A DNA stretch of 64,000 nt from Gammaproteobacteria bacterium (lineage in GTDB: Bacteria > Pseudomonadota > Gammaproteobacteria > Chromatiales > Chromatiaceae), in contig JAABSM010000005.1 of NCBI GenBank assembly GCA_011390365.1, positions 19,893 to 83,892 on the forward strand, in the 5' to 3' direction. The notes beneath the pieces were generated by a model. That model searched no databases. It was given only the letters and a program-made list of their open reading frames with translations, and had not been told where the DNA came from. The first letter of the stretch is position 1. Every line of letters begins with the position of its first letter. The translations under genes and the position numbers were made by a program. This document shows, in pieces, positions 1 through 64,000 of this stretch.

Positions 1-310
1 TCTGCGTGTGCTTGCGTATCCCCATCACCGCCAGGAAGATCACACCGCCCAGAAACAGCATCCAGCCCACCTCGGGCACGAATATCATCGCCACCACCGC
101 GAAGACGACCAGGGGGTGGGTCCAGCGCGCCCGCAACGAGCGAGTCGCCACCGTCGGCGTATCCGCGCAGCGATAGCAGCGTTGCGGCAGGATGGCGCCC
201 TCCCCCATCACCAGCAAGCGCTTGCGCCGCCAGATGCCGCCGTGTCCGTCCTTGAAGGCCTCAAGGCTGCTCGCGGGCGGGCGGTAGGGATTGTCGACTT
301 CATCATTCAA
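1..310 (-). CDS. Partial hypothetical membrane protein (N-terminal part; 3' end beyond window)
   Basis: Reads leftward off the window edge. I place the start at a TTG (310-308) because a GGAG ribosome-binding site lies 7 nt upstream and no ATG in that frame is nearby. The visible 103 residues start with an NPYRPP-type leader, then a short soluble part with a Cys-x-x-Cys pair (PQRCYRCAD), then two hydrophobic segments at about residues 63-95. This layout is common in small uncharacterised proteobacterial membrane proteins. I do not recognise a function. It is divergent from prfB. Confidence 0.6.
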   Translation of the reverse strand, partial: MNDEVDNPYRPPASSLEAFKDGHGGIWRRKRLLVMGEGAILPQRCYRCADTPTVATRSLRARWTHPLVVFAVVAMIFVPEVGWMLFLGGVIFLAVMGIRKHTQ

Positions 311-477
311 GGGATATCTCCACGACTGGCGGTACCGGCGGCTCCGATTTTTCGGTGATGGGGGATTTTGGCCCGATTTCGATTCTGTAGTAACATGGGC
401 GATTGGCTCGAATTCGCCCGAGAACGCCCGCCCCTCCATCTTCTCGGGGCGCGCGCCCCATTCTACCCGAGGTAACC

Positions 478-1576
478 ATGCAGGACATCAACCCCATTGT
501 AAACCGGATCACCGACCTCCAAGGGCGCACCCAGGCCCTGAGGGGGTATCTTTGACTTCGAGGACAAGAAGGAACGCCTGACCGAGGTCCTTCGGGAGCT
601 CGAAGAACCGGACGTGTGGAACGATCCGGGGCGCGCCCAGACCCTGGGTCGCGAGCGCGCCCAGCTGGAGGCGGTGGTCGAGACCATCGAAGAGCTGGAG
701 GGTGGCCTGACCGATGCCCGCGATCTGCTGGAGATGGCCGTCGAAGAGGGTGACGAGGAGACCGTCGCCGCGGTGGACGGGGATGTCGACGGCTTCGAGG
801 GCAAGGTCGGCGAGCTGGAGTTTCGCCGCATGTTCGCCGGCGAGATGGACCCGAACAACGCCTTTCTGGACATCCAGGCAGGCTCCGGCGGCACCGAGGC
901 CCAGGACTGGGCGGAGATGCTGCTGCGCATGTACCTGCGCTGGGGCGAGGCCAGGGGCTTCAAGACCGAATTGATGGAGGTCTCCCCCGGCGAAGTGGCG
1001 GGCATCAAGTCCGCCACCATCAAGTTCGACGGCGACTACGCCTTCGGCTGGCTGCGCACAGAGATCGGCGTGCATCGACTGGTGCGCAAGTCCCCGTTCG
1101 ATTCGGGCAATCGCCGCCATACCTCATTCGCCGCGGTCTTTGTCTCGCCGGAAATCGACGACTCCATCGAGATCGATATCAACCCGGCGGACCTGCGCAT
1201 TGATGTCTACCGCGCCAGTGGCGCCGGCGGCCAGCATGTCAACCGCACCGAGTCGGCGGTACGCATCACCCATAACCCCACCGGGGTGGTGGTCCAGTGC
1301 CAGAACGACCGTTCCCAGCACAAGAACAAGGACCAGGCGATGAGGCAGCTCAAGGCCAAGCTCTACGAACTGGAGATCCAGAAACGCAACGCCGACCAGC
1401 AGGCGCTGGAAGAGACCAAGTCCGACATCGGCTGGGGCAGCCAGATCCGCTCCTACGTCCTCGACCAGTCCCGCATCAAGGACCTGCGCACCGGGGTGGA
1501 GACGGGCAACACCCAGGCGGTGCTGGATGGCGGGCTGGATCTCTTCATCAAGGCCAGCCTCAAGAGCGGATTGTGA
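478..1576 (+). CDS. prfB: Peptide chain release factor 2 (programmed +1 frameshift)
   Basis: RF2 recognises UGA and UAA stop codons and triggers peptide release at the ribosome. The gene is in two frames: 478-552 encodes 25 residues, an in-frame TGA follows at 553-555, and reading resumes in +1 from 554 to 1576. The total is 365 residues, the same length as E. coli RF2. The catalytic GGQ motif is at residues 250-252 ([12 protein letters not shown]), and the stop-codon-reading SPF motif lies in [12 protein letters not shown]. Without the frameshift the product would be a 25-residue stub. E. coli and many relatives have prfB directly before lysS; here about 1.4 kb of mobile and accessory DNA lies between them. 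Confidence 0.97.
541..556 (+). promoter_or_regulatory. RF2 autoregulatory +1 frameshift site
   Basis: AGGGGGTATCTTTGAC matches the classical E. coli prfB site: an internal Shine-Dalgarno-like AGGGGG, a 3-nt spacer, the slippery codon CTT (550-552), then TGA (553-555) followed by C. When RF2 is scarce, termination at the UGA is slow and the ribosome slips by +1 to make full-length RF2. The mechanism is established for this motif; its use here is inferred from the exact match and the continuous RF2 homology on both sides. Confidence 0.95.
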
Positions 1577-1606
1577 GGGGTGAGGGCTGAGGGCTGAGGA
1601 CATTGT

Positions 1607-1664
1607 GCTGGTTCCCACGCGCCGCGTGGGAACCCTAACCGGCGCGCTGCGCCATGATCGAAAC
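1607..1664 (+). repeat. REP-like palindromic repeat, copy A
   Basis: A 58-nt unit with the hairpin GGTTCCCACGCG...CGTGGGAACC at 1610-1634, followed by a conserved GC-rich tail ending GATCGAAAC. It is identical to copy C (1836-1893) except for one base in the hairpin loop. It belongs to a family seen at least six times in this window and is probably mobilised by the adjacent RAYT. Confidence 0.85.
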
Positions 1665-1753
1665 ACCCCGGCGAAGGCGGCAATGTGAGTCTGCCCAAAC
1701 ATCGCCGGCACTACAGATGGGAGTGGCGCGGGGGGGGGCCAGCCGCGCCTCTC

Positions 1754-1815
1754 GGCGATTAGGGCGCAGCGCGCCAGACTCGCGTTCCCACGCAGCGCGT
1801 GGGAACGAGCCTTCA
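1754..1815 (-). repeat. REP-like palindromic repeat, copy B (inverted)
   Basis: Same hairpin and GC-rich tail as copy A in opposite orientation, giving a head-to-head pair with A. The roughly 90 bp between A and B holds no gene I can support. The sequence following B (ATAGTACTGA) resembles the one following copy D (ATAGTGCTGA), so A-B and C-D look like two versions of the same composite unit. Confidence 0.75.
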
Positions 1816-1835
1816 TATAGTACTGAAATTACTTT

Positions 1836-1893
1836 GCTGGTTCCCACGCGCTGCGTGGGAACCCTAACCGGCGCGCTGCGCCATGATCGAAAC
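1836..1893 (+). repeat. REP-like palindromic repeat, copy C (abuts transposase)
   Basis: Differs from copy A by one base over 58 nt. It ends 2 nt before the start codon of the REP-associated transposase, so the repeat tail forms the gene's immediate leader. REPs flanking a RAYT gene on both sides in opposite orientation is the usual arrangement for this class. Confidence 0.85.
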
Positions 1894-1895
1894 CA

Positions 1896-2429
1896 ATGCC
1901 GAGAAGCCGCTACCAAGTCTGTGACCCCGACGCGCCCCACTTCTTCACCTGCACGGTGTTGAACTGGATTCCGGTCTTCACGCGACCGGAGACCGCGGGT
2001 ATCCTGCTTGAGGCCTTACAGCATCGACAGGAAAAACACGACTGGCGACTGTATGGTTATGTGATTCTGGAGAACCACTGCCACTTCGTCGCCCAGGCGC
2101 CCAAGCTGGACGAGCAGATAGCCCGCTTCAAGTCTTACACCGCTCGGAAGATCATTGATTATCTGCAAGAGCACCGTGTGGCGCGGATTCTCGATCAGCT
2201 CCGGGCACTGAAGAAGAGCCACAAGGTCGAGAGCGAGTTTCAGTTCTGGGAAGAAGGGAGCCACCCGCAGATCCTTTTCACCGAGGATGTACTGAGGCAG
2301 AAACTGGAGTACATCCACTATAATCCGGTGAAACGAGGTTATGTGGACCTGCCGGAACACTGGCGTTATTCGAGCGCACGGAACTATCAGGACATTGAAG
2401 GACTGATTCCCGTCTACAGATCTTGGTGA
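1896..2429 (+). mobile_element. REP-associated tyrosine transposase (RAYT, IS200-like Y1/HUH)
   Basis: A 177-residue single-domain Y1 transposase that nicks and joins single-stranded REP DNA. The HUH metal-binding motif is at residues 61-63 (ENHCHFV). A candidate nucleophilic tyrosine is Tyr81 (FKSYTARKI). The C-terminal signature YIHYNPVKRGYV is typical of RAYT-type transposases. The gene is bracketed by inverted copies C and D of the same REP, which supports it as the enzyme that spread this family. It lies between prfB and lysS in the same direction, so it may be read from the prfB promoter. It appears intact, with no frameshift. Confidence 0.9.
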
Positions 2430-2468
2430 TTAGGGCGCGGCGCGCCGGGCTGGCGTTCCCACGCGGCG
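2430..2468 (-). repeat. REP-like repeat, copy D, first half
   Basis: Inverted REP directly after the transposase stop codon, with the GC-rich tail then the left hairpin arm TTCCCACGCGGCG. The hairpin is split by the 149-bp element at 2469-2617. The second arm continues at 2618 (CGGCGCGTGGGAACGAG). Confidence 0.8.
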
Positions 2469-2617
2469 AGACTGTGAAAGTATTCTGAAAAAGCCCCTCT
2501 CCCCGAGGGAGAGGGGTTGGGGTGAGGGCAAGAATCAAGCACTTGCGCTCGAATCATGCCCTCACCCCGGCCCTCTCCCAAAGGGAGAGGGAGAAAGACA
2601 GAATACTTTCACAGTCT
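2469..2617. mobile_element. 149-bp MITE-like element inserted in REP copy D
   Basis: Perfect 19-bp terminal inverted repeats (AGACTGTGAAAGTATTCTG at 2469-2487 and its reverse complement at 2599-2617) are flanked by a 5-bp direct repeat CGGCG (2464-2468 and 2618-2622). Removing the element and one CGGCG restores TTCCCACGCGGCGCGTGGGAA, exactly the hairpin of the intact copies at 27341 and 43991. No protein is encoded. The interior carries two inverted copies of a CCCTCTCCC/GGGAGAGGG repeat also found at about 44287. The mobilising transposase is not in this window. Confidence 0.85.
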
Positions 2618-2675
2618 CGGCGCGTGGGAACGAGCCTTTTTTATAGTGCTGAGGATATTAAACCGGAGCAACGCG

Positions 2676-2915
2676 ATGAAGCGTATAGAGGTTCATGCGA
2701 AGTGGGATGCGGAAGCGGAAGTCTGGGTGGCGGAAAGCGCTCAGGTACCGGGCTTGGTTACCGAGGCCGCTACCGCGGAAGAGCTGGAGGCCAAGTTGAA
2801 GATCTTGATTCCGGAGCTTTTACTTGAAAACGGGCTGCTTTCCGCCGGTGAATCCACCGACATTCCCATCCGCCTCCGCGAAGAACGAGAGCTGGATTTT
2901 TCCGTTCGCGCTTAG
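2676..2915 (+). CDS. DUF1902 / HicB-like antitoxin, toxin partner lost
   Basis: 79 residues, starting at the ATG 8 nt after a GGAG site. The pattern of a WD-x-EA-x-VWVA start followed by VPGLVTEA and an EEL-KLKILIPELL helix is typical of DUF1902, the short HicB-like antitoxin fold. In intact loci a HicA toxin gene follows within a few bases. Here only a stub of such a gene follows (see 2924), so this is an orphan antitoxin. It may still bind related toxins or its own promoter; that is inference. Confidence 0.8.
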   Translation: MKRIEVHAKWDAEAEVWVAESAQVPGLVTEAATAEELEAKLKILIPELLLENGLLSAGESTDIPIRLREERELDFSVRA

Positions 2916-2975
2916 CAGCAAAGATGCCCGACTTCACCCCAGACCTGAAACGCAAACTCAAAATCGATACAAACC

Positions 2976-4544
<1,569 letters not shown>

Positions 4545-4871
4545 ACCAGCAACAAATAGACAGGATTAACAGGATTTCTCAGGATTGACAGGATTTTTTG
4601 ATCAGGCACCCTCGGAGCCTACAGACTTGGGTATCCATCTCCTGCAATCCCGGCCACCCCGCCGGACGCTTTTTGAAAATCCGTCCGCACCGTTACAACT
4701 ACCCCAAAACCGGTGAAAGTCCAACCACATTGGGATGTGTGTAACGGTGGGGACCGGGCAGCAAGTCCCGTCCCGCTGCAGGAGCACAACCATAACCCCT
4801 TTCGCGCCGAATAGAGAAAATCCTGTAAATCCTGCGAAATCCTGTTAATCCTGTCCATTACCCAACCCGCC
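4545..4871. repeat. Intergenic repeat element bounded by ACAGGATT-type inverted ends
   Basis: No supported gene. The left end (about 4555-4596) carries GACAGGATTAACAGGATTTC and the right end (about 4817-4858) carries the same pattern in reverse complement (AATCCTGTTAATCCTGTCC). The interior is unremarkable. The same ends recur at 52591, 53921 and 54191, so this is a dispersed intergenic repeat family, possibly a non-autonomous element. Confidence 0.7.
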
Positions 4872-5354
4872 ATGACCACCCAAGCAAACTACCACCTCCC
4901 CAACCTGGAAGCCCAAATGACCTTCGGGGCCTTGCTCGGTCGAACCGCGCCGCCATCGGCGCTGGTGCGTCTGGAAGGCGATCTGGGGGCGGGGAAGACG
5001 ACGCTGGCGCGTGGGTTGCTGCGGGGATTGGGCTACGAGGGCACGGTGCGCAGTCCGACCTATACCCTGATGGAGCCCTACGAGGCAGCTGGCCGACACT
5101 GCGTGCACTTCGACCTCTATCGCCTGGCCGATGCGGAGGAGCTGGAGTTTCTCGGCATTCGTGACCTGCTGGCGGGCGACACCCTGATCCTGGTCGAGTG
5201 GCCGGAGCGGGGCGAGGGGGTACTTCCGACCGGGGATCTGCGCATTGACTTGAACTACCAGCGCCAAGGTCGTGAAATCACACTGATCCCGCAAAGCGAG
5301 ATCGGGGAGGGGTGGCTCGCTCGCGTAACTTCCGAAGCTAGCGGCTTTTTTTAA
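4872..5354 (+). CDS. tsaE: tRNA threonylcarbamoyladenosine biosynthesis ATPase TsaE
   Basis: ATPase subunit of the TsaBDE complex that makes t6A37 in ANN-decoding tRNAs. 160 residues. The Walker A loop GDLGAGKT is at residues 36-43, and the family motifs SPTYTLMEPYE and HFDLYRL follow. It lies before an AmiB/AmiC-type amidase, as in E. coli (tsaE-amiB). The last codons (GGC TTT TTT TAA) end in a T-run after a short GC-containing hairpin, so a weak terminator could overlap the stop codon. Confidence 0.95.
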   Translation: MTTQANYHLPNLEAQMTFGALLGRTAPPSALVRLEGDLGAGKTTLARGLLRGLGYEGTVRSPTYTLMEPYEAAGRHCVHFDLYRLADAEELEFLGIRDLLAGDTLILVEWPERGEGVLPTGDLRIDLNYQRQGREITLIPQSEIGEGWLARVTSEASGFF

Positions 5355-5394
5355 TCAAGATTACAAAGAAGTCCCTTTTATCGATTGAAATATA

Positions 5395-5423
5395 TTGGAT
5401 TTTTTCGCGGCGCGTGCTATTGT
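5395..5423 (+). promoter_or_regulatory. Putative sigma70 promoter for the amidase gene
   Basis: TTGGAT (5395-5400), a 17-nt spacer, then TATTGT (5418-5423), placed 37 nt before the amidase start. The tsaE-amidase gap is AT-rich compared with its surroundings, which fits an internal promoter. Judged by consensus only. Confidence 0.45.
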
Positions 5424-5460
5424 TTGGGCATCACTGCTCAAACGGACTTCGCGTGCAACG

Positions 5461-6762
5461 ATGAAAAAAATCCTCGCCCTGCTCTTCATCCTTGTTTCCC
5501 TGCCCCTCCACGCCGGCCAGGTCTCGGTATCCGCGCCCAAGTGGTGGGCGGAGGGCAACACCACCTCGGTGGCCTTCGACCTGAGCGCACCGACCAAATA
5601 CACCTTCTTTACCCTGGACAACCCGAACCGGCTCGTCGTCGATTTCCGGGATGCCCGCTATACCGGCAACCGCAACATGCCGGTGGCCGGCCATCCCCTG
5701 ATCAAGCGCATCCGCGGCGGCGTGCGCAAGGGGGGCGATTACCGGGTGGTGCTCGATCTCTCCGGCAAGGTCGACGCCAGCAGCTTCGTCTCCAGCCAGG
5801 GCAAGCGGGTCATCCTCGAACTGCGCGGAGATCATGGCGCGCCAATATTGGTGCGTCACGAAAAGCCCGCCAGTAAGCCCGCACCCGCCCCGCAGCCCGT
5901 CGCCACCCGCACGCCCGCGCCGCGCAGCCAGGCGATGGCCAGTCAGCCCCGCCTGAACACCATCTTGCGCCGCCCCGCGATCAGCACGGGTCGCGACGTG
6001 GTAGTAGTCATCGATGCCGGCCATGGCGGCCATGATATCGGCGCCCAAGGCCAGCATGGCACCCGTGAGAAGGACGTGGTGCTGGGGATCTCCAAGCGCC
6101 TGGCCAACCTGATCAATCAGGAAGAGGGCATGCGCGCGGTGTTGACCCGTGACGGCGACTACTTCATCAAGCTGCGGGATCGCATGCGCATCGCCCGCGA
6201 TGCAAAGGCGGACCTGTTCGTCTCGGTCCACGCCAACGGCTACAAGAACGGCCTCGCCAAGGGCGCATCGATCTTCATCCTCTCCCCCAGCGGCGCCTCC
6301 AGCGAGGCGGCGAAACTGCTGGCCGAGAAGGAGAACAGCGCCGAGAGTATCGGCAACATCGAACTCTACGACAAGGATGACGACCTCAAGGCGGTATTGA
6401 TCGACCTCTCCCAGGCCGCCATCATCCAGGAGAGCCACGATGTCGCCGCCCGGGTCCTGAACCAGATGAAGGGTCTCGGTCGAATCCACATGAGCTCGGT
6501 GCAGAAGGCCGGTTTCGCGGTACTCAAGTCTCCAGACGTCCCCTCGATCCTGGTGGAGACCGCCTTCATCACCAATCCGGGTGAGGAGCGCAAACTGCGC
6601 AGCGCCTCTCAACAGGAGGAGTATGCGCGAGCGATCCTCGCCGGCGCACGGGAGTACTTTTACTCCAATCCACCGCGCGGCACCCTGATTGCCGAAAAGG
6701 TGCGCCACGAGCGCAGCCTGGCTGGCATCGAACGGGACTATTCGGCGATCCCCGAATCCTGA
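5461..6762 (+). CDS. amiC: N-acetylmuramoyl-L-alanine amidase (AmiB/AmiC type)
   Basis: Periplasmic zinc amidase that cleaves peptide stems from glycan strands during daughter-cell separation. 433 residues. The start at 5461 puts a signal peptide (MKKILALLFILVSLPLHAG) at the N-terminus. An AMIN domain follows (about 25-125), targeting the enzyme to peptidoglycan or the division site. After a Pro/Ala linker comes the Amidase_3 domain: VIDAGHGGHD with zinc ligand His188, SVHANGYKNG, and the C-terminal SILVETAFITNP. The helix that gates the active site in division amidases appears conserved (AEKENSAESIG). Activation by an EnvC/NlpD-like partner is expected but not encoded here. Position after tsaE would suggest the name amiB. 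Confidence 0.92.
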   Translation: MKKILALLFILVSLPLHAGQVSVSAPKWWAEGNTTSVAFDLSAPTKYTFFTLDNPNRLVVDFRDARYTGNRNMPVAGHPLIKRIRGGVRKGGDYRVVLDLSGKVDASSFVSSQGKRVILELRGDHGAPILVRHEKPASKPAPAPQPVATRTPAPRSQAMASQPRLNTILRRPAISTGRDVVVVIDAGHGGHDIGAQGQHGTREKDVVLGISKRLANLINQEEGMRAVLTRDGDYFIKLRDRMRIARDAKADLFVSVHANGYKNGLAKGASIFILSPSGASSEAAKLLAEKENSAESIGNIELYDKDDDLKAVLIDLSQAAIIQESHDVAARVLNQMKGLGRIHMSSVQKAGFAVLKSPDVPSILVETAFITNPGEERKLRSASQQEEYARAILAGAREYFYSNPPRGTLIAEKVRHERSLAGIERDYSAIPES

Positions 6763-6789
6763 TTCCCCGAACGCGGATTGCGGTAGCTC

Positions 6790-7686
6790 ATGGATCCCCG
6801 ACCACATTCCAACCATCAGCACGCAGGCGCCGAACGCCTCAGCTTCGTGCTGCCAGCGCTCAACGAGGAAGAGAACATCGGCGATGTGGTTGCGGCGATC
6901 CGTACACGCTACCCGGATGCCGAACTGATCGTGGTGGATGACGGCTCTACCGACGCCACCGCCGAGATCGCCCGCCAACACGGCGCCAAGGTCATCTCCC
7001 ACCCCTACAACACCGGCAATGGGGCATCCATCAAGAGCGGCGTCAACAACGCGACCGGCGATCTGGTGATCATGATGGACGCCGACGGCCAACACTCGCT
7101 GGATGATCTGCCCCGCCTGCTCCAGGCCATGACCCCCAGCGTCGAGATGGTAGTGGGCGCCCGTACCCTGCGCACCCACGCCAGCCATCGCCGCCTGCTG
7201 GGTAATGTACTGCTCAACAAGTTCGCCGGCCTGATGACCGGCAAGAAGATCCCGGACCTCACATCCGGCTTTCGCGTAGTTCGCCGCGATACCTTCAAGA
7301 AGCTACTCTATCTGCTACCCAACGGCTTCTCCTACCCCACTACCTCCACCATGGCCCATCTACGCCTGGGGCTGCCGATCGTCTTCGTGCCCATCGAGGC
7401 GCGCAGCCGCAAGGGCAAGAGCAAGATCAATCTGATCAGGGACGGGGTGAAGTTTCTGATCATCATCATGAAGATCACCACCCTCTTCTCACCCATGCGG
7501 GTCTTCTTCCCCACCAGCCTCGCCTTCTTCACCGCCGGCATCGTACGTTACAGCTGGTTCTACGCCACCACCGGCAACTTCTCCGGGATGGCCGGCGTCA
7601 TGTTCATCACCGCCATCCTCATCTTCCTGATTGGCCTGGTCTCGGAACAGATCACCTCGGTTCACTACAGCCTCTTCCGCCATTAG
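6790..7686 (+). CDS. Family 2 glycosyltransferase, polyprenyl-phosphate hexose synthase-like
   Basis: 298 residues. The GT-A domain shows PALNEEENIGDV, VVDDGSTDAT and the DXD-type MDADGQH motif, as in dolichyl/undecaprenyl-phosphate mannose or glucose synthases. Two C-terminal hydrophobic segments (about 235-285) would anchor it in the inner membrane. It starts 27 nt after the amidase stop in the same direction, so co-transcription is likely. Sugar and acceptor cannot be read from the sequence. It probably feeds a lipid-linked sugar to cell-envelope glycosylation. Confidence 0.85.
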   Translation: MDPRPHSNHQHAGAERLSFVLPALNEEENIGDVVAAIRTRYPDAELIVVDDGSTDATAEIARQHGAKVISHPYNTGNGASIKSGVNNATGDLVIMMDADGQHSLDDLPRLLQAMTPSVEMVVGARTLRTHASHRRLLGNVLLNKFAGLMTGKKIPDLTSGFRVVRRDTFKKLLYLLPNGFSYPTTSTMAHLRLGLPIVFVPIEARSRKGKSKINLIRDGVKFLIIIMKITTLFSPMRVFFPTSLAFFTAGIVRYSWFYATTGNFSGMAGVMFITAILIFLIGLVSEQITSVHYSLFRH

Positions 7687-9141
<1,455 letters not shown>

Positions 9142-9359
9142 AAGGCATCGCAATAGGCGGACCTTCTTCACCCATTAAATTTTCCTTGGCCAGACTTCCA
9201 GGATAGTGTGCTAGGTTATGGCTGTTTTGCCAGATCGCGCGACCGGTGGGTAGCCAGCGCCAGCTTAGGCCCGGACACCGGCTCCGGAAAGAACACAACA
9301 AACGGAAAAAGGGCGTACTGCCCCCAATTCACTCACCCGACAAGCAGGAGAACAACTTC

Positions 9360-10550
9360 ATGATCAAACCTCACGGTTCCGACACCCTGATGCCGCTGTT
9401 CGTATATGACTCGGAGAAGCACCACGCCCTGATGAAGGAGGCGGAAGGCCTGCCCTCGGTGGTGATCAGCTCCGCCGCCGCCGGCAACGCGGTGATGATG
9501 GGCGGCGGCTACTTCACCCCCCTCACCGGCTACATGAACGTCGCCGACGCCATGGGCTGCGCCGAGAAGATGATGACCACCTCCGGCGTCTTCTTCCCGG
9601 TCCCGGTGGTCAACCTGCTGGAGAACGTGGACGCCATCAAGGACGCCAAGCGCATCGCCCTGCGCGATCCCAACATGGAAGGCAACCCGGTCATCGCCAT
9701 CCAGGACGTGGAGGCGATCGAAGAGTTCACCCCCGAGCAGATGGAGACCATGACCCAGAAGGTCTATGGCACCACCGACTCCGAACACCCGGGCGTCGCC
9801 GCCTTTAACAGCGTCGGCCGCTTCTGCGTCTCCGGCCCGATCCAGGTGCTGCACTTCTCCTACTTCCAGGATGACTTCCCCGACACCTTCCGCACCGCCG
9901 TCGAGATCCGCAACGAGATCGCCGAGCGCGGCTGGAAGAAGGTCGTTGCCTTCCAGACCCGCAACCCCATGCACCTGGCCCACGAAGAGCTGTGCCACAT
10001 GGCCATGGACCGCCTCGGCTGCGACGGCCTGGTGATCCACATGCTGCTGGGCAAACTCAAGCCCGGCGACATCCCCGCCCCGGTGCGTGACGCCGCCATC
10101 CGCAAGATGGTCGAGCTCTACTTCCCGCCCAACAGCGCCATGGTCACCGGCTACGGCTTCGACATGCTCTACGCCGGTCCCCGCGAGGCGGTGCTGCATG
10201 CCCTGTTCCGCCAGAACATGGGCGCGACCCACTTCATCATCGGTCGCGACCACGCCGGCGTCGGCGACTACTACGGCGCCTTTGACGCCCAGACCATCTT
10301 CGACAACGACGTGCCGGAAGGCGCCCTGGAGATCGAGATCTTCCGCGCCGACCACACCGCCTGGTCCAAGAAGCTCAACAAGGTAGTGATGATGTGCGAA
10401 GCCCCGGACCACGCCAAGGAAGACTTCGTCCTCCTCTCCGGCACCAAGGTGCGCGAAATGCTCGGCCAGGGCATCGCCCCGCCCAAGGAGTTCTCCCGCC
10501 CTGAAGTGGCGCAGATCCTGATCGACTACTATCAGTCGCTCAACCACTAA
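9360..10550 (+). CDS. sat: ATP sulfurylase, dissimilatory Sat type
   Basis: Interconverts APS plus pyrophosphate with ATP plus sulfate. In sulfur oxidisers it works in the direction of ATP and sulfate formation, downstream of APS reductase. 396 residues, homomeric Sat type rather than CysDN. Catalytic motifs are QTRNPMHLAHE and GRDHAGVGDYYG. The start is set at the ATG at 9360, after an AGGAG site. No aprAB or qmo genes are adjacent, so the direction of use in this organism is inferred from the enzyme type only. A strong terminator follows at 10572. Confidence 0.93.
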   Translation: MIKPHGSDTLMPLFVYDSEKHHALMKEAEGLPSVVISSAAAGNAVMMGGGYFTPLTGYMNVADAMGCAEKMMTTSGVFFPVPVVNLLENVDAIKDAKRIALRDPNMEGNPVIAIQDVEAIEEFTPEQMETMTQKVYGTTDSEHPGVAAFNSVGRFCVSGPIQVLHFSYFQDDFPDTFRTAVEIRNEIAERGWKKVVAFQTRNPMHLAHEELCHMAMDRLGCDGLVIHMLLGKLKPGDIPAPVRDAAIRKMVELYFPPNSAMVTGYGFDMLYAGPREAVLHALFRQNMGATHFIIGRDHAGVGDYYGAFDAQTIFDNDVPEGALEIEIFRADHTAWSKKLNKVVMMCEAPDHAKEDFVLLSGTKVREMLGQGIAPPKEFSRPEVAQILIDYYQSLNH

Positions 10551-10571
10551 GCCGTTATTGCGGATGCGCCG

Positions 10572-10604
10572 AAAAAAGCCCGGCACTTGGTGTCGGGCTT
10601 TTTT
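10572..10604 (+). terminator. Rho-independent terminator after sat
   Basis: AAAAAAGCCCGGCAC, a TTG loop, then GTGTCGGGCTTTTTT. This is a 9-bp GC-rich stem with one G-T pair followed by six Ts, 21 nt after the sat stop codon. Confidence 0.92.
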
Positions 10605-10852
10605 GTTTCTGAAGTGACGGCTTCTGGCATTCTGTGTCAAGCCACTATTATGGAACACCCTATACTGAAACTTCCCAACTCCCGCACCACAGCTTCAGTA
10701 TGACCCTCCGCGGATTTCGATTTATGGGCGTCCCATCTCTTTCCACGGACTCCTCGCCCAGCGGCGCTGGGTAGGTTTATCGATACGGCCGGGGGATGGA
10801 GTTCACGCCTTACCGCGTGAAAGGCAATCGCACAGCCCAGGGCGCTACTCCG
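10605..10852. other. Intergenic region, degenerate repeat
   Basis: No gene supported. The stretch near 10795-10850 (ACGCCTTACCGCGTGAAAGG) resembles one at 46950-47007 (ACGCCTTGGCGCGTGAAGGG), suggesting a second, degraded family of dispersed repeats. Confidence 0.4.
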
Positions 10853-12001
10853 TTACTGTCCCTTTTCGGGCCCCTCCATGATTCGGGCGACCTGCCATTT
10901 GACCGGGTCGATTCGTACCATCCGCTGTTCGAACGGACCGGTCACGCCACTGGGCGGGCCGGCGGTATGGATCACCAGCAACACCAGATCGCCGTTGGTT
11001 TCGCGAAGCTGATAGAGCGGGTCGGCTCGCCGGTCGTGGGGGATGGGGGGCGTGAGGGGATGGCGCCGGGTGGTGAGATCGCGGGCATCGATCGCCACCG
11101 CTTCGGTGATCGCGGGGCTCCGTCCCCCGAACGGCGCCTCCAGCCCGACCAGCGTGTCGCCGGCGGGCAGATAGGCGAGGACGGCAAGGTCGAGGTCGGC
11201 GAGTGGCGGGAGGTCCTCCCAGCGTCGCTCGTCGGGGTAATAGGCGTAGGCGACGCCCCGCCCCATGAGAATGAGACGCCGCCGCTTTTGGTCAAAGGCG
11301 AGGGCCGAGGGCCAGCTCAGGGCCGGCAGGCCTTCGGCGACGGGGATCTCTTCGAAGCGATCGCCGTCGGCAATCCTGCCGAAACGGTGCAGGGTGGTGG
11401 CGTAGAGAAGCTCTCGCGCCGGGTCCCTGGCCAACTGGCGCAGGGGATAGGCGTCGACTTCGATCAGCCGCTCGCTCCCCTCTAGGGGGCCAGTGGCGGA
11501 AAAGCGGGCGATGCGGGCGGGTTGGGTATGGCGACGCTCGGGCGAGGGATGGACGGCGATGATGTCGAACGACGGCAGCGCGGCGGCGGTCAGCGTTGGC
11601 ATGGGCGGCGATGTCGGTTCGGCCTCCAGCCGAGGATCCCCCGTGAAGGCGCCTGGGGGCGTCAGATGGGGGACCACCATGTTGCCGAGCATCAAGGCCC
11701 ACAGCACCAGGCAGAAGGCCCCCTCGGTCACGAAGTAGGCGAAGAAGCCCCAGCGATCGCGCTCACGCTCGATCACCTCGACCCCGGTGATGGCCAGGGT
11801 CGTGGGCATGCCCAGCCCGCGGGCGAAACGCAGCCGGCGGGTAATGCGCCCGCGCCGCCTGGCCACCAGCAGCCGCGCCAGCCACATGGCGGGGAGCAGC
11901 ATCAGCGGCGTGAGCACCTTCGCCTCTTCCAGGGAAATAAGGATCGTCAGCGCCACGAACAGCACCAACTCGATCAGCAGGGTGGTTAACCAGAAGGCCA
12001 T
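10853..12001 (-). CDS. Hypothetical protein with N-terminal membrane segments
   Basis: 382 residues, no family recognised. The first 50 residues contain two hydrophobic segments (LIELVLFVALTILISL and LTPLMLLPAMWLARLL) and another lies at about 85-110. The remaining roughly 240 residues look soluble, with repeated aromatic/Asp-containing strands (RFGRIADGD, YAYYPDERRWEDLPP), which could be an incomplete beta-propeller outside the membrane. It is flanked by the sat terminator on one side and a long repeat-rich spacer on the other, so it is probably a single transcription unit. Confidence 0.6.
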   Translation of the reverse strand: MAFWLTTLLIELVLFVALTILISLEEAKVLTPLMLLPAMWLARLLVARRRGRITRRLRFARGLGMPTTLAITGVEVIERERDRWGFFAYFVTEGAFCLVLWALMLGNMVVPHLTPPGAFTGDPRLEAEPTSPPMPTLTAAALPSFDIIAVHPSPERRHTQPARIARFSATGPLEGSERLIEVDAYPLRQLARDPARELLYATTLHRFGRIADGDRFEEIPVAEGLPALSWPSALAFDQKRRRLILMGRGVAYAYYPDERRWEDLPPLADLDLAVLAYLPAGDTLVGLEAPFGGRSPAITEAVAIDARDLTTRRHPLTPPIPHDRRADPLYQLRETNGDLVLLVIHTAGPPSGVTGPFEQRMVRIDPVKWQVARIMEGPEKGQ

Positions 12002-12575
12002 GATTCCAATAAAATGCCGTTCGCCAAGGATGCGCAGCGCGAGGCTTGACTCGCGAACGCGCCTAGTGGCGCATCAAGCCGTGCGTGCCAATCTATTGTG
12101 CCAGATTCTTGGCCCATGAGTGCAACCCGTTGCCCGCCCAACGCGGTTTACCCTGACTTCATCATTTGAGCCGCGGATTAACGTCGATCAACACAGAGGT
12201 TTCAATTGGTTGACTCGATTGACTGATTGCACCCAGCAGGTGAACCAATGAGATTAGGTAACGGCCTGTTCTACATTCAACTATCCGCGCAACTCCGCGT
12301 TCATCCGCGGTTTATCGGTTTACGGGTTCTGAAGATCTCTCACGGAGACACGGAGATCACGGAAGACGGGCTCTCTGTGTGCTCCGTGCCTCTGTGAGAG
12401 GTTTTTGGGCTGGTGAAGATGCATGGAAAACTTATACACATCCGCGCTAGTGCAGCACCCGCAAAATAAGCAATAACACTATTTATATACAAATCAATAC
12501 CCTATTCCCCGCATTATTCATAATCACTTGGCGGGTGCCGCTAGCCCTTCGTCGCCGGTCCTTGAAAGGTACCGC
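12002..12575. other. 574-bp repeat-rich intergenic region
   Basis: No gene supported. It contains a GCGGATTAACG/CCGCGGTTTAT-type inverted pair (about 12170-12320) and an inverted repeat CTCTCACGGAGACACGGAG (12337) with TCCGTGCCTCTGTGAGAGG (about 12383-12401), whose relative lies at 44047-44117. It also contains an AT-rich patch (12463-12530) bounded by inverted CTAG...GCACCCGC ends. Confidence 0.6.
12337..12406. repeat. CACGGAGATCACGG inverted repeat, copy 1
   Basis: A roughly 70-nt imperfect palindrome (CTCTCACGGAGACACGGAG ... CTCCGTGCCTCTGTGAGAG) ending in a T-run. The same structure occurs at 44047-44117, so it is a dispersed hairpin family. It could terminate transcription. Confidence 0.7.
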
Positions 12576-13202
12576 TCATCGCGAATACCACACAAGCCGA
12601 ATCGCCAGCCCCAGCAACACGCCGCCGGCAATCCCTTCCAGTACCCGGCGCGAACGGGGGCTGCTGAAGACGGCGCGACCGATCACGCCGCTGGTGGCGG
12701 CGATGGCGCCGAACACCAGCAGCGCGGCGAGGATGAAGAGCGCACCCAGCAACAGCATCTGGGCGACCATGGAACCCCGGGCGGGGTCGGCGAACTGGGG
12801 CAGAAAGGCGAGAAAGAAGATCGAGACCTTGGGATTGGTGAGGTTCATGATCACGCCGCGACGGTAGAGCGCCCCCGCCTGAACCTGGCGCGGGGCGGCG
12901 GAGCCCGCTGGGGCAAGAGCGGCGCGAAAGGCGCCCCAGGCGAGATAGCCCAGATAGGCCGCGCCCAGCCAGCGCAGCAGATCAAAGGCCAGCGGCGTGG
13001 TCTCCAGCACCGCCGCCACGCCGAACGCGGCCAGTGCGGTGTGGCCGAGCAAGCCGGTACACAGACCGAGGGTCACCAGCAGGCCGGCGCGCGGCCCCTC
13101 GACCATGCCCAGGGTGAGCACGAACAGATTATCCGGCCCTGGAGCCAGGGCCAGCAGCAGCGAGGCGCCGAAAAACAGCAGCAGGCCGTCGACGGGGATC
13201 AA
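12576..13202 (-). CDS. LysE/RhtB-family amino-acid exporter
   Basis: 208 residues with about six hydrophobic segments. The N-terminal signature LALAPGPDNLFVLT is characteristic of LysE/RhtB translocators, which export amino acids or their analogues across the inner membrane. MNLTNPKVSIFFLAFLPQF is also typical. No ATG fits. I place the start at TTG 13202, which gives the usual family length and lies 8 nt after the yggS stop on the same strand, so translation is probably coupled. The substrate is unknown. Confidence 0.85.
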   Translation of the reverse strand: MIPVDGLLLFFGASLLLALAPGPDNLFVLTLGMVEGPRAGLLVTLGLCTGLLGHTALAAFGVAAVLETTPLAFDLLRWLGAAYLGYLAWGAFRAALAPAGSAAPRQVQAGALYRRGVIMNLTNPKVSIFFLAFLPQFADPARGSMVAQMLLLGALFILAALLVFGAIAATSGVIGRAVFSSPRSRRVLEGIAGGVLLGLAIRLVWYSR

Positions 13203-13210
13203 GCCCGGTA

Positions 13211-13909
13211 TCAGCTGTCGTTGCGCGGACCAAATACCGCGGTACCGATGCGCACGGTGGTCGCCCCCTCGGCGATGGCCGCCTCCAGGTCGCCGGACAT
13301 GCCCATGGAGAGGGTTGGCAAGGGGAGCTCGGGCGTCGCCAGCCGATCCCGCAGTTGACGCAGACGGGCGAAGGGGGCGCGCTGCGCCTCGATGCTTTCC
13401 CGCCAGCTTGGCAGTGTCATCAAACCTTCCAGGGAGAGACCCGGCAGCGCCGCGATCTCCTTCGCCGCCGCCTCGGCATCCGCCATTTCGATGCCGCCCT
13501 TGCTCCGCGCCAGATCCACGTTGACCTGGAGGCAGACCTTGAGCGGCGGCAGGCCCTCGGGTCGCTGATCGGAGAGGCGGCGGGCATGCTTGAGGCTGTC
13601 GAGGCCATGCACCCAGGCGAAGTTCTCGGCGATCAGGCGGGTCTTGTTGCTCTGAATACGACCGATGAAGTGCCACTCGATGTCGGCACGGGTGATGGCG
13701 GCGATCTTGTCCACCGCCTCCTGGATGTAACTCTCGCCGAAACACCGCTGGCCATGGGCGTTGGCGGCGAGGATCTCATCGGCTGAGCGGGTCTTGCTAA
13801 CCGCCAGCAGGCGCACGGAACCTGGGGTACGGGCAAAGCGCAGCTCGGCGTCGGCGATGCGTCGCCGGACCTGATCGAGATGCTGGGGAATGGAAAATGG
13901 CTCGGACAT
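13211..13909 (-). CDS. yggS: PLP homeostasis protein YggS/PROSC
   Basis: 232-residue cytosolic PLP-binding protein of the alanine-racemase-like TIM-barrel fold that buffers pyridoxal phosphate. The PLP-lysine region is LLAVSKTRSADEI, with the conserved FGESYIQEAVDK and HFIGRIQSNKT. The start at 13909 gives the usual length. It is divergent from pilT, a common gammaproteobacterial arrangement, but the usual partner proC is replaced by a LysE-type exporter. Confidence 0.95.
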   Translation of the reverse strand: MSEPFSIPQHLDQVRRRIADAELRFARTPGSVRLLAVSKTRSADEILAANAHGQRCFGESYIQEAVDKIAAITRADIEWHFIGRIQSNKTRLIAENFAWVHGLDSLKHARRLSDQRPEGLPPLKVCLQVNVDLARSKGGIEMADAEAAAKEIAALPGLSLEGLMTLPSWRESIEAQRAPFARLRQLRDRLATPELPLPTLSMGMSGDLEAAIAEGATTVRIGTAVFGPRNDS

Positions 13910-14058
13910 GGACAAAAACCGGGGTTGATCGTTTATACTCTCACTGAACAAATGTGCGTTGCACCCTGAAGTGTACACGAAAAAGTGATAACTTCGAGCC
14001 CCAGGCGCCACTGGAGCTGGCGCGACGCGTGACTCATAAGACAGGAAGAGGAAACTCG

Positions 14059-15096
14059 ATGGATATCGCCGAACTGCTCGCCTTCAGCGTCAAGAACAAG
14101 GCCTCGGACCTTCACCTATCGGCCGGCCTGCCGCCGATGATCCGCGTCGACGGCGACGTACGACGCATCAACGTGCCGCCAATGGAGCACAAGGAGGTCC
14201 ACTCGCTGGTCTATGACATCATGAACGACAAGCAGCGCAAGGACTTCGAAGAGTTCCTGGAGACCGACTTCTCGTTCGCCATCCCCGGCCTGGCCCGCTT
14301 TCGTGTCAACGCCTTCAACCAGAACCGAGGTTCCGGCGCGGTATTCCGCACCATCCCCTCCAAGGTGCTGACCCTGGAGGAGCTCAACGCGCCGGACATC
14401 TTCAAGGAGCTGGTGCAGGTCTCGCGCGGCCTGATCCTGGTCACCGGCCCGACCGGCTCGGGCAAATCGACCACCCTGGCGGCGATGGTCGACTACATCA
14501 ACGACACCGAGTATGGCCATATCCTCACCATCGAGGACCCCATCGAGTTCGTTCACCAGAGCAAGAAGTGCCTGATCAACCAGCGCGAGGTACACCGCGA
14601 CACCCTCGGCTTCTCCCACGCGCTGCGATCCGCCCTGCGCCAGGACCCTGACTCCATTCTGGTGGGCGAGATGCGCGACCTGGAGACCATCGAGCTGGCG
14701 CTGACCGCCGCCGAAACCGGGCACGTGGTGTTCGGCACCCTGCACACCAGCTCGGCGGCCAAGACCATCAACCGTATCATCGACGTCTTTCCCGCCGCCG
14801 AAAAGGCGATGGTGCGCTCCATGCTGTCGGAGTCGATCGTGGCGGTGGTCGCCCAGACCCTGCTCAAGAAGGTGGGCGGCGGGCGTGTCGCGGCGCATGA
14901 GATCATGCGCGGCACCCCCGCCATTCGCAACCTGATCCGCGAAGACAAGGTGGCGCAGATGTACTCGTCGATTCAGACCGGCCAGTCCATCGGCATGCAG
15001 ACCCTGGACCAGAATCTGGCGGACCTGCTCAAGAAGGGGATGATCACCAAGCAAGACGCCTTCCTCAAGGCGGCCAACAAGGATCAGTTCAAGTAA
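14059..15096 (+). CDS. pilT: Type IV pilus retraction ATPase PilT
   Basis: Hexameric cytoplasmic ATPase that depolymerises type IV pili, powering twitching. 345 residues. It starts at the ATG after GAGGAAA (N-terminus MDIAELLAFSVKNKASDLHL). Walker A GPTGSGKST is at 130-138. The Walker B region is DPDSILVGEMRD, and the retraction-specific AIRNLIRE motif is near 295. It is transcribed divergently from yggS and followed by pilU. Confidence 0.97.
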   Translation: MDIAELLAFSVKNKASDLHLSAGLPPMIRVDGDVRRINVPPMEHKEVHSLVYDIMNDKQRKDFEEFLETDFSFAIPGLARFRVNAFNQNRGSGAVFRTIPSKVLTLEELNAPDIFKELVQVSRGLILVTGPTGSGKSTTLAAMVDYINDTEYGHILTIEDPIEFVHQSKKCLINQREVHRDTLGFSHALRSALRQDPDSILVGEMRDLETIELALTAAETGHVVFGTLHTSSAAKTINRIIDVFPAAEKAMVRSMLSESIVAVVAQTLLKKVGGGRVAAHEIMRGTPAIRNLIREDKVAQMYSSIQTGQSIGMQTLDQNLADLLKKGMITKQDAFLKAANKDQFK

Positions 15097-15168
15097 TCGA
15101 CCCGGCGCGAGACGTCGGGCCATCATCTTCAGCGACCGCCAGAGCCCAAAGCGGGGAGAATCAGGTAA

Positions 15169-16293
15169 ATGGAGTTCAACAAAGTCCTCAAATTGATGGT
15201 GCAAAAGAAGGCATCCGACCTCTTCGTGATCGCCGGCATGCCGCCGAGCATGAAGGTCGATGGTCGGCTGGTTCCCATCTCCAAATCGAAACTCGACCCT
15301 GATCAGTGCGAAGAGCTGATCACCAGCCTGATGGACCCGGGACAGCGGGAGGAGTTCTACTCCACCAAGGAGTGCAACTTCGCCATCGGACGCCCGGAGA
15401 TCGGGCGCTTTCGCGTCAGCGCCTATGTGCAGCGCGGCACCGTGGCGATGGTGGTGCGGCGTATCGAGAGCAAGATCCCCAACTTCGAGGAACTCAATCT
15501 GCCGCCGATCCTGGCCGACCTCGCCATGACCAAGCGCGGGCTGATCATCTTCGTCGGCGCCACCGGCACCGGCAAATCGACCTCGCTGGCCTCCATGGTC
15601 GGCTACCGCAACCACAACAGCACCGGCCACATCATCACCATCGAGGACCCGGTGGAGTTCACCCATGAACACGCGGGCTGTATCGTCAGTCAGCGGGAGG
15701 TCGGGGTGGATACCGAATCCTTCGACGTCGCCCTGAAGAACACCCTGCGTCAGGCCCCGGACGTGATCCTGATCGGCGAGGTCCGCAGCCGCCAGACCAT
15801 GGAGAACGCCCTGGTCTTCGCCGAGACCGGCCACCTCTGCCTGGCAACCCTGCACGCCAACAACGCCAACCAGGCGATCGACCGGATCATCAACTTCTTC
15901 CCCGAAGAGGCGCGGGAACAGGCCTTCATGGACCTCTCCCTCAACATGCGCGGCATCATCGCCCAGCAACTGGTGCGCACCGCCGACGGCAAGGGGCGGC
16001 GCGCGGTGCTGGAGGTGCTGGTGGGCACGCCGCTGGCATCCGACCTGATCCGCAAGGGCGAGGTACACAAGCTCAAGGACCTGATGAAGCGCTCCAACGA
16101 GCAGGGCATGATCACCTTCGACCAGGCCCTCTACAACCTCTATCAGGACGGCATCATCACCTACGAAGACGCCCTGCGCAGCGCCGACTCCCCCAATGAG
16201 GTGCGCCTGATGATCAAACTCAACAGCGGCGACGCCGACAAACTCTCCGCCGAGACCGACGGCATCACGCTTATGGATGAAGAGGAGTTCTAG
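15169..16293 (+). CDS. pilU: Type IV pilus retraction ATPase PilU
   Basis: PilT paralogue that assists pilus retraction with PilT. 374 residues. Walker A is GATGTGKSTS, the Asp box is THEHAGCIVSQREVGVDT, and the Walker B region is APDVILIGEVRS. The longer acidic C-terminus distinguishes it from PilT, and the AIRNLIRE motif is replaced by the PilU-type ASDLIRKGEVH. It lies 72 nt after pilT with its own GGGGAG site. The pilT-pilU pair is standard in gammaproteobacteria with type IV pili. Confidence 0.96.
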   Translation: MEFNKVLKLMVQKKASDLFVIAGMPPSMKVDGRLVPISKSKLDPDQCEELITSLMDPGQREEFYSTKECNFAIGRPEIGRFRVSAYVQRGTVAMVVRRIESKIPNFEELNLPPILADLAMTKRGLIIFVGATGTGKSTSLASMVGYRNHNSTGHIITIEDPVEFTHEHAGCIVSQREVGVDTESFDVALKNTLRQAPDVILIGEVRSRQTMENALVFAETGHLCLATLHANNANQAIDRIINFFPEEAREQAFMDLSLNMRGIIAQQLVRTADGKGRRAVLEVLVGTPLASDLIRKGEVHKLKDLMKRSNEQGMITFDQALYNLYQDGIITYEDALRSADSPNEVRLMIKLNSGDADKLSAETDGITLMDEEEF

Positions 16294-16307
16294 GCGAATC
16301 GCGGCGT

Positions 16308-16607
16308 TTAATCGACCCGCGGAAAGAGCCCGTCGAGGGTCTCACCGCGGCGCGGCTCCGCCATCATCTCCGCCACCCGCTCGCGCCACTTGAGATAGTG
16401 CTCCGTCTCCTTGTGGGCCATCGCCCCCTGGGCGCCGACATAGGCCTCATAGAGGACAAACCGGCTCTTGTCCTGGGGATCCTGCAAGACATCGAAGCGC
16501 ACATTCCCCCCCTCCAGCACCGAGTGTTCGTGATTCTCCCGCGTTGCCTCGATAAAGGCATCCACCTGATCGGGCTTCACCCGCACATGAACCAGCGTGA
16601 CCTGCAT
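16308..16607 (-). CDS. Antibiotic biosynthesis monooxygenase (ABM) domain protein
   Basis: 99 residues, a single ABM/dimeric alpha-beta barrel domain of the YgiN/LsrG type (VTLVHVRVKPDQVDAFIEAT ... RFVLYEAYVG). Relatives include quinol monooxygenases and the autoinducer-2-degrading isomerase LsrG. The actual substrate is unknown. It stands alone, convergent with pilU. Confidence 0.85.
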   Translation of the reverse strand: MQVTLVHVRVKPDQVDAFIEATRENHEHSVLEGGNVRFDVLQDPQDKSRFVLYEAYVGAQGAMAHKETEHYLKWRERVAEMMAEPRRGETLDGLFPRVD

Positions 16608-16717
16608 GACTCCCCTCCTGTTGGTTATTCAAAGCTGGGCCGGTCGGGAGTTGAACTCCCAAGCGGCATGAGGATAGCTCGCCCAACGACTCACCCGCCA
16701 CTTCTCCATCAGAACGC

Positions 16718-16742
16718 AAAAAGCCGTGCAAGGCACGGCTTT
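16718..16742 (-). terminator. Rho-independent terminator of rpmB-rpmG
   Basis: On the minus strand: AAGCCGTGC, CTT loop, GCACGGCTTTTTG. A 9-bp stem with a T-run, about 80 nt after the rpmG stop codon. Confidence 0.85.
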
Positions 16743-16819
16743 CAGGGCGACATCCTTCGATGTCGGGATCGCGACAGGGCGCGGGACGGAGGGTCCAGAG
16801 CCTCCGCGCTCCGCCGAAT

Positions 16820-16975
16820 CTACTTGATTTTCGCTTCCTTGTACATCACATGCTTGCGAATCTTGGGATCGAATTTCTTGATCTCCATCTTGCCCGGCAT
16901 GTTGCGCTTGTTCTTGGTGGTGGTGTAGAAGTGGCCGGTGCCCGCGCTGGATACCAGTCTGATCTTATCTCTCAT
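16820..16975 (-). CDS. rpmG: 50S ribosomal protein L33
   Basis: 51 residues, starting [20 protein letters not shown]. This is the zinc-free L33 form without the CxxC pairs, as in E. coli. It ends with [10 protein letters not shown]. It sits 10 nt after rpmB on the same strand and shares its promoter and terminator. Confidence 0.97.
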
Positions 16976-16985
16976 GATTGACTCC

Positions 16986-17222
16986 TCAAATCTTCTCGCC
17001 GCGGGCGCGCATATCCCCGAGAACGGCATCTATGCCCTTCTTGTCGATGATGCGCATCCCCTTGGAAGAGACGCGCAGGCGCACCCAGCGATTTTCGCTC
17101 TCTACCCAGAAGCGGTGATGGTGCAAGTTGGGCAAGAAACGGCGTCTGGTCTTGTTGTGGGCGTGAGAAACGTTGTTTCCGACGACCGGGCGCTTCCCGG
17201 TAACCTGGCAAATTCTGGACAT
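16986..17222 (-). CDS. rpmB: 50S ribosomal protein L28
   Basis: 78 residues, starting [20 protein letters not shown], typical of gammaproteobacterial L28 in length and sequence. First gene of the rpmB-rpmG operon. Confidence 0.98.
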
Positions 17223-17275
17223 CTGACTAATCCTCGATAACCTGTATCACCCCCCAGGGGGAGGAAAGGGCGGGG

Positions 17276-17305
17276 ATTCTGCCCGAGAACCATGCGCCTT
17301 GTCAA
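17276..17305 (-). promoter_or_regulatory. Putative sigma70 promoter of rpmB-rpmG
   Basis: On the minus strand TTGACA (17305-17300), an 18-nt spacer, then CAGAAT (17281-17276), about 54 nt before the rpmB start. A perfect -35 and good spacing make it convincing for a ribosomal protein operon. Confidence 0.7.
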
Positions 17306-17480
17306 GCGTCGATTCCGTTTCCAACGATTTTGCAGCGCCGGACCTTATTCGATCGGCGATACGTGCAACAAGGATAATAACCCAATATGACCGTTCGATG
17401 TAAGCCTCGAGTAGCTTCGGTTACAGGAAAGGCGCCGCCGATCCATCGCCCTTTCCCCCAAAAATATTGATCTCACTCAA

Positions 17481-17508
17481 TTGCGATAATGGCGCGAAGT
17501 GATATGAT
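17481..17508 (+). promoter_or_regulatory. Putative sigma70 promoter for the DUF2202 gene
   Basis: TTGCGA (17481-17486), a 16-nt spacer, then TATGAT (17503-17508), 57 nt before the start codon. It lies in the rpmB/DUF2202 divergent spacer, of which the remainder shows no gene. Confidence 0.5.
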
Positions 17509-17565
17509 CTGGATGTCGAAGCGGCAAATCCCGCTTCCCCTTGAATCTGACGAGAGGAAATTGTC

Positions 17566-18300
17566 ATGCGAAAAAAGGAATTTTCCATTGCAAGCCCGCA
17601 TCGCACTCGCACTCGCACTCGCACCGCCCGCATCCGAGATGGCGCGATTTGGCGGCTAATGGCGGCCGCAGCATTGATGCTCATTTGCGGCCTGGCTTCC
17701 GCCTCGCCTCCCCATCAACCCGCTACCGGCCATCACCCGCCCTCCGCCACTCCCTCGCCGGACGAGCAGGAGACCCTGCGCTTCCTGCTTGAGCAGCGCA
17801 GGCTTGTTCGCGACATCTACCGCCATCTGCATGGTGCATGGGAGATCCCCGCCTTTGCCGACTTGGCCGGGGCCGAACAGCGGGGCATCGGCGAACTCCA
17901 GCGTCTTCACCGCCAGCTGCGCCTCCGGCATCTCCCCGCCGATGGTGAGCCGGGGATATTCGCCGATCCAGCGCTGGGCCAGCTCTACCGGCGCCTGCTC
18001 ACCCAGGGGCTCTTCGACATCCGAGAGGCGCTGGAGCTTGGCGCGCTCATCGAGGAGATGTCGATCATCGATCTGCGTGACGCCATCGACGAGAGCCGTT
18101 CCCATCGCCTCGACCAGATCTACATCGCCCTGCTGGGTAACGCCTACGCGCACCTGCGGGCGATCCACCGCCAACTGGCGCGCAGCGGCGTGGATTACCA
18201 GCCGCGATTGCTGCCGCGGGAAGGGCTGGAGGCGATCCTCAATAACGCCCTGGTCTCCCCAGAGCCCTCGCTGGATCTGATCTCCCAGGTCTCGCTGTAG
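17566..18300 (+). CDS. DUF2202 (ferritin-like) exported protein
   Basis: 244 residues. The start at ATG 17566 follows a strong GAGAGGAAA site. The N-terminus is long and basic with an RTRTRTRT run, then a hydrophobic signal or anchor segment (MAAAALMLICGLASAS, residues 32-47). The rest is a DUF2202 four-helix domain, with LLEQRRLVRDIYRHLHGAW, AEQRGIGELQRL and ALELGALIEEMSIIDLRDAI matching the family pattern. DUF2202 is ferritin-like by fold; metal binding has not been shown for most members. The family role is unknown. The N-terminal run comes from a tandem CGCACT repeat. Confidence 0.8.
   Translation: MRKKEFSIASPHRTRTRTRTARIRDGAIWRLMAAAALMLICGLASASPPHQPATGHHPPSATPSPDEQETLRFLLEQRRLVRDIYRHLHGAWEIPAFADLAGAEQRGIGELQRLHRQLRLRHLPADGEPGIFADPALGQLYRRLLTQGLFDIREALELGALIEEMSIIDLRDAIDESRSHRLDQIYIALLGNAYAHLRAIHRQLARSGVDYQPRLLPREGLEAILNNALVSPEPSLDLISQVSL
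17592..17615 (+). repeat. Tandem hexanucleotide CGCACT repeat inside a CDS
   Basis: About four CGCACT-type units encode the RTRTRTRT run before the signal segment. A six-base unit keeps the frame when the copy number changes, so slippage would alter only the length of the basic stretch. Confidence 0.7.
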
Positions 18301-18427
18301 CCGCCGGTAGTTTGGTGTAAAATCCCCCTGATCCATTCACAAACCACCGTTTCGCGACACCACGCAAGATGGCGGTTCGATACCATCCCGACATTCCGAC
18401 CATACTCTGACAAACGGGGCTAGAACC

Positions 18428-19370
<943 letters not shown>

Positions 19371-19496
19371 ATGACGGCGTCAAGAAAGGTGATCCAGGCA
19401 CGGCGGCCAATTCCAGCGGCTCAGCACCTTCAAGCGACCGAGCCCTCCCCCCACCCCCTCTACCTCGGTGAGAGGGAGCACTGGGACACGCCTTGA

Positions 19497-20213
19497 ATGG
19501 TCGAAATGGCACGCCAGCTCACCCTGCCGATCGGTCTCAAGCGGCGCACCCGCCTTGACCGCTTCATCGTCGGCCCCAACGCCCCCGCCCTGGCCGCGGT
19601 AGGAGAGAGCATCAAAGGCGAGGGCGAACCCCTGATCTACCTCTGGGGGCGCGCCGCCACCGGCAAGAGCCACCTGCTGCTGGGCGCCGCCGCCGAGATC
19701 GCGGAACAGGGCGGAACCCCGGCCTACCTGCCGCTGCGGGATGCCGAAACACTCGACCCGGCGATGCTCGACGGCCTGGAACGGATGGCCCTGGTGTGCC
19801 TGGACGACATCGAATCCATCGCCGGACAGGCGGCCTGGGAAGAAGGCCTCTTCGACCTCTTCAACCGCCTACGCGCCGCCTCGGTACCGCTGCTGGTGAG
19901 CGCCGCCCAGCCGCCGACGGAACTCCCGCTAACCCTGCCCGACCTGGCCTCGCGCCTGACTTGGGGGGCGACCTTTCACCTCGCCCCACTGGACGACAAC
20001 GAGCGCCGCACCATCCTTATCGATGCCGCGCGCGAGCTGGGCATGACCCTGCCGCGGGCCTCCGCCGAGTTCCTGCTGCGCCACTACTCCCGGGATCCGC
20101 ACCGACTCATCGCCTTTCTCGACCGCCTCGACGCCGCCACCCTGGCCGCCCAGCATCGCCCCACCATCCCCTTCATCAAACGGCTGCTGGAAGCGCCGGA
20201 AACGGCCGACTGA
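19497..20213 (+). CDS. hda: DnaA regulatory inactivator Hda
   Basis: 238 residues, a AAA+ DnaA paralogue that, with the DNA-loaded beta clamp, stimulates ATP hydrolysis on DnaA and prevents re-initiation. The clamp-binding motif QLTLPI is at the very N-terminus (residues 7-12). Walker A is WGRAATGKSHLL, and the Walker B-like sequence is LVCLDDIESI. Two ATGs are possible, 19497 and 19506; both retain the clamp motif. The gap after wrbA contains a degenerate CCCTCT/GAGAGGG repeat. Confidence 0.93.
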   Translation: MVEMARQLTLPIGLKRRTRLDRFIVGPNAPALAAVGESIKGEGEPLIYLWGRAATGKSHLLLGAAAEIAEQGGTPAYLPLRDAETLDPAMLDGLERMALVCLDDIESIAGQAAWEEGLFDLFNRLRAASVPLLVSAAQPPTELPLTLPDLASRLTWGATFHLAPLDDNERRTILIDAARELGMTLPRASAEFLLRHYSRDPHRLIAFLDRLDAATLAAQHRPTIPFIKRLLEAPETAD

Positions 20214-20346
20214 AAGAATATTAGCATCCGCGAATATTTAAATAAGCTATATCAATCATTTAACGCTTGCATCCGCCCGCAAAAAGTCGCAGGATAGCTC
20301 ATTTGGACCCCATTCCCTTCCAGAACGATCTGAAGCAGTAGGCCCC

Positions 20347-21303
20347 ATGAACCCGAAAGACCTGGACTCCCTTCGCGCCCACCTCTCCGCCCGTGTCATC
20401 GGCCAGCACAAGCTGATCGAAAGCATGCTGATCTGCCTGCTCAGCGACGGCCACCTGCTGGTGGAAGGCATGCCCGGGTTGGCGAAGACCACCGCGGTCA
20501 AGGCCCTCGCCGAGGGCATCGAGGGGGACTTTCACCGGGTCCAGTTCACCCCCGACCTGCTGCCATCGGACCTGATCGGCACCGATATCTATCGCCACGA
20601 GAAAGGGGAGTTCGAGTTCCGCGCCGGGCCGCTGTTTCACAACGTCCTGCTCGCCGACGAGGTCAACCGCGCCCCGGCCAAGGTCCAGGCGGCGCTGCTG
20701 GAGGCGATGGGGGAGCACCAGATCACCGTCGGCCAGAAGACCTACAAGCTGCCGGAGCTGTTCATGGTGCTGGCGACCCAGAACCCCATCGAGCAGGAGG
20801 GCACCTACCACCTGCCCGAGGCCCAGCTCGACCGCTTTCTGATGCAGGTATGGGTCGACTATCCCAATCGCGCCGAAGAGCTATCGATCCTGGAACTGGA
20901 CCTGAACCAGCAGAAGGCCGCGCCGCCGCCCCCGGCGCAGCCGCTCTCCCAGCAGGCCATCTTCAACATCCGCAAGGATGTCGCCAACGTCTATCTCGAC
21001 CCCAAGCTCAACAGCTATATCGTCGACCTGATTCAGGCGACCCGCAACCCCGGCGCCTATGATCCTGACCTGGGGCGCTGGAGCCGTTTCGGCGCCTCGC
21101 CCCGCGCCTCCATCGCGCTGGCCCGCTGCGCCCGCGCCGCGGCCTGGCTCAACGGCGACCAGTATGTACTGCCCGATCACATCCAGCAGGTCGCCCCCGA
21201 GATCCTGCGCCACCGCGTGCTACTCACCTTCGAAGGCGAGGCCGAGGGCATCACCAACGACCACTACGTCAACCGCCTGCTCGAACTGGTGGCCGTACCT
21301 TGA
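20347..21303 (+). CDS. MoxR-family AAA+ ATPase
   Basis: 318 residues. Walker A is GMPGLAKTT at 41-49, Walker B is LLADEVNRAP near 105, and a sensor-like ATQNP follows. MoxR ATPases act as chaperones with VWA-domain partners in maturation or stress responses. It opens the Bat-type operon (MoxR-DUF58-DUF4381-VWA-VWA-TPR-BatD). What client it matures is not evident from the sequence. Confidence 0.93.
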   Translation: MNPKDLDSLRAHLSARVIGQHKLIESMLICLLSDGHLLVEGMPGLAKTTAVKALAEGIEGDFHRVQFTPDLLPSDLIGTDIYRHEKGEFEFRAGPLFHNVLLADEVNRAPAKVQAALLEAMGEHQITVGQKTYKLPELFMVLATQNPIEQEGTYHLPEAQLDRFLMQVWVDYPNRAEELSILELDLNQQKAAPPPPAQPLSQQAIFNIRKDVANVYLDPKLNSYIVDLIQATRNPGAYDPDLGRWSRFGASPRASIALARCARAAAWLNGDQYVLPDHIQQVAPEILRHRVLLTFEGEAEGITNDHYVNRLLELVAVP

Positions 21304-21355
21304 TGACGAGCATCGCGCACAGCCCACGGCGCGCGCGAAACGGGAACTGAGCAGT

Positions 21356-22276
21356 ATGGCCTTGCATCCGCGACTCGACGACCTCCTCGAACTGCGCCAC
21401 CAGGCCCACGCCCTGGGCATGGCCTCTCACCACCTCGTCAGCTCCAATTTCAGCGGTCTCTACGCCTCGGTGTTTCGCGGCTCCGGTCTCGACTTCGACG
21501 AGGTGCGGGAATACCAGCAGGGAGATGACGTGCGCAACATGGAGTGGAAGGTCACCGCGCGCACCAACAGCCCCCACATGAAGGTCTTTCGCGAGGAGCG
21601 GGAGCGCAGCGTGGTGCTGGTGGTGGACCAGGGACCGCACATGAGCTTCGGCACCCGCGGCACCTTCAAATCGGTGCAGGCGGCCCGCGCCGCGGCGCTA
21701 CTGGGCTGGGCCGCCAACGCGGTACAGGATCGGGTCGGCGGCCTGCTGTTCGGCAATGACGATACCGGTCTGCAACACTTCCGCCCGACCAAGGATCGCC
21801 GCGCCCTGTGGAGACTGCTAAAGGCCCTTTCCGTTCCCGGCGCGGAAGGTCCCAGTGATGAAGATCGCCTGGCACGGGCGCTGCAACACGCCGAACGGGG
21901 CGCGGCCACCGGCGGCCTGATCCTGGTGATCGGCGACTTCAATCGCGAGACCCAATCCCTGGAGTCGGTGATGGGACGCCTCTGCCAGCGTCATACCCTG
22001 GCGCTGATCCCCATCGACGACCCCGCCGACCGGGAACTGCCGCGCATGGGCCGGGCGGTCTTCGCCGGCCCGGACGGCGAAATGATCGAGGTGGATACCG
22101 ACGACGACGCCGGCCAGAAGGCCTATACCGAGGCCTGGGAGAGCCATCGCACCGCCCTGCTCGGCCTCGCCAACCGACTCGGCATGCCCTGCATCCCGAT
22201 ACGCACCGACGAGGATGTCCACCCGGCGCTGATTCGCGGCCTGCAACACAGCGCGCGCACGAGGATCCTGCGATGA
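21356..22276 (+). CDS. DUF58 domain protein (Bat operon)
   Basis: 306 residues. The DUF58 signature REYQQGDDVRNMEWKVTAR is present, followed by a VWA-like domain (VVLVVDQGPHMSFGTRG) in which the MIDAS DxSxS is degenerate (DQGPH). Start chosen at 21356, matching the family N-terminus. Its stop overlaps the next gene's start (ATGA). DUF58 proteins nearly always accompany MoxR. Confidence 0.9.
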   Translation: MALHPRLDDLLELRHQAHALGMASHHLVSSNFSGLYASVFRGSGLDFDEVREYQQGDDVRNMEWKVTARTNSPHMKVFREERERSVVLVVDQGPHMSFGTRGTFKSVQAARAAALLGWAANAVQDRVGGLLFGNDDTGLQHFRPTKDRRALWRLLKALSVPGAEGPSDEDRLARALQHAERGAATGGLILVIGDFNRETQSLESVMGRLCQRHTLALIPIDDPADRELPRMGRAVFAGPDGEMIEVDTDDDAGQKAYTEAWESHRTALLGLANRLGMPCIPIRTDEDVHPALIRGLQHSARTRILR

Positions 22277-22800
22277 TCGGCGACCTCACCACGCAACTGC
22301 GGGACATTCACGATCTCGACCCCATCGGCTGGTGGCCGCCGGCGATCGGCTGGTGGCTGGTCGCCGCCGCCGCCCTGCTGGCGCTGTATCTGCTGTTTCA
22401 GCTGCTAAGTTCGCTGGTACGGGATCCGCCGGGGAGCTGGCGGCGCGAGGCCCGCGCCCTGCTCCACGATCTGCGCCGCCGTCAGCGCAAGCAGCCCCCC
22501 AAGCGCACCGCCGCCGAGCTCTCGGAACTGCTGCGTCGCATCGCCATCGCCCGCTTCGGTCGCGACCACTGCGCCGCCCTCTCCGGCGAAGAGTGGCTAA
22601 AGTGGCTGAAGGAACATGACCCCAACCATTTCGACTGGCCCCGCCACGGCGCGCTGCTGATCAAGCTGCCCTATGCACCGGTTCAGGAAGGGACCCAGAC
22701 GCCAGCCCTCGAACAGCTGATCAACGCCGCGCTGAACATCGTCGCCGCCAGCCGTGAAGATGCCACCCGCCAGCGGCGCTCGCCGCTCCCGGAGGCCTGA
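22273..22800 (+). CDS. DUF4381 membrane protein (Bat operon)
   Basis: 175 residues. A single transmembrane segment (about 25-50, WWLVAAAALLALYLLFQLL) follows a short periplasmic-side N-terminus, then a basic cytoplasmic helix region and LLRRIAIARFGRDHCAALSG-EEWLKWL, the DUF4381 pattern. Overlaps the DUF58 gene by 4 nt. DUF4381 proteins are standard members of MoxR/VWA operons of unknown biochemical role. Confidence 0.88.
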   Translation: MIGDLTTQLRDIHDLDPIGWWPPAIGWWLVAAAALLALYLLFQLLSSLVRDPPGSWRREARALLHDLRRRQRKQPPKRTAAELSELLRRIAIARFGRDHCAALSGEEWLKWLKEHDPNHFDWPRHGALLIKLPYAPVQEGTQTPALEQLINAALNIVAASREDATRQRRSPLPEA

Positions 22801-22802
22801 TC

Positions 22803-23285
22803 ATGGACCCCAAGTACCTCGCCGCCGAAGAGTTGGGCATCCGCCTGGAGATCGTGAACGGTCTGCCGATCTGGGAGGCGCATCCGGTCTATCGTCACCA
22901 GAAGGCGGTGGACACCATCCGCCAATCGATTCACAACGCGTCGGCAAACGAAGAGTGCGCCTGCGTGCACATCGCCGACGTCTATATCCAGTTTCCGGAG
23001 GGCTCCCTCAAGCGTCCCGACATCGCAATTTTCTGCCGTGAACCGGAAGAGCTGGACGACGCCATCCACCAGGTCCCCGAGGCGGTGATCGAGGTGACAA
23101 GCAAGGGTTACGAAGCGAAGGACCTGGAGATCGCCCCGCCCTTCTACCTCTCCCAGGGAGTAAAGGACGTGGTGGTCTTCGACCCCATCGCCCTCACCAC
23201 CCGCCATTTTCGTCGTGACGGTGTCACCGAAAGCCCCTCGCCGAAGGTGATTCAGCTGGAGTGCGGCTGCGAGGTGACGGTATGA
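22803..23285 (+). CDS. Uma2-family (DUF820) nuclease-fold protein
   Basis: 160 residues with the PD-(D/E)XK-like Uma2 layout: LEIVNGLPIWEAHPVYRHQ, then KRPDIAIFC (the PD motif) and AVIEVTSKGYEAKDL (the ExxS/K strand). Uma2 proteins are widespread, mostly of unknown function. It interrupts the otherwise contiguous bat-type operon and is followed by 465 bp of repeats, so it is probably a passenger introduced with them. Confidence 0.8.
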   Translation: MDPKYLAAEELGIRLEIVNGLPIWEAHPVYRHQKAVDTIRQSIHNASANEECACVHIADVYIQFPEGSLKRPDIAIFCREPEELDDAIHQVPEAVIEVTSKGYEAKDLEIAPPFYLSQGVKDVVVFDPIALTTRHFRRDGVTESPSPKVIQLECGCEVTV

Positions 23286-23750
23286 AGGTGAATCAGGCAC
23301 CGTCCATGTGGGAGCGGATTGCATCCGCGAATACCGCACTGCTAACGGCACTCGATGTCGCGGTTGCAAACCGCTCCCACAGCGGAGCGCGGTTGCGGAA
23401 CGTCGGGGGGAGAAGTGACCGCACATCCATTGAACTAAGCCCCGGAATGTCGGATGCGCTCGCGCTTATCCGACCTACACAAGATTTGGCAAAAGATCAG
23501 TCGAGCTCACCTGAACTGACGGCAATGCCTCTCCCATCGAAAAGTGACACCACACCCGCTCCCCCCTTTGGCAAAGGGGGGCTGGGGGGGATTTCTGGCT
23601 ATGGAATGCTCAAACCAGCTTATCCCCCCAGGTTCGAAAATCCCCCCCTACCCCCCCTTTGCGAAAGGGGGGGATGGATCGCGTCTTCGTTTGAGAAGGG
23701 AGAACTGAACCGCCCATTCTCAACTATCTTCACCTCCAGCAGGCCGCCCC
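23286..23750. repeat. 465-bp repeat block inside the bat operon
   Basis: No gene supported. It includes TGTGGGAGCGGATTGCATCC (23307-23330 repeat, exact copies at 27374 and 43842), a CGCTCCCACAGCGGAGCGCG segment, and an inverted pair of CCCCCTTTGGCAAAGGGGGG (about 23565) and CCCCCCTTTGCGAAAGGGGG (about 23653). It separates the Uma2 gene from the first VWA gene and may affect read-through. Confidence 0.75.
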
Positions 23751-24797
23751 GTGTTTGAATTCCACTGGCCCTGGATGGCGTCACTTCTGCTGTTGCCGTT
23801 ACTGGCACGCTGGCTCTGGCCACGCGTCGTGGCGAGCAATGCCGAACGCCCCCATGAAGGCCGCCAGACCACCCTGATTCATCCCTCGCTGGCGCGCCTG
23901 CAAGCCGGCTTTCACGGCCGCAATCCGCGCAGCCCCATCGCCGGCAAGCTGCACGGCCTGTTGCTGGCGTTGCTGTGGCTGGCCCTTACCCTGGCGATGA
24001 TGGGCCCCCAGTGGCTGGAGCCCCATACCGAGCTCAAGACCGCCGGTTACGACCTGATGCTGGCGGTCGACACCTCCCGCTCCATGACCGCGTTGGACTT
24101 CAGCAAGGACGGCATGCCCGTCAGTCGCATGTCGGTGGTCAAGGGGGTGATGGACCGCTTTATCGCCAATCGTGACGGGGACAGGTTAGGACTGGTGATC
24201 TTCGGCAACCAGGCCTTCGTGCAGTCGCCCCTGACCCTGGATCTGGAGGCGGTGCGGGGCATCCTCGCCGACATCGACCCGGGCATGGCCGGCGACGCCA
24301 CCGCCATGGGCGACGCCATCGGGCTGGCGATCAAGAAGCTCAGGGAGCGTCCCGAGGGCTCACGGGTGCTGATCCTGATCACCGACGGCGAAAACACCTC
24401 GGGCCTGATCCCGCCCGAGCAGGCCGCCGCCCTCGCCGCCGCCGAAGGGGTGCGGATCTACGCCATCGGCGTCGGCAGCAATCAGGAGGAGGTGCCGATT
24501 CGCGGCAGCGACGGCCAGTATCACCTGGAGTCCGACATCGGCATGCGGGAAGATACCCTGATCGCACTCTCCCGCGGCACCGGCGGCGCCTACTTTCGCG
24601 CCACCAACACCCGCGCCCTGGAGGAGATCTCGCAACGCATCGACATGCTGGAGAAGACCGAGGCGGAACACCACACCACCCTCATCCCCCAGCCCCTCTA
24701 CCGCTGGCCGTTGGGGGCGGCGATACTGATCTGGCTGCTGCTGGGGCTGTTCCCGGAAGGCCGCATCCGCACCCCAGAGGGACGCCGTCATGCCTGA
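23751..24797 (+). CDS. batA: VWA-domain membrane protein, BatA type
   Basis: 348 residues. GTG start at 23751. N-terminal transmembrane segments flank about 1-25 and 60-85, a VWA domain follows with the MIDAS motif DTSRSM (about 106), then GDATAMGDAIGLA and LITDGENTSG, and a C-terminal transmembrane helix (WPLGAAILIWLLLGLF). This is the classic BatA/BatB layout, an inner-membrane protein with a periplasmic VWA domain. It overlaps batB by 8 nt. Bat proteins are linked to oxidative stress tolerance in Bacteroides; the role here is inference. Confidence 0.88.
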   Translation: MFEFHWPWMASLLLLPLLARWLWPRVVASNAERPHEGRQTTLIHPSLARLQAGFHGRNPRSPIAGKLHGLLLALLWLALTLAMMGPQWLEPHTELKTAGYDLMLAVDTSRSMTALDFSKDGMPVSRMSVVKGVMDRFIANRDGDRLGLVIFGNQAFVQSPLTLDLEAVRGILADIDPGMAGDATAMGDAIGLAIKKLRERPEGSRVLILITDGENTSGLIPPEQAAALAAAEGVRIYAIGVGSNQEEVPIRGSDGQYHLESDIGMREDTLIALSRGTGGAYFRATNTRALEEISQRIDMLEKTEAEHHTTLIPQPLYRWPLGAAILIWLLLGLFPEGRIRTPEGRRHA

Positions 24798-25821
24798 AGC
24801 GGGTTTTCACTTCGAACAACCCTGGTGGCTACTGGCGCTGCTGCTGATCCTGCCCATCTCCGCCTGGCTGCGGCGCAGCCGGGTGACCAGCGCCAACGCC
24901 CGCATCAATCGCTACGCCGACGCCCATCTGATGCCCCACCTCACCGGCAGTCGCGAACTCAAGACCCGCGAACGACGCCTGCGCCTGACCCGCTGGGCGG
25001 CGGTGTGGAGCCTGCTGGTGATCGCCATCGCCGGCCCGCGCTGGGACTTCACCGAGATCAAGCTCTACAGCCCCGGCGCGAGCCTGGTGATCCTGCTCGA
25101 CATCTCCCGCTCGATGGAGGTCACGGATGTCCAGCCCAACCGCCTCGCCCGCGCCCGCCAGGAGATCGAGGACCTGCTAGACAACAACGCCGGCGCCCGC
25201 GTCGGCCTGATCGCCTTCGCCTCGATTGCTCATGTGGTTAGCCCGATCACCGAGGACAACGCCAGCATCAAGGCGCAACTCCCCGCCCTCGCCACCGACC
25301 TGGTGCGCTTGCAAGGTTCCCGCTTCGAAGAGGCCCTCAATCGCGCCCGCCATCTACTCGCCGGTGAGCCCAAGGATAGCGCCCGACATGTGCTGCTGAT
25401 CTCCGACGGCGATTTCATCGAAGGCACATTGCAACAACAGGCGGCCAACCTCGCCGCCGACGGCATCCGCCTGCACACCCTCGGCATCGGTACCGAGGAA
25501 GGCGGACCGGTGCCCGCCCCCCAGGGCAAGTGGCTCACCGACAACCGCCGCAACCTGGTCTACTCCAAGCTCGAAGCGAACCGCATGTCCCGCCTCGCCG
25601 AAGCGGGCAAGGGCCTCTACCGCGGCGCCGACTTCCGGGACGACGACGTCAACGCGATTCTGGAAGCGGTGATCCAGGAGACCGGCGAGGTGCGGGAACA
25701 GAACCGCTCCACGCTGGTCTGGAACGAGCGCTTCTACTGGCTGATCCTCCCCGCCATGCTGCTGTTGCTGGGGGCCTTCCGGCGCATTCGCAGCCGCCAA
25801 CCGGAGGAGGCGCCTCGATGA
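24790..25821 (+). CDS. batB: VWA-domain membrane protein, BatB type
   Basis: 343 residues, same architecture as BatA: N-terminal membrane segments, VWA domain with MIDAS DISRSM (about 105), LLISDGDFIEG, and a C-terminal membrane helix (WLILPAMLLLLGAF). Its last codons overlap the next gene by ATGA, so translational coupling runs through batA-batB-batC. Confidence 0.88.
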   Translation: MPEAGFHFEQPWWLLALLLILPISAWLRRSRVTSANARINRYADAHLMPHLTGSRELKTRERRLRLTRWAAVWSLLVIAIAGPRWDFTEIKLYSPGASLVILLDISRSMEVTDVQPNRLARARQEIEDLLDNNAGARVGLIAFASIAHVVSPITEDNASIKAQLPALATDLVRLQGSRFEEALNRARHLLAGEPKDSARHVLLISDGDFIEGTLQQQAANLAADGIRLHTLGIGTEEGGPVPAPQGKWLTDNRRNLVYSKLEANRMSRLAEAGKGLYRGADFRDDDVNAILEAVIQETGEVREQNRSTLVWNERFYWLILPAMLLLLGAFRRIRSRQPEEAPR

Positions 25822-27236
25822 GATCCCGCACCACCCTGCTTGGCCTCATTCTCCTGCCGTGGTTGGGCGTCGCCAACGCCGACTGGTTCAACAACCAGGC
25901 GCAACGGGCCGCCGAGCTATACAACCGGGGCGCCTTCGCCGAAGCGGCGCAACTCTTCGAGGATCCCTATCGCAAGGGGGTCGCCCTCTATCGCGAAGGT
26001 GACTATAACGCCGCCGCCAAATCCTTCGAAGCGGTGGAGCGGGAGTCGGTCAAGCTCGACGCCGACTACAACCTGGGCAACGCCCGCTTTCAGCTAGGCG
26101 AGTTCGAAAAGGCCATACGCGCCTACGACCAGGTGCTGGAGCAGGAGCCCCACCATCCGGACGCCCGCTTCAATCTCGGCCTGGCCCGCGCCATGCTCGC
26201 CGAGACCGACCCCGAGCAGCTGGAGAAACTCGACGAAGAGAAGAAGCGCAAGCAAGAGGAGAAGAAAAAGGAGCAGGAAAAGAAGGACAAGGAACAGCAG
26301 CCCCAAGAAGAGCAAGAGCAAGACAAGCAGGAGCAAAAGGAAGAGCAATCCGGCGAAGAAAAGAAAGAGGAACAGGAGTCCGAGGGCGAAGAGGAGTCGG
26401 AGGAGCAGCAGTCCGGGGATCAACAGCAAGCAGACCAAGAGCAGGAGTCCGAGTCGGGCGAACAACAACAAGAACAGCAGCAATCCGGCGACTCCGGTGA
26501 AGAGCAGCAGGAAGGCGGCGGCGATACCGGCGAGGAATCGGACAAGTCCGGCCCCGAGGAGACCGAAGAACAGAAGGAAGGCGAGCAATCCAGCGAGCAG
26601 GAGCAGCAACAGGGCAAGGGCCAGCAGAAAGAGCAGCAGGAGGGCAAGCCCGAAGAGGAGGATGAGAGCTCCGAGCAGAAGGACTCCGGTGGAGATCAGG
26701 AGGAGAGGCAAGACGCGGACGCCGGTGAGCAGGAGGACCCGGACAGGGACAAGGGTCAGCAGGGTGAAGAACCCCAGGATCAGGAGCAGGGCGAGGGCCA
26801 AGAGCCGGACCAGCAGCCTCGCGACACCTCCGGCGGCGAAGAGCCGATGGACCAGGATCAACCCGGCGAGGGCCAGGAAGAACAGGAGACCGATGGCGCG
26901 GGCAAGCGTCCGCCGCAAGCGGGCATGCCACCGCCCCAGGGACCGCCGCCCCCCGATGGACCGCCGGAGGGTATGGAGCCCGGCATGCGAGCCGAAGCGG
27001 TGGACGAGTTCGACCAGCAGGGCGAGGCCCCCGACCCGGACGCCGAGCGCGAAGGCGGCGAGGGCGACCCCCAAGAACCTGGCAAGGGGCGCGGCAATGT
27101 CTCGCCGATGATGGAGCAGTGGCTGGAACAGATCGAAGGTGATCCCGCTTATCTGCTGCGCAATCAGTTCATGATGGAAGAGCAGCGGGCGCTGCGTCAG
27201 CGTGGTGGCGCGTTGCGGGAGACACGGCCTTGGTAG
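25818..27236 (+). CDS. batC: TPR protein with extreme acidic low-complexity region, BatC type
   Basis: 472 residues. A signal peptide (1-21, LGLILLPWLGVANA) is followed by about 115 residues of TPR repeats (NRGAFAEAAQLF, EGDYNAAAKSFE, LGEFEKAIRAYDQ). Then comes a stretch of about 290 residues (roughly 137-427) made almost only of Glu, Gln, Lys, Asp, Gly, Ser and Pro, ending in a conserved-looking tail MMEQWLEQIEGDPAYLLRNQ. The tail WL-QI-DPA-LLR is typical of BatC-like VWA-operon TPR proteins. The low-complexity length is unusual for the family and probably varies by slippage or recombination. Confidence 0.85.
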   Translation: MRSRTTLLGLILLPWLGVANADWFNNQAQRAAELYNRGAFAEAAQLFEDPYRKGVALYREGDYNAAAKSFEAVERESVKLDADYNLGNARFQLGEFEKAIRAYDQVLEQEPHHPDARFNLGLARAMLAETDPEQLEKLDEEKKRKQEEKKKEQEKKDKEQQPQEEQEQDKQEQKEEQSGEEKKEEQESEGEEESEEQQSGDQQQADQEQESESGEQQQEQQQSGDSGEEQQEGGGDTGEESDKSGPEETEEQKEGEQSSEQEQQQGKGQQKEQQEGKPEEEDESSEQKDSGGDQEERQDADAGEQEDPDRDKGQQGEEPQDQEQGEGQEPDQQPRDTSGGEEPMDQDQPGEGQEEQETDGAGKRPPQAGMPPPQGPPPPDGPPEGMEPGMRAEAVDEFDQQGEAPDPDAEREGGEGDPQEPGKGRGNVSPMMEQWLEQIEGDPAYLLRNQFMMEEQRALRQRGGALRETRPW

Positions 27237-27285
27237 ATCGACTGGCTAACCGACGATTAACGCAGATGAACTCACGGAACAAGGG

Positions 27286-29160
27286 ATGACAGGCGCTTCC
27301 ATCTCGCAAAACGGTATCACGGCGCGGCGCGCCGAAAAGAGGTTCCCACGCGGCGCGTGGGAACCAGCGTGCCTGTGGGAGCGGATTGCATCCGCGAAAA
27401 CCGCGCTGCTCCTTCTTGCCGGCCTGATCTTCAGCCTGCCAGGCCATGCCAATCAGCCAGGCTACTACGGCTATCCCTACTATCCCCAAGGCGCGCAACC
27501 CGGCCAGCCCCAAGGACAGCCATGGGGACAGCAACCCTGGGGCCAGCCTGGCTATGCCCCCCAGCAGCCCAGCGCCCCCGCCCAAAATATACCCCAAAGC
27601 CAGCCACAGCGGCCTGCTTATCCCGGATGGGGGCAGCCTGGCACGAGTCAGAATCAACCGCAATACGCACCCACGCAGCCGCAGTACTCGACGCAACCCC
27701 AGTACGCGCCGTCACAACCGCGCTACAACCCGAACCAACAACAATACAACCCGGCCCAGCCCCAATTTCGCCCCCAGGGGCAACAGCGCTCCCCCAGCGC
27801 CGCACACCCCTTCACCCTCTCTACCAAGCTGGAACTGGAACTGGGTGACAAGCTGCTCTACGTGCAACAAAGCACGGTGCTCACCCTGCGCGTGGTCAGC
27901 GAGACCAACCTGCGCACCGCCACGCCGGAACTCCCCGGTGATGGCAAGATCGTCTACAAGAAGCTTGACGGCCCCACCCCGGAGCTGCGCGGCGACAAGA
28001 TCGTCAATCGTTATCGCTACGCCGTCACCCCCCTGACCGGCGGCGACATCCTGTTACCGCCCATCTCGGTCAGCGGTGAGACCAGCGGCGGCCAGAAGTT
28101 CGAGGCGATCGCCGACAGCCCGCTACGCATCACGGTGTTGCCCGCCAAGGCCGAGCTCAACCCCTGGCTGCCGCTGCAGGGGCTGATCCTGCAAACCTAC
28201 CTCACCAACGAGCGGGGCGCGGAAGCGGGCAAGCCCATCACCCTCACCGTGGATATCTCGTCGGTCGGGGCGACCGGCAGCCAGCTCCCCTCCCTGGAGG
28301 GCCAGCTCAGCGGGACCCGGGATTTCAAGGTCTACCGAGAACAGGTGGAGGCGGAGGGCAAGGTCTCCGGCGACGGACGCTTTCTGACCGGCAACCGCAC
28401 CGAGACCTTCACCCTCATCCCCACCCATGGCGGCAAGGTGCGCATCCCGGCGCTGGAGCTGAGCTGGTTCAACGTGGTGACCGGATCCACCGAAACCACC
28501 ACCGTGCCCATCCGTCAGTTGATCGCCAAGGGGGATCCCGGCGACTTCGACCAGACCGCCAGCGAACGCTTTCCCGGCATGGGCTCGCTGCTGCTGTGGA
28601 TCCCCATCGTCGCCATGTTCGTCGTTACCATCGGTTTCTGGATCCTCGCCTGGCTGCGCCACAAGCCCTTCATTCAACTCATGGAAGAGGAGTTTCGCAT
28701 CGGCCTGGACCTGATCCGGCGACTGATCGCCGGCTTCTTCATCTGGCTCTCCCCCATTCGTCGCCTGCAACGGCTGCGTCAGATCACGGTACGCCGAATG
28801 CCAAAATCCTGGCGCATGTGGTTCTGCGTCAAGCTGGTACAACAGGAAGACGACCCTGAGGTGTGGAGCTACATGCTCAAGTTTCTCGCCGACAAGCACC
28901 TCAAACTACCACCGCAACGCTCCATGACCGCCCTCGGCCGCGAGATCGCCCGCATCCACCCCCGCGCCGACACCAAGACCCTGGGGAACCTCATGGAAAA
29001 GCTCGACGACTACCTCTACGGACGCCGCGAAGAGCTGGACTTCGAACAATGGAAGCGCCAATTCCGCCGCCAGCTTCGCCCTGGCTTGTCAATACGCCGA
29101 AGCGGTGAAGAAACCATGGATAGCAGGCCGCGCAAGGGGCTACCGGTGCTCAACCCTTAG
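27286..29160 (+). CDS. batD: BatD-like oxygen-tolerance protein with repeat-derived N-terminus
   Basis: 624 residues from ATG 27286. The first 38 residues are translated REP and GGAGCGGATTGCATCCGCG repeat DNA (FPRGAWEPA, LWERIASA), followed at once by a hydrophobic signal segment (ALLLLAGLIFSLPGHA), a Gly/Gln/Pro/Tyr-rich stretch (about 58-170), then the BatD domain (LELELGDKLLYVQQSTVLTL ...) and a transmembrane segment at about 435-455 with a cytoplasmic tail. No later ATG, GTG or TTG lies in frame before the signal segment, so translation must start in or before the repeats. The native 5' end may have been replaced. Confidence 0.75.
   Translation: MTGASISQNGITARRAEKRFPRGAWEPACLWERIASAKTALLLLAGLIFSLPGHANQPGYYGYPYYPQGAQPGQPQGQPWGQQPWGQPGYAPQQPSAPAQNIPQSQPQRPAYPGWGQPGTSQNQPQYAPTQPQYSTQPQYAPSQPRYNPNQQQYNPAQPQFRPQGQQRSPSAAHPFTLSTKLELELGDKLLYVQQSTVLTLRVVSETNLRTATPELPGDGKIVYKKLDGPTPELRGDKIVNRYRYAVTPLTGGDILLPPISVSGETSGGQKFEAIADSPLRITVLPAKAELNPWLPLQGLILQTYLTNERGAEAGKPITLTVDISSVGATGSQLPSLEGQLSGTRDFKVYREQVEAEGKVSGDGRFLTGNRTETFTLIPTHGGKVRIPALELSWFNVVTGSTETTTVPIRQLIAKGDPGDFDQTASERFPGMGSLLLWIPIVAMFVVTIGFWILAWLRHKPFIQLMEEEFRIGLDLIRRLIAGFFIWLSPIRRLQRLRQITVRRMPKSWRMWFCVKLVQQEDDPEVWSYMLKFLADKHLKLPPQRSMTALGREIARIHPRADTKTLGNLMEKLDDYLYGRREELDFEQWKRQFRRQLRPGLSIRRSGEETMDSRPRKGLPVLNP
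27321..27368 (+). repeat. REP-like repeat, copy E (inside batD 5' end)
   Basis: Hairpin GGTTCCCACGCGGCGCGTGG...(27341-27365) preceded by the GGCGCGGCGCGCC tail. It is read in frame as part of batD. Confidence 0.85.
27374..27397 (+). repeat. TGTGGGAGCGGATTGCATCC repeat, copy 2
   Basis: 24-nt identical match to 23307-23330 and 43842-43865. It lies directly after REP copy E, and the same two repeat types also lie together near 43842-44022. Confidence 0.85.
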
Positions 29161-29595
29161 AGAAGTTTGAAGGGGGAAGTTTGAGGTTTGAAATACGGAC
29201 TCGCCTTTCACACTTCGAACTTCACACTTCTATATCGAGCGATCTCTCGACCGAGGAATTGGGCGGAGCGCGCGGCTTGACGCGCCAATTCACACCCCGT
29301 TGGCAAATCAAAGCCTCGCGCTCCTCAGTGTGTAGTGTGTAGGGTGCGTTAGCCCCGCCCAAATCAGCCACTGATGCTCTTCACCCCGCATGCGTCTTGC
29401 TTAACCACCGGCATCTCAACCCATCTGGCGGGGCGTAACGCACCATAACCTCACCAGCCTTTAGAGTGGTGCGTTACGGCGCGCCTCGATTTGGTGCCCG
29501 ACTCCGGCTTCTGATGGGCGCGACTAAAGCACCCTACAAATTTAAAACCGTATACCGCGGAAACACCCTTCCCCCTTCACCCTTCACCCTTCACT
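29161..29595. other. 435-bp intergenic region with inverted repeats
   Basis: No gene supported. It contains AAGTTTGA/TCACACTTC short repeats (about 29163-29232), a GGAGCGCGCGGCTTGACGCG segment (about 29265) related to sequences at 46130 and 55206, and a GGTGCGTTA...TAACGCACC pair (about 29342 and 29436). Confidence 0.6.
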
Positions 29596-31428
29596 TTATT
29601 CGAGCGTTTTGAAAAAGATCGCCGCCAGAAACCCGGCCAGGGTGGAGAGGCCGATGATCGAGCCACCCTTGATATAGGCCTCGGGCAACATGGTCTCGGC
29701 GATCATGGTCAGCATGGCCCCTGCCGCGACGCCCTGGACCAGGGCCACCGAGGCGGGTGAGACGCCGACGAAGAAGAGGTTGCCCAGCGCCGCGCCGATA
29801 CCGGTGATCACCATCAGCGAGGTCCACATCCATAACACCCGCCGAAACGACATGCCCTGCTCGCGCATGCCGGCGGAGCTGGAGAGGGCCTCCGGGTAGT
29901 TGGAGAGAAACAGGCCGGCGATCAGGGAGAAGCTGATCTGGTGGTGAATGAGCGAGGCCCCGATCACCAGCGACTCGGGGATGCCGTCGAGCAGGATCCC
30001 CAGCCAGATCGCCATCGGCGCGCCGCTGTGATCGTGATGGGGCTGGCCATTGTGGACCGGTGGAAGCGTCCGCGCGGCGGCGAGCCGCTGCGCCGCCCGC
30101 TCCACCCACTGGCGGGCGCGCATCCCGCTCATTCCGCCGCGCCCGGTCAGATACTCCAGAAAGCCGCTGCCCCGCAACAGGGTCTCGACACGCTGGCGCA
30201 AGGCCGGGCAACGGCCCAGCAACTCATCGAAATCCCGCCGTCGCAACACCCACAGATCGCTCGCCGCGGCGGTCACCGCGGTATAACTATGGCGCGTGCC
30301 GGCAAGACAGGCATTGCCGCCGAAGGCGTCCAGCGCCCCCAGGGTGGCGGTATTCTCGTCCGGGGTGGCGGGGTCGATCAGCGCCACCTCGCCCCGTTCG
30401 ATGATGTAGATCCGATCTGCCGGTTCGCCCTGGTGAAACAGCCGATGGCCGGCCCGGTGACGGCGATGAAAGACCCGCGCCCCCACCTCTCGCACCTCCT
30501 CCGGCGAGATCCCCCGAAACAGGGGCAGGCGGGCGATACGCCCGCACACCTCTTCGAACTCGTCCATGCGCCGGTCCGACTCCACCGCCGGCGGAATCGG
30601 GTCGCCGAATAGCACCGCCGCGATCGCCTCCTCGCGCCAGTCGTCGATCTCCGTACCGGACAGACCATGACGCTCGGCCAGGTAGGTCGCCACCTCTTCA
30701 CCGTCGATCAACTCCGCCAGCCGGGTCTGCAATACCGGCAGCTCCCGCAGCAGGCCATTGAAGTCGCCGCGCGGAAAGACCCACAGCCTCACCTCATCGA
30801 AGCCGCGACCCACCGTGGCGTGGGGGGCATTGGTGAAAAACGCCATGCGCGCGAAGGCGTCATGGGGGCGCAGACGCTGAAACGGGCGCATGCCCCGCTT
30901 GGGATCGAGCAGCTCCACCTGGCCCTCCTCGATGACATAGAAGCGGTCCGATGGATCCTTGTAGTGATAGAGGGGCGCGCCGGCGGGCCAGCGTTCGAGG
31001 CGGGCGATGGCCGCCAACCGCTCCAGCTCTTGCTGAGGCAGATCCCGAAACAATTGGATGCGCCCCAGATGGGGCAGAATGCGCGGCACATGCCGCTCGC
31101 GCCGGGTACGCAGATGGTAGATGGTGGTGGAGGCCTTGCGCAGAAAGCCGCCGTGGCGGTTCACCAGTTGGTTGAGCACCTCGAACAGCAGGCCGCCGGC
31201 GATACAGCCGATCGCCAGGTTGTAGAAGTGCCCCTGATCCAGGGCGGACCCGACCAGGTCGATGGTCAGCGCCGCCAGCAACGCCCCGCCGCCGAACGCC
31301 AGCAGGAAGGCGATGACCCGATCCCCCGGTCGCCATATCGCCGTGGTCAAGGCCCCAAGCGGCAGCGAGCTGGCGCTGATGATGCCCATTAGAAAGGCGG
31401 TAAAGGCGGCGGTTTCGAACAGGGACAT
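29596..31428 (-). CDS. ZIP-like transporter with two embedded cyclic-nucleotide-binding domains
   Basis: 610 residues from ATG 31428. N-terminal membrane helices (about 5-90) and C-terminal membrane helices (about 470-605) resemble a ZIP metal transporter split in the middle. Between them lie two cNMP/CRP-type beta-barrel domains (about 122-235 and 299-415; e.g. YVIEEGQVELLDP, IYIIERGEVALIDP). A His-rich loop (HNGQPHHDH, 459-466) precedes helix GILLDGIPESLVIG. The ZIP metal motif HxxPE appears as DGIPE (481-485) and SNYPE (509-513): both Pro-Glu pairs are kept but both histidines are replaced (Asp, Ser). Metal transport is therefore uncertain; ligand-gated regulation by a cyclic nucleotide is inferred. 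Confidence 0.8.
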   Translation of the reverse strand: MSLFETAAFTAFLMGIISASSLPLGALTTAIWRPGDRVIAFLLAFGGGALLAALTIDLVGSALDQGHFYNLAIGCIAGGLLFEVLNQLVNRHGGFLRKASTTIYHLRTRRERHVPRILPHLGRIQLFRDLPQQELERLAAIARLERWPAGAPLYHYKDPSDRFYVIEEGQVELLDPKRGMRPFQRLRPHDAFARMAFFTNAPHATVGRGFDEVRLWVFPRGDFNGLLRELPVLQTRLAELIDGEEVATYLAERHGLSGTEIDDWREEAIAAVLFGDPIPPAVESDRRMDEFEEVCGRIARLPLFRGISPEEVREVGARVFHRRHRAGHRLFHQGEPADRIYIIERGEVALIDPATPDENTATLGALDAFGGNACLAGTRHSYTAVTAAASDLWVLRRRDFDELLGRCPALRQRVETLLRGSGFLEYLTGRGGMSGMRARQWVERAAQRLAAARTLPPVHNGQPHHDHSGAPMAIWLGILLDGIPESLVIGASLIHHQISFSLIAGLFLSNYPEALSSSAGMREQGMSFRRVLWMWTSLMVITGIGAALGNLFFVGVSPASVALVQGVAAGAMLTMIAETMLPEAYIKGGSIIGLSTLAGFLAAIFFKTLE

Positions 31429-31533
31429 AGGGCGATGATCCTCTTCAGTGGCGGGCAAGGATACATCGGCGGCGGATCGCGGGTGTTACGGTTTGATGAC
31501 AGCCTTGGAGGGCGACCGGTTCGTTCCCTGAGG

Positions 31534-33531
31534 CTAAGGAGTGTCCAATGCCGGCTCGTCGGGAGTCGTCACCGGCGCCTCACAATGACTCCCCCGACAC
31601 AGATAACAAATCGCCCCCTGCCCCGGGGCCTTGGCCGCCAGCGCCTCCGGTAGAGAGTCCTGAAGCTCGTTGGCAATGGTGAAGAGGACGGTTTCGTTCC
31701 CGAGGGCCGTTGACCAGCGGGATGACGCGGCTTGGGTCTGCTCTCCGGGAACCCGAAGCATGGCCACCCGCGCTGGCGCCACAAGATCGAGCATGCCGTC
31801 GAGCAGCGAGCAGTAGGCGTGGGGATTTTCGGCGATGGCCGGCCAGGCGCCGCGCAGGGTTCCCTCCGCCGCTTGCAGGTAGCGGCTTTCACCCAGCAGA
31901 TAACCAAAACGGGCCAGCACCCGCACCGCGATGCCGTTGCCGGATGGCAGGGCGTCGTCCATCAGGGGCCTGGGGCGCTGAATCAGCTTTTCGTGGTCAT
32001 CGCTGGTAAAGTAGAAGCCGCCCGATTCATCGCCGAAGTGCTTCAGGACGACCTCGATCAGCTCCACCGCCCAGGCCAGATCCTCATTGCGCCACTCCCG
32101 TTGCAGCATCTCCCACAGGGCGTCGACCAGATAGACGTAGTCATCCAGATAGGCGTTGAGGTCGCTGCGCCCCGCCATGTGCACGGCGAAGAGGCGACCG
32201 TCCCGCCACGCGTGGTTGCGCAGGAATTCCAGGGCGCGCCGCGCGGAGTCGGCATAAGCGGGTTGCTCAAAACGTCTCGCCGCCTTGGCCATGCCGCGTA
32301 TCGCCAGGGCGTTCCAGGCGGTGAGGCGCTTGTCATCGCGTCCGGGGCGCAGCCGTTGTTCACGGGCATGGAAGAGCTTCTCTCGGGCACTGGCCAGTAG
32401 CGCCTCATCCGCCGTGCCATCGTCGTTGAGACGATTGAGGTGCCAGGCCCCTTCGAAGTTGGGGGTCTCATCCAGGCCATGGGCGCTGAAAAAGGCCTCC
32501 CGTTCTCCATCGCTCAGCAGCCCCTCGACCTCATCCCGCCGCCACACATAAAAGGCCCCCTCTCGCCCGTCGCTATCCGCATCCAGGCTGGAGGCGTAGC
32601 CGCCGTCCGCCCCCTGCATCTCCCGCATCAGCCACCCGGCGATGCCCCGCGCCGATGCCTCGAAGGCGGGCTCCGGATCCAGGGCCAGGGCGTCGCAATA
32701 GCAGGCCAGCAGCATGCCGTTGTCATAGAGCATCTTCTCGAAGTGGGGAATCATCCACTCCCGATCTACCGAGTAGCGGTAGAAACCGCCACCGAGATGA
32801 TCCCGAACCCCTCCCGCGGCCATGCGTTCCAGGGTATGCAGCGCCATCTGCCTGGCGTTGCCCCGATCCGCCTTGCGCAGCAATAGCTCCAGGGTCTCGC
32901 CATGGGGGAACTTGGGGGCCTGACCGAAACCGCCATCCATCACGTCGAAACTATCAGCCAGGCGAGCGATGGCCCGGTCGACCGCGGCCGGATCTGGCTC
33001 GCCCCCCTCGCCGCCGCCCGTCTCCTCGGCGGCGAGGGCGGCGGCGATCTGGCCGTTCTGCTGGCTGATCACCCCCCGCCGCTCGCGCCAGGCCTCATCC
33101 ACCGCCCCCAGCACCTGAGCGAAGGAGGGCATGCCCTGACGGGGCTCGGGCGGAAAGTAGGTGCCTGAGAAGAAGGGCATATGGTCATCCGGGGTGAGAA
33201 ACACGGTCAGGGGCCAGCCGCCGGCGCGGTTATTGAGCATCTGGTGGGCGAGCTGGTAGATCTTGTCCAGGTCGGGCCGCTCCTCCCGATCCACCTTGAT
33301 GTTGACGAAGAGCCGGTTCATCAACTCGGCGGTGGCCGGGTCTTCGAAGGATTCATGGGCCATGACGTGGCACCAGTGACAGGCGGAGTAGCCGATGGAG
33401 AGGAGGATGGGCCGACCCCGCTCCCTGGCCAGCGCCAGGCTCTGCGCATCCCACGGATGCCACTCGACCGGGTTGCCGGCGTGCTGTTGCAGATAGGGGC
33501 TGGCGGCGTCGGCGAGACGGTTGCGAGACAT
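31534..33531 (-). CDS. DUF255 thioredoxin-like / (alpha/alpha)6-barrel protein (YyaL family)
   Basis: 665 residues. An N-terminal thioredoxin-like domain has an unusual redox motif SACHWCHVM, preceded by LLSIGYS and followed by [19 protein letters not shown]. The remainder is a helical glycosidase-like barrel ([36 protein letters not shown]). This is the YyaL/SSP411 (spermatogenesis-associated protein 20) family, found in nearly all domains, with no established enzymatic role. It is divergent from the deaminase gene. Confidence 0.92.
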
Positions 33532-33665
33532 GGAAAACTCCAGGATTGCGGTATCGAAAACCTCTACATCGAACCAATATGGGGGATTATCAAGTCACTC
33601 TTCAGAAATCCCGCTACCGCGGGATGCCCTTAATAGTTACATTATCATACACATACGGAGCCCGC

Positions 33666-34136
33666 ATGAATCACGACGACTACTTGCGCAGAGCCCTGCA
33701 ACTGGCCGCCGAAGGCATGCGCCGTGGCGAAGGCGGCCCTTTCGGCGCGCTGATCGTGCGCGACGGCGAGATCATCGGCGAGGCCTGGAACCAGGTGGTT
33801 GCCAACAACGACCCCTCCGCCCACGCCGAGGTGATGGCGATTCGCCGCGCCGCCGCCCATATCGAGCACTTTCACCTCCATGGCGCGCGCCTCTACACCA
33901 GCTGTGAACCCTGTCCGATGTGCCTGGGGGCGGCCTACTGGGCGCATATCGACCGCATCTACTACGCCGCCAACGGCGAGGATGCCGCCGCCGTCGGCTT
34001 CTCCGACGACTTCATTCTCCAGCAGTTGCGCCTGCCCGCGGGTGAGCGGGCGATCCCCGCCGAAAACCGCCTGCGCGACGAGGGTCGCAAGGTCTTCGAG
34101 CGCTACGCCGAGTTGAGCGCAAAGACCGACTACTGA
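33666..34136 (+). CDS. Nucleoside/guanine deaminase-family zinc enzyme
   Basis: 156 residues. CDA-fold motifs: HAEVMAI (catalytic zinc histidine plus glutamate) and EPCPMCLGA (the two zinc cysteines). The GGPFGALI segment and the lack of a TadA-like tail make guanine deaminase (GuaD) or a related base deaminase more likely than TadA. The exact substrate is not resolved. The start at 33666 gives the usual length. Confidence 0.88.
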   Translation: MNHDDYLRRALQLAAEGMRRGEGGPFGALIVRDGEIIGEAWNQVVANNDPSAHAEVMAIRRAAAHIEHFHLHGARLYTSCEPCPMCLGAAYWAHIDRIYYAANGEDAAAVGFSDDFILQQLRLPAGERAIPAENRLRDEGRKVFERYAELSAKTDY

Positions 34137-34241
34137 CCTCGCCACCGCTACCCTGTTTCATTTTTTTACGTTTTTATAACAGCTTGCGCCAGTTTTCCAG
34201 ATTTTTTCAACAGAAACTGGACGAAGTTCTTGCCCTAACTA

Positions 34242-34247
34242 TATAAT
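34242..34247 (+). promoter_or_regulatory. Putative -10 element of ftsK
   Basis: TATAAT in an AT-rich stretch, 42 nt before the ftsK start. No convincing -35 at the right distance; a TGGACG lies 18 nt upstream. Confidence 0.4.
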
Positions 34248-34288
34248 ACGGAAAAGGAACTTCTCGCTGAAAGGATCGAATCATCCCC

Positions 34289-36700
34289 ATGCCGCAAGCC
34301 GTACATTCGCTGTCACCATTCGATATCCAGAGGCTGCAAACTTCCAATCGTCTGCGCGAAGGGGCGATGGCGATCCTGTTCGCGGCGGGGGGATATCTGT
34401 TGCTCGCGCTGCTGACCTACTCCAGCAACGACCCGGGCTGGTCGTTCACCGGCGAGCGCGGACGTATCGAGAACCTGGGCGGCGCGGCCGGCGCCTGGTT
34501 CGCCGACGTCGCCTACAACCTGTTCGGCGCCTTCGCCATCCTCTTTCCCTTCATCGTCGCCATCAGCGGCTGGGTCGTCTTCAAGGAGGGCAGAGAGGAC
34601 AACAAGGTCCACTTTGGCGCGGTCGCACTACGCTGGGGGGGCTTTCTGGTCACCCTCTTCGCCGGCAGTTCGCTGCTGGCGATGAACCTGCCGGTCAACC
34701 AGTTCGCCCTCCCCTCCGGCCCCGGCGGCATCTTCGGCGACGTCCTCGGCAGCCATCTGGCGGAACTCTTCGGCGCCACCGGCGGCTCGTTGCTGGTGAT
34801 GGCACTGTTCATCGCCGGCACCACCCTCTTCACCGGCATCTCCTGGCTCTCCGTCATCGACTACACCGGCGCCCTCACCCTGGAGGGACTGCGTCGCCTG
34901 AGAGAGCTGGACTACCTCGCCACCCTGGAAGACCTGAAGCGCCGTTTTCAGCGTCCGGCCCATGCGCCTCGCCCCCGCCACCGTTTTACCCCGGCCCCGC
35001 CGGCGGCGCAACCGCAAACCAAGACGCCGCCGCCGAGCGCCCCGAAAACGGGAAAAAACGAAACCAAGCCCGCCCCGGGCAATGCCAAGACCGGCGAAGT
35101 CGGCAAGAAGCCGCGCATCGAACCCATGCTGGAGCGCCTCAAGCCCAGCAAGCGCGCCCAGTCGGAGCGCCAGCTCTCGCTGTTCGATCCCGACCCGACC
35201 CTGGAGCGGGCGTTGCCGCCGCTGGGCCTGCTCAACGAGGCGCGCAAGTCCGGCAAGGGCTTCTCGGAGGCGGCGCTGGAGGCGATGTCCCGCCAGGTCG
35301 AGATGAAGCTCAAGGACTTTCGCATCGAAGCGGAAGTGGTGGCTGTCCATCCCGGTCCGGTAGTGACCCTGTTCGAGCTGCAACTCGCCCCCGGCATCAA
35401 GGCCTCCCGGGTCACCTCCCTGTCCAAGGATCTGGCCCGCGCCCTCGCCACCATCAGCGTGCGCGTGGTCGAGGTGATCCCCGGCAAGTCGGTCATCGGC
35501 CTGGAGATCCCCAACGAACAGCGGGAGACGGTCTACCTCAGCGAGATCCTCCGCTCCGAGGCCTACGACAAGGCCAAGTCGCCCCTCACCCTGGCGCTGG
35601 GCAAGAACATCACCGGTCGCCCGAATGTCGCCGATCTGGCCAAGATGCCCCACGCCCTGATCGCCGGCACCACCGGCTCGGGTAAATCGGTGGCGATCAA
35701 CGCCATGATCCTGTCGATCCTCTACAAGGCCCCGCCAGAAGAGGTGCGCATGATCATGGTCGACCCCAAGATGCTGGAGCTGTCGGTCTACGAGGGCATC
35801 CCCCACCTGCTCACCCCGGTGGTCACCGACATGAAGGAGGCAGCCAACGCGCTGCGCTGGTGCGTCGCCGAGATGGATCGCCGCTACCAGTTGATGGCCA
35901 AACTGGGGGTGCGTAACATCACCGGTTATAACAAGAAGATCCGCGAGGCGGAGAAGGCCGGCACCCCCTACGCCGACCCCTTCTTCCGCCCCGACATGCT
36001 CTCCACCGAAGAGCAGATACCGCCGCCGCTGGAGGCCATGCCCTACATCGTGGTGGTGATCGACGAGCTGGCCGACATGATGATGGTGGTCGGCAAGAAG
36101 GTGGAAGAGCTGATCGCCCGCCTCGCCCAGAAGGCCCGCGCCGCCGGCATCCACCTGCTGCTGGCCACCCAGCGCCCGTCGGTGGACGTGATCACCGGCC
36201 TGATCAAGGCCAACATCCCGTCACGCATCGCCTTCCAGGTCTCGTCGCGCATCGACTCCCGCACCATCCTCGACCAGATGGGCGCGGAGCACCTGCTCGG
36301 CCACGGCGACATGCTCTACCTGCCCCCTGGCACCAGCATCCCGCAACGCCTCCACGGCGCGTTTGTCGACGACAACGAGGTCCACCAGGTGGTCGCCCAC
36401 CTCAAGCAGATGGGCGAGCCGGATTACATCGACGACATCCTCCAGGGCGGCGGTGATGACGCCTTCAGCCCCAGCGACGCCGGCGGCGATGTGGAAGATA
36501 CCGACCCCCTCTTCGACGAGGCGGTGCAGATCGTCACCGAGACCCGCAAGGCCTCCATCTCCGGCGTCCAGCGCCGTCTCAAGATCGGCTACAACCGCGC
36601 CGCGCGCATGATCGAAGAGATGGAACGCATCGGCGTGGTCAGCGCCGCCGAGACCAACGGCAACCGCCAGGTACTCGCGCCGCCGCCGGTGGAGGCTTGA
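34289..36700 (+). CDS. ftsK: DNA translocase FtsK
   Basis: 803 residues. Four N-terminal membrane helices (about 25-190) anchor it at the septum. A shorter Pro/Lys/Ala-rich linker (about 215-290) follows, then the RecA-like motor with Walker [12 protein letters not shown] and Walker [14 protein letters not shown], and a winged-helix gamma domain ([19 protein letters not shown]) that reads KOPS and activates XerCD at dif. It moves DNA to clear the division site. A 156-residue membrane protein is translationally coupled at its stop codon, and lolA, the usual neighbour, is 4.6 kb further on. Confidence 0.97.
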
Positions 36701-37170
36701 TGCAGTTCAAGATCAGCCACGCGGAGTTCGCCAAACGCAATCGCAACCTGGTCTGGGGGGCGATATTCAGCATCCTGCTGGCGGGGGTGACGATAGCCGC
36801 CAACCGGCTCTACCCCGCCTCCTTCAATGACCTCTTTCTCTGGTCGGTGATACTCTTCGTGGTACTGGCCAATTTGATCAATTTCGTCCGCCACCTGCGC
36901 TACCTGAAGCAGGCGCGCATCCACCGCCTGGAGGTCGCGGACGGTCGGCTGCGCTTTTTCACCGGCGATGAGATGGGTGAACTCGACCCGGAACGGATCG
37001 CCGGCCTTTCAGTCTATCGCCGCAAGGGCGAGATCAACCACTTGCAGATTCGGCTGAAGAACAACCGCGGAATCCGCCTGGAGGGCTACGAGGCGATGGA
37101 TGAACTGAAGAGCGCACTGGCCGACATGCTGCCATCCGCGCATGTGGACGATGCCGGGGCCAACCGCTAA
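36700..37170 (+). CDS. Hypothetical two-TM protein coupled to ftsK
   Basis: 156 residues. The ATG lies within the ftsK stop codon (TGATG), so translation coupling is likely. Two membrane helices (about 18-37 and 45-65) are followed by a roughly 90-residue soluble domain with beta strands (RLEVADGRLRFF, INHLQIRLKNNRGIRLEGYEAM) that could be a PH-like domain. No family recognised. It sits just before the accessory island and may be core rather than part of it. Confidence 0.7.
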   Translation: MQFKISHAEFAKRNRNLVWGAIFSILLAGVTIAANRLYPASFNDLFLWSVILFVVLANLINFVRHLRYLKQARIHRLEVADGRLRFFTGDEMGELDPERIAGLSVYRRKGEINHLQIRLKNNRGIRLEGYEAMDELKSALADMLPSAHVDDAGANR

Positions 37171-37190
37171 ACGTCATCATTCAGGTGTTA

Positions 37191-37904
37191 TTAGATTCGT
37201 GTTGAAAGCCACAGATGCCAAACCTCAATAGGGCCTGGGGCCAAGCGCGACATTGGCTCAAGGTAGGCAAAATCGCGCCGATGGGCGGTGTGCGCGAGGT
37301 CGCAGGAGACGCCGGACAAGGGCGCGGGCAGGGTCTCGGTGGCGTATTTCTCCCTGGGGCCAGGTTTCGCCAGATGCGGATGCAGGCAGCCGGCGATATT
37401 GCAACCATCGCGCACATAGCCAAGCATGAAGGCCTCACGCGACATCCAGGCATATTCGCCGCGAACAAACCTCACCAGACCCTGGCTGCAATATAGCCCC
37501 ACCGTCTTGTTGCGCGCGGCATCGATCAGCTTGCATTCGACGACCAGTGGAAAGTTGAAGCACCGATTAGTGAGGTGAATCGAAAGGTCCGGGCGCTTTT
37601 CCAGGCGGCTGCCGTCGAAGTTTACACTCTCCCGCCCCCGGCTCGCACCGCTGACAATGGTTTCCCACAAAGGATCTTCGTCGCGCAGCGTGTTAAGCCG
37701 CCCCTCCAGCAAGGCGCTGACTTCCGCCTCGTCGCCACTGCACACCACCTCTTGGCGCCGGTCAATCAGTTCCCGCCATACCTGCGTCAAAGTCTCCGCG
37801 ACTAAACGCAGGATAGATTCCGGTATTGGCGGCAACGGGAGCGAGATGCCGCGGGTCAGCTCGGCGACTTGTTCCGGACGAGGGTGAATCCGCGTTTTCG
37901 TCAT
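37191..37904 (-). CDS. PD-(D/E)XK nuclease-like protein, partner of the methyltransferase
   Basis: 237 residues, no close family named with confidence. The core strand pattern RPDLSIHLTNRC-FPLVVECK gives Asp106, Glu123 and Lys125 as the PD-(D/E)XK triad, with an upstream acidic helix (Glu60-Glu67). It begins inside the stop of the upstream methyltransferase (ATGA overlap), so the two are made together. The likely role is restriction or another DNA-cleaving step; the sequence does not show the recognition site. It ends 20 bp from the convergent membrane protein. Confidence 0.65.
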   Translation of the reverse strand: MTKTRIHPRPEQVAELTRGISLPLPPIPESILRLVAETLTQVWRELIDRRQEVVCSGDEAEVSALLEGRLNTLRDEDPLWETIVSGASRGRESVNFDGSRLEKRPDLSIHLTNRCFNFPLVVECKLIDAARNKTVGLYCSQGLVRFVRGEYAWMSREAFMLGYVRDGCNIAGCLHPHLAKPGPREKYATETLPAPLSGVSCDLAHTAHRRDFAYLEPMSRLAPGPIEVWHLWLSTRI

Positions 37905-40900
37905 GCGGCCTCTGTGCCGAACAATTTATCGACATGCTCCCAGATGATGCGGCGGGCAAGCAGGCGCGCGGCGCTCTTGCTCCAGTAGCGCGCCTGATCG
38001 AGACGGGCAATCCACAGGGTGTTGTTATCCGGCGCCGGGAACAACACCTCGCTACTGGCCAGACGGTCCGCCACGCGCAGCACCTCGGGCCAGTCATCGC
38101 ATGATGCCGACATTTTTTCATTTCCGGTCTCGATGCGCAGCAGCCGCCAAGGGGTCTCGCCTTTCAGCGTGGGTAACGACACCTTTAACGGCTTGCCGTG
38201 ACGCTTGGCCCAGGGGGCGAGTTCGGCTTCGAGGGCGATGCGGAAGCCCTCGCGGTTATCGGCATCCGTGGGGGCCTGGGCGGCCCGCCGGTTGGCGGCA
38301 TATGGGAGCTCGAAACGCAAGGTGTCGTCGATGACCTCAAGGTCCCGTGGGCGTAGACCATAGAGACCGGCGACCCAGGCATCTACTGCCGCCCAGGCGG
38401 CCTCGTCGCCGCGCTGGGCGACGGCATCGAATAGCGGAATGATCCGGTCGCGGGCTGCGGCGGGCAGCTTTTCAAAATCGGGCACCGCGATCGAATCGAT
38501 AATGAATTTCTCGACGACCTCGCGCTCGAAGCCGAATTTGCCGCTTGTCACAAGGGCGTGCCAGAATGCCGGCCTGCTACCGATCACCAGCGCCAAATAG
38601 CGCACCAGCCTCATGCCATCATAGTGCTCGCAGGCGCTATAACCGTAATAGGTTTCGTTGAAGACAACATTACTATCCGCGACGCTTGCGTGGATTCGCC
38701 CCGAATCAGCCAAAGGCGATTGGTGGACAATCAACAGAGGGCCTCGGAAAATCTCTCTGGGCCTACCTCGATGAACGCGCTCGTTGGTAAATTCATCTAA
38801 CTGTTTCGTATCAATCCACCTATCCTTGGCAATCTCGCCGTTGAGTTCAGGCAAGCCGTGCAGGTATTCCGCAGGGACGCCTGGCAAACCATCGCCACTT
38901 TTTCTTATTCGGCTACTGGCACGGAGCCTTTGATAACCATTACCCGCGAAATTCAAGGCGCGCCCCCGTCTACCAAAGCGCCGCGCCCAGTAACCTGACA
39001 AGGTATCGATTGCACGCCCTGCCATACGGTCGAACACCTCAAGGCTCAGCGGGCCGCCGCGAAACAGGATCTTGAGGATCTCTGGCCGCTGCGTGACCTG
39101 CCCGACCGCAACGGTTTCCGCGTTGCCCGCGTCCAACCGAAGAATCCCACTATTGTTGAGGCCATCTTCAAGACGAGGGCTGACGAACAAAAATCCTGCC
39201 CCTGGCGGGGGGGGTTGATTACGGGCATAGAGAAGACAAAAAGGGGCGGCAATCTCTGGCCAGACCCTGGTTTTACGCAGGTCCGCACCGTTCACTACGC
39301 CGGTCACGTCCAGCGCATTGAACAGTGCCGCGCGCGCCTCCTCCATCCCCTCGCCATGCTGAAACAGCAACCGTCCGTGCAGAACGAAGGCAATCTGCCC
39401 GCCCGAACGCGCCCACTCCATGGCCCGCCAAACGAAGGGCAGATCCATCACTTGATTGGGCAGCAATGGGCGCGGGCCATTCTCGGGCAACCGCTGGGCC
39501 GCGATGGACTGCACCCGCGCCACGACCCGCGGCCAGTCCGACAGCCTGGTCGAGCTCGACCAAGGGGGGTTGCCAACAATCAAGTCGTACCTACCCCTGT
39601 GCTCCTCCCCTACATCAGGGCCAAGGCTCCCCAGCCCCTGCTCATCCCCCACCTTGAACAGAACACGATCACGCAACTCATCGAAACGAAGCCTCTGCAG
39701 CGGCTCGGGTTTAGGATCGAGTTCGATCGATAGCAGATACAAGCCGAGCGCGGCGAAGCGCAGACCGGATTCGTTGATGTCGAAACCGGCGATCTGGTTG
39801 CGGAGGATGGTTCGGAGTGTCCGGGTATCCGGCCGCTTTTCGTCATGTCGCCAACGCGCCGCCACCAAATGTCGAAAGGCCGTGAGGAGAAACACGCCCG
39901 CCCCCGCGGCGGGATCCAGGACACGGGCCTCGTGTGCGCGCCCTTCGCGACGCAGGGCGTGAAAGGCGCCCCGTACCAAAAGGTCGGCAATCGGTCGCGG
40001 CGTGTAGTAGCCGCCTTCTCGCTGCTGCTTGTCCGGTGTGTGGCGACGCTGGTAGTGTTCATAGGCTTGACTGAGGACGCCCACCGGGATGTGGGCAAAA
40101 TCCAGGTGCGCCCAGTCTTCTTCCCACTCGAGATAACGCTGGCCGCCCGGGGTGCGGCGCATGATGTCGCCAAGCACCTTGAAGGCCCGTTCCGGCAGCG
40201 AGGCAAACAGGCCTTTTGAGTAGGGCAACAGGTCGCCGTTGAAGGTGTCGTCCAGCCAGGCGCAGGTGTTTTCCGCTTTTGCCGGGTCATCGAACAGATG
40301 ATCCGCACTCTGACCGGCAAGCAGGTCCTCTGGAAGCAGGTCGCGATCCGCCAGGAAGCGGGTGAACAGGGCGCGTCCGACCAAGGAGATTGCGTCGGGG
40401 TCGGAAAGATCGGCCTCATGAATGAGCACTTCGATCGCCTCGCCGAGAAGCTTGAGTACCACATCGGCAATCCAGCGCCCCTTGGCGGCCAGACCCGGGC
40501 GATGGTTGGCGAGATGGGAAAAGGTGGCCTGCCGCGCTACGGACGAGGCAAGGGTCAGGCGGCTTTGGGCGGGTGTCGCCGCGTCCAGCGCGATGCGGTG
40601 CAGGGTCAGTTGACCGGGGCGAACAACACCGAGATAAGGCGCATCGCCGCGCAAGGCGAGTCGGCGGCGAATGGCTTGCAGGTGCTGATCATTCGCCAGG
40701 CTCGCACCATCGACCAGAAATACCAGCGGAGCATCCTGCCATTCATACACCCCCATCAGAGGCGTAAGCTCGGATTGCTCGGTTTGGCGAGAACCGACCA
40801 AGGTTGCATAGGGCAGCAATCCAGGCTCGTCATCCTCGAATCTGGACAGGCTATCCAGGTCGGCACCATATTCAATGAGGGTTTGGTCGAAAGGGTTCAT
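37901..40900 (-). CDS. Large N6-adenine DNA methyltransferase (restriction-modification type)
   Basis: 999 residues. The central methylase core shows GGYYTPRPIADLL (about 295-308), SAM-binding motif I LDPAAGAGVF (about 328-337), and catalytic NPPW (about 443-446) in YDLIVGNPPWSS, as in gamma-class N6-adenine methylases (type I HsdM, type IIG). About 290 residues precede the core and about 520 follow, the latter probably containing target recognition (WARRFGRRGRALNFAGNGYQ ... NEELYYGYSACEHYDGMRL-like region). No helicase motor is visible. The start at 40900 lacks a clear ribosome site. Parts at about 38650-38960 look less GC-rich than the neighbours, suggesting transfer. Confidence 0.8.
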   Translation of the reverse strand: MNPFDQTLIEYGADLDSLSRFEDDEPGLLPYATLVGSRQTEQSELTPLMGVYEWQDAPLVFLVDGASLANDQHLQAIRRRLALRGDAPYLGVVRPGQLTLHRIALDAATPAQSRLTLASSVARQATFSHLANHRPGLAAKGRWIADVVLKLLGEAIEVLIHEADLSDPDAISLVGRALFTRFLADRDLLPEDLLAGQSADHLFDDPAKAENTCAWLDDTFNGDLLPYSKGLFASLPERAFKVLGDIMRRTPGGQRYLEWEEDWAHLDFAHIPVGVLSQAYEHYQRRHTPDKQQREGGYYTPRPIADLLVRGAFHALRREGRAHEARVLDPAAGAGVFLLTAFRHLVAARWRHDEKRPDTRTLRTILRNQIAGFDINESGLRFAALGLYLLSIELDPKPEPLQRLRFDELRDRVLFKVGDEQGLGSLGPDVGEEHRGRYDLIVGNPPWSSSTRLSDWPRVVARVQSIAAQRLPENGPRPLLPNQVMDLPFVWRAMEWARSGGQIAFVLHGRLLFQHGEGMEEARAALFNALDVTGVVNGADLRKTRVWPEIAAPFCLLYARNQPPPPGAGFLFVSPRLEDGLNNSGILRLDAGNAETVAVGQVTQRPEILKILFRGGPLSLEVFDRMAGRAIDTLSGYWARRFGRRGRALNFAGNGYQRLRASSRIRKSGDGLPGVPAEYLHGLPELNGEIAKDRWIDTKQLDEFTNERVHRGRPREIFRGPLLIVHQSPLADSGRIHASVADSNVVFNETYYGYSACEHYDGMRLVRYLALVIGSRPAFWHALVTSGKFGFEREVVEKFIIDSIAVPDFEKLPAAARDRIIPLFDAVAQRGDEAAWAAVDAWVAGLYGLRPRDLEVIDDTLRFELPYAANRRAAQAPTDADNREGFRIALEAELAPWAKRHGKPLKVSLPTLKGETPWRLLRIETGNEKMSASCDDWPEVLRVADRLASSEVLFPAPDNNTLWIARLDQARYWSKSAARLLARRIIWEHVDKLFGTEAA

Positions 40901-41084
40901 AAGGTGTTTTGTGACACATGCGCCTAATCGCGTCAAGCCCCTTATCCACATTAAAGCCAATAGTGGCAAATCATGGGCATGACCTCAAATTCTCATATGG
41001 ACACTCTCGCCCTTCCCTGCCTCATTCCAGCTGCCTCGCTTCCGCTTCAAAAGTTAATGAAAATGCGCCAAACCCGATATCCAA

Positions 41085-41165
41085 CATGCAACACCGCCTC
41101 AAGATCGGCTACAATCGCCCCACCCATGCCCTGATGGAGCGCACCCGCGGCATCCGCGCCCCATC
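41085..41165 (+). pseudogene. Short ftsK 3'-end-like scar before lolA
   Basis: The nucleotides CTCAAGATCGGCTACAA (41098) and the translation [16 protein letters not shown] match the FtsK gamma-domain hallmark [18 protein letters not shown] at 36577-36630. In related genomes ftsK and lolA are neighbours, so this position fits the original ftsK end. A short match; convergence cannot be excluded. Confidence 0.45.
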
Positions 41166-41296
41166 GCTCGACCAGAAAAACCCGGGAGCGCACTACCTTG
41201 CAGTTCACCCTTCGCCCCTTCGGGCAAACCCCAGCAACAACAAGCTCACCCCCATCTGGCGGCGAGTTCGCGAGTCCACGAGGGTCTCGACAAGCC

Positions 41297-41935
41297 ATGC
41301 CCCAGCCGCGGCGCTGGTTGCCGCTTTTGCTGCTGCTCTGCGCTTGGCTATTCACGCCCCTGGCCCTTGCCCAGCAAACCAGCGGCATTGAACAACTGCG
41401 GACCTTCCTCGATGACCTTCGCACCCTGCGCGCCGATTTCCAGCAGGTGACCTATGTCCAGAATGACGATGCGGGACAGACCGCGGCGGGGGTCTTCTAC
41501 CTGGAACGGCCGGATCACTTCCGCTGGAACTACACCCACCCGGGGCAGCAGGAGATCGTCGCTGACGGGCTTTCGGTGTGGTACTACGAACCGGATCTGG
41601 AGCAGGTGAGCGTGCAGTTTCAGGCGCTGGCGCTGAAGGGCACGCCGGCGCGACTGCTGACCAGCGAGGCCCCCATCGACGAATACTTCGAACTGGAAGA
41701 AGGCGGCGAGCGGGAGGGGCTGGCGTGGGTGGAGCTGCATTCCAAGGAGGAGGAGCCCCGTTTTCAGAAGATCGAACTGGGTTTGGAAGAGAACCTTCTC
41801 GCGGCAATGCGGCTGGTGGACAACTTCGGCCAGACCATCTGGTTTCTGTTCGAGAACCTGGCGAAGAATCCCGACCTGGACGGCGGGCTGTTCCGTTTCG
41901 ATCCTCCGCCGGGGTACGACATCCTGGAACGATAA
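41297..41935 (+). CDS. lolA: Outer-membrane lipoprotein chaperone LolA
   Basis: 212 residues. Signal peptide 1-24 (LLLLLCAWLFTPLALA). The mature part shows the LolA pattern LRTLRADFQQVTY, GVFYLERPDHFRWNYTHPGQQEIVADG-WYYEPDLEQV, and the end FENLAKNPDLDGGLFRFDPPPG. It carries lipoproteins from LolCDE across the periplasm to LolB. LolC/E and LolD are encoded at 61.6-63.6 kb in this window. Start chosen at 41297 to give a proper signal peptide. Confidence 0.95.
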   Translation: MPQPRRWLPLLLLLCAWLFTPLALAQQTSGIEQLRTFLDDLRTLRADFQQVTYVQNDDAGQTAAGVFYLERPDHFRWNYTHPGQQEIVADGLSVWYYEPDLEQVSVQFQALALKGTPARLLTSEAPIDEYFELEEGGEREGLAWVELHSKEEEPRFQKIELGLEENLLAAMRLVDNFGQTIWFLFENLAKNPDLDGGLFRFDPPPGYDILER

Positions 41936-42113
41936 CCCAACCACCGAAAGCTCGGCTTTTTAACCGCGGATCACACAGATTAACGCAGATGTATCAGGAA
42001 GTTGCACAGCGCACGGGGTCCACCCGCAAGGTGAGTCAGCCGTCTCCCAAGAGGCATTGTCATCGCGAAACCAAATCCGCGAGCATCTGCGCACTCCGCG
42101 GCTTTTCAGGATC

Positions 42114-43766
42114 ATGCAGTTAGCCGTCAGCGAATTCATCGTCCGTTATCTCGAACGCCTCGGGGTGCGCCACATCTTCGGCATGCCCGGGGCGCACATC
42201 CTGCCGGTCTATGACGCCCTCTATCGCTCGTCCCAGATCGACGCGGTGCTGGTCAAGCACGAGCAGGGGGCGGCCTTCATGGCCGGCGGCTACGCCCGCT
42301 CCCAAGGCAATATCGGCGCCTGCATCGCCACCGCCGGCCCCGGCGCGACCAACCTTACCACTGGCATCGCCAACGCCTACGCCGACAATCAACCAGTGAT
42401 CGCCATCACCGGCGAGGCCCCCACCCACATCTTCGGCAAGGGGGGCTTGCAGGAGAGTTCCGGCGAAGGGGGGGCGATCGATCAGGTGAGCCTGTTCAAC
42501 GGCATCACCCGCTACCACAAGTTGATCGAACGCACCGAATACCTGCCCCAGGTGCTCAATCGCGCCTCCCAGGTGCTGCTGGCGGAGAATCCGGGGCCGG
42601 TGCTGCTCAGCATCCCCTTCGACGTGCAGAAGGAGCAGGTAGATGAGGCGCTGCTCGATCTGACCAACGCCCGCCCCCGCCAGACCGCGCCGCGCAGCCA
42701 TCCGGACGCCGCCCGCCAGTTGGCGGAGATGCTGGAGCAGGCAAGGTCACCGGTGATCGTCGCCGGCTATGGGGCGATCTCGGCGGACGCCAGCGACGCC
42801 ATCCGCCGCCTCAGTCACGATCTCAACATCCCCGTCGCCACCAGCCTCAAGGGCAAGGGCGCCATCGACGAGGGCGATCCCCTGGCCTTGGGCACCCTGG
42901 GGGTCACCTCCAGCGGCATCGCCTATCAACACATTACCGAACAGGCGGATCTGGTGCTATTTCTGGGGGCCAGCTTCAACGAGCGCACCAGTTACCTGTG
43001 GGACGAGCGGCTGATCCGGGACAAGACACTGATCCAGGTCGACCGCAATCCCGACCAGCTCAACCGGGTCTTCAACGCCGATCTGGCCATTCAGGGTGAT
43101 ATCCGCACGGTACTGGAAGACGTGCTGGAGCAGTTGGCCCGCGACCACGCCCCGGCCCACGCCTCCCCCACCCCGCTGGTCGACGAAAGCGATGGCGGCT
43201 ACGCCCTGTTTCAGTCCGGCTTCTCCCTCATCGAATACTTCTTTCAGCGACTCGCGGAGGCGATTCCCCAAGGGGCGGCCATCTTCGACGACAACATGAT
43301 CTTCGCCCAGAACTTCTATCGCGTCTCAACCCAGAACCGCTACCACCCCAACTCCGGCGTCTCTTCCCTGGGCCACGCCATCCCCGCCGCCATCGGCGCC
43401 CGTTTCGCCGATCAGCGGGTGACCTTCGCGATCCTCGGCGATGGCGGCTTTCAGATGTGCTGCATGGAGCTGATGACCGCGGTCAACTACGACATCCCCC
43501 TCAACGTGGTGGTCTTCAACAACGCCAGCATGGGGCTGATCCGCAAGAACCAGCATCAGCACTACCAGGATCGATACATCAACTGCGACTTCGTCAATCC
43601 CGACTTCGCCATGCTCGCCAAATCCTTCGGCATCAACCATGCGCAAGTAGATGGGCGGGACGATGTGGATGCGCTGTTCAGCGATGACCGCCTGCACCGG
43701 GGCATCAACCTGATCGAGATCCCTATCGACCGGGACCTCTTTCCCAACTACTCCTCCAAGCGGTGA
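42114..43766 (+). CDS. Thiamine-diphosphate enzyme, acetolactate-synthase-like, orphan
   Basis: 550 residues. The N-terminal PYR domain has the conserved glutamate in VKHEQGAAFMAGGYARSQG, and the PP domain shows GDGGFQMCCMELMTAVNYD then NN (the TPP-Mg motif GDG...NN). FAD-binding and small-subunit contacts are not obvious, and no regulatory subunit (ilvN/ilvH) is adjacent. So it is a member of the ALS/POX/sulfoacetaldehyde-type family with an unknown substrate. Start at 42114 matches the family N-terminus. Confidence 0.85.
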   Translation: MQLAVSEFIVRYLERLGVRHIFGMPGAHILPVYDALYRSSQIDAVLVKHEQGAAFMAGGYARSQGNIGACIATAGPGATNLTTGIANAYADNQPVIAITGEAPTHIFGKGGLQESSGEGGAIDQVSLFNGITRYHKLIERTEYLPQVLNRASQVLLAENPGPVLLSIPFDVQKEQVDEALLDLTNARPRQTAPRSHPDAARQLAEMLEQARSPVIVAGYGAISADASDAIRRLSHDLNIPVATSLKGKGAIDEGDPLALGTLGVTSSGIAYQHITEQADLVLFLGASFNERTSYLWDERLIRDKTLIQVDRNPDQLNRVFNADLAIQGDIRTVLEDVLEQLARDHAPAHASPTPLVDESDGGYALFQSGFSLIEYFFQRLAEAIPQGAAIFDDNMIFAQNFYRVSTQNRYHPNSGVSSLGHAIPAAIGARFADQRVTFAILGDGGFQMCCMELMTAVNYDIPLNVVVFNNASMGLIRKNQHQHYQDRYINCDFVNPDFAMLAKSFGINHAQVDGRDDVDALFSDDRLHRGINLIEIPIDRDLFPNYSSKR

Positions 43767-43970
43767 GCATTGCGTTGCGCGGTAACACCTTCCGTCCGGC
43801 CATGATTGACGCACCACCCCGAAAAATGAAACTCCCCAGCCTGTGGGAGCGGATTGCATCCGCGATTACGGGACTCAAACAGAGCGCAGATGCTATTTCA
43901 CAGTATCACTCATTCAAGGGGCGGACGCTCAGACTGATGAATGAATGTTCGCTTCAATCGGTTACGGGGC

Positions 43971-44022
43971 ATGGCGCGGCGCGCCAGATGCGATTCCCAC
44001 GCGGCGCGTGGGAACCAGCCTG
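43971..44022 (+). repeat. REP-like repeat, copy F
   Basis: Uninterrupted hairpin TTCCCACGCGGCGCGTGGGAA with the GGCGCGGCGCGCC tail before it. It serves, with copy E, as the reference for the MITE insertion point in copy D. Confidence 0.85.
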
Positions 44023-44046
44023 TATCAAGATCTTTCGTGGTAAAGA

Positions 44047-44117
44047 CCTCTCACAGAGGCACGGAGATCACGGAGAAGAGGTTCTCTGCGTGCTCCGTGG
44101 CTCCGTGAGAGATTTTT
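44047..44117. repeat. CACGGAGATCACGG inverted repeat, copy 2
   Basis: CCTCTCACAGAGGCACGGAG ... GCTCCGTGGCTCCGTGAGAG ending in TTTTTA; the same architecture as 12337-12406. Confidence 0.7.
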
Positions 44118-44133
44118 ATTGTGAGTCAGCAGG

Positions 44134-44166
44134 AGGACTGCCAGTCCTTGAAGGACTGGCAGTCCT
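44134..44166. repeat. Palindromic AGGACTGCCAGTCC hairpin
   Basis: Near-perfect 14-bp inverted repeat around TTGAA. A close relative (AGGAGTGCCAGTCC) is at 54094-54126 and a more distant one at 63602-63632, each between genes. Confidence 0.75.
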
Positions 44167-44204
44167 GAGCTCGATGCATTTTCTGGGGTGTTGGAACCTT
44201 CTTC

Positions 44205-46097
44205 ATGCTCGTCACGAGTTTGATGAGCCACGCCGAGCCCATGCACCCCACTAGCGCCTTCGAGACCGCGCGCCAGCGGCTTGCGGAAGCCCCTCTCCCC
44301 GCGGGAGAGGGGTTTGGGGTGAGGGCGTCGGATAATACGAGGACGGCAAGATCAACCACCGATCCTCTCGACCTCCCTCCCAGTGCCGAAGACTACCTAT
44401 CACTCTGCGACACCTTCGAAACATCCATCTGGCGCCAAGGCCCGACGCCGGAGGATCTCGAACTCTACCAGCGCCTATTCCGAGAGCGGGAGGCGTTGCT
44501 ATCCAGACAAGGCACGGACGACGGCCGCTTCGCCATCACCGTGGCAATCCCCGTCGCCGATCGCCCCCGGCAACTGGAGAACTGCCTGGAGAGCCTCTAC
44601 CAGCTATGCGAACGCTACCAATACGGCGGAGTCGAGCAGGGCCGCTTCCGCAAGGTATCGGCGATTATCGCCGACGACTCCCGCCAACCCGGCGCCATCC
44701 AGCGCAACGCGCAGCTGGCGCGGCACTTCAGCGAGCGAGGGTTGAAGGTCGAGCACTTCGACCACGCCGCCCAACGGGCGCTGCTGGACGAACTCCCGGC
44801 TTCCGAGCGCGCCACGCTGGCCCCGATCATCGGCGATTTCGATCCCCACCGGCCCGGCCACAAGGGCGCATCGCCGATGCGCAATATCACCTATCTGGCG
44901 TTGGCGAGGCTCGGGGAGCGGGAAAAACATCTGTTCCATTTCGTCGACAGCGACCAGGAATTCCGGGTCCGTATCGCCACCCCGAACGGCGAGCAAGACC
45001 TCTACGCCATCAACTACTTTCACCAGATCGATCGGCTGTTTCGGGAACGACCGATTCGCGCCCTCACCGGCAAGGTGGTGGGGGATCCGCCGGTCTCCCC
45101 GGCGGTGATGGCGGGCAACCTGCTCGATGACATCCTCGCCTTTCTGAATGCGCTCGCCCGGCACTCCCCGCGGGCCCCTTGCGCCTTTCATGGCGACCGC
45201 CCCGCCGCCGACGATGCCGCCTATCACGACATGGCGGGATTGTTCGGCTTCGACGAGGCCCGCCCGCCGTTTGCCTATCCCTGCCCCCTCGAAGGCCCCC
45301 ACGATCACCTCGCCTGCCTAGCCGAATTCGCCCGTCGCCTGGACCGTTTCTTCGACGGCGAACACCCCACCCGCAAGACCCTCTTCCAGTACACCCCGGC
45401 ATGGGATACCCAACCCGCTCGCACCATCTACACCGGCAACTACGTGCTGCGAGGCGACGCCCTGGAGGCCTTCATCCCCTTCGCCCAGCTCAGGCTGCGC
45501 ATGGCCGGCCCCACCCTCGGACGCATTTTGCAGGCGACCTGGGGCGACTCTTTCCTCTCCGCCAACCTGCCCATGCTCCATCGCCGCACCCTGAACGAGA
45601 TTGGCGAGGCGGAGTTTCGTCCTGGCGTAGAGCGTCAATCCGATACCATCGACCTGGGCGGTGAGATCGAGCGCCAGTTCTTCGGCGACGTGATGCTATT
45701 TACCATGATTGAACTCTGCAAGCAGGGCTATCCCGACCATCTGCCCGATAAGAAGACCCTGGATCAATTACTGGAGGAGACCCAGCAAGGACTGCGGGAG
45801 CAGTATGACCAGACCCAGGCCAATGTGATGGAGCGACTGGCCAGGCTGGAAGAGCACCTCCATGGTCAGGCCTGGTGGGGCCACCATCCTCAAGCGGCGG
45901 ATGCGCTCGTGAAGCTGGAAGGCTTTATCGCCAACCTGAAGGCCAACTTCGGGGAACAATCCGCCCCTCAACAAGGCATTCGGAATAGGGAAAAGGGTCA
46001 AGAGATGCGCAAGCGGATCGCCCAAGCCATTGTCGACTATCCGAAACTGCGATCGTCATGGCGGGCATGGATCGCCTCGGAAATCCAGCCCGGATGA
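44205..46097 (+). CDS. Large GT-A-like protein with repeat-derived N-terminus
   Basis: About 630 residues from ATG 44205; ATGs at 44223 and 44241 are also possible. Residues 28-45 are translated from a CCTCTCCCCGCGGGAGAGGG repeat (EAPLPAGEGFGVRASDN). From about residue 108, TVAIPVADRPRQLENCLESL looks like a GT-A glycosyltransferase start, followed by ADDSRQPGAI and HFVDSDQEFRVRI (a DXD-like motif). The C-terminal part (about 510-600) is helical. Family and substrate are unknown. A sulfotransferase-like gene follows in the same direction, which would fit synthesis of a sulfated glycan; that is inference. Confidence 0.6.
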   Translation: MLVTSLMSHAEPMHPTSAFETARQRLAEAPLPAGEGFGVRASDNTRTARSTTDPLDLPPSAEDYLSLCDTFETSIWRQGPTPEDLELYQRLFREREALLSRQGTDDGRFAITVAIPVADRPRQLENCLESLYQLCERYQYGGVEQGRFRKVSAIIADDSRQPGAIQRNAQLARHFSERGLKVEHFDHAAQRALLDELPASERATLAPIIGDFDPHRPGHKGASPMRNITYLALARLGEREKHLFHFVDSDQEFRVRIATPNGEQDLYAINYFHQIDRLFRERPIRALTGKVVGDPPVSPAVMAGNLLDDILAFLNALARHSPRAPCAFHGDRPAADDAAYHDMAGLFGFDEARPPFAYPCPLEGPHDHLACLAEFARRLDRFFDGEHPTRKTLFQYTPAWDTQPARTIYTGNYVLRGDALEAFIPFAQLRLRMAGPTLGRILQATWGDSFLSANLPMLHRRTLNEIGEAEFRPGVERQSDTIDLGGEIERQFFGDVMLFTMIELCKQGYPDHLPDKKTLDQLLEETQQGLREQYDQTQANVMERLARLEEHLHGQAWWGHHPQAADALVKLEGFIANLKANFGEQSAPQQGIRNREKGQEMRKRIAQAIVDYPKLRSSWRAWIASEIQPG

Positions 46098-46173
46098 GGT
46101 CCCGATCGATCCGCCCAAACCATTCGCGCGTCGAGCCGCGCGCTCCGCGGCCACAACCCTTAAATCATCACCC

Positions 46174-46731
46174 ATGAACATCTTCATCCTCAACAGCGGC
46201 CGCTGCGGCTCCACCACCTTCATCCGCGCCTGCGGCCACATCAGCAACTATAGCGCAGGCCACGAGAGCCGGGTCGGGTTGGTCGGCGATGCTCGGCTGA
46301 CCTACCCGGAACGGCACATCGAGGCGGATAATCGGCTGTGCTGGATCCTGGGCAGGCTCGACCGACAGTACGGCAAGGAGGCCTTCTACGTCCACCTCAC
46401 CCGGGAGTATGACGCCGTCGCCGCCAGTTTCGTTCAGCGCGCCGAGGTCCATACCGGCATCCTCAAGGCCTATCGCGAGGGGATCCTGCGCCACGCTTCG
46501 CCCCGAATTCCCAGTCAGGATCTGGTAGAGGACTATCTGGAGACCATCGAAACCAACATCGCCCTTTTTCTGCGCGACAAGCCCCGCCAGATGGCATTCC
46601 GGTTGGAAAAGGCGGAACGGGACTTTCCCCGCTTCTGGCGGGAGGTCGGGGCGCAAGGCGATCTGGAAAAGGCGATGGCGGAGTGGCGGATTCGACACAA
46701 TGCCGGTCCGCCGCCAATACAGGGCGATTGA
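46174..46731 (+). CDS. Small sulfotransferase-like protein
   Basis: 185 residues. The N-terminal loop LNSGRCGSTTF (6-16) resembles the 5'-phosphosulfate-binding loop of PAPS-dependent sulfotransferases, and YVHLTREYDAVAASFVQRA resembles the 3'-phosphate-binding segment. At 185 residues it is shorter than most. It lies 76 nt after the GT-like gene. Start at 46174 is the first ATG giving the loop near the N-terminus. Confidence 0.65.
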   Translation: MNIFILNSGRCGSTTFIRACGHISNYSAGHESRVGLVGDARLTYPERHIEADNRLCWILGRLDRQYGKEAFYVHLTREYDAVAASFVQRAEVHTGILKAYREGILRHASPRIPSQDLVEDYLETIETNIALFLRDKPRQMAFRLEKAERDFPRFWREVGAQGDLEKAMAEWRIRHNAGPPPIQGD

Positions 46732-47090
46732 CTTGAGAAGGGCAAAGAGGCTGGGTGTTTCCGAGATCGACCCGGTTCGGGGATGGAGTACACGCTTTCA
46801 ATGTCATTAAGATAAGCCATCGGTAACGACCCGGATCGCTGCGCAAAAATGCGATTTTTGCTTGGACCAACTGGTTGCGTAACCATCTGCCGCAATCCCG
46901 CTATCGCGTGATGTGCCAAATAGCTACAGCCATCGTCCCATTTTCGGGAATGACATGGTATACGCCTTGGCGCGTGAAGGGCTATCGTACAGCCCCAGGG
47001 CTGCACCCCAAACCGATGCCGCATCGATAACATCGGCGCCCCATGGGCGCTCGCCGCGCATGGCAGCGTCAACCCGCTCCCCAATCTTCG
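46732..47090. other. 359-bp intergenic region with degenerate repeats
   Basis: No gene supported. AATCCCGCTATCGCGTGATG (about 46894) resembles AATCCCGCTACCGCGGGATG (about 33608), and ACGCCTTGGCGCGTGAAGGG (about 46963) resembles a segment at about 10807. Confidence 0.5.
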
Positions 47091-48137
47091 CTACTGCACC
47101 TTGAGCTGCTGCCAGTAGCGTTCGTAGACCTGCAGCGCCTCGCCGATATCCTCCTGCAAATGGACCTTGGCCAATTGCGCATCGGAGGGATAGACCGTCG
47201 GGTTGCTGCGCACCTCTTCCGGCAGGGCGGCGACCGCCTCGGGGATGGGGGAGCCGTAGCCGATCTCTTCGGCGATCATCACCGCGATCTCGGGTCGCAG
47301 CAGGAAGTCGATGAACTGGTGGGCGTACTCCACATGGGGGGCGCTGGCGGGGATGGCGAGGTTGTCGATCCACAGCATCACCCCCTCTTCGGGATAGATG
47401 AAGTCGGTAAGGCCCGCCTCCTCCTGGTTGGCCATATAGATCTCGCCGTTCCAGATCATGGCCAGGCTCACCTCTCCTTCGAGGAGTTTGACCTTGGGGG
47501 ATTCGGCATCGAACAGGCGCACGTTGGGCATCAACTCCTTGAGCTTGAGATAGGCCGCTTCGATCTTGTCGGGGTCTGTCTCGTTGACCGAGCTGCCGGT
47601 TGCGATCAGCCCCAGCCCCATCACCTCGCGCATGTCATCCAGCAGCAGCACCTGTTGCTGGAACTCCGGCTTCCACAGGTCTGTCCATGAGGTGATCTCC
47701 TGGCCCGCCATCAGCTCGGTGTTGATGCCGATGCCGGTGGTGCCCCAGGTGTAGGGAACGCTGTACTGGTTGCCCGGATCGAAACCCTGATCCATCAGCT
47801 TGGGATCGAGCTTGTCCAGGTTAGACAGCTGGTCATGATCAAGCTTGTGCAACAGCCCCTCCCGGCCCATCTTGCTGATATAGTAGTTGGAGGGGACCAC
47901 GATGTCGTAGCCCGCGTCGCTGCCCGCCTCGTGGAGGGTCTTGAGCTTGGCGTACATCACCTCGTTGGAGTCGTAGGTGCTGTAGTTGACCTCGATCCCG
48001 GTCTCTTCGGTGAAGCGCTCGATCACCTCCGCCGGCATGTATTCCGACCAGTTGTAGACATTGAGGCTCTTCTCCTCTCCGTGGGACGCCGCGGCCCATA
48101 GCGCCAGTCCGAGTACAGCAATATTCCTTTTCATCAT
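47091..48137 (-). CDS. potD: Spermidine/putrescine-binding periplasmic protein PotD
   Basis: 348 residues, solute-binding protein for polyamines feeding PotABC. Signal peptide (NIAVLGLALWAAASHG); mature part begins LNVYNWSEYMP, the PotD/PotF hallmark, with YDIVVPSNYYISKM, GTTGIGINTELM and GVMLWIDNLAIP. Start at 48137 follows AAAGGAG and overlaps the potC stop by 4 nt, a typical potABCD coupling. Confidence 0.95.
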   Translation of the reverse strand: MMKRNIAVLGLALWAAASHGEEKSLNVYNWSEYMPAEVIERFTEETGIEVNYSTYDSNEVMYAKLKTLHEAGSDAGYDIVVPSNYYISKMGREGLLHKLDHDQLSNLDKLDPKLMDQGFDPGNQYSVPYTWGTTGIGINTELMAGQEITSWTDLWKPEFQQQVLLLDDMREVMGLGLIATGSSVNETDPDKIEAAYLKLKELMPNVRLFDAESPKVKLLEGEVSLAMIWNGEIYMANQEEAGLTDFIYPEEGVMLWIDNLAIPASAPHVEYAHQFIDFLLRPEIAVMIAEEIGYGSPIPEAVAALPEEVRSNPTVYPSDAQLAKVHLQEDIGEALQVYERYWQQLKVQ

Positions 48138-48904
48138 GCCTTTTTCTCCTTTAATAACAAGTGTGCGATCAGTATCAATATCAGCGTAAGCCCGAACATC
48201 AAGGTGCATAGCGCATTGACCTCGGGCTTCACGCCCACCCTCACCATGGAGTAGATCTTCAGGGGCAGGATCTCGAACTCCGGCCCGGTGACGAAGAAGC
48301 TGATAATGACATCATCCATGGAGAGGGTAAAGCTCAGCAGCCAGCCGGCGATCACCGCCGGCATCAGCAGCGGCAACAGGATCTTGCGAAAGGTCAACCA
48401 CTCCCCCGCGCCCAGGTCCCGCGCCGCCTCTACCATGCTCTCGTCGAAACCGCTCAGACGACCGTAGACGGTGACCACCACGAAGGGCAGGCAGAAGGTG
48501 ACATGGGCGAGCAGCAGGGTCCAGAAGCCCAGCGGCATGTTGAGGCTGACGAAGAGGATCAGCAGCGAGATGCCCATGACGATATCCGGCGACATGATGA
48601 CGATATAAAGCAGGCCATGGAGCAGCCGCTTGCCAAAGAAACGGTAGCGATAGAGCACCACCGCCGCCAGTGTCCCCATCAGGGTCGCCAGGGTGGCGGA
48701 GATAAAGGCGAGGGTGACCGAGTTGAGGGCGACCTGAAGCAGCTCCTCGTTGCTGAAGAGGGCCTCGTACCAGCGCCATGAGAAGCCCTGCCAGGTCAGG
48801 CGATATTTCGAATCGTTGAAGGAGAAGACGATCAGGATCGCGATGGGCAGATAGAAGAAGAGATAGATCAGCCCCAGATAGCCGCCCCGCCACAGTCTGC
48901 TCAT
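48134..48904 (-). CDS. potC: Polyamine ABC permease PotC
   Basis: 256 residues, six predicted membrane helices. The EAA loop is EAARDLGAGEWLTFRKILLP, which docks to the PotA ATPase. Overlaps both potB and potD by 4 nt. Confidence 0.95.
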   Translation of the reverse strand: MSRLWRGGYLGLIYLFFYLPIAILIVFSFNDSKYRLTWQGFSWRWYEALFSNEELLQVALNSVTLAFISATLATLMGTLAAVVLYRYRFFGKRLLHGLLYIVIMSPDIVMGISLLILFVSLNMPLGFWTLLLAHVTFCLPFVVVTVYGRLSGFDESMVEAARDLGAGEWLTFRKILLPLLMPAVIAGWLLSFTLSMDDVIISFFVTGPEFEILPLKIYSMVRVGVKPEVNALCTLMFGLTLILILIAHLLLKEKKA

Positions 48905-49770
48905 AGCCCCATCTCCCCGCTATCGGCGCGGCGTCTCCTCGCCCACACCAGCAACAGCATGAACAGCGCCATGAAGATCAACAGCAAGACGCTGATCGCC
49001 GAACCGAAGGGCCAATCCCGGGCGGCCAGGAACTGATCCTTGATCAGGTTGCCCAGCAACAGGATCTTGGCGCCGCCGAGCAGGTCCGGGATGTAGAACA
49101 TCCCCAGCGCGGGCAGAAAGACCAGCATGCAGCCGGCGATGACGCCGGGCAGAGTGAGAGGAAAGACCACCCGCGTGAACAGCGCCACCCGCCCCGCCCC
49201 CAGATCCCGGGCCGCCTCCAGCAGACGCAGGTCCAGCTTCTCCATGGCGGCGTAGAGGGGCAGGATCATGAACGGCAACAGCGAGTAGACCAGCCCGACG
49301 ATCACCGCGAACTCGGTAAAGAGCAGCATCAGCGGCTTGTCGGTCACCCCCAGCCACAGCAACGAGGCGTTGAGCAGCCCGTTGGCCTTGAGGATGATCA
49401 CCATCGCGTAGGTGCGCACCAGCGAACTGGTCCAGAACGGGATGATCACCAGCACCAGCAGCAGCGGACGCAGCCGCGGCGAGGCGCGGCTGATCATCCA
49501 GGCGAAGGGGTAGCCGAGCAACAGACAGATCAGGGTGGTAACCAGCGCCAGATAGATGGAGTTCCAGAAGACCTGGAAGTAGAGCGGATCGAACAGGCGC
49601 AGGAAGTTGTCGATGGTGAATTCGGCGATCACGAACTGGGACTCGCCCCGCTCCAGCAGGCTGGCGACCACCACCATCAGGGTCGGCGCCAACACGAACA
49701 GCAGCAGCCAGACCCAGATCAGGGTCAGGGTGATATTGCGCAGGCCGCCGATCCGCGCCGCCCCGCTCAT
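48901..49770 (-). CDS. potB: Polyamine ABC permease PotB
   Basis: 289 residues, six predicted membrane helices, EAA loop EAARDLGAGRVALFTRVVFP. The start at 49770 overlaps the potA stop (ATGA). With PotC it forms the transmembrane path for spermidine/putrescine. Confidence 0.95.
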   Translation of the reverse strand: MSGAARIGGLRNITLTLIWVWLLLFVLAPTLMVVVASLLERGESQFVIAEFTIDNFLRLFDPLYFQVFWNSIYLALVTTLICLLLGYPFAWMISRASPRLRPLLLVLVIIPFWTSSLVRTYAMVIILKANGLLNASLLWLGVTDKPLMLLFTEFAVIVGLVYSLLPFMILPLYAAMEKLDLRLLEAARDLGAGRVALFTRVVFPLTLPGVIAGCMLVFLPALGMFYIPDLLGGAKILLLGNLIKDQFLAARDWPFGSAISVLLLIFMALFMLLLVWARRRRADSGEMGL

Positions 49771-50888
49771 CCCGCCCCCGCGCCTCCCGAATCCCAGGGC
49801 AGCAGCACCTCCCAATCCTTCGGCCAGGTAACGAAGACCTCCTCGTCCCGCTTGTAATCCAGGGTCGGGTCCTCCTCGTCGAAAAAGGCGGAGGCGGCGA
49901 CCCGATCCCCGCCACTGAGACGCACCAGCAGATCCACGGTGGAGCCCTTATAGATCACCTCCTCCACCCGCGCGGCGATGGCCCGCGCCTTGAGTTCCGG
50001 GTGGCGCTCCAGCTCCTCCCGGGACCAGACGTCGAGATCCTCGGGACGCAGCATCACATGCACCTTGTCGTCCGGATCGAACCTGGGCGGGCGCACCTTG
50101 AGCTCGATCCCCTCGACCTCCAGTAACAGGCCACCCTCATCCCGCCCCTTGACGGTCGCCGGCAGCAGATTGGTCTCGCCCACGAAACGGGCGACGAAGA
50201 CGCTGGCGGGCTCCTCGTAAATCCTCCGCGGGGTATCGAGCTGTTCGATACGCCCCTCGTTCATCACCGCCACCCGATCGGACATCGAGAGGGCCTCCTC
50301 CTGATCGTGGGTGACGAAGATGAAGGTGATGCCGAGGCGGCGCTGGAGCTGCTTGAGTTCAACCTGCATGCGTTTGCGCAGCTTGTAGTCGAGGGCGCTG
50401 AGGGGCTCGTCGAGGAGCAGCACCCGCGGCTTGTTGACCACCGCGCGGGCGATCGCCACCCGCTGCTGCTGACCGCCGGAGAGCTGCGCCGGCTTGCGGT
50501 TGGCGAACTCGGCCAACCCCACCGTCGCCAGCGCCTCCGCGACCGCTTGTCGGAGTTCATCGCCACGCACCCCGTGCAGGTGGGGGCCGAAGGCGACGTT
50601 ATCGAAGACGGTGAGATGGGGAAAGAGGGCGTAGCTCTGGAAGACGGTATTGACCGGGCGCCTCTCGGCGGGGATCCTGACCAGATCTTCGTCGGCGAGG
50701 GTGATACTCCCGGCGCTGGGCGCCTCCAGACCGGCGATCAATCGTAAAAGGGTGGTCTTGCCACAACCGGAAGGCCCCAGCAGGGTCAGAAACTCGCCGC
50801 TGGCCACGTCGATATCCACCGCATCGAGCACCCGACAATCGCCGAATGCCTTGCTCAACCCTTGAATGCTTAGAAGCGTCTCACCCAT
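49767..50888 (-). CDS. potA: Polyamine ABC ATPase PotA
   Basis: 373 residues. Walker A LLGPSGCGKTTLL, ABC signature LSGGQQQRVA, Walker B VLLLDEPLSALD, switch histidine in FVTHDQEEAL. A C-terminal TOBE-like regulatory domain (about 290-370) is present. First gene of potABCD, started at ATG 50888. Confidence 0.95.
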   Translation of the reverse strand: MGETLLSIQGLSKAFGDCRVLDAVDIDVASGEFLTLLGPSGCGKTTLLRLIAGLEAPSAGSITLADEDLVRIPAERRPVNTVFQSYALFPHLTVFDNVAFGPHLHGVRGDELRQAVAEALATVGLAEFANRKPAQLSGGQQQRVAIARAVVNKPRVLLLDEPLSALDYKLRKRMQVELKQLQRRLGITFIFVTHDQEEALSMSDRVAVMNEGRIEQLDTPRRIYEEPASVFVARFVGETNLLPATVKGRDEGGLLLEVEGIELKVRPPRFDPDDKVHVMLRPEDLDVWSREELERHPELKARAIAARVEEVIYKGSTVDLLVRLSGGDRVAASAFFDEEDPTLDYKRDEEVFVTWPKDWEVLLPWDSGGAGAG

Positions 50889-50969
50889 GGCTGGATACTT
50901 TAGCAAAAGCGTTTCAACTTTGCGCGGCTTGCAGGGCTTTTTTCGTCCAGCGCGCAAAACCCCAGCCGT

Positions 50970-51578
50970 TTACATCCCTGATGTCACGGCCCGCGCCAGC
51001 GCAAAGTCCACGTCTTCGTAGAGATCAACGAGACAACAGCGGAAATCCACGCTGCAAAAGCAAAGCTCCTCATCTGGCTGGCCGTAGCTTAACAGCAGCC
51101 AGCGTTGATCCTCTTCTTTGCGAAAGATATCCACATGATGCTCCGTTTGATCGATGAGGACATACTCCCGCAAACCGGGTATGCGCCGATAGTACTCAAA
51201 CTTCTTCCCCCGATCATAGCCCTCGGTATTGGCGGATAACACCTCTATGATGAGAGTTGGATTGCTCTTGGCATAGTTGCGTTTACGATCATCCTCATCA
51301 CAGGTCACCATCACATCCGGATAGAAGTACTTGGTCGCATCGGCCTGTGCCTTCATCTCGGCGATATAGGCGCTGCATGGCGAGCCACGCAGGTGAGCCT
51401 TCAACAGTGACGCCGCATTCAAGGAGATTTTCGCATGGGCGTCACTGGCCCCGGCCATGGCGACAAGCTCGCCATCGATGTACTCATGGCGAACCTGGGA
51501 GACCTTCTCCCCTTCCAGATACTCTTCGGGTGTGATCGCTTGTTTGGCGGCGGATGCATGCTGCATGAACATCTCCAT
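50970..51578 (-). CDS. Uma2-family (DUF820) nuclease-fold protein
   Basis: 202 residues, complete Uma2 domain: ITPEEYLEGEKVSQVRHEYI, DGELVAMAGA, YFYPDVMVTCDE (PD motif) and NPTLIIEVLSANTEGYDRG (ExxS). Full-length unlike the shorter copy at 22803. Function unknown for the family; more abundant in cyanobacteria, so lateral transfer is possible. Confidence 0.85.
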   Translation of the reverse strand: MEMFMQHASAAKQAITPEEYLEGEKVSQVRHEYIDGELVAMAGASDAHAKISLNAASLLKAHLRGSPCSAYIAEMKAQADATKYFYPDVMVTCDEDDRKRNYAKSNPTLIIEVLSANTEGYDRGKKFEYYRRIPGLREYVLIDQTEHHVDIFRKEEDQRWLLLSYGQPDEELCFCSVDFRCCLVDLYEDVDFALARAVTSGM

Positions 51579-51597
51579 AGGCCTGGGAAGGGATCAA

Positions 51598-52101
51598 TCA
51601 CGAAAAAAGTATAGCGTCGCGCGGCATGGCCGACAACACGCCGCCTCCAGCAAGCCGCTCTTGCCGAAAGGCCGCGATGGCCTCGCGATTGGTCCAGGAG
51701 GTCGCCAACTCCCACCCACGATCCAACGGCAGCCAGCGATAGCGGCGATGCTCGACAAGGCGTATCAGTCGGCGCGCCGGCAGCAGAAGGTGGAATTCAT
51801 GCTCTATGTTATGGGTCACCCCTGGCGCATAGCGGCGACTCCAGGGCGGCATGATGGGAAACCGGCGAAAGCGCCGCGGGTCGATCAATCGACCGGCGCA
51901 GCACAACCCGGTCTCTTCGTACACCTCCCGCTCCGCCGCCGCCCGCGGCGACTCGCCCGGGGCCAGAGAGCCGGTCACCGACTGCCAGAAGCCGGCGGGG
52001 TCGAAGCGCTCCAGCAACAAAATCTCGCCGGCGAGATTGCCGATGACCACCAGGACCGAGGCGGGGCGCTTGGGTTTTTCAGTGTTGTCTTGGGAGGTCA
52101 A
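51598..52101 (-). CDS. nudB: Nudix hydrolase, dihydroneopterin triphosphate pyrophosphatase (NudB) type
   Basis: 167 residues. The Nudix box GSLAPGESPRAAAEREVYEE fits the consensus GX5EX7REUXEEXGU. VTHNIEHEFHLLLP and GFWQSVTGSL are typical of NudB, the folate-pathway step that removes pyrophosphate from dihydroneopterin triphosphate. Overlaps the upstream membrane protein gene by 4 nt. Confidence 0.85.
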   Translation of the reverse strand: MTSQDNTEKPKRPASVLVVIGNLAGEILLLERFDPAGFWQSVTGSLAPGESPRAAAEREVYEETGLCCAGRLIDPRRFRRFPIMPPWSRRYAPGVTHNIEHEFHLLLPARRLIRLVEHRRYRWLPLDRGWELATSWTNREAIAAFRQERLAGGGVLSAMPRDAILFS

Positions 52102-52484
52102 AGGACGCAGCTCTTGGCGTACAACACCGCGTCATCCGCGGACCAGCCTGATTTCGGCTTGGCCCGCTGCTCATCGCACCAGGCGCGGGTGCCGCGTTCC
52201 TCGCTCTCCAGACGCTGGCACAGTTGCTTCATGGCATCCTTCGACAGCTCCTTGCCGGGTTCAACGACCGAGTCGATGCGCTGACGCAGGTCATCCGAAA
52301 GGCTGATCGCCCCGCCTTGCATGCCGTAATTGAACCCTGATACGCCGACAATCAGAACCAGGCTCCACAGCACCAGCACAATCCCCTTCTTGATGATCAT
52401 GATGACGGCAAGGAGCGCCAGAACCCCGCCAACCCACAGATAGATCTGGGGATCCAGATTCAATTCGGCAAAGATCGCGTCCAT
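52098..52484 (-). CDS. Hypothetical membrane protein upstream of nudB
   Basis: 128 residues with two adjacent hydrophobic segments (IYLWVGGVLALLAVIMIIKK and GIVLVLWSLVLIVGVSGF) and a soluble C-terminus containing two or three cysteines (KQLCQRLESEERGTRAWCD, KSCVL). No family recognised. Overlaps nudB by 4 nt, so the two are co-expressed. Confidence 0.65.
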   Translation of the reverse strand: MDAIFAELNLDPQIYLWVGGVLALLAVIMIIKKGIVLVLWSLVLIVGVSGFNYGMQGGAISLSDDLRQRIDSVVEPGKELSKDAMKQLCQRLESEERGTRAWCDEQRAKPKSGWSADDAVLYAKSCVL

Positions 52485-52817
52485 GAGGTACTACCTCCAT
52501 ACAGGTAAAAGATTCGGGATACGAAAGCTCAGGAGACCCGGGCTTTGGTTGTTTTGCTGTTACTATTCATTACCGAGTCTCAGCGGAAGAAATAGACAGG
52601 ATTAACAGGATTTTCAGGATGGGACAGGACTCTTTTCGGCGAAATTCCCTTCAATCCCGCCAATCCCGCCAATCCTGCCCATGAATTCCTCCTTTTTTGC
52701 TTGTTCCCAAGGTCTCCTTGGGAACAGACGCTTTGCAAGCTCTTGCTTGCGGTTTAACGGATAGCAAGAGCTGTCAAGATTCAAGTTCCCAAGCTGGAGT
52801 TTGGGAACCAGCAAACT
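52485..52817. repeat. 333-bp intergenic repeat region
   Basis: No gene supported. Carries AATAGACAGGATTAACAGGA (52591) of the ACAGGATT family, and two hairpins TTCCCAAGGTCTCCTTGGGAA (about 52705) and TTCCCAAGCTGGAGTTTGGGAA-type (about 52786), a common bacterial repeat pattern. Confidence 0.7.
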
Positions 52818-53351
52818 TCAATTCGACTTCCCCTTCTTGCCCTTCCCTTTCTGATAGACCTTGCGCTGAAACAAATCGGTCCGACGGCTGACGACCCGGT
52901 CGATGAAGAGCATGCCGTCGAGGTGGTCGATTTCGTGCTGCACCGCGCGGGCCTCGAAGCCTTCCATTTCATACTCCAGGGTCTCGCCGTCTGGGTTCTG
53001 GGCCTTAAGGCGGATGTGGGTGGCGCGGATCACGTTGCCGGTGTAGTCGGGTACCGAGAGGCAGCCCTCGCGGCCGATCTCGTAGCCGTCCCAGTGGGTG
53101 ATCTCGGGGTTGACCAGCACCATGTAGCCGTGGTTCGGCACCGGCTTGCGGGTGTTGGAGACGTCGACGATGACGATGCGTTGGAAGCGCCCTACCTGGG
53201 GCGCGGCGATGCCGACCGCGGCGGGGCCGTGCTGGCGGGTCTCCTCCAGGTCGGCGATGAAGCTTCGCAGTTCGTCGTCGAACCGTTCTACCGCCAGGGA
53301 CTCCTGCTTGAGCCGCTCGTCGGGGATGGTGAGAATTTCGAGTGCCGCCAT
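52818..53351 (-). CDS. def: Peptide deformylase
   Basis: 177 residues. The three PDF motifs are present: VGIAAPQVG, EGCLSVP (zinc/iron cysteine) and HEIDHLDG (two metal histidines plus catalytic glutamate). Removes formyl from nascent N-termini. The basic tail KGKGKKGKSN is unusual. It is 8 bp downstream of gcvR and not next to fmt. Confidence 0.95.
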   Translation of the reverse strand: MAALEILTIPDERLKQESLAVERFDDELRSFIADLEETRQHGPAAVGIAAPQVGRFQRIVIVDVSNTRKPVPNHGYMVLVNPEITHWDGYEIGREGCLSVPDYTGNVIRATHIRLKAQNPDGETLEYEMEGFEARAVQHEIDHLDGMLFIDRVVSRRTDLFQRKVYQKGKGKKGKSN

Positions 53352-53359
53352 GAAATCGC

Positions 53360-53872
53360 TCAGCCGACCATGGTCTCGATGGGACTCACGTCCACATCCA
53401 TGCCCTGCGCCACCAACGGCGCGACCGCGTCCCGCAGGCTCTCCACCGGCGCTTCGCTATAGCCCTGGATGTTCATGATATAGACCGGCTTGTCGCGCAG
53501 CCCGGCCACGTCCGACTCCAGTTCCAGGATGTTGAAGCCCGCCTCCGCCAGCGCGCCGGTGACCTGGGCGACGATGCCGGCGCGATCGGCCCCGGCGACC
53601 CGCACCTGGATATTGGGCGCGACATGTTGGTGCAGCATGCCGACGATGGGGTCGACGTGGATGCGCAGCTTCATGTCCACCGCTACTTGCTTCAGTTCGG
53701 CATAGAGATCGCCATCGCCGGAGACCATCATCATGATGGTGAAGTTGCCGCCAAGGCGGATCATGGAGGCCTCGCCCAGGTTCCATTGGCGGCGGTACAG
53801 GGCGTCGGTCACCCCGGCGACAATGCCAGGTCGATCCTCGCCGACCAGGGTCAGCATGTTCCAGTTGGTCAT
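53360..53872 (-). CDS. gcvR: Two-ACT-domain regulator, GcvR type
   Basis: 170 residues, two ACT domains (LVGEDRPGIVAGVTDALY and VAGADRAGIVAQVTGALA). In E. coli GcvR antagonises GcvA at the glycine cleavage operon in response to glycine. No gcvA or gcv genes are adjacent, so assignment rests on domain layout. Confidence 0.8.
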   Translation of the reverse strand: MTNWNMLTLVGEDRPGIVAGVTDALYRRQWNLGEASMIRLGGNFTIMMMVSGDGDLYAELKQVAVDMKLRIHVDPIVGMLHQHVAPNIQVRVAGADRAGIVAQVTGALAEAGFNILELESDVAGLRDKPVYIMNIQGYSEAPVESLRDAVAPLVAQGMDVDVSPIETMVG

Positions 53873-54231
53873 TTACTCTCTCCCCTTGATGGAGTCTTGC
53901 ATCGCTTATGCTTTGATAATGGACAGGATTAACAGGATTTTTCAGGATTTACGGAATTATTTTTGTGAACATCAGATATTGGGAATACAGGCCTAACATC
54001 ACAACTATCTCAACAGAGGCGCTGTCCACGTTTTCCAGCCCTGGAAATTTATCGATGTTTTCGCTACATCGGCTCGGTGATGCGCGCCAGCTCAGGAGTG
54101 CCAGTCCTTGAAGGACTGGCACTCCTAATGGCAACGTGCTCGCCCATTACCGCGACCCTCGCGGTAACCGCCAAGCCCTGATCAAACAAAAATCCCGTCA
54201 ATCCTGAGAAATCCTGTTAATCCTGTCTATT
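53873..54231. repeat. 359-bp intergenic repeat element
   Basis: No gene supported. Bounded by ACAGGATT-family ends in opposite orientation (GGACAGGATTAACAGGATTT at 53921, AATCCTGTTAATCCTGTCTA at about 54210), much like 4555-4858, and containing the palindrome AGGAGTGCCAGTCC...GGACTGGCACTCCT at 54094-54126. Confidence 0.75.
54094..54126. repeat. Palindromic AGGAGTGCCAGTCC hairpin
   Basis: Perfect 14-bp inverted repeat with a TTGAA loop, differing from 44134-44166 by one compensated base pair (T-A versus C-G), which suggests that the stem, not the sequence, is conserved. Confidence 0.8.
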
Positions 54232-55131
54232 CTAACCCGCCCTGCCGGTCAATCGCCGCTCCGCCTCGCGATATTTCTCGGCGGTCTTGTCGATGATCTC
54301 CTGGGGCAGTTCCGGGCCGGGGGGGCGTTTGTCCCAGTCCAGGGTCTCCAGGTAGTCGCGCACGAACTGCTTGTCGAAGCTGGGCGGGCTGGTGCCGGGT
54401 TGATACTGGTCGGCGGGCCAGAAGCGGGAGGAGTCGGGGGTCAGGACCTCGTCGATCAGGTGCAGCTCGCCCGCCTCGTCGAGACCGAATTCGAACTTGG
54501 TGTCGGCGATGATGATGCCCTGCTCCCGGGCGTAGGCGGCGCATTCGGTGTAGATGCGCAGGCTGGCGTCTCGCACCTTGCCGGCCAGCTCCTCGCCGAG
54601 CAGCTTGACGGTATGGGCGAAATCGACATTCTCGTCGTGATCGCCGAGCTCCGCCTTGGTGGAGGGGGTGTAGATCGCCTCGGGCAGCTTGTCCGCCTGG
54701 CGCAGTCCCGCCGGCAGTTCAATACCGCACACCGCGCCGTTTTTCTGGTAGTCCTTCCAGCCGGAGCCAATCAGATAACCGCGCACGATCGCTTCGACAG
54801 GCAGCGGCTTGAGGCGCTTCACCAGCAGCGCGCGATCGCCCAGCTGGGCGCGCTGATCCGCATCCGCCACCACCGACTCCAGCGACAGATCGGCCAGGTG
54901 ATTGGGGATGATGGCGCGGGTGCGTGCGAACCAGAAGTTGGCGACCCGGGTCAGCACCTCGCCCTTGCCGGGGATGGGTTGGGGCATGATCACGTCGAAG
55001 GCGGAGAGGCGGTCGCTGGTGACGATCAGCAGGTGCTGGTCGTCCACCGCGTAGATATCCCGAACCTTGCCGCGATTGAGCAGTTCGAGACCGGGCAGGT
55101 CGGATTGATAGAGGGCGTTGGCAAGGGTCAT
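54232..55131 (-). CDS. purC: Phosphoribosylaminoimidazole-succinocarboxamide synthase
   Basis: 299 residues. Joins CAIR and aspartate to SAICAR with ATP. Family motifs: [57 protein letters not shown] and [14 protein letters not shown]. Longer than E. coli PurC (237) and of the roughly 300-residue form common in other proteobacteria. Start chosen at 55131. Confidence 0.96.
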
Positions 55132-55391
55132 GGGGGTTCGGTCCTGGGTCGTGAAAGGCGAGGCGGATTTTACCTTAAATCGAACCGCCGGGTAAAAGCG
55201 GCGCGAGCCGCGGAGGGCGCGGCTTGACGCGCCAGTGGCGGCGCGACGCCTTGCGATGACGCGCCCCGGCGGAGGCCTCAACCACCTGCCACGCGCTGTT
55301 CATGGGGGGTTGCGGTTTTGGCCGGGTTCCTTGCCAGGTTGGTGATGGGATGGAGGCACGCGCGTCAAGCCGCGGGCTCCGTCCATCCGGG
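55132..55391. other. Intergenic region with GCGGCTTGACGCGCC repeats
   Basis: No gene supported. Two copies of a GCGCGGCTTGACGCGCC-type segment in opposite orientation (about 55213 and 55357), related to sequences at about 29268 and 46128. Confidence 0.5.
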
Positions 55392-55844
55392 CTAACCAAA
55401 GAACCTGTGCAGGGTACGCGACAGCCAGCCGCCTTCCTTGCGGATATCCCCCATGCTCTGCTTGACGACCTTGGCGTAATCGCCGTCTTCGTTGCGAATG
55501 TGATTGAAGAGCCACTTGTGCAGCATGTAGAGCAGCTCTTCGCCCACATCCTCGCCCGCCTTGTGGCGTTCGACGAAGGCCCCGACCCGTTCCACGAAGA
55601 GGCTGTGGACCTTCTTGTGGGGATCGAGGAAGGGATAGCCCGCCTTCTCCATCAAGCTCTCCTCGAAGGCGAAATGGGAGATGGTATAGTCCACCAACTC
55701 GCCCAGCACCTCGCCCACCAGATGCATGTCATCCTGCATCCTGGCGGCATGCAGTTCGTTGATGTACTGCACGATGCGCTTGTGCTGCTCATCGATGATG
55801 CCGATCCCCGTATTCAGTTCGTCCGGCCAGTCGATATAGGTCAT
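55392..55844 (-). CDS. Bacteriohemerythrin
   Basis: 150 residues with the di-iron O2-binding ligand pattern: IDEQHKRIVQYIN, HFAFEESLMEKAGYPFLDPHKKVH and LHKWLFNHIRNED. The residues before and after match the usual hemerythrin domain (DWPDELNTGIGIIDEQH). Binds O2 reversibly in the cytosol, useful in fluctuating oxygen. Stands alone. Confidence 0.95.
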   Translation of the reverse strand: MTYIDWPDELNTGIGIIDEQHKRIVQYINELHAARMQDDMHLVGEVLGELVDYTISHFAFEESLMEKAGYPFLDPHKKVHSLFVERVGAFVERHKAGEDVGEELLYMLHKWLFNHIRNEDGDYAKVVKQSMGDIRKEGGWLSRTLHRFFG

Positions 55845-56006
55845 GGGTGGATCTCCAGAGTAGAGGTGATTTCGTTGAATGATCGAGCGCGAGTCTCCTC
55901 CTGCAAGGCGTCAGGGGACGCCATTCCCGCCTCGGATAACTTGCGAACAAGAACCGTCAATTGGACTCTCCCCGCCGGGATGGCCGACGCCACCCCGTCG
56001 AAATGA

Positions 56007-57344
56007 TCAATATGCACCATTTGTTACACGGGGACAAGCAGCATTCACCACCCGTACCATCGCGGCGGTGAGGGTGGCGAGATCTTCCGGCGAGATGACG
56101 AAGGGGGGCATGACGTAGACCAGGCGGCCAAAGGGGCGCACCCAGACGCCGGCATCGACGAAGCGGGGCTGTATGGTCGCCAACTCTACCGGCTCTTCCA
56201 GTTCGATGACGCCAATGGCGCCCAGCACCCGCACGTCGGCGACGCCGGGCAGGTCACGGGCCGGGGCGAGGCCCGCGCGCAGTCCGGCTTCGATGTCGCC
56301 GACCCGCTGTTGCCAGGGTGAGTTTAGCAGGATATCGATGCTCGCCAGCCCGGCCGAGCAGGCCAGAGGGTTGGCCATGAAGGTGGGGCCGTGCATGAAC
56401 AGGCCGGGGTTGCCGCTGCTGATGGTTTCGGAGACCTCGCGGGTCGTGAGGGTGGCGGCGAGGGTGATGTAACCGCCGGTGAGGGCCTTGCCCAGGCAGA
56501 GGATGTCCGGTGAGATGCCGGCGTGCTCGCAGGCGAAGAGCTTGCCGCTGCGCCCGAAACCGGTGGCGATCTCGTCGCAAATGAGCAGCGCGCCGAATTC
56601 ATCGCATAGCTTTCGCGCCCCGCGCAGATAGTCCGGCGGGTAGAAGCGCATGCCGCCGGCCCCCTGCACGATCGGTTCGAGGATCACCGCGGCGATCTCG
56701 TGGCCGCGCGCCTCCAGTTGGCGGCGCATGGGTTCCAGTTCCCGCGCATCGAAGGGGCGATCAAAGCCGGCGGCGGGGGCGTCGACGAAGATCTGCTCCG
56801 CCAGCATGCCGGTGAAGAGGGTGTGCATGCCGTTGACCGGGTCGCACACCGACATGGCCCCGAAGGTGTCGCCGTGATAGCCGTTGCGGGGGGCGAGAAA
56901 GCGTCGCCGGGAGGGCTCGCCGCGGGCATGCTGGTATTGCAGGGCCATCTTCATGGCCACCTCTACCGAGACCGAGCCGGAATCGGCGAAGAAGACGGTC
57001 TCCAGCCCATCGGGGGTCAACGCCGCCAGACGGGTGGCCAACGCCACCGCGGGTCGGTGGGTAAGCCCGCCGAACATGACGTGGGAGAAGTCCTCGATCT
57101 GCTCGTGCAGGGCACGGTTCATCTCCGGGTGGTTGTAGCCATGAATGGCGCACCACCAGGAGGCCATGCCGTCGATCAGCTCGCGCCCGTCCGCCAGACG
57201 CAGCCGAACCCCCTCGGCCCCGACCACGGGGAATATCGGAAGATCGGCGCCAATCGCGCTGTAGGGGTGCCAGACCAGGTCCCGATCCCGGGCGATCCAC
57301 GTCTCCATCGAATCCGTCAAGGCGCGCGCCCCTTCATTCCTCAT
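56007..57344 (-). CDS. bioA: Adenosylmethionine-8-amino-7-oxononanoate aminotransferase
   Basis: 445 residues. Transfers the amino group from SAM to KAPA to make DAPA, the penultimate-but-one biotin step. WHPYSAIG near the N-terminus is the BioA signature; GMASWWCAIHGYNHP and the PLP lysine in CLGKALTGGYI are conserved. The first ATG at 57344 overlaps the cytochrome gene by 11 nt; the ATG at 57308 (METWIARDRD) is an alternative. bioB, bioF, bioC, bioD are not in the window. Confidence 0.93.
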   Translation of the reverse strand: MRNEGARALTDSMETWIARDRDLVWHPYSAIGADLPIFPVVGAEGVRLRLADGRELIDGMASWWCAIHGYNHPEMNRALHEQIEDFSHVMFGGLTHRPAVALATRLAALTPDGLETVFFADSGSVSVEVAMKMALQYQHARGEPSRRRFLAPRNGYHGDTFGAMSVCDPVNGMHTLFTGMLAEQIFVDAPAAGFDRPFDARELEPMRRQLEARGHEIAAVILEPIVQGAGGMRFYPPDYLRGARKLCDEFGALLICDEIATGFGRSGKLFACEHAGISPDILCLGKALTGGYITLAATLTTREVSETISSGNPGLFMHGPTFMANPLACSAGLASIDILLNSPWQQRVGDIEAGLRAGLAPARDLPGVADVRVLGAIGVIELEEPVELATIQPRFVDAGVWVRPFGRLVYVMPPFVISPEDLATLTAAMVRVVNAACPRVTNGAY

Positions 57345-58017
57345 CCGCTTCGGCGGTCGCGCCGCCGTCGAGGCTGGCGATATAGTGGGCGATCGCCTCG
57401 ATGGTTAAATCATCCCAGTCGGGCACCACCCCTTCCATTTCGTGGCTGCGGCGTTCTTCGCTGGAATCCCGGTAGCGTTGCAGGGTCAGGGCGAGGTAGT
57501 CGGGACGCTGGGCGTGAATGGAGGCGAACACCTCGGCGTTGCCGCGTCCGTCCTTGCCGTGACAACCGGCGCACTGGGCCTCGTAGAGGGGCTTGCCGCG
57601 CCTGGCCTTGGCCATGTCGACGGGGATATTCACCTTGCGCGGCAAGGCGGAGTAGTGGAGCGCCAGGGCGACCGTCTCGTCTTCCGTGAATTGCTGGGAG
57701 AAGCCGTGCATCAGCTCCGGGTAACGGCCCTTGCGCTGAAACACCAGGAACTGCTCGACGAAGTAGAGGACGTTCTGATCGGCCAGCGAGGGAATGTCCG
57801 GCTTGACGCTGTTGCCGTCCTTGCCGTGGCAGGCGGAGCAGATGATGGTGCGGGAGGGGATGTCGATGGCGGGGTTCTCCCGCGCCGCCTCCCGGCTGCC
57901 ACCCTGTTTGGCGATGTAGTCATTGATCAGTTGTTGCGCCCGCTGCCGATCCTCCGGCGCCGCCTGCACGCCCACCGACACCGCCAGCCCCAGCAGCAGT
58001 ATGCTCCACTTGCTCAT
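57334..58017 (-). CDS. Diheme cytochrome c4-type protein
   Basis: 227 residues with a signal peptide (ILLLGLAVSVGVQA). Two CXXCH heme-binding sites, CSACHGKDG (about 60) and CAGCHGKDG (about 150), each followed by methionine-containing stretches for axial ligands (MHGFSQ, MEGVVP). Periplasmic electron carrier to a terminal oxidase, probably cbb3-type. Overlaps bioA by 11 nt on the same strand, an unusual pairing of unrelated functions. Confidence 0.92.
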   Translation of the reverse strand: MSKWSILLLGLAVSVGVQAAPEDRQRAQQLINDYIAKQGGSREAARENPAIDIPSRTIICSACHGKDGNSVKPDIPSLADQNVLYFVEQFLVFQRKGRYPELMHGFSQQFTEDETVALALHYSALPRKVNIPVDMAKARRGKPLYEAQCAGCHGKDGRGNAEVFASIHAQRPDYLALTLQRYRDSSEERRSHEMEGVVPDWDDLTIEAIAHYIASLDGGATAEADEE

Positions 58018-58388
58018 CTCTTATCCTCGTAGGTTATCCAAAAAGGATTTGCGATTACCTCCTTAGCCGGCAATCTATAGGTCAATAATAGGTCTATTGG
58101 GACATTGTAGCAAATCACCAGAGACCGGGGTACGATGAAAAGCCGTTGCTGGTCCGGGCTGGAGATTGCCAGGGGGATCCCGAATGACTTCGTCGTGAAG
58201 ACGCAGAGAAACCCTCCCCCGCGATCTCCGCGCCTCCGCCAGCGACCCCATGAAAACCACGCCTACACGATACTTGCGGAACACCACGGCCATGGCCAGC
58301 GCGAACCATCGCCCCGTGACGAATCGCTCCGGATCTGGTACATTCCCGCCACATTTCATCGGGACAACTCGACCCAGGGGGATCAAAC
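58018..58388. other. 371-bp divergent spacer, no gene seen
   Basis: No coding potential I would defend. A degenerate CGGAGATC/CGCAGAGAAACC stretch (about 58200-58240) resembles the hairpin family of 12337. On the minus strand TACAAT (about 58106) could be a -10 for the cytochrome operon, without a convincing -35. Confidence 0.4.
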
Positions 58389-58676
58389 ATGGCGGAAACC
58401 GTTGACGAGCTGACGATCCATTATGCCGAAGATGGCATTGATATCGTCAAGGAGCTGGATAAGGTGGTGCTTACCAAGGGGGCTTGGGCGACGCTGATGT
58501 TTCGCTACCAGGAGTGGGACCGACGCAAGGAGGCGTACAGCGGCGACAAGTACACCATTCGCCGCTATCAGAAGCGTGCCGGGGAATATTCCCAGAAGTC
58601 GAAATTCAACATCTCAAGCCGCGATCAGGCCAAGGCGATCATCGATGCCCTGAGCCGGTGGACCGAGGAGGAGTAA
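58389..58676 (+). CDS. Conserved small hypothetical protein
   Basis: 95 residues, charged, no membrane segment (ELDKVVLTKGAWATLMFRYQ, YTIRRYQKRAGEYSQKSKFN). I recall similar small proteins in sulfur-oxidising gammaproteobacteria but not a function. Start at the first ATG after GGGG; clear codon-position GC bias supports it as real. Confidence 0.65.
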   Translation: MAETVDELTIHYAEDGIDIVKELDKVVLTKGAWATLMFRYQEWDRRKEAYSGDKYTIRRYQKRAGEYSQKSKFNISSRDQAKAIIDALSRWTEEE

Positions 58677-58730
58677 CGGATCAGGATCACCACCAATCCG
58701 CCAGGGACAGGCAGCCCCGAGCACCACGCG

Positions 58731-60683
58731 CTAGAAGAAAACCGACATCATCTCATCATTCCCAGGCAAACGAAGCAAGCCAAGAGGAACCCCCGGTTCC
58801 TCGGTATCGCTGGCCATCAGCAGCTGGTCGCTGAGGGTATACAGGACCCATCCTTCCCCCTCTCCCACGAACAGGGTACGGCGAATCGCCGGCGAATCGT
58901 TATACCCCTGGCTGGCGGCCAATCCGGGGTGCTCGACCCAGCCGCGCTCCTCGAAACCGCTCTCCCGATCCACCCCATAGACCCGCGCCCCGTAGCTCCA
59001 GTCACCGCTGAAGTAGCCGGATGCCGGCACGCTGAGCAGGCCGGCGGGTTCGAACCAGTTGAAGGCCTTGGGCTCCCATAACGCCTCGGAGTAACTCCAC
59101 TCCCCGAGGCTCACCCGATCCACCAGGCGCGGCGCGGCGAAGTCGCTGACGTCATACAGGCTGAGATCCGTGGTACCCAGGTCTGGATCCTGCCCTATCC
59201 CCAGCAGGAAGTCGTCATCCATGGGGTGCAGGTAGGTGGAAAAGCCGGGGATCTTGAGCTCGCCTACCACCCTGGGATCGTTGGGATCCGAGAGATCCAG
59301 GGTATACAGGGGATCGGTCTCGCGAAAGGTCACCAGATAACCCCGATCCCCCATGAAGCGAACGGCGTAGATCCGCTCCCCTTCGTGGCCCAGGCCGCCG
59401 AGTTCCCCCACCGGGGTCAGCTTATCCCCCTCCACTCCCAGTACAAACAGGGTATTGACCGGATCCTCCGCGGCCCACCACCAGCGGTTCTGGACCGTGG
59501 CGATACGCAGATATCCGTCATGCTCCCCCAGCGAATAGCGGTTGATGATCACCCCCGGCACCTCGCCCACCGCCTCCAGTCGCGCCCGCTCGCCCAACGC
59601 AAAGCGATGCACCAGGGTCACCTCCTCGGCATCATAGGCCCACCACTCGGCGGTCTGGGCCGCCAGGTAGAGGCGATCGGCGGAGGCGTAGACGGTGGCG
59701 TAATCGGTCAGCACGGTGGTGGTGTGCAGCTCACCAAGGGGGTCTTCCAGCCCGAGGCTAGCGATGGTAACCATGTTCGCCCCTTCCTTGCGGGGCGGAA
59801 CGACGAAGTCCTCGCATGCGCTCAGGGGGCGGGTGTCACTGACTTGCCGCAAGCCGTCGTGAATCTCATCCTGCATCAACGGCACCAGCCCCGCCACCTC
59901 CAGCGGCGCCGGCAGCGAAAAGCGGGGCAAACGCCCCTCGTCACCCCGCAAGCCGGCCAGGGGCATGGGTTCGGGCGGGGTATAATAGTCATGCAGGTCG
60001 CTTTCGATCACCATGTGCAAGCGCCCGTCCACCAACCGCGAGGTGTTGTAATTGCCATCGATATAGAGCTCGCGCTTGAGGATCGGCGCCGCCGGCTCGG
60101 CGATGTCGAAGATCTCCAGCTTGGTGGCTGCGTAGCTGCGCGGCGACCATTGCAGTCGGGTATCCCAACGATAGATGCGCGAAAAGACCAGCGCCCAGCG
60201 CTCGGTAACGAACAGGCCGACGCCATGTCCCTCCAGTTCATGCGCGAAGAGGATATCGAGCTCGCTCAGGGGCCAGGTACGGAACACGACGAAATGGCCA
60301 TCCATCGCCGTGAAGGTGTACTCGCCGGACATCTTGACGATATCCGCCTCATCCACCCCCTCTTCTTGCAGGTTGGTGGTTGAGTGCTCCAGCTCCACAT
60401 CGGCTTGATTGGGAAGGGATATCGGCATGGGTGACATATCGACACCCGGCGTACCGCCGAACAACATGGGTTCGCCGATGTGGTAACCAAGCTCCTTGAC
60501 ATCACGAATGTATGCGCCCAGCTCCGCGCAGCCGCTGAAGCGTGGCGCGGCCTGGGTGTTTTCCTTCAGCGCCCGCAGCGCGCCCTCTCCGGAGAGGACC
60601 CCCTCCCCCGCCGACAGGGCGCCAGCCACACTCAGCAACAGCATGACGCCCCACACCCTGACTCCGCCAATCCTTTCTCTCAT
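58731..60683 (-). CDS. Secreted beta-propeller domain protein
   Basis: 650 residues. Start preferred at ATG 60683 (GGAG 7 nt upstream), giving the signal peptide VWGVMLLLSVAGALSAG. The segment STTNLQEEGVDEADIVKMSG is the hallmark of the beta-propeller family PF09826 (mostly uncharacterised, in bacteria and archaea), followed by repeated blades (YLVTFRETDPLYTLDLSDPN, HPMDDDFLLGIGQD). Probably extracytoplasmic. The partner or ligand is unknown. It lies back to back with mutM. Confidence 0.85.
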   Translation of the reverse strand: MRERIGGVRVWGVMLLLSVAGALSAGEGVLSGEGALRALKENTQAAPRFSGCAELGAYIRDVKELGYHIGEPMLFGGTPGVDMSPMPISLPNQADVELEHSTTNLQEEGVDEADIVKMSGEYTFTAMDGHFVVFRTWPLSELDILFAHELEGHGVGLFVTERWALVFSRIYRWDTRLQWSPRSYAATKLEIFDIAEPAAPILKRELYIDGNYNTSRLVDGRLHMVIESDLHDYYTPPEPMPLAGLRGDEGRLPRFSLPAPLEVAGLVPLMQDEIHDGLRQVSDTRPLSACEDFVVPPRKEGANMVTIASLGLEDPLGELHTTTVLTDYATVYASADRLYLAAQTAEWWAYDAEEVTLVHRFALGERARLEAVGEVPGVIINRYSLGEHDGYLRIATVQNRWWWAAEDPVNTLFVLGVEGDKLTPVGELGGLGHEGERIYAVRFMGDRGYLVTFRETDPLYTLDLSDPNDPRVVGELKIPGFSTYLHPMDDDFLLGIGQDPDLGTTDLSLYDVSDFAAPRLVDRVSLGEWSYSEALWEPKAFNWFEPAGLLSVPASGYFSGDWSYGARVYGVDRESGFEERGWVEHPGLAASQGYNDSPAIRRTLFVGEGEGWVLYTLSDQLLMASDTEEPGVPLGLLRLPGNDEMMSVFF

Positions 60684-60776
60684 GACCATTCTCCAAATTC
60701 TTCCGAACTTCATCCATCTTATAGCCGAAATCCGTCCCGATTGGTATATTCGTCAACCCAATTCGAGGAGTTGTTC

Positions 60777-61589
60777 ATGCCAGAACTGCCGGAAGTCGAA
60801 ACCACCCGCCGCGGTATCGCCCCCCACCTGGAGGGACGCCGCTTCGATGGCGCGGTGATTCGCCAGGGGAGACTGCGCCAGCCGGTTCCGGTGGATCTGG
60901 GGGAGCGAATCGCCGGCCACGGGATCCGCTCGATCGACCGACGCGCCAAGTATCTGCTCATCGACTGTAGCGTGGGTTTCCTGATCATCCACCTCGGCAT
61001 GTCCGGCAGCTTGCGCATCCTGCCCGCGGCGACGCCCCCCTCGCCCCACGATCACGTCGACCTGCTGCTGGGGGAGAGGCTGCTGCGATATCGGGATCCG
61101 CGCCGCTTCGGCATGATCCTGTGGTACATCGGCGACCTCGCCGACCATCCGCTGCTCCGGGAACTGGGTCCCGAGCCCCTGAGCGAGGCCTTCAGCGGCG
61201 ATCACCTCTACCGCGCCAGCCGCGGGCGACGCATACCGGTCAAGCGTCTGATCATGGAGAACCGGGTGGTGGTCGGGGTGGGCAACATCTACGCCAATGA
61301 GTCCCTGTTTCTCGCCGGCATCCATCCGCGTCGCGCCGCCAACCGCATCGCCGCGGCACGCTACCAGGTGCTGGCGCGACGCATCCAGGAGGTGTTGCGG
61401 CGGGCCATAGCGCGGGGCGGCACGACACTGCGGGATTTTCAGAATCAGGAGGGCAAGCCCGGTTATTTCCAACAGGAACTTCGGGTCTACGGACGTGCGG
61501 GGCTGCCATGTCCCGACTGCGGCACGACAATCCGCCAGGAGACCATCGCTCAGCGCTCCAGCTTTCTGTGCGTGCGCTGTCAGCGCTGA
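60777..61589 (+). CDS. mutM: Formamidopyrimidine-DNA glycosylase MutM
   Basis: 270 residues. The catalytic N-terminus PELPEVET (Pro2, Glu3) is present; the H2TH region includes VGVGNIYANESLFLAGI; the zinc finger is CPDC...CVRC at the C-terminus. Removes 8-oxoguanine and cleaves the AP site. Start at 60777 places Pro at position 2, required for the Schiff base. Confidence 0.96.
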   Translation: MPELPEVETTRRGIAPHLEGRRFDGAVIRQGRLRQPVPVDLGERIAGHGIRSIDRRAKYLLIDCSVGFLIIHLGMSGSLRILPAATPPSPHDHVDLLLGERLLRYRDPRRFGMILWYIGDLADHPLLRELGPEPLSEAFSGDHLYRASRGRRIPVKRLIMENRVVVGVGNIYANESLFLAGIHPRRAANRIAAARYQVLARRIQEVLRRAIARGGTTLRDFQNQEGKPGYFQQELRVYGRAGLPCPDCGTTIRQETIAQRSSFLCVRCQR

Positions 61590-61654
61590 CCCCGGGATAA
61601 AACCGCGTGTCATCCGCTACAGCCGCCGGCGAATTTGTGGTCTAATGCCGCCCC

Positions 61655-62902
61655 ATGTTCAAACCCTATGAGATCTTCATCGGCCTGCGCTATACCCGGG
61701 CCAAACGTCGCAATCACTTCATCTCCTTTATCTCCGCCAGCTCCATGCTGGGGGTGACGCTGGGGGTGATGGCGCTGATCACCGTGCTGTCGGTAATGAA
61801 CGGCTTTCACAAGGAGGTGCGGGAACGCATCCTGGGCATGGCCTCCCACGCCATGGTGATGGCGGCGGATGGCAAGCTGAAGGATTGGCGACTGGCGATG
61901 GAGCTGGCGGCGGAGCACCCCGAGGTGATCGGCGAGGCCCCCTATGTGGAGGCCCAGGCGATGATCGCCCATGGCCGGGAGGCGCGCGGGGCGATGCTGC
62001 GCGGCGTCAACCCGGAACTGGAGGGGCGGGTCTCCAACGTCGGCGGGCATGTGGACGGCGGCGATCTCTCGCTGCTGCGCCCGGGTGAATTCGGCATCAT
62101 CCTGGGCAAGGAGCTGGCGCTGCGCCTGGGGGTGCGGCGCGGCGACGCCATCACCGTGGTGACGCCGAAGATGAACCTCACCCCCATGGGATCCACGCCG
62201 CGCATGAAGCGCTTTACCCTGCTGGCCACCTTCGAGGTGGGCATGGGCGATTACGACAGCGGCATGGCGCTGGTACACATCGACGACGCCGCGCGTCTGC
62301 TCAAGCTGGAGGATGGCGTTACCGGGGTGCGCCTGAAACTGAAGGACATGTATCAGGCCCCGCGGATCTCCCAGGAGCTCGCCAACAGTCTGCCGGGGCT
62401 CTACTACGTCAGCGACTGGACCCGCCAGCATCGTAACTTCTTCAGCGCCCTGCACACCGAAAAACGGATGATGAGCCTGATCCTGTTCCTGATCGTCGCC
62501 GTAGCCGCCTTCAACATCGTCTCGACCCTGGTGATGGTGGTCACCGACAAGCAGAGCGACATCGCCATTCTGCGCACCCTGGGCGCATCGCCCGGCTCGG
62601 TGATGACCATCTTCATCATCCAGGGGGCGACCATCGGCCTGATCGGCACCGCCCTGGGGGTGATCAGCGGGATTCTGCTTTCGCTGAACCTGGAGTCGCT
62701 GGTGAAGCGCATCGAGAGCCTGTTCGGGGTCGACTTTCTCGACCCCGACATCTACTACATCTCGGAGCTGCCCTCGGATCTGCACTGGGATGACGTGACC
62801 CTGATCGGCATCTCCGCCTTCATCATCACCCTGCTCGCCACCCTCTACCCGGCGTGGCGGGCGGCGCGGATCCAGCCGGCGGAGGCGCTGCGCTATGAGT
62901 GA
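61655..62902 (+). CDS. lolC: Lipoprotein-releasing ABC permease LolC/LolE
   Basis: 415 residues of the LolC/LolE/MacB-type permease: N-terminal TM (about 25-50), a large periplasmic domain, and three C-terminal TMs ([60 protein letters not shown]). Extracts outer-membrane lipoproteins and hands them to LolA. One permease gene only is visible here, so it may act as a homodimer (LolF style) or pair with a permease elsewhere. Overlaps lolD by 8 nt. Confidence 0.93.
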
Positions 62903-63584
62903 CCGACCGATTCTGGATTGCCGCGATCTCTCCCGCGCCTTCACCGACGGCCCGGCGCGGGTGGAGGTGCTGCGTCAGGTGGAGTTGAAGGTGGCGGCGG
63001 GCGAACGGGTCGCCATCGTCGGCGCATCCGGCTCGGGCAAGAGCACCCTGCTCCACTGCCTCGGCGGGCTCGACAAGCCCAGCGGCGGTCAGGTGAAGAT
63101 CGATGGCCGGGATCCGGCGAGCCTCAGCGAAAAGGAACGGGGGCTGCTGCGCAACCGCACCCTCGGCTTCGTCTATCAGTTTCATCACCTGCTGCCCGAA
63201 TTCAGCGCCCTGGAGAATGTCGCCATGCCACTGCTGATCGGCGGCGAAAAGGTCGCCGACGCCAGCGCCCGGGCCGAGGAGATGCTGGGGCGGGTCGGGC
63301 TGGGGCACCGCATCGCCCACAAGCCCGGCGAACTCTCGGGCGGCGAACGCCAACGCGCCGCCGTCGCCCGCGCCCTGGTCACCCGCCCCCGCTGCGTACT
63401 GGCCGACGAACCCACCGGCAACCTGGACAGCCACACCGCCGCCGAGATCTACGAACTGATGCTGGAACTCAACCGCACCATCGCCACCGCCTTCGTGGTG
63501 GTCACCCACGACCGCGGTCTGGCGGACCGAATGGATCGGGTGCTCTATCTTGAGGATGGGGTGTTGTTGGCCGAAAAGGGGTGA
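62895..63584 (+). CDS. lolD: Lipoprotein-releasing ABC ATPase LolD
   Basis: 229 residues. Walker [13 protein letters not shown], signature [10 protein letters not shown], Walker [13 protein letters not shown], switch [10 protein letters not shown]. Typical LolD/MacB-like ATPase. Couples ATP hydrolysis to lipoprotein release; LolA is at 41.3 kb. Confidence 0.95.
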
Positions 63585-63601
63585 AACCGTGGATCCATCG
63601 T

Positions 63602-63632
63602 GGAGTGGCGGTCCACGATGGACCGCCACTCC
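63602..63632. repeat. Palindromic GGAGTGGCGGTCC hairpin
   Basis: Perfect 13-bp inverted repeat with loop ACGAT, related in design to 44134 and 54094. It sits after lolD without a T-run, so it is a weak candidate for a terminator. Confidence 0.7.
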
Positions 63633-63718
63633 TTGGGTCGGTTCATTTTCCGGGATGGGGTGGCGAACCACTCCACGGCCATGGGTTCCGGCTGGATTCG
63701 TGAAAACCTCTCCCACAT

Positions 63719-64000
63719 TCAACACCCCCAAACCCCGATCTCCCGGCCATTGTAACCCCCTTGCCGCCACCAGATCTTGTCGTCCCAGCCAACTTCGTCT
63801 CTACGATCGAAGATCAGCAGGTGGGCCTCGTCGGCGTTGCAGCGGTCGGCATAGTCGGCGGTCTGTTCCAGCCCTTCGGCAAGGGTGCTTTCCAGCCCCT
63901 TGTGGAGGATCTTGAGCTCGATCACCACCCGCTGTACCGGACCATAGTAGCCCTGACCGGCATCCAGGGGCCACTCCAGGTAGAGGTCGGTGCGTCGCCG
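63719..64000 (-). CDS. C-terminal part of a PD-(D/E)XK nuclease-domain protein (partial)
   Basis: The final 93 residues enter from the window edge and end at TGA 63719. The strand RRRTDLYLEWPL followed by RVVIELKILHKG gives an Asp...(I)E-x-K pattern, and LEQTADYADRCNADEAHLLIFDRR is typical of the C-terminal nuclease domain of AAA-ATPase/DUF1703-type proteins. The N-terminal part is outside the window. Confidence 0.65.
   Translation of the reverse strand, partial: RRRTDLYLEWPLDAGQGYYGPVQRVVIELKILHKGLESTLAEGLEQTADYADRCNADEAHLLIFDRRDEVGWDDKIWWRQGGYNGREIGVWGC

What the first reader, a model, noticed from the sequence alone, without database searches (positions are those of the whole stretch)
37191..40900. 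Compact methyltransferase plus PD-(D/E)XK nuclease pair between ftsK and lolA
A 999-residue N6-adenine methylase (motif I DPAAGAG, NPPW) overlaps by ATGA a 237-residue protein with an Asp-Glu-Lys PD-(D/E)XK pattern. There is no helicase, specificity subunit or other known defence gene. A single large methylase with a tiny coupled nuclease is not a textbook type I, IIG, BREX or DISARM layout. It could be an unusual type II restriction system, with recognition built into the methylase tail, or a defence module not yet named. The position at the ftsK-lolA junction and weaker GC in part of the methylase suggest lateral transfer.
Basis: partly seen in the sequence, partly recalled or inferred. Interest (0 to 1): 0.7.

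Follow-up and report, generated by a model that had tools for sequence, protein, structure and literature searches.

The report
Unnamed methylase-plus-nuclease restriction operon
Two overlapping genes, a large DNA-marking enzyme and a small presumed DNA-cutting enzyme that nearly always follows it, look like a widespread but apparently unnamed bacterial restriction system, and in some bacteria its operon also carries a DNA-damage (SOS-type) repressor.

Summary
In detail: a 999-aa gamma-class adenine methylase (37901-40900, minus) overlaps by ATGA a 237-aa protein with a PD-(D/E)XK pattern (37191-37904). The pair is conserved: 77 of 83 methylase loci have the nuclease directly 3', and in a 398-genome phylum sample all 7 methylase-family genomes, the window's own included, have it. 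E59, D106, E123 and K125 are all intact in 88 of 91 nucleases. The nuclease matches no Pfam, NCBIfam or PADLOC model convincingly. A swapped recognition region lies near methylase residues 611-720; nuclease divergence does not follow it but follows the methylase termini, suggesting that the methylase aims the nuclease. A regulator precedes the methylase in 65 of 94 loci: XRE, MerR-like, or LexA-type, the last with E. coli-like SOS boxes in 11 deltaproteobacterial loci of varying strength. The window copy has none and interrupts an ftsK-lolA junction that is uninterrupted in 25 of 29 other family loci. Best reading: a split, Type IIG-like restriction-modification system.

The parts
37901..40900 (-). 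N6-adenine DNA methylase, gamma class by motif order (X, I, IV, then recognition region), 999 aa
   Evidence: Pfam N6_Mtase 1e-17; YYTP, LDP, NPPW invariant or nearly so in A7; overlaps the nuclease start by 4 bp
37191..37904 (-). PD-(D/E)XK nuclease-like subunit, 237 aa
   Evidence: E59, P105-D106, E123, K125 invariant in A6; no convincing Pfam, PADLOC or NCBIfam match for any of 76 members
37530..37589 (-). predicted active site of the nuclease, D106 to K125
   Evidence: D106 91 of 91, E123 89 of 91, K125 89 of 91; the copies that lack a residue are L009, L036 and L044, all cut or disrupted
38741..39070 (-). putative target-recognition region, methylase residues 611-720
   Evidence: L058 against L052: windows of 0.13-0.38 identity at 616-691, against mostly 0.8-0.96 over 271-511; a weaker dip follows at about 766-856
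37916..38260 (-). methylase C-terminal region (residues 881-995), candidate docking site for the nuclease
   Evidence: strongest residual covariation with the nuclease, partial r 0.63, bootstrap 0.46-0.74; gene adjacency is a caveat
40451..40831 (-). methylase N-terminal domain (residues 24-150), where Type IIG enzymes carry their nuclease domain; no ExK motif seen here
   Evidence: alignments A3 and A7; no Pfam match in 10 members; profile comparison with HSDR_N_2 members not significant
36697..37170 (+). 157-aa protein, membrane-like by eye, start overlapping the ftsK stop; part of the inserted stretch
   Evidence: not seen between ftsK and lolA in other family loci; found on other contigs in 5 of 57 other family genomes
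41066..41160 (+). probable decayed copy of the ftsK 3' end beside lolA, left by the insertion
   Evidence: D1 78% over 45 nt; score 67 against window ftsK, highest of 266 alignments of other window stretches 52; only 53 against the same-genus ftsK end
34289..36700 (+). ftsK, left neighbour
   Evidence: 54 of 58 family genomes searched have a match, own included
41198..41935 (+). lolA, right neighbour (true start probably near 41300, by eye from the signal peptide)
   Evidence: homologue within 0.4 kb of the ftsK end in 25 of 29 other family loci

Best explanation
This is a two-subunit restriction-modification system, best described as a split Type IIG-like enzyme. The large subunit recognises a DNA sequence through its C-terminal recognition region and marks it with N6-methyladenine. 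The small PD-(D/E)XK subunit has little room for sequence recognition of its own; it docks on the large subunit and cuts DNA in which that sequence is unmodified. Shown by sequence: the methylase family, the intact PD-(D/E)XK pattern, near-obligate coupling, co-inheritance, a swapped recognition block, and operonic regulators with predicted operators. Inferred: the complex, the aiming of the cut, and anti-phage function. In many relatives the operon begins with a dedicated regulator (XRE, MerR-like or LexA type); the LexA form predicts induction by DNA damage. The window copy has lost or never had this regulator.
For: Pair in 77 of 83 loci; taking the start codon nearest to the stop, the nuclease start overlaps the methylase stop by 4 bp in 44, by 1 bp in 17, and lies 4-7 positions after it in 16 of 77. 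In the phylum sample 7 of 7 methylase-family genomes, own included. All four catalytic residues in 88 of 91. Identity matrices of methylase and nuclease correlate at r 0.95 over 70 loci, 0 of 999 permutations reaching it, and 0.92 and 0.95 within the two clades. Recognition block near 611-720. After removing the effect of the core, nuclease divergence tracks the methylase CTD (0.63), 801-880 (0.53) and the NTD (0.45) but not the recognition block (0.11, bootstrap -0.10 to 0.37); five of the six close pairs with a strongly diverged block have nuclease identity 0.60-0.69, near the mean of 0.62. One phage-like contig with DnaB and terminase genes carries an intact family methylase and no nuclease, as self-protection would predict. 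XRE-type regulators with a palindrome upstream resemble the controller proteins of Type II systems (PMC3874152, passages).
Against: The fold of the nuclease rests on motif and spacing; comparison with HSDR_N_2 members aligned the ECK strand but was not significant. CTD-nuclease covariation could partly reflect physical linkage, since the two are neighbours in DNA; pairs of sequences are not independent. L058/L052, the pair with the most diverged recognition block, also has a low nuclease identity (0.50 against 0.62, sd 0.08). Three loci (L046, L050, L096) have a methylase broken by frameshifts with an intact nuclease ORF, which a toxic nuclease would not allow unless these are assembly errors. 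The nuclease-less phage contig is a single case; the two other viral contigs carry the pair.
Confidence: 0.62

Rival explanations
1. Ordinary Type II pair: an independent methylase and an independent small restriction enzyme that each read the same site.
For: Many Type II enzymes are PD-(D/E)XK proteins of this size (recalled). XRE regulators with operator palindromes resemble C-protein systems. The L058/L052 nucleases are somewhat more diverged than expected.
Against: One nuclease family follows one methylase family with r 0.95, whereas Type II endonucleases are usually unrelated between related methylases (recalled). Over 483 close pairs nuclease divergence does not follow the recognition block.
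Confidence: 0.22
2. Methylation-triggered or abortive module: the nuclease cuts methylated DNA or kills the host when methylation is disturbed, rather than restricting unmodified DNA.
For: LexA-type regulators in 17 of 97 loci would fit a module tied to DNA damage; the nuclease is small and may lack specificity.
Against: A phage-like contig carries the methylase alone, which would be harmful to it if methylation triggered cutting. One contig only, so weak.
Confidence: 0.1
3. A reduced relative of BREX, MADS or another multi-gene methylase-based defence that needs further genes elsewhere.
For: The methylase domain's best NCBIfam matches are MAD2 and BREX PglX, though far below cut-off (36.8 of 720 bits; 33.1 of 900).
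Against: No further recurrent partner was seen by eye in the 12 plasmid neighbourhoods read; I made no systematic neighbour count and did not search the window's genome for BREX or MADS partners.
Confidence: 0.05

Closest known systems
Type IIG restriction-modification enzymes (Eco57I, BcgI, MmeI types)
   Same: gamma-class adenine methylase with C-terminal recognition region and PD-(D/E)XK cleavage; PADLOC's best match for the methylase is REase_MTase_IIG, 2.5e-19, best stretch 171-473
   Different: [quoted passage not shown] Here the N-terminal domain shows no ExK and the nuclease is a separate downstream gene.
Type II systems with controller (C) proteins
   Same: XRE-type regulator first in the operon with palindromes upstream; C proteins as in PMC3874152 (passages)
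   Different: Methylase and nuclease genes overlap or abut, so a C-type delay of the nuclease alone is unlikely (inference); in other loci the regulator is MerR-like or LexA-type, and the window has none.
Type I systems (HsdM, HsdR, HsdS)
   Same: HsdM-like methylase domain; among 18 PDB profile matches are the EcoR124II and EcoKI M subunits, though the best (3e-13) are other adenine methylases
   Different: No S subunit or helicase gene seen beside the pair.
BREX / MADS
   Same: large methylase with generic similarity to PglX and MAD2
   Different: Scores far below cut-offs; no partner genes seen beside the pair.
HVO_A0006 of Haloferax volcanii
   Same: separate PD-(D/E)XK protein linked to adenine methylation (PMC4389544, passages)
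   Different: It is a lone fragment of a Type IIG N-terminus between transposition genes, not a methylase-coupled operon gene.

Membership tests
Type IIG restriction-modification enzyme | gamma-class methylase with C-terminal recognition region | tested here: met
   motif order in A7 and variable block near 611-720; specificity itself not measured
Type IIG restriction-modification enzyme | nuclease domain at the N-terminus of the same polypeptide | tested here: not met
   no ExK seen in the N-terminal domain, no Pfam match in 10 members, HSDR_N_2 comparison not significant; nuclease is a separate gene
Type IIG restriction-modification enzyme | cleavage at a fixed distance from the site, stimulated by SAM | not testable with these tools
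   needs biochemistry
Type II system with C protein | XRE controller gene in the operon with its own operator | tested here: inconclusive
   XRE model hit in 25 of 97 loci, palindrome in 17 of 17 scored (consensus taken from the same loci); absent from the window
Type I system | S subunit and HsdR helicase | tested here: not met
   none among the ORFs of 34-44 kb, read by eye, nor annotated in the plasmid operons
BREX | PglX above model cut-off | tested here: not met
   33.1 of 900 bits for the best PglX model
BREX | PglZ and BrxC partners in the genome | not tested
   only the ORFs of 34-44 kb were read by eye
MADS | MAD2 above model cut-off | tested here: not met
   36.8 of 720 bits
PD-(D/E)XK nuclease | conserved PD...(D/E)xK with upstream Glu | tested here: met
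   E59, P105-D106, E123, K125 invariant in 76 sequences
[quoted passage not shown]
   structure prediction switched off

The most novel reading that the evidence does not exclude
A previously unnamed subtype of restriction-modification in which a gamma-class methylase aims a separate PD-(D/E)XK subunit with no sequence reading of its own, and whose operon has repeatedly exchanged its repressor, including for a self-cleaving LexA paralogue with SOS boxes, making restriction and modification inducible by DNA damage.
Probability: 0.45. Interest if true: 0.72.

Novelty: new variant of a known kind. Interest (0 to 1): 0.57.

Why it matters
By record titles the pair occurs in Proteobacteria, Verrucomicrobia, Planctomycetes, Acidobacteria and Gemmatimonadetes, many of them metagenome assemblies, and on at least 12 plasmids, where its nuclease is annotated 'hypothetical protein'. 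A nuclease that takes its address from a separate methylase would be a modular tool whose specificity could be changed in one subunit. The LexA-type operons allow a direct test of whether restriction is tied to the SOS response, the opposite of the restriction alleviation known in E. coli (recalled).

Tried and rejected
Degenerate N-terminal nuclease in the methylase: the N-terminal domain lies where Type IIG enzymes keep their nuclease and looks similar by eye, but profile comparison with HSDR_N_2 members gave 0.4% probability and with the small nuclease 0.1%, so it is not claimed. Relatives of the nuclease among solved structures: nothing convincing. Lost XRE in the window: no remnant upstream, best match in the genome E 0.1. 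INPHARED phages: no match for the nuclease or for two family methylases. A common viral orphan methylase: the five viral scans that ran gave three distinct contigs, one without the nuclease. LexA as the host's only LexA: by my reading of positions 6 of 8 genomes hold another LexA_DNA_bind protein besides the operonic one, 2 (G802, G806) do not.

Rows dropped and limits: one search kept the best 80 of 108 relatives. Ten methylases with frameshifts or partial length were left out of A7, two truncated nucleases out of A6. Six of 83 loci lack a detected nuclease: three end at the contig edge (L043, L055, L065), two are broken (L048, L049), one is the phage-like contig L099. prefers a start codon that overlaps the stop when there is one. 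Plasmid neighbourhoods were read for 12 loci, chosen from 5 nuclease and 522 methylase records. ftsK loci were held for 30 of 54 genomes with a match. Of 17 LexA-type loci, 13 were scored for SOS boxes with shuffles and 2 more without (L028 11, L056 12 of 20); L083 and L096, with partial LexA hits, were not scored. At most 1 of 100 shuffles reached the score in 7 of 13; L084 and L097 are weak (10 and 7 of 100), L091 has no box (58 of 100). The XRE palindrome was scored in 17 of 25 XRE loci, with a consensus read from those same loci. Regulator models were built from seeds of the same loci, and the window is not among the 97.
Full report
Observation. The methylase is 999 aa from ATG 40900 (or 1022 aa from TTG 40969) and overlaps the 237-aa protein by ATGA at 37901-37904. 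The methylase matches Pfam N6_Mtase (1e-17) and Eco57I (1.5e-7). The small protein matches nothing convincingly in Pfam, NCBIfam or PADLOC, alone or as 76 family members (the best of these scattered hits is 0.0045). The nuclease is single copy in its genome; the methylase has two further, weak matches of the generic domain.

Co-occurrence. The nuclease protein found five plasmids. Four were read; each has an 'N-6 DNA methylase' just upstream (in two pieces in B. glumae), and the nuclease is annotated hypothetical. Eight further plasmid loci, mostly chosen from the methylase search, carry a nuclease-family ORF downstream (profile hits). One scan of the species-genome collection with a four-sequence methylase alignment confirmed 108 relatives and kept 80 loci; one viral scan gave 3. 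A nuclease profile finds the nuclease directly 3' of the methylase in 77 of these 83. The six others are three contig ends, two broken loci and one phage-like contig. In all 77 the nearest nuclease start overlaps the methylase stop (44 by 4 bp, 17 by 1 bp) or lies 4-7 positions after it (16). Because the scan was made with the methylase, this is a fair test from that side. In a sample of 398 genomes of the window's phylum (not named by the tool) the nuclease profile hit 6 genomes and the methylase profile 7, the window's own included; all 7 are pairs, the seventh nuclease being found on reading the locus. An earlier single-protein search of 369 genomes of the class gave one further genome, also a pair. 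The system is therefore rare (about 1.5% of that phylum sample) but, as far as seen, nearly always paired.

Active site. D106, E123 and K125 are invariant in 14 homologues, the 13 others 17-50% identical to the window, and, with E59 and P105, in 76. Over 91 sequences 88 hold all four of E59, D106, E123 and K125; the exceptions, L009, L036 and L044, are cut or disrupted copies. Y138, G142, F146, Y151, W153, H208, R210, H230 and W232 are further invariant positions.

How recognition and cutting are divided. Between L058 and L052 identity is mostly 0.8-0.96 over residues 271-511, drops to 0.13-0.38 at about 616-691, rises to 0.6 near 721-736, dips again to about 0.4 to 856 and ends at 0.6-0.8; five other pairs show the first drop more or less strongly. 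I read this as an exchanged recognition region. Methylase and nuclease identity matrices correlate at 0.95 over 70 loci (0 of 999 permutations). After removing the effect of the core, over 483 close pairs, nuclease divergence follows the methylase CTD (0.63), 801-880 (0.53), NTD (0.45), 721-800 (0.42) and the helical part (0.40), but not the recognition block (0.11); the bootstrap range of the CTD minus recognition-block difference is 0.14 to 0.75. I read this as docking on the methylase without sequence reading by the nuclease. Caveats: pairs are not independent, the CTD is next to the nuclease in DNA, and the most diverged pair (L058/L052) also has a low nuclease identity of 0.50.

Regulators. 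Of 97 loci examined (the window not among them), 3 end too close upstream, 29 show no regulator of the types modelled and 65 do: 25 XRE, 23 MerR-like (five sub-models) and 17 LexA-type, two of these partial. Labels: in the three LexA examples scanned Pfam finds Peptidase_S24 in all, and LexA_DNA_bind over its cut-off in two; MerR_1 is found in one of the four MerR-like examples; the one XRE example scanned has no Pfam hit, but two plasmid records call it XRE and two call the MerR-like one MerR. In 13 aligned LexA proteins the Ala-Gly bond, the Ser of GDSM and the Lys are invariant (their role in self-cleavage is recalled). The 11 deltaproteobacterial LexA operons scored have a TACTGTATATTATAACAGTA-like box upstream of the LexA gene, 13-17 of 20 matches to the E. 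coli box; at most 1 of 100 shuffles reaches this in 7 of the 13 LexA loci scored, and L084 and L097 are weak. In 11 MerR and 17 XRE loci the median is 10 and none passes that mark. The XRE operons have a CACATAAAATTATGTG-like palindrome in 17 of 17 scored, often two in tandem by eye. The same methylase-nuclease pair thus stands under unrelated regulators in different lineages; L028, of the window's clade, also has a LexA-type gene, though without a clear SOS box.

The window copy. It has no regulator. lolA lies within 0.4 kb of the ftsK end in 25 of 29 other family loci held, including the same-genus one; in the other four lolA was not seen. So about 36.7-41.1 kb is an insertion, carrying also a 157-aa gene that occurs on other contigs in 5 of 57 other family genomes. 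A probable decayed copy of the ftsK 3' end lies at 41066-41160 beside lolA (score 67, highest of 266 other alignments 52, but only 53 against the same-genus ftsK), suggesting that the element entered at the ftsK end; no integrase was seen among the ORFs of the insert.

A natural test. Viral contig L099 has a DnaB-like helicase, a terminase and an intact family methylase, 0.85 identical in the core to a Verrucomicrobia copy (L052), but no nuclease. A phage that keeps only the methylase is what a restriction system would select. It is one case; the other two viral contigs carry the pair.

Comparison with what is known. [quoted passage not shown] here it is a separate gene. A 2026 BREX survey (PMC12839542, passages) and a 2026 defence-prediction paper (PMC13092281, passages and legends) did not show this pair in the passages seen. 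A review of R-M regulation (PMC3874152, passages) speaks of C proteins and, for toxin-antitoxin genes, of LexA; no LexA-controlled R-M operon appears in the passages seen. HVO_A0006 (PMC4389544, passages) is a lone Type IIG nuclease fragment, a partial parallel. I found no print description in the searches; subscription papers and REBASE were not searchable, so the family may be listed there.

Verdict. A real, widespread, apparently unnamed restriction-modification variant; interest lies in the split architecture and in the exchangeable regulators, above all the LexA/SOS form. Function is inferred.

Noticed in passing
L065, L068, L070, L072, L073, L076, L082, L084, L085, L089, L097, upstream of the LexA gene: E. 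coli-type SOS boxes in deltaproteobacterial operons, often with a second half-site or box just downstream (by eye).
   Followed up: partly
window 41066-41160: Probable decayed duplicate of the ftsK 3' end beside lolA, suggesting an element that integrates at the ftsK end; no integrase seen in the insert.
   Followed up: partly
window 36697-37170: 157-aa membrane-like protein overlapping the ftsK stop, no Pfam match over cut-off, scattered in other genomes of the family.
   Followed up: partly
L099 5711-8785: Phage-like contig with a family methylase but no nuclease.
   Followed up: yes
L052, L058, L077, L079, L099, L100 upstream of the methylase: Shared GTGCAAA stretch upstream of several regulator-less operons (by eye), possibly an operator for an unlinked regulator.
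   Followed up: no
L048 7033-10698: Broken family locus: the nuclease stops after its start and is followed by an OLD-like ATPase gene and a UvrD-like helicase gene, which look like a Gabija pair (by eye, name recalled).
   Followed up: no
L007 11733-17392: Plasmid pair next to genes annotated nucleotidyltransferase, HNH endonuclease, SIR2 and DarT-like, a possible defence island.
   Followed up: no
L046, L050, L096: MAG loci with a frameshifted methylase but an open nuclease frame; assembly error or real decay not decided.
   Followed up: partly
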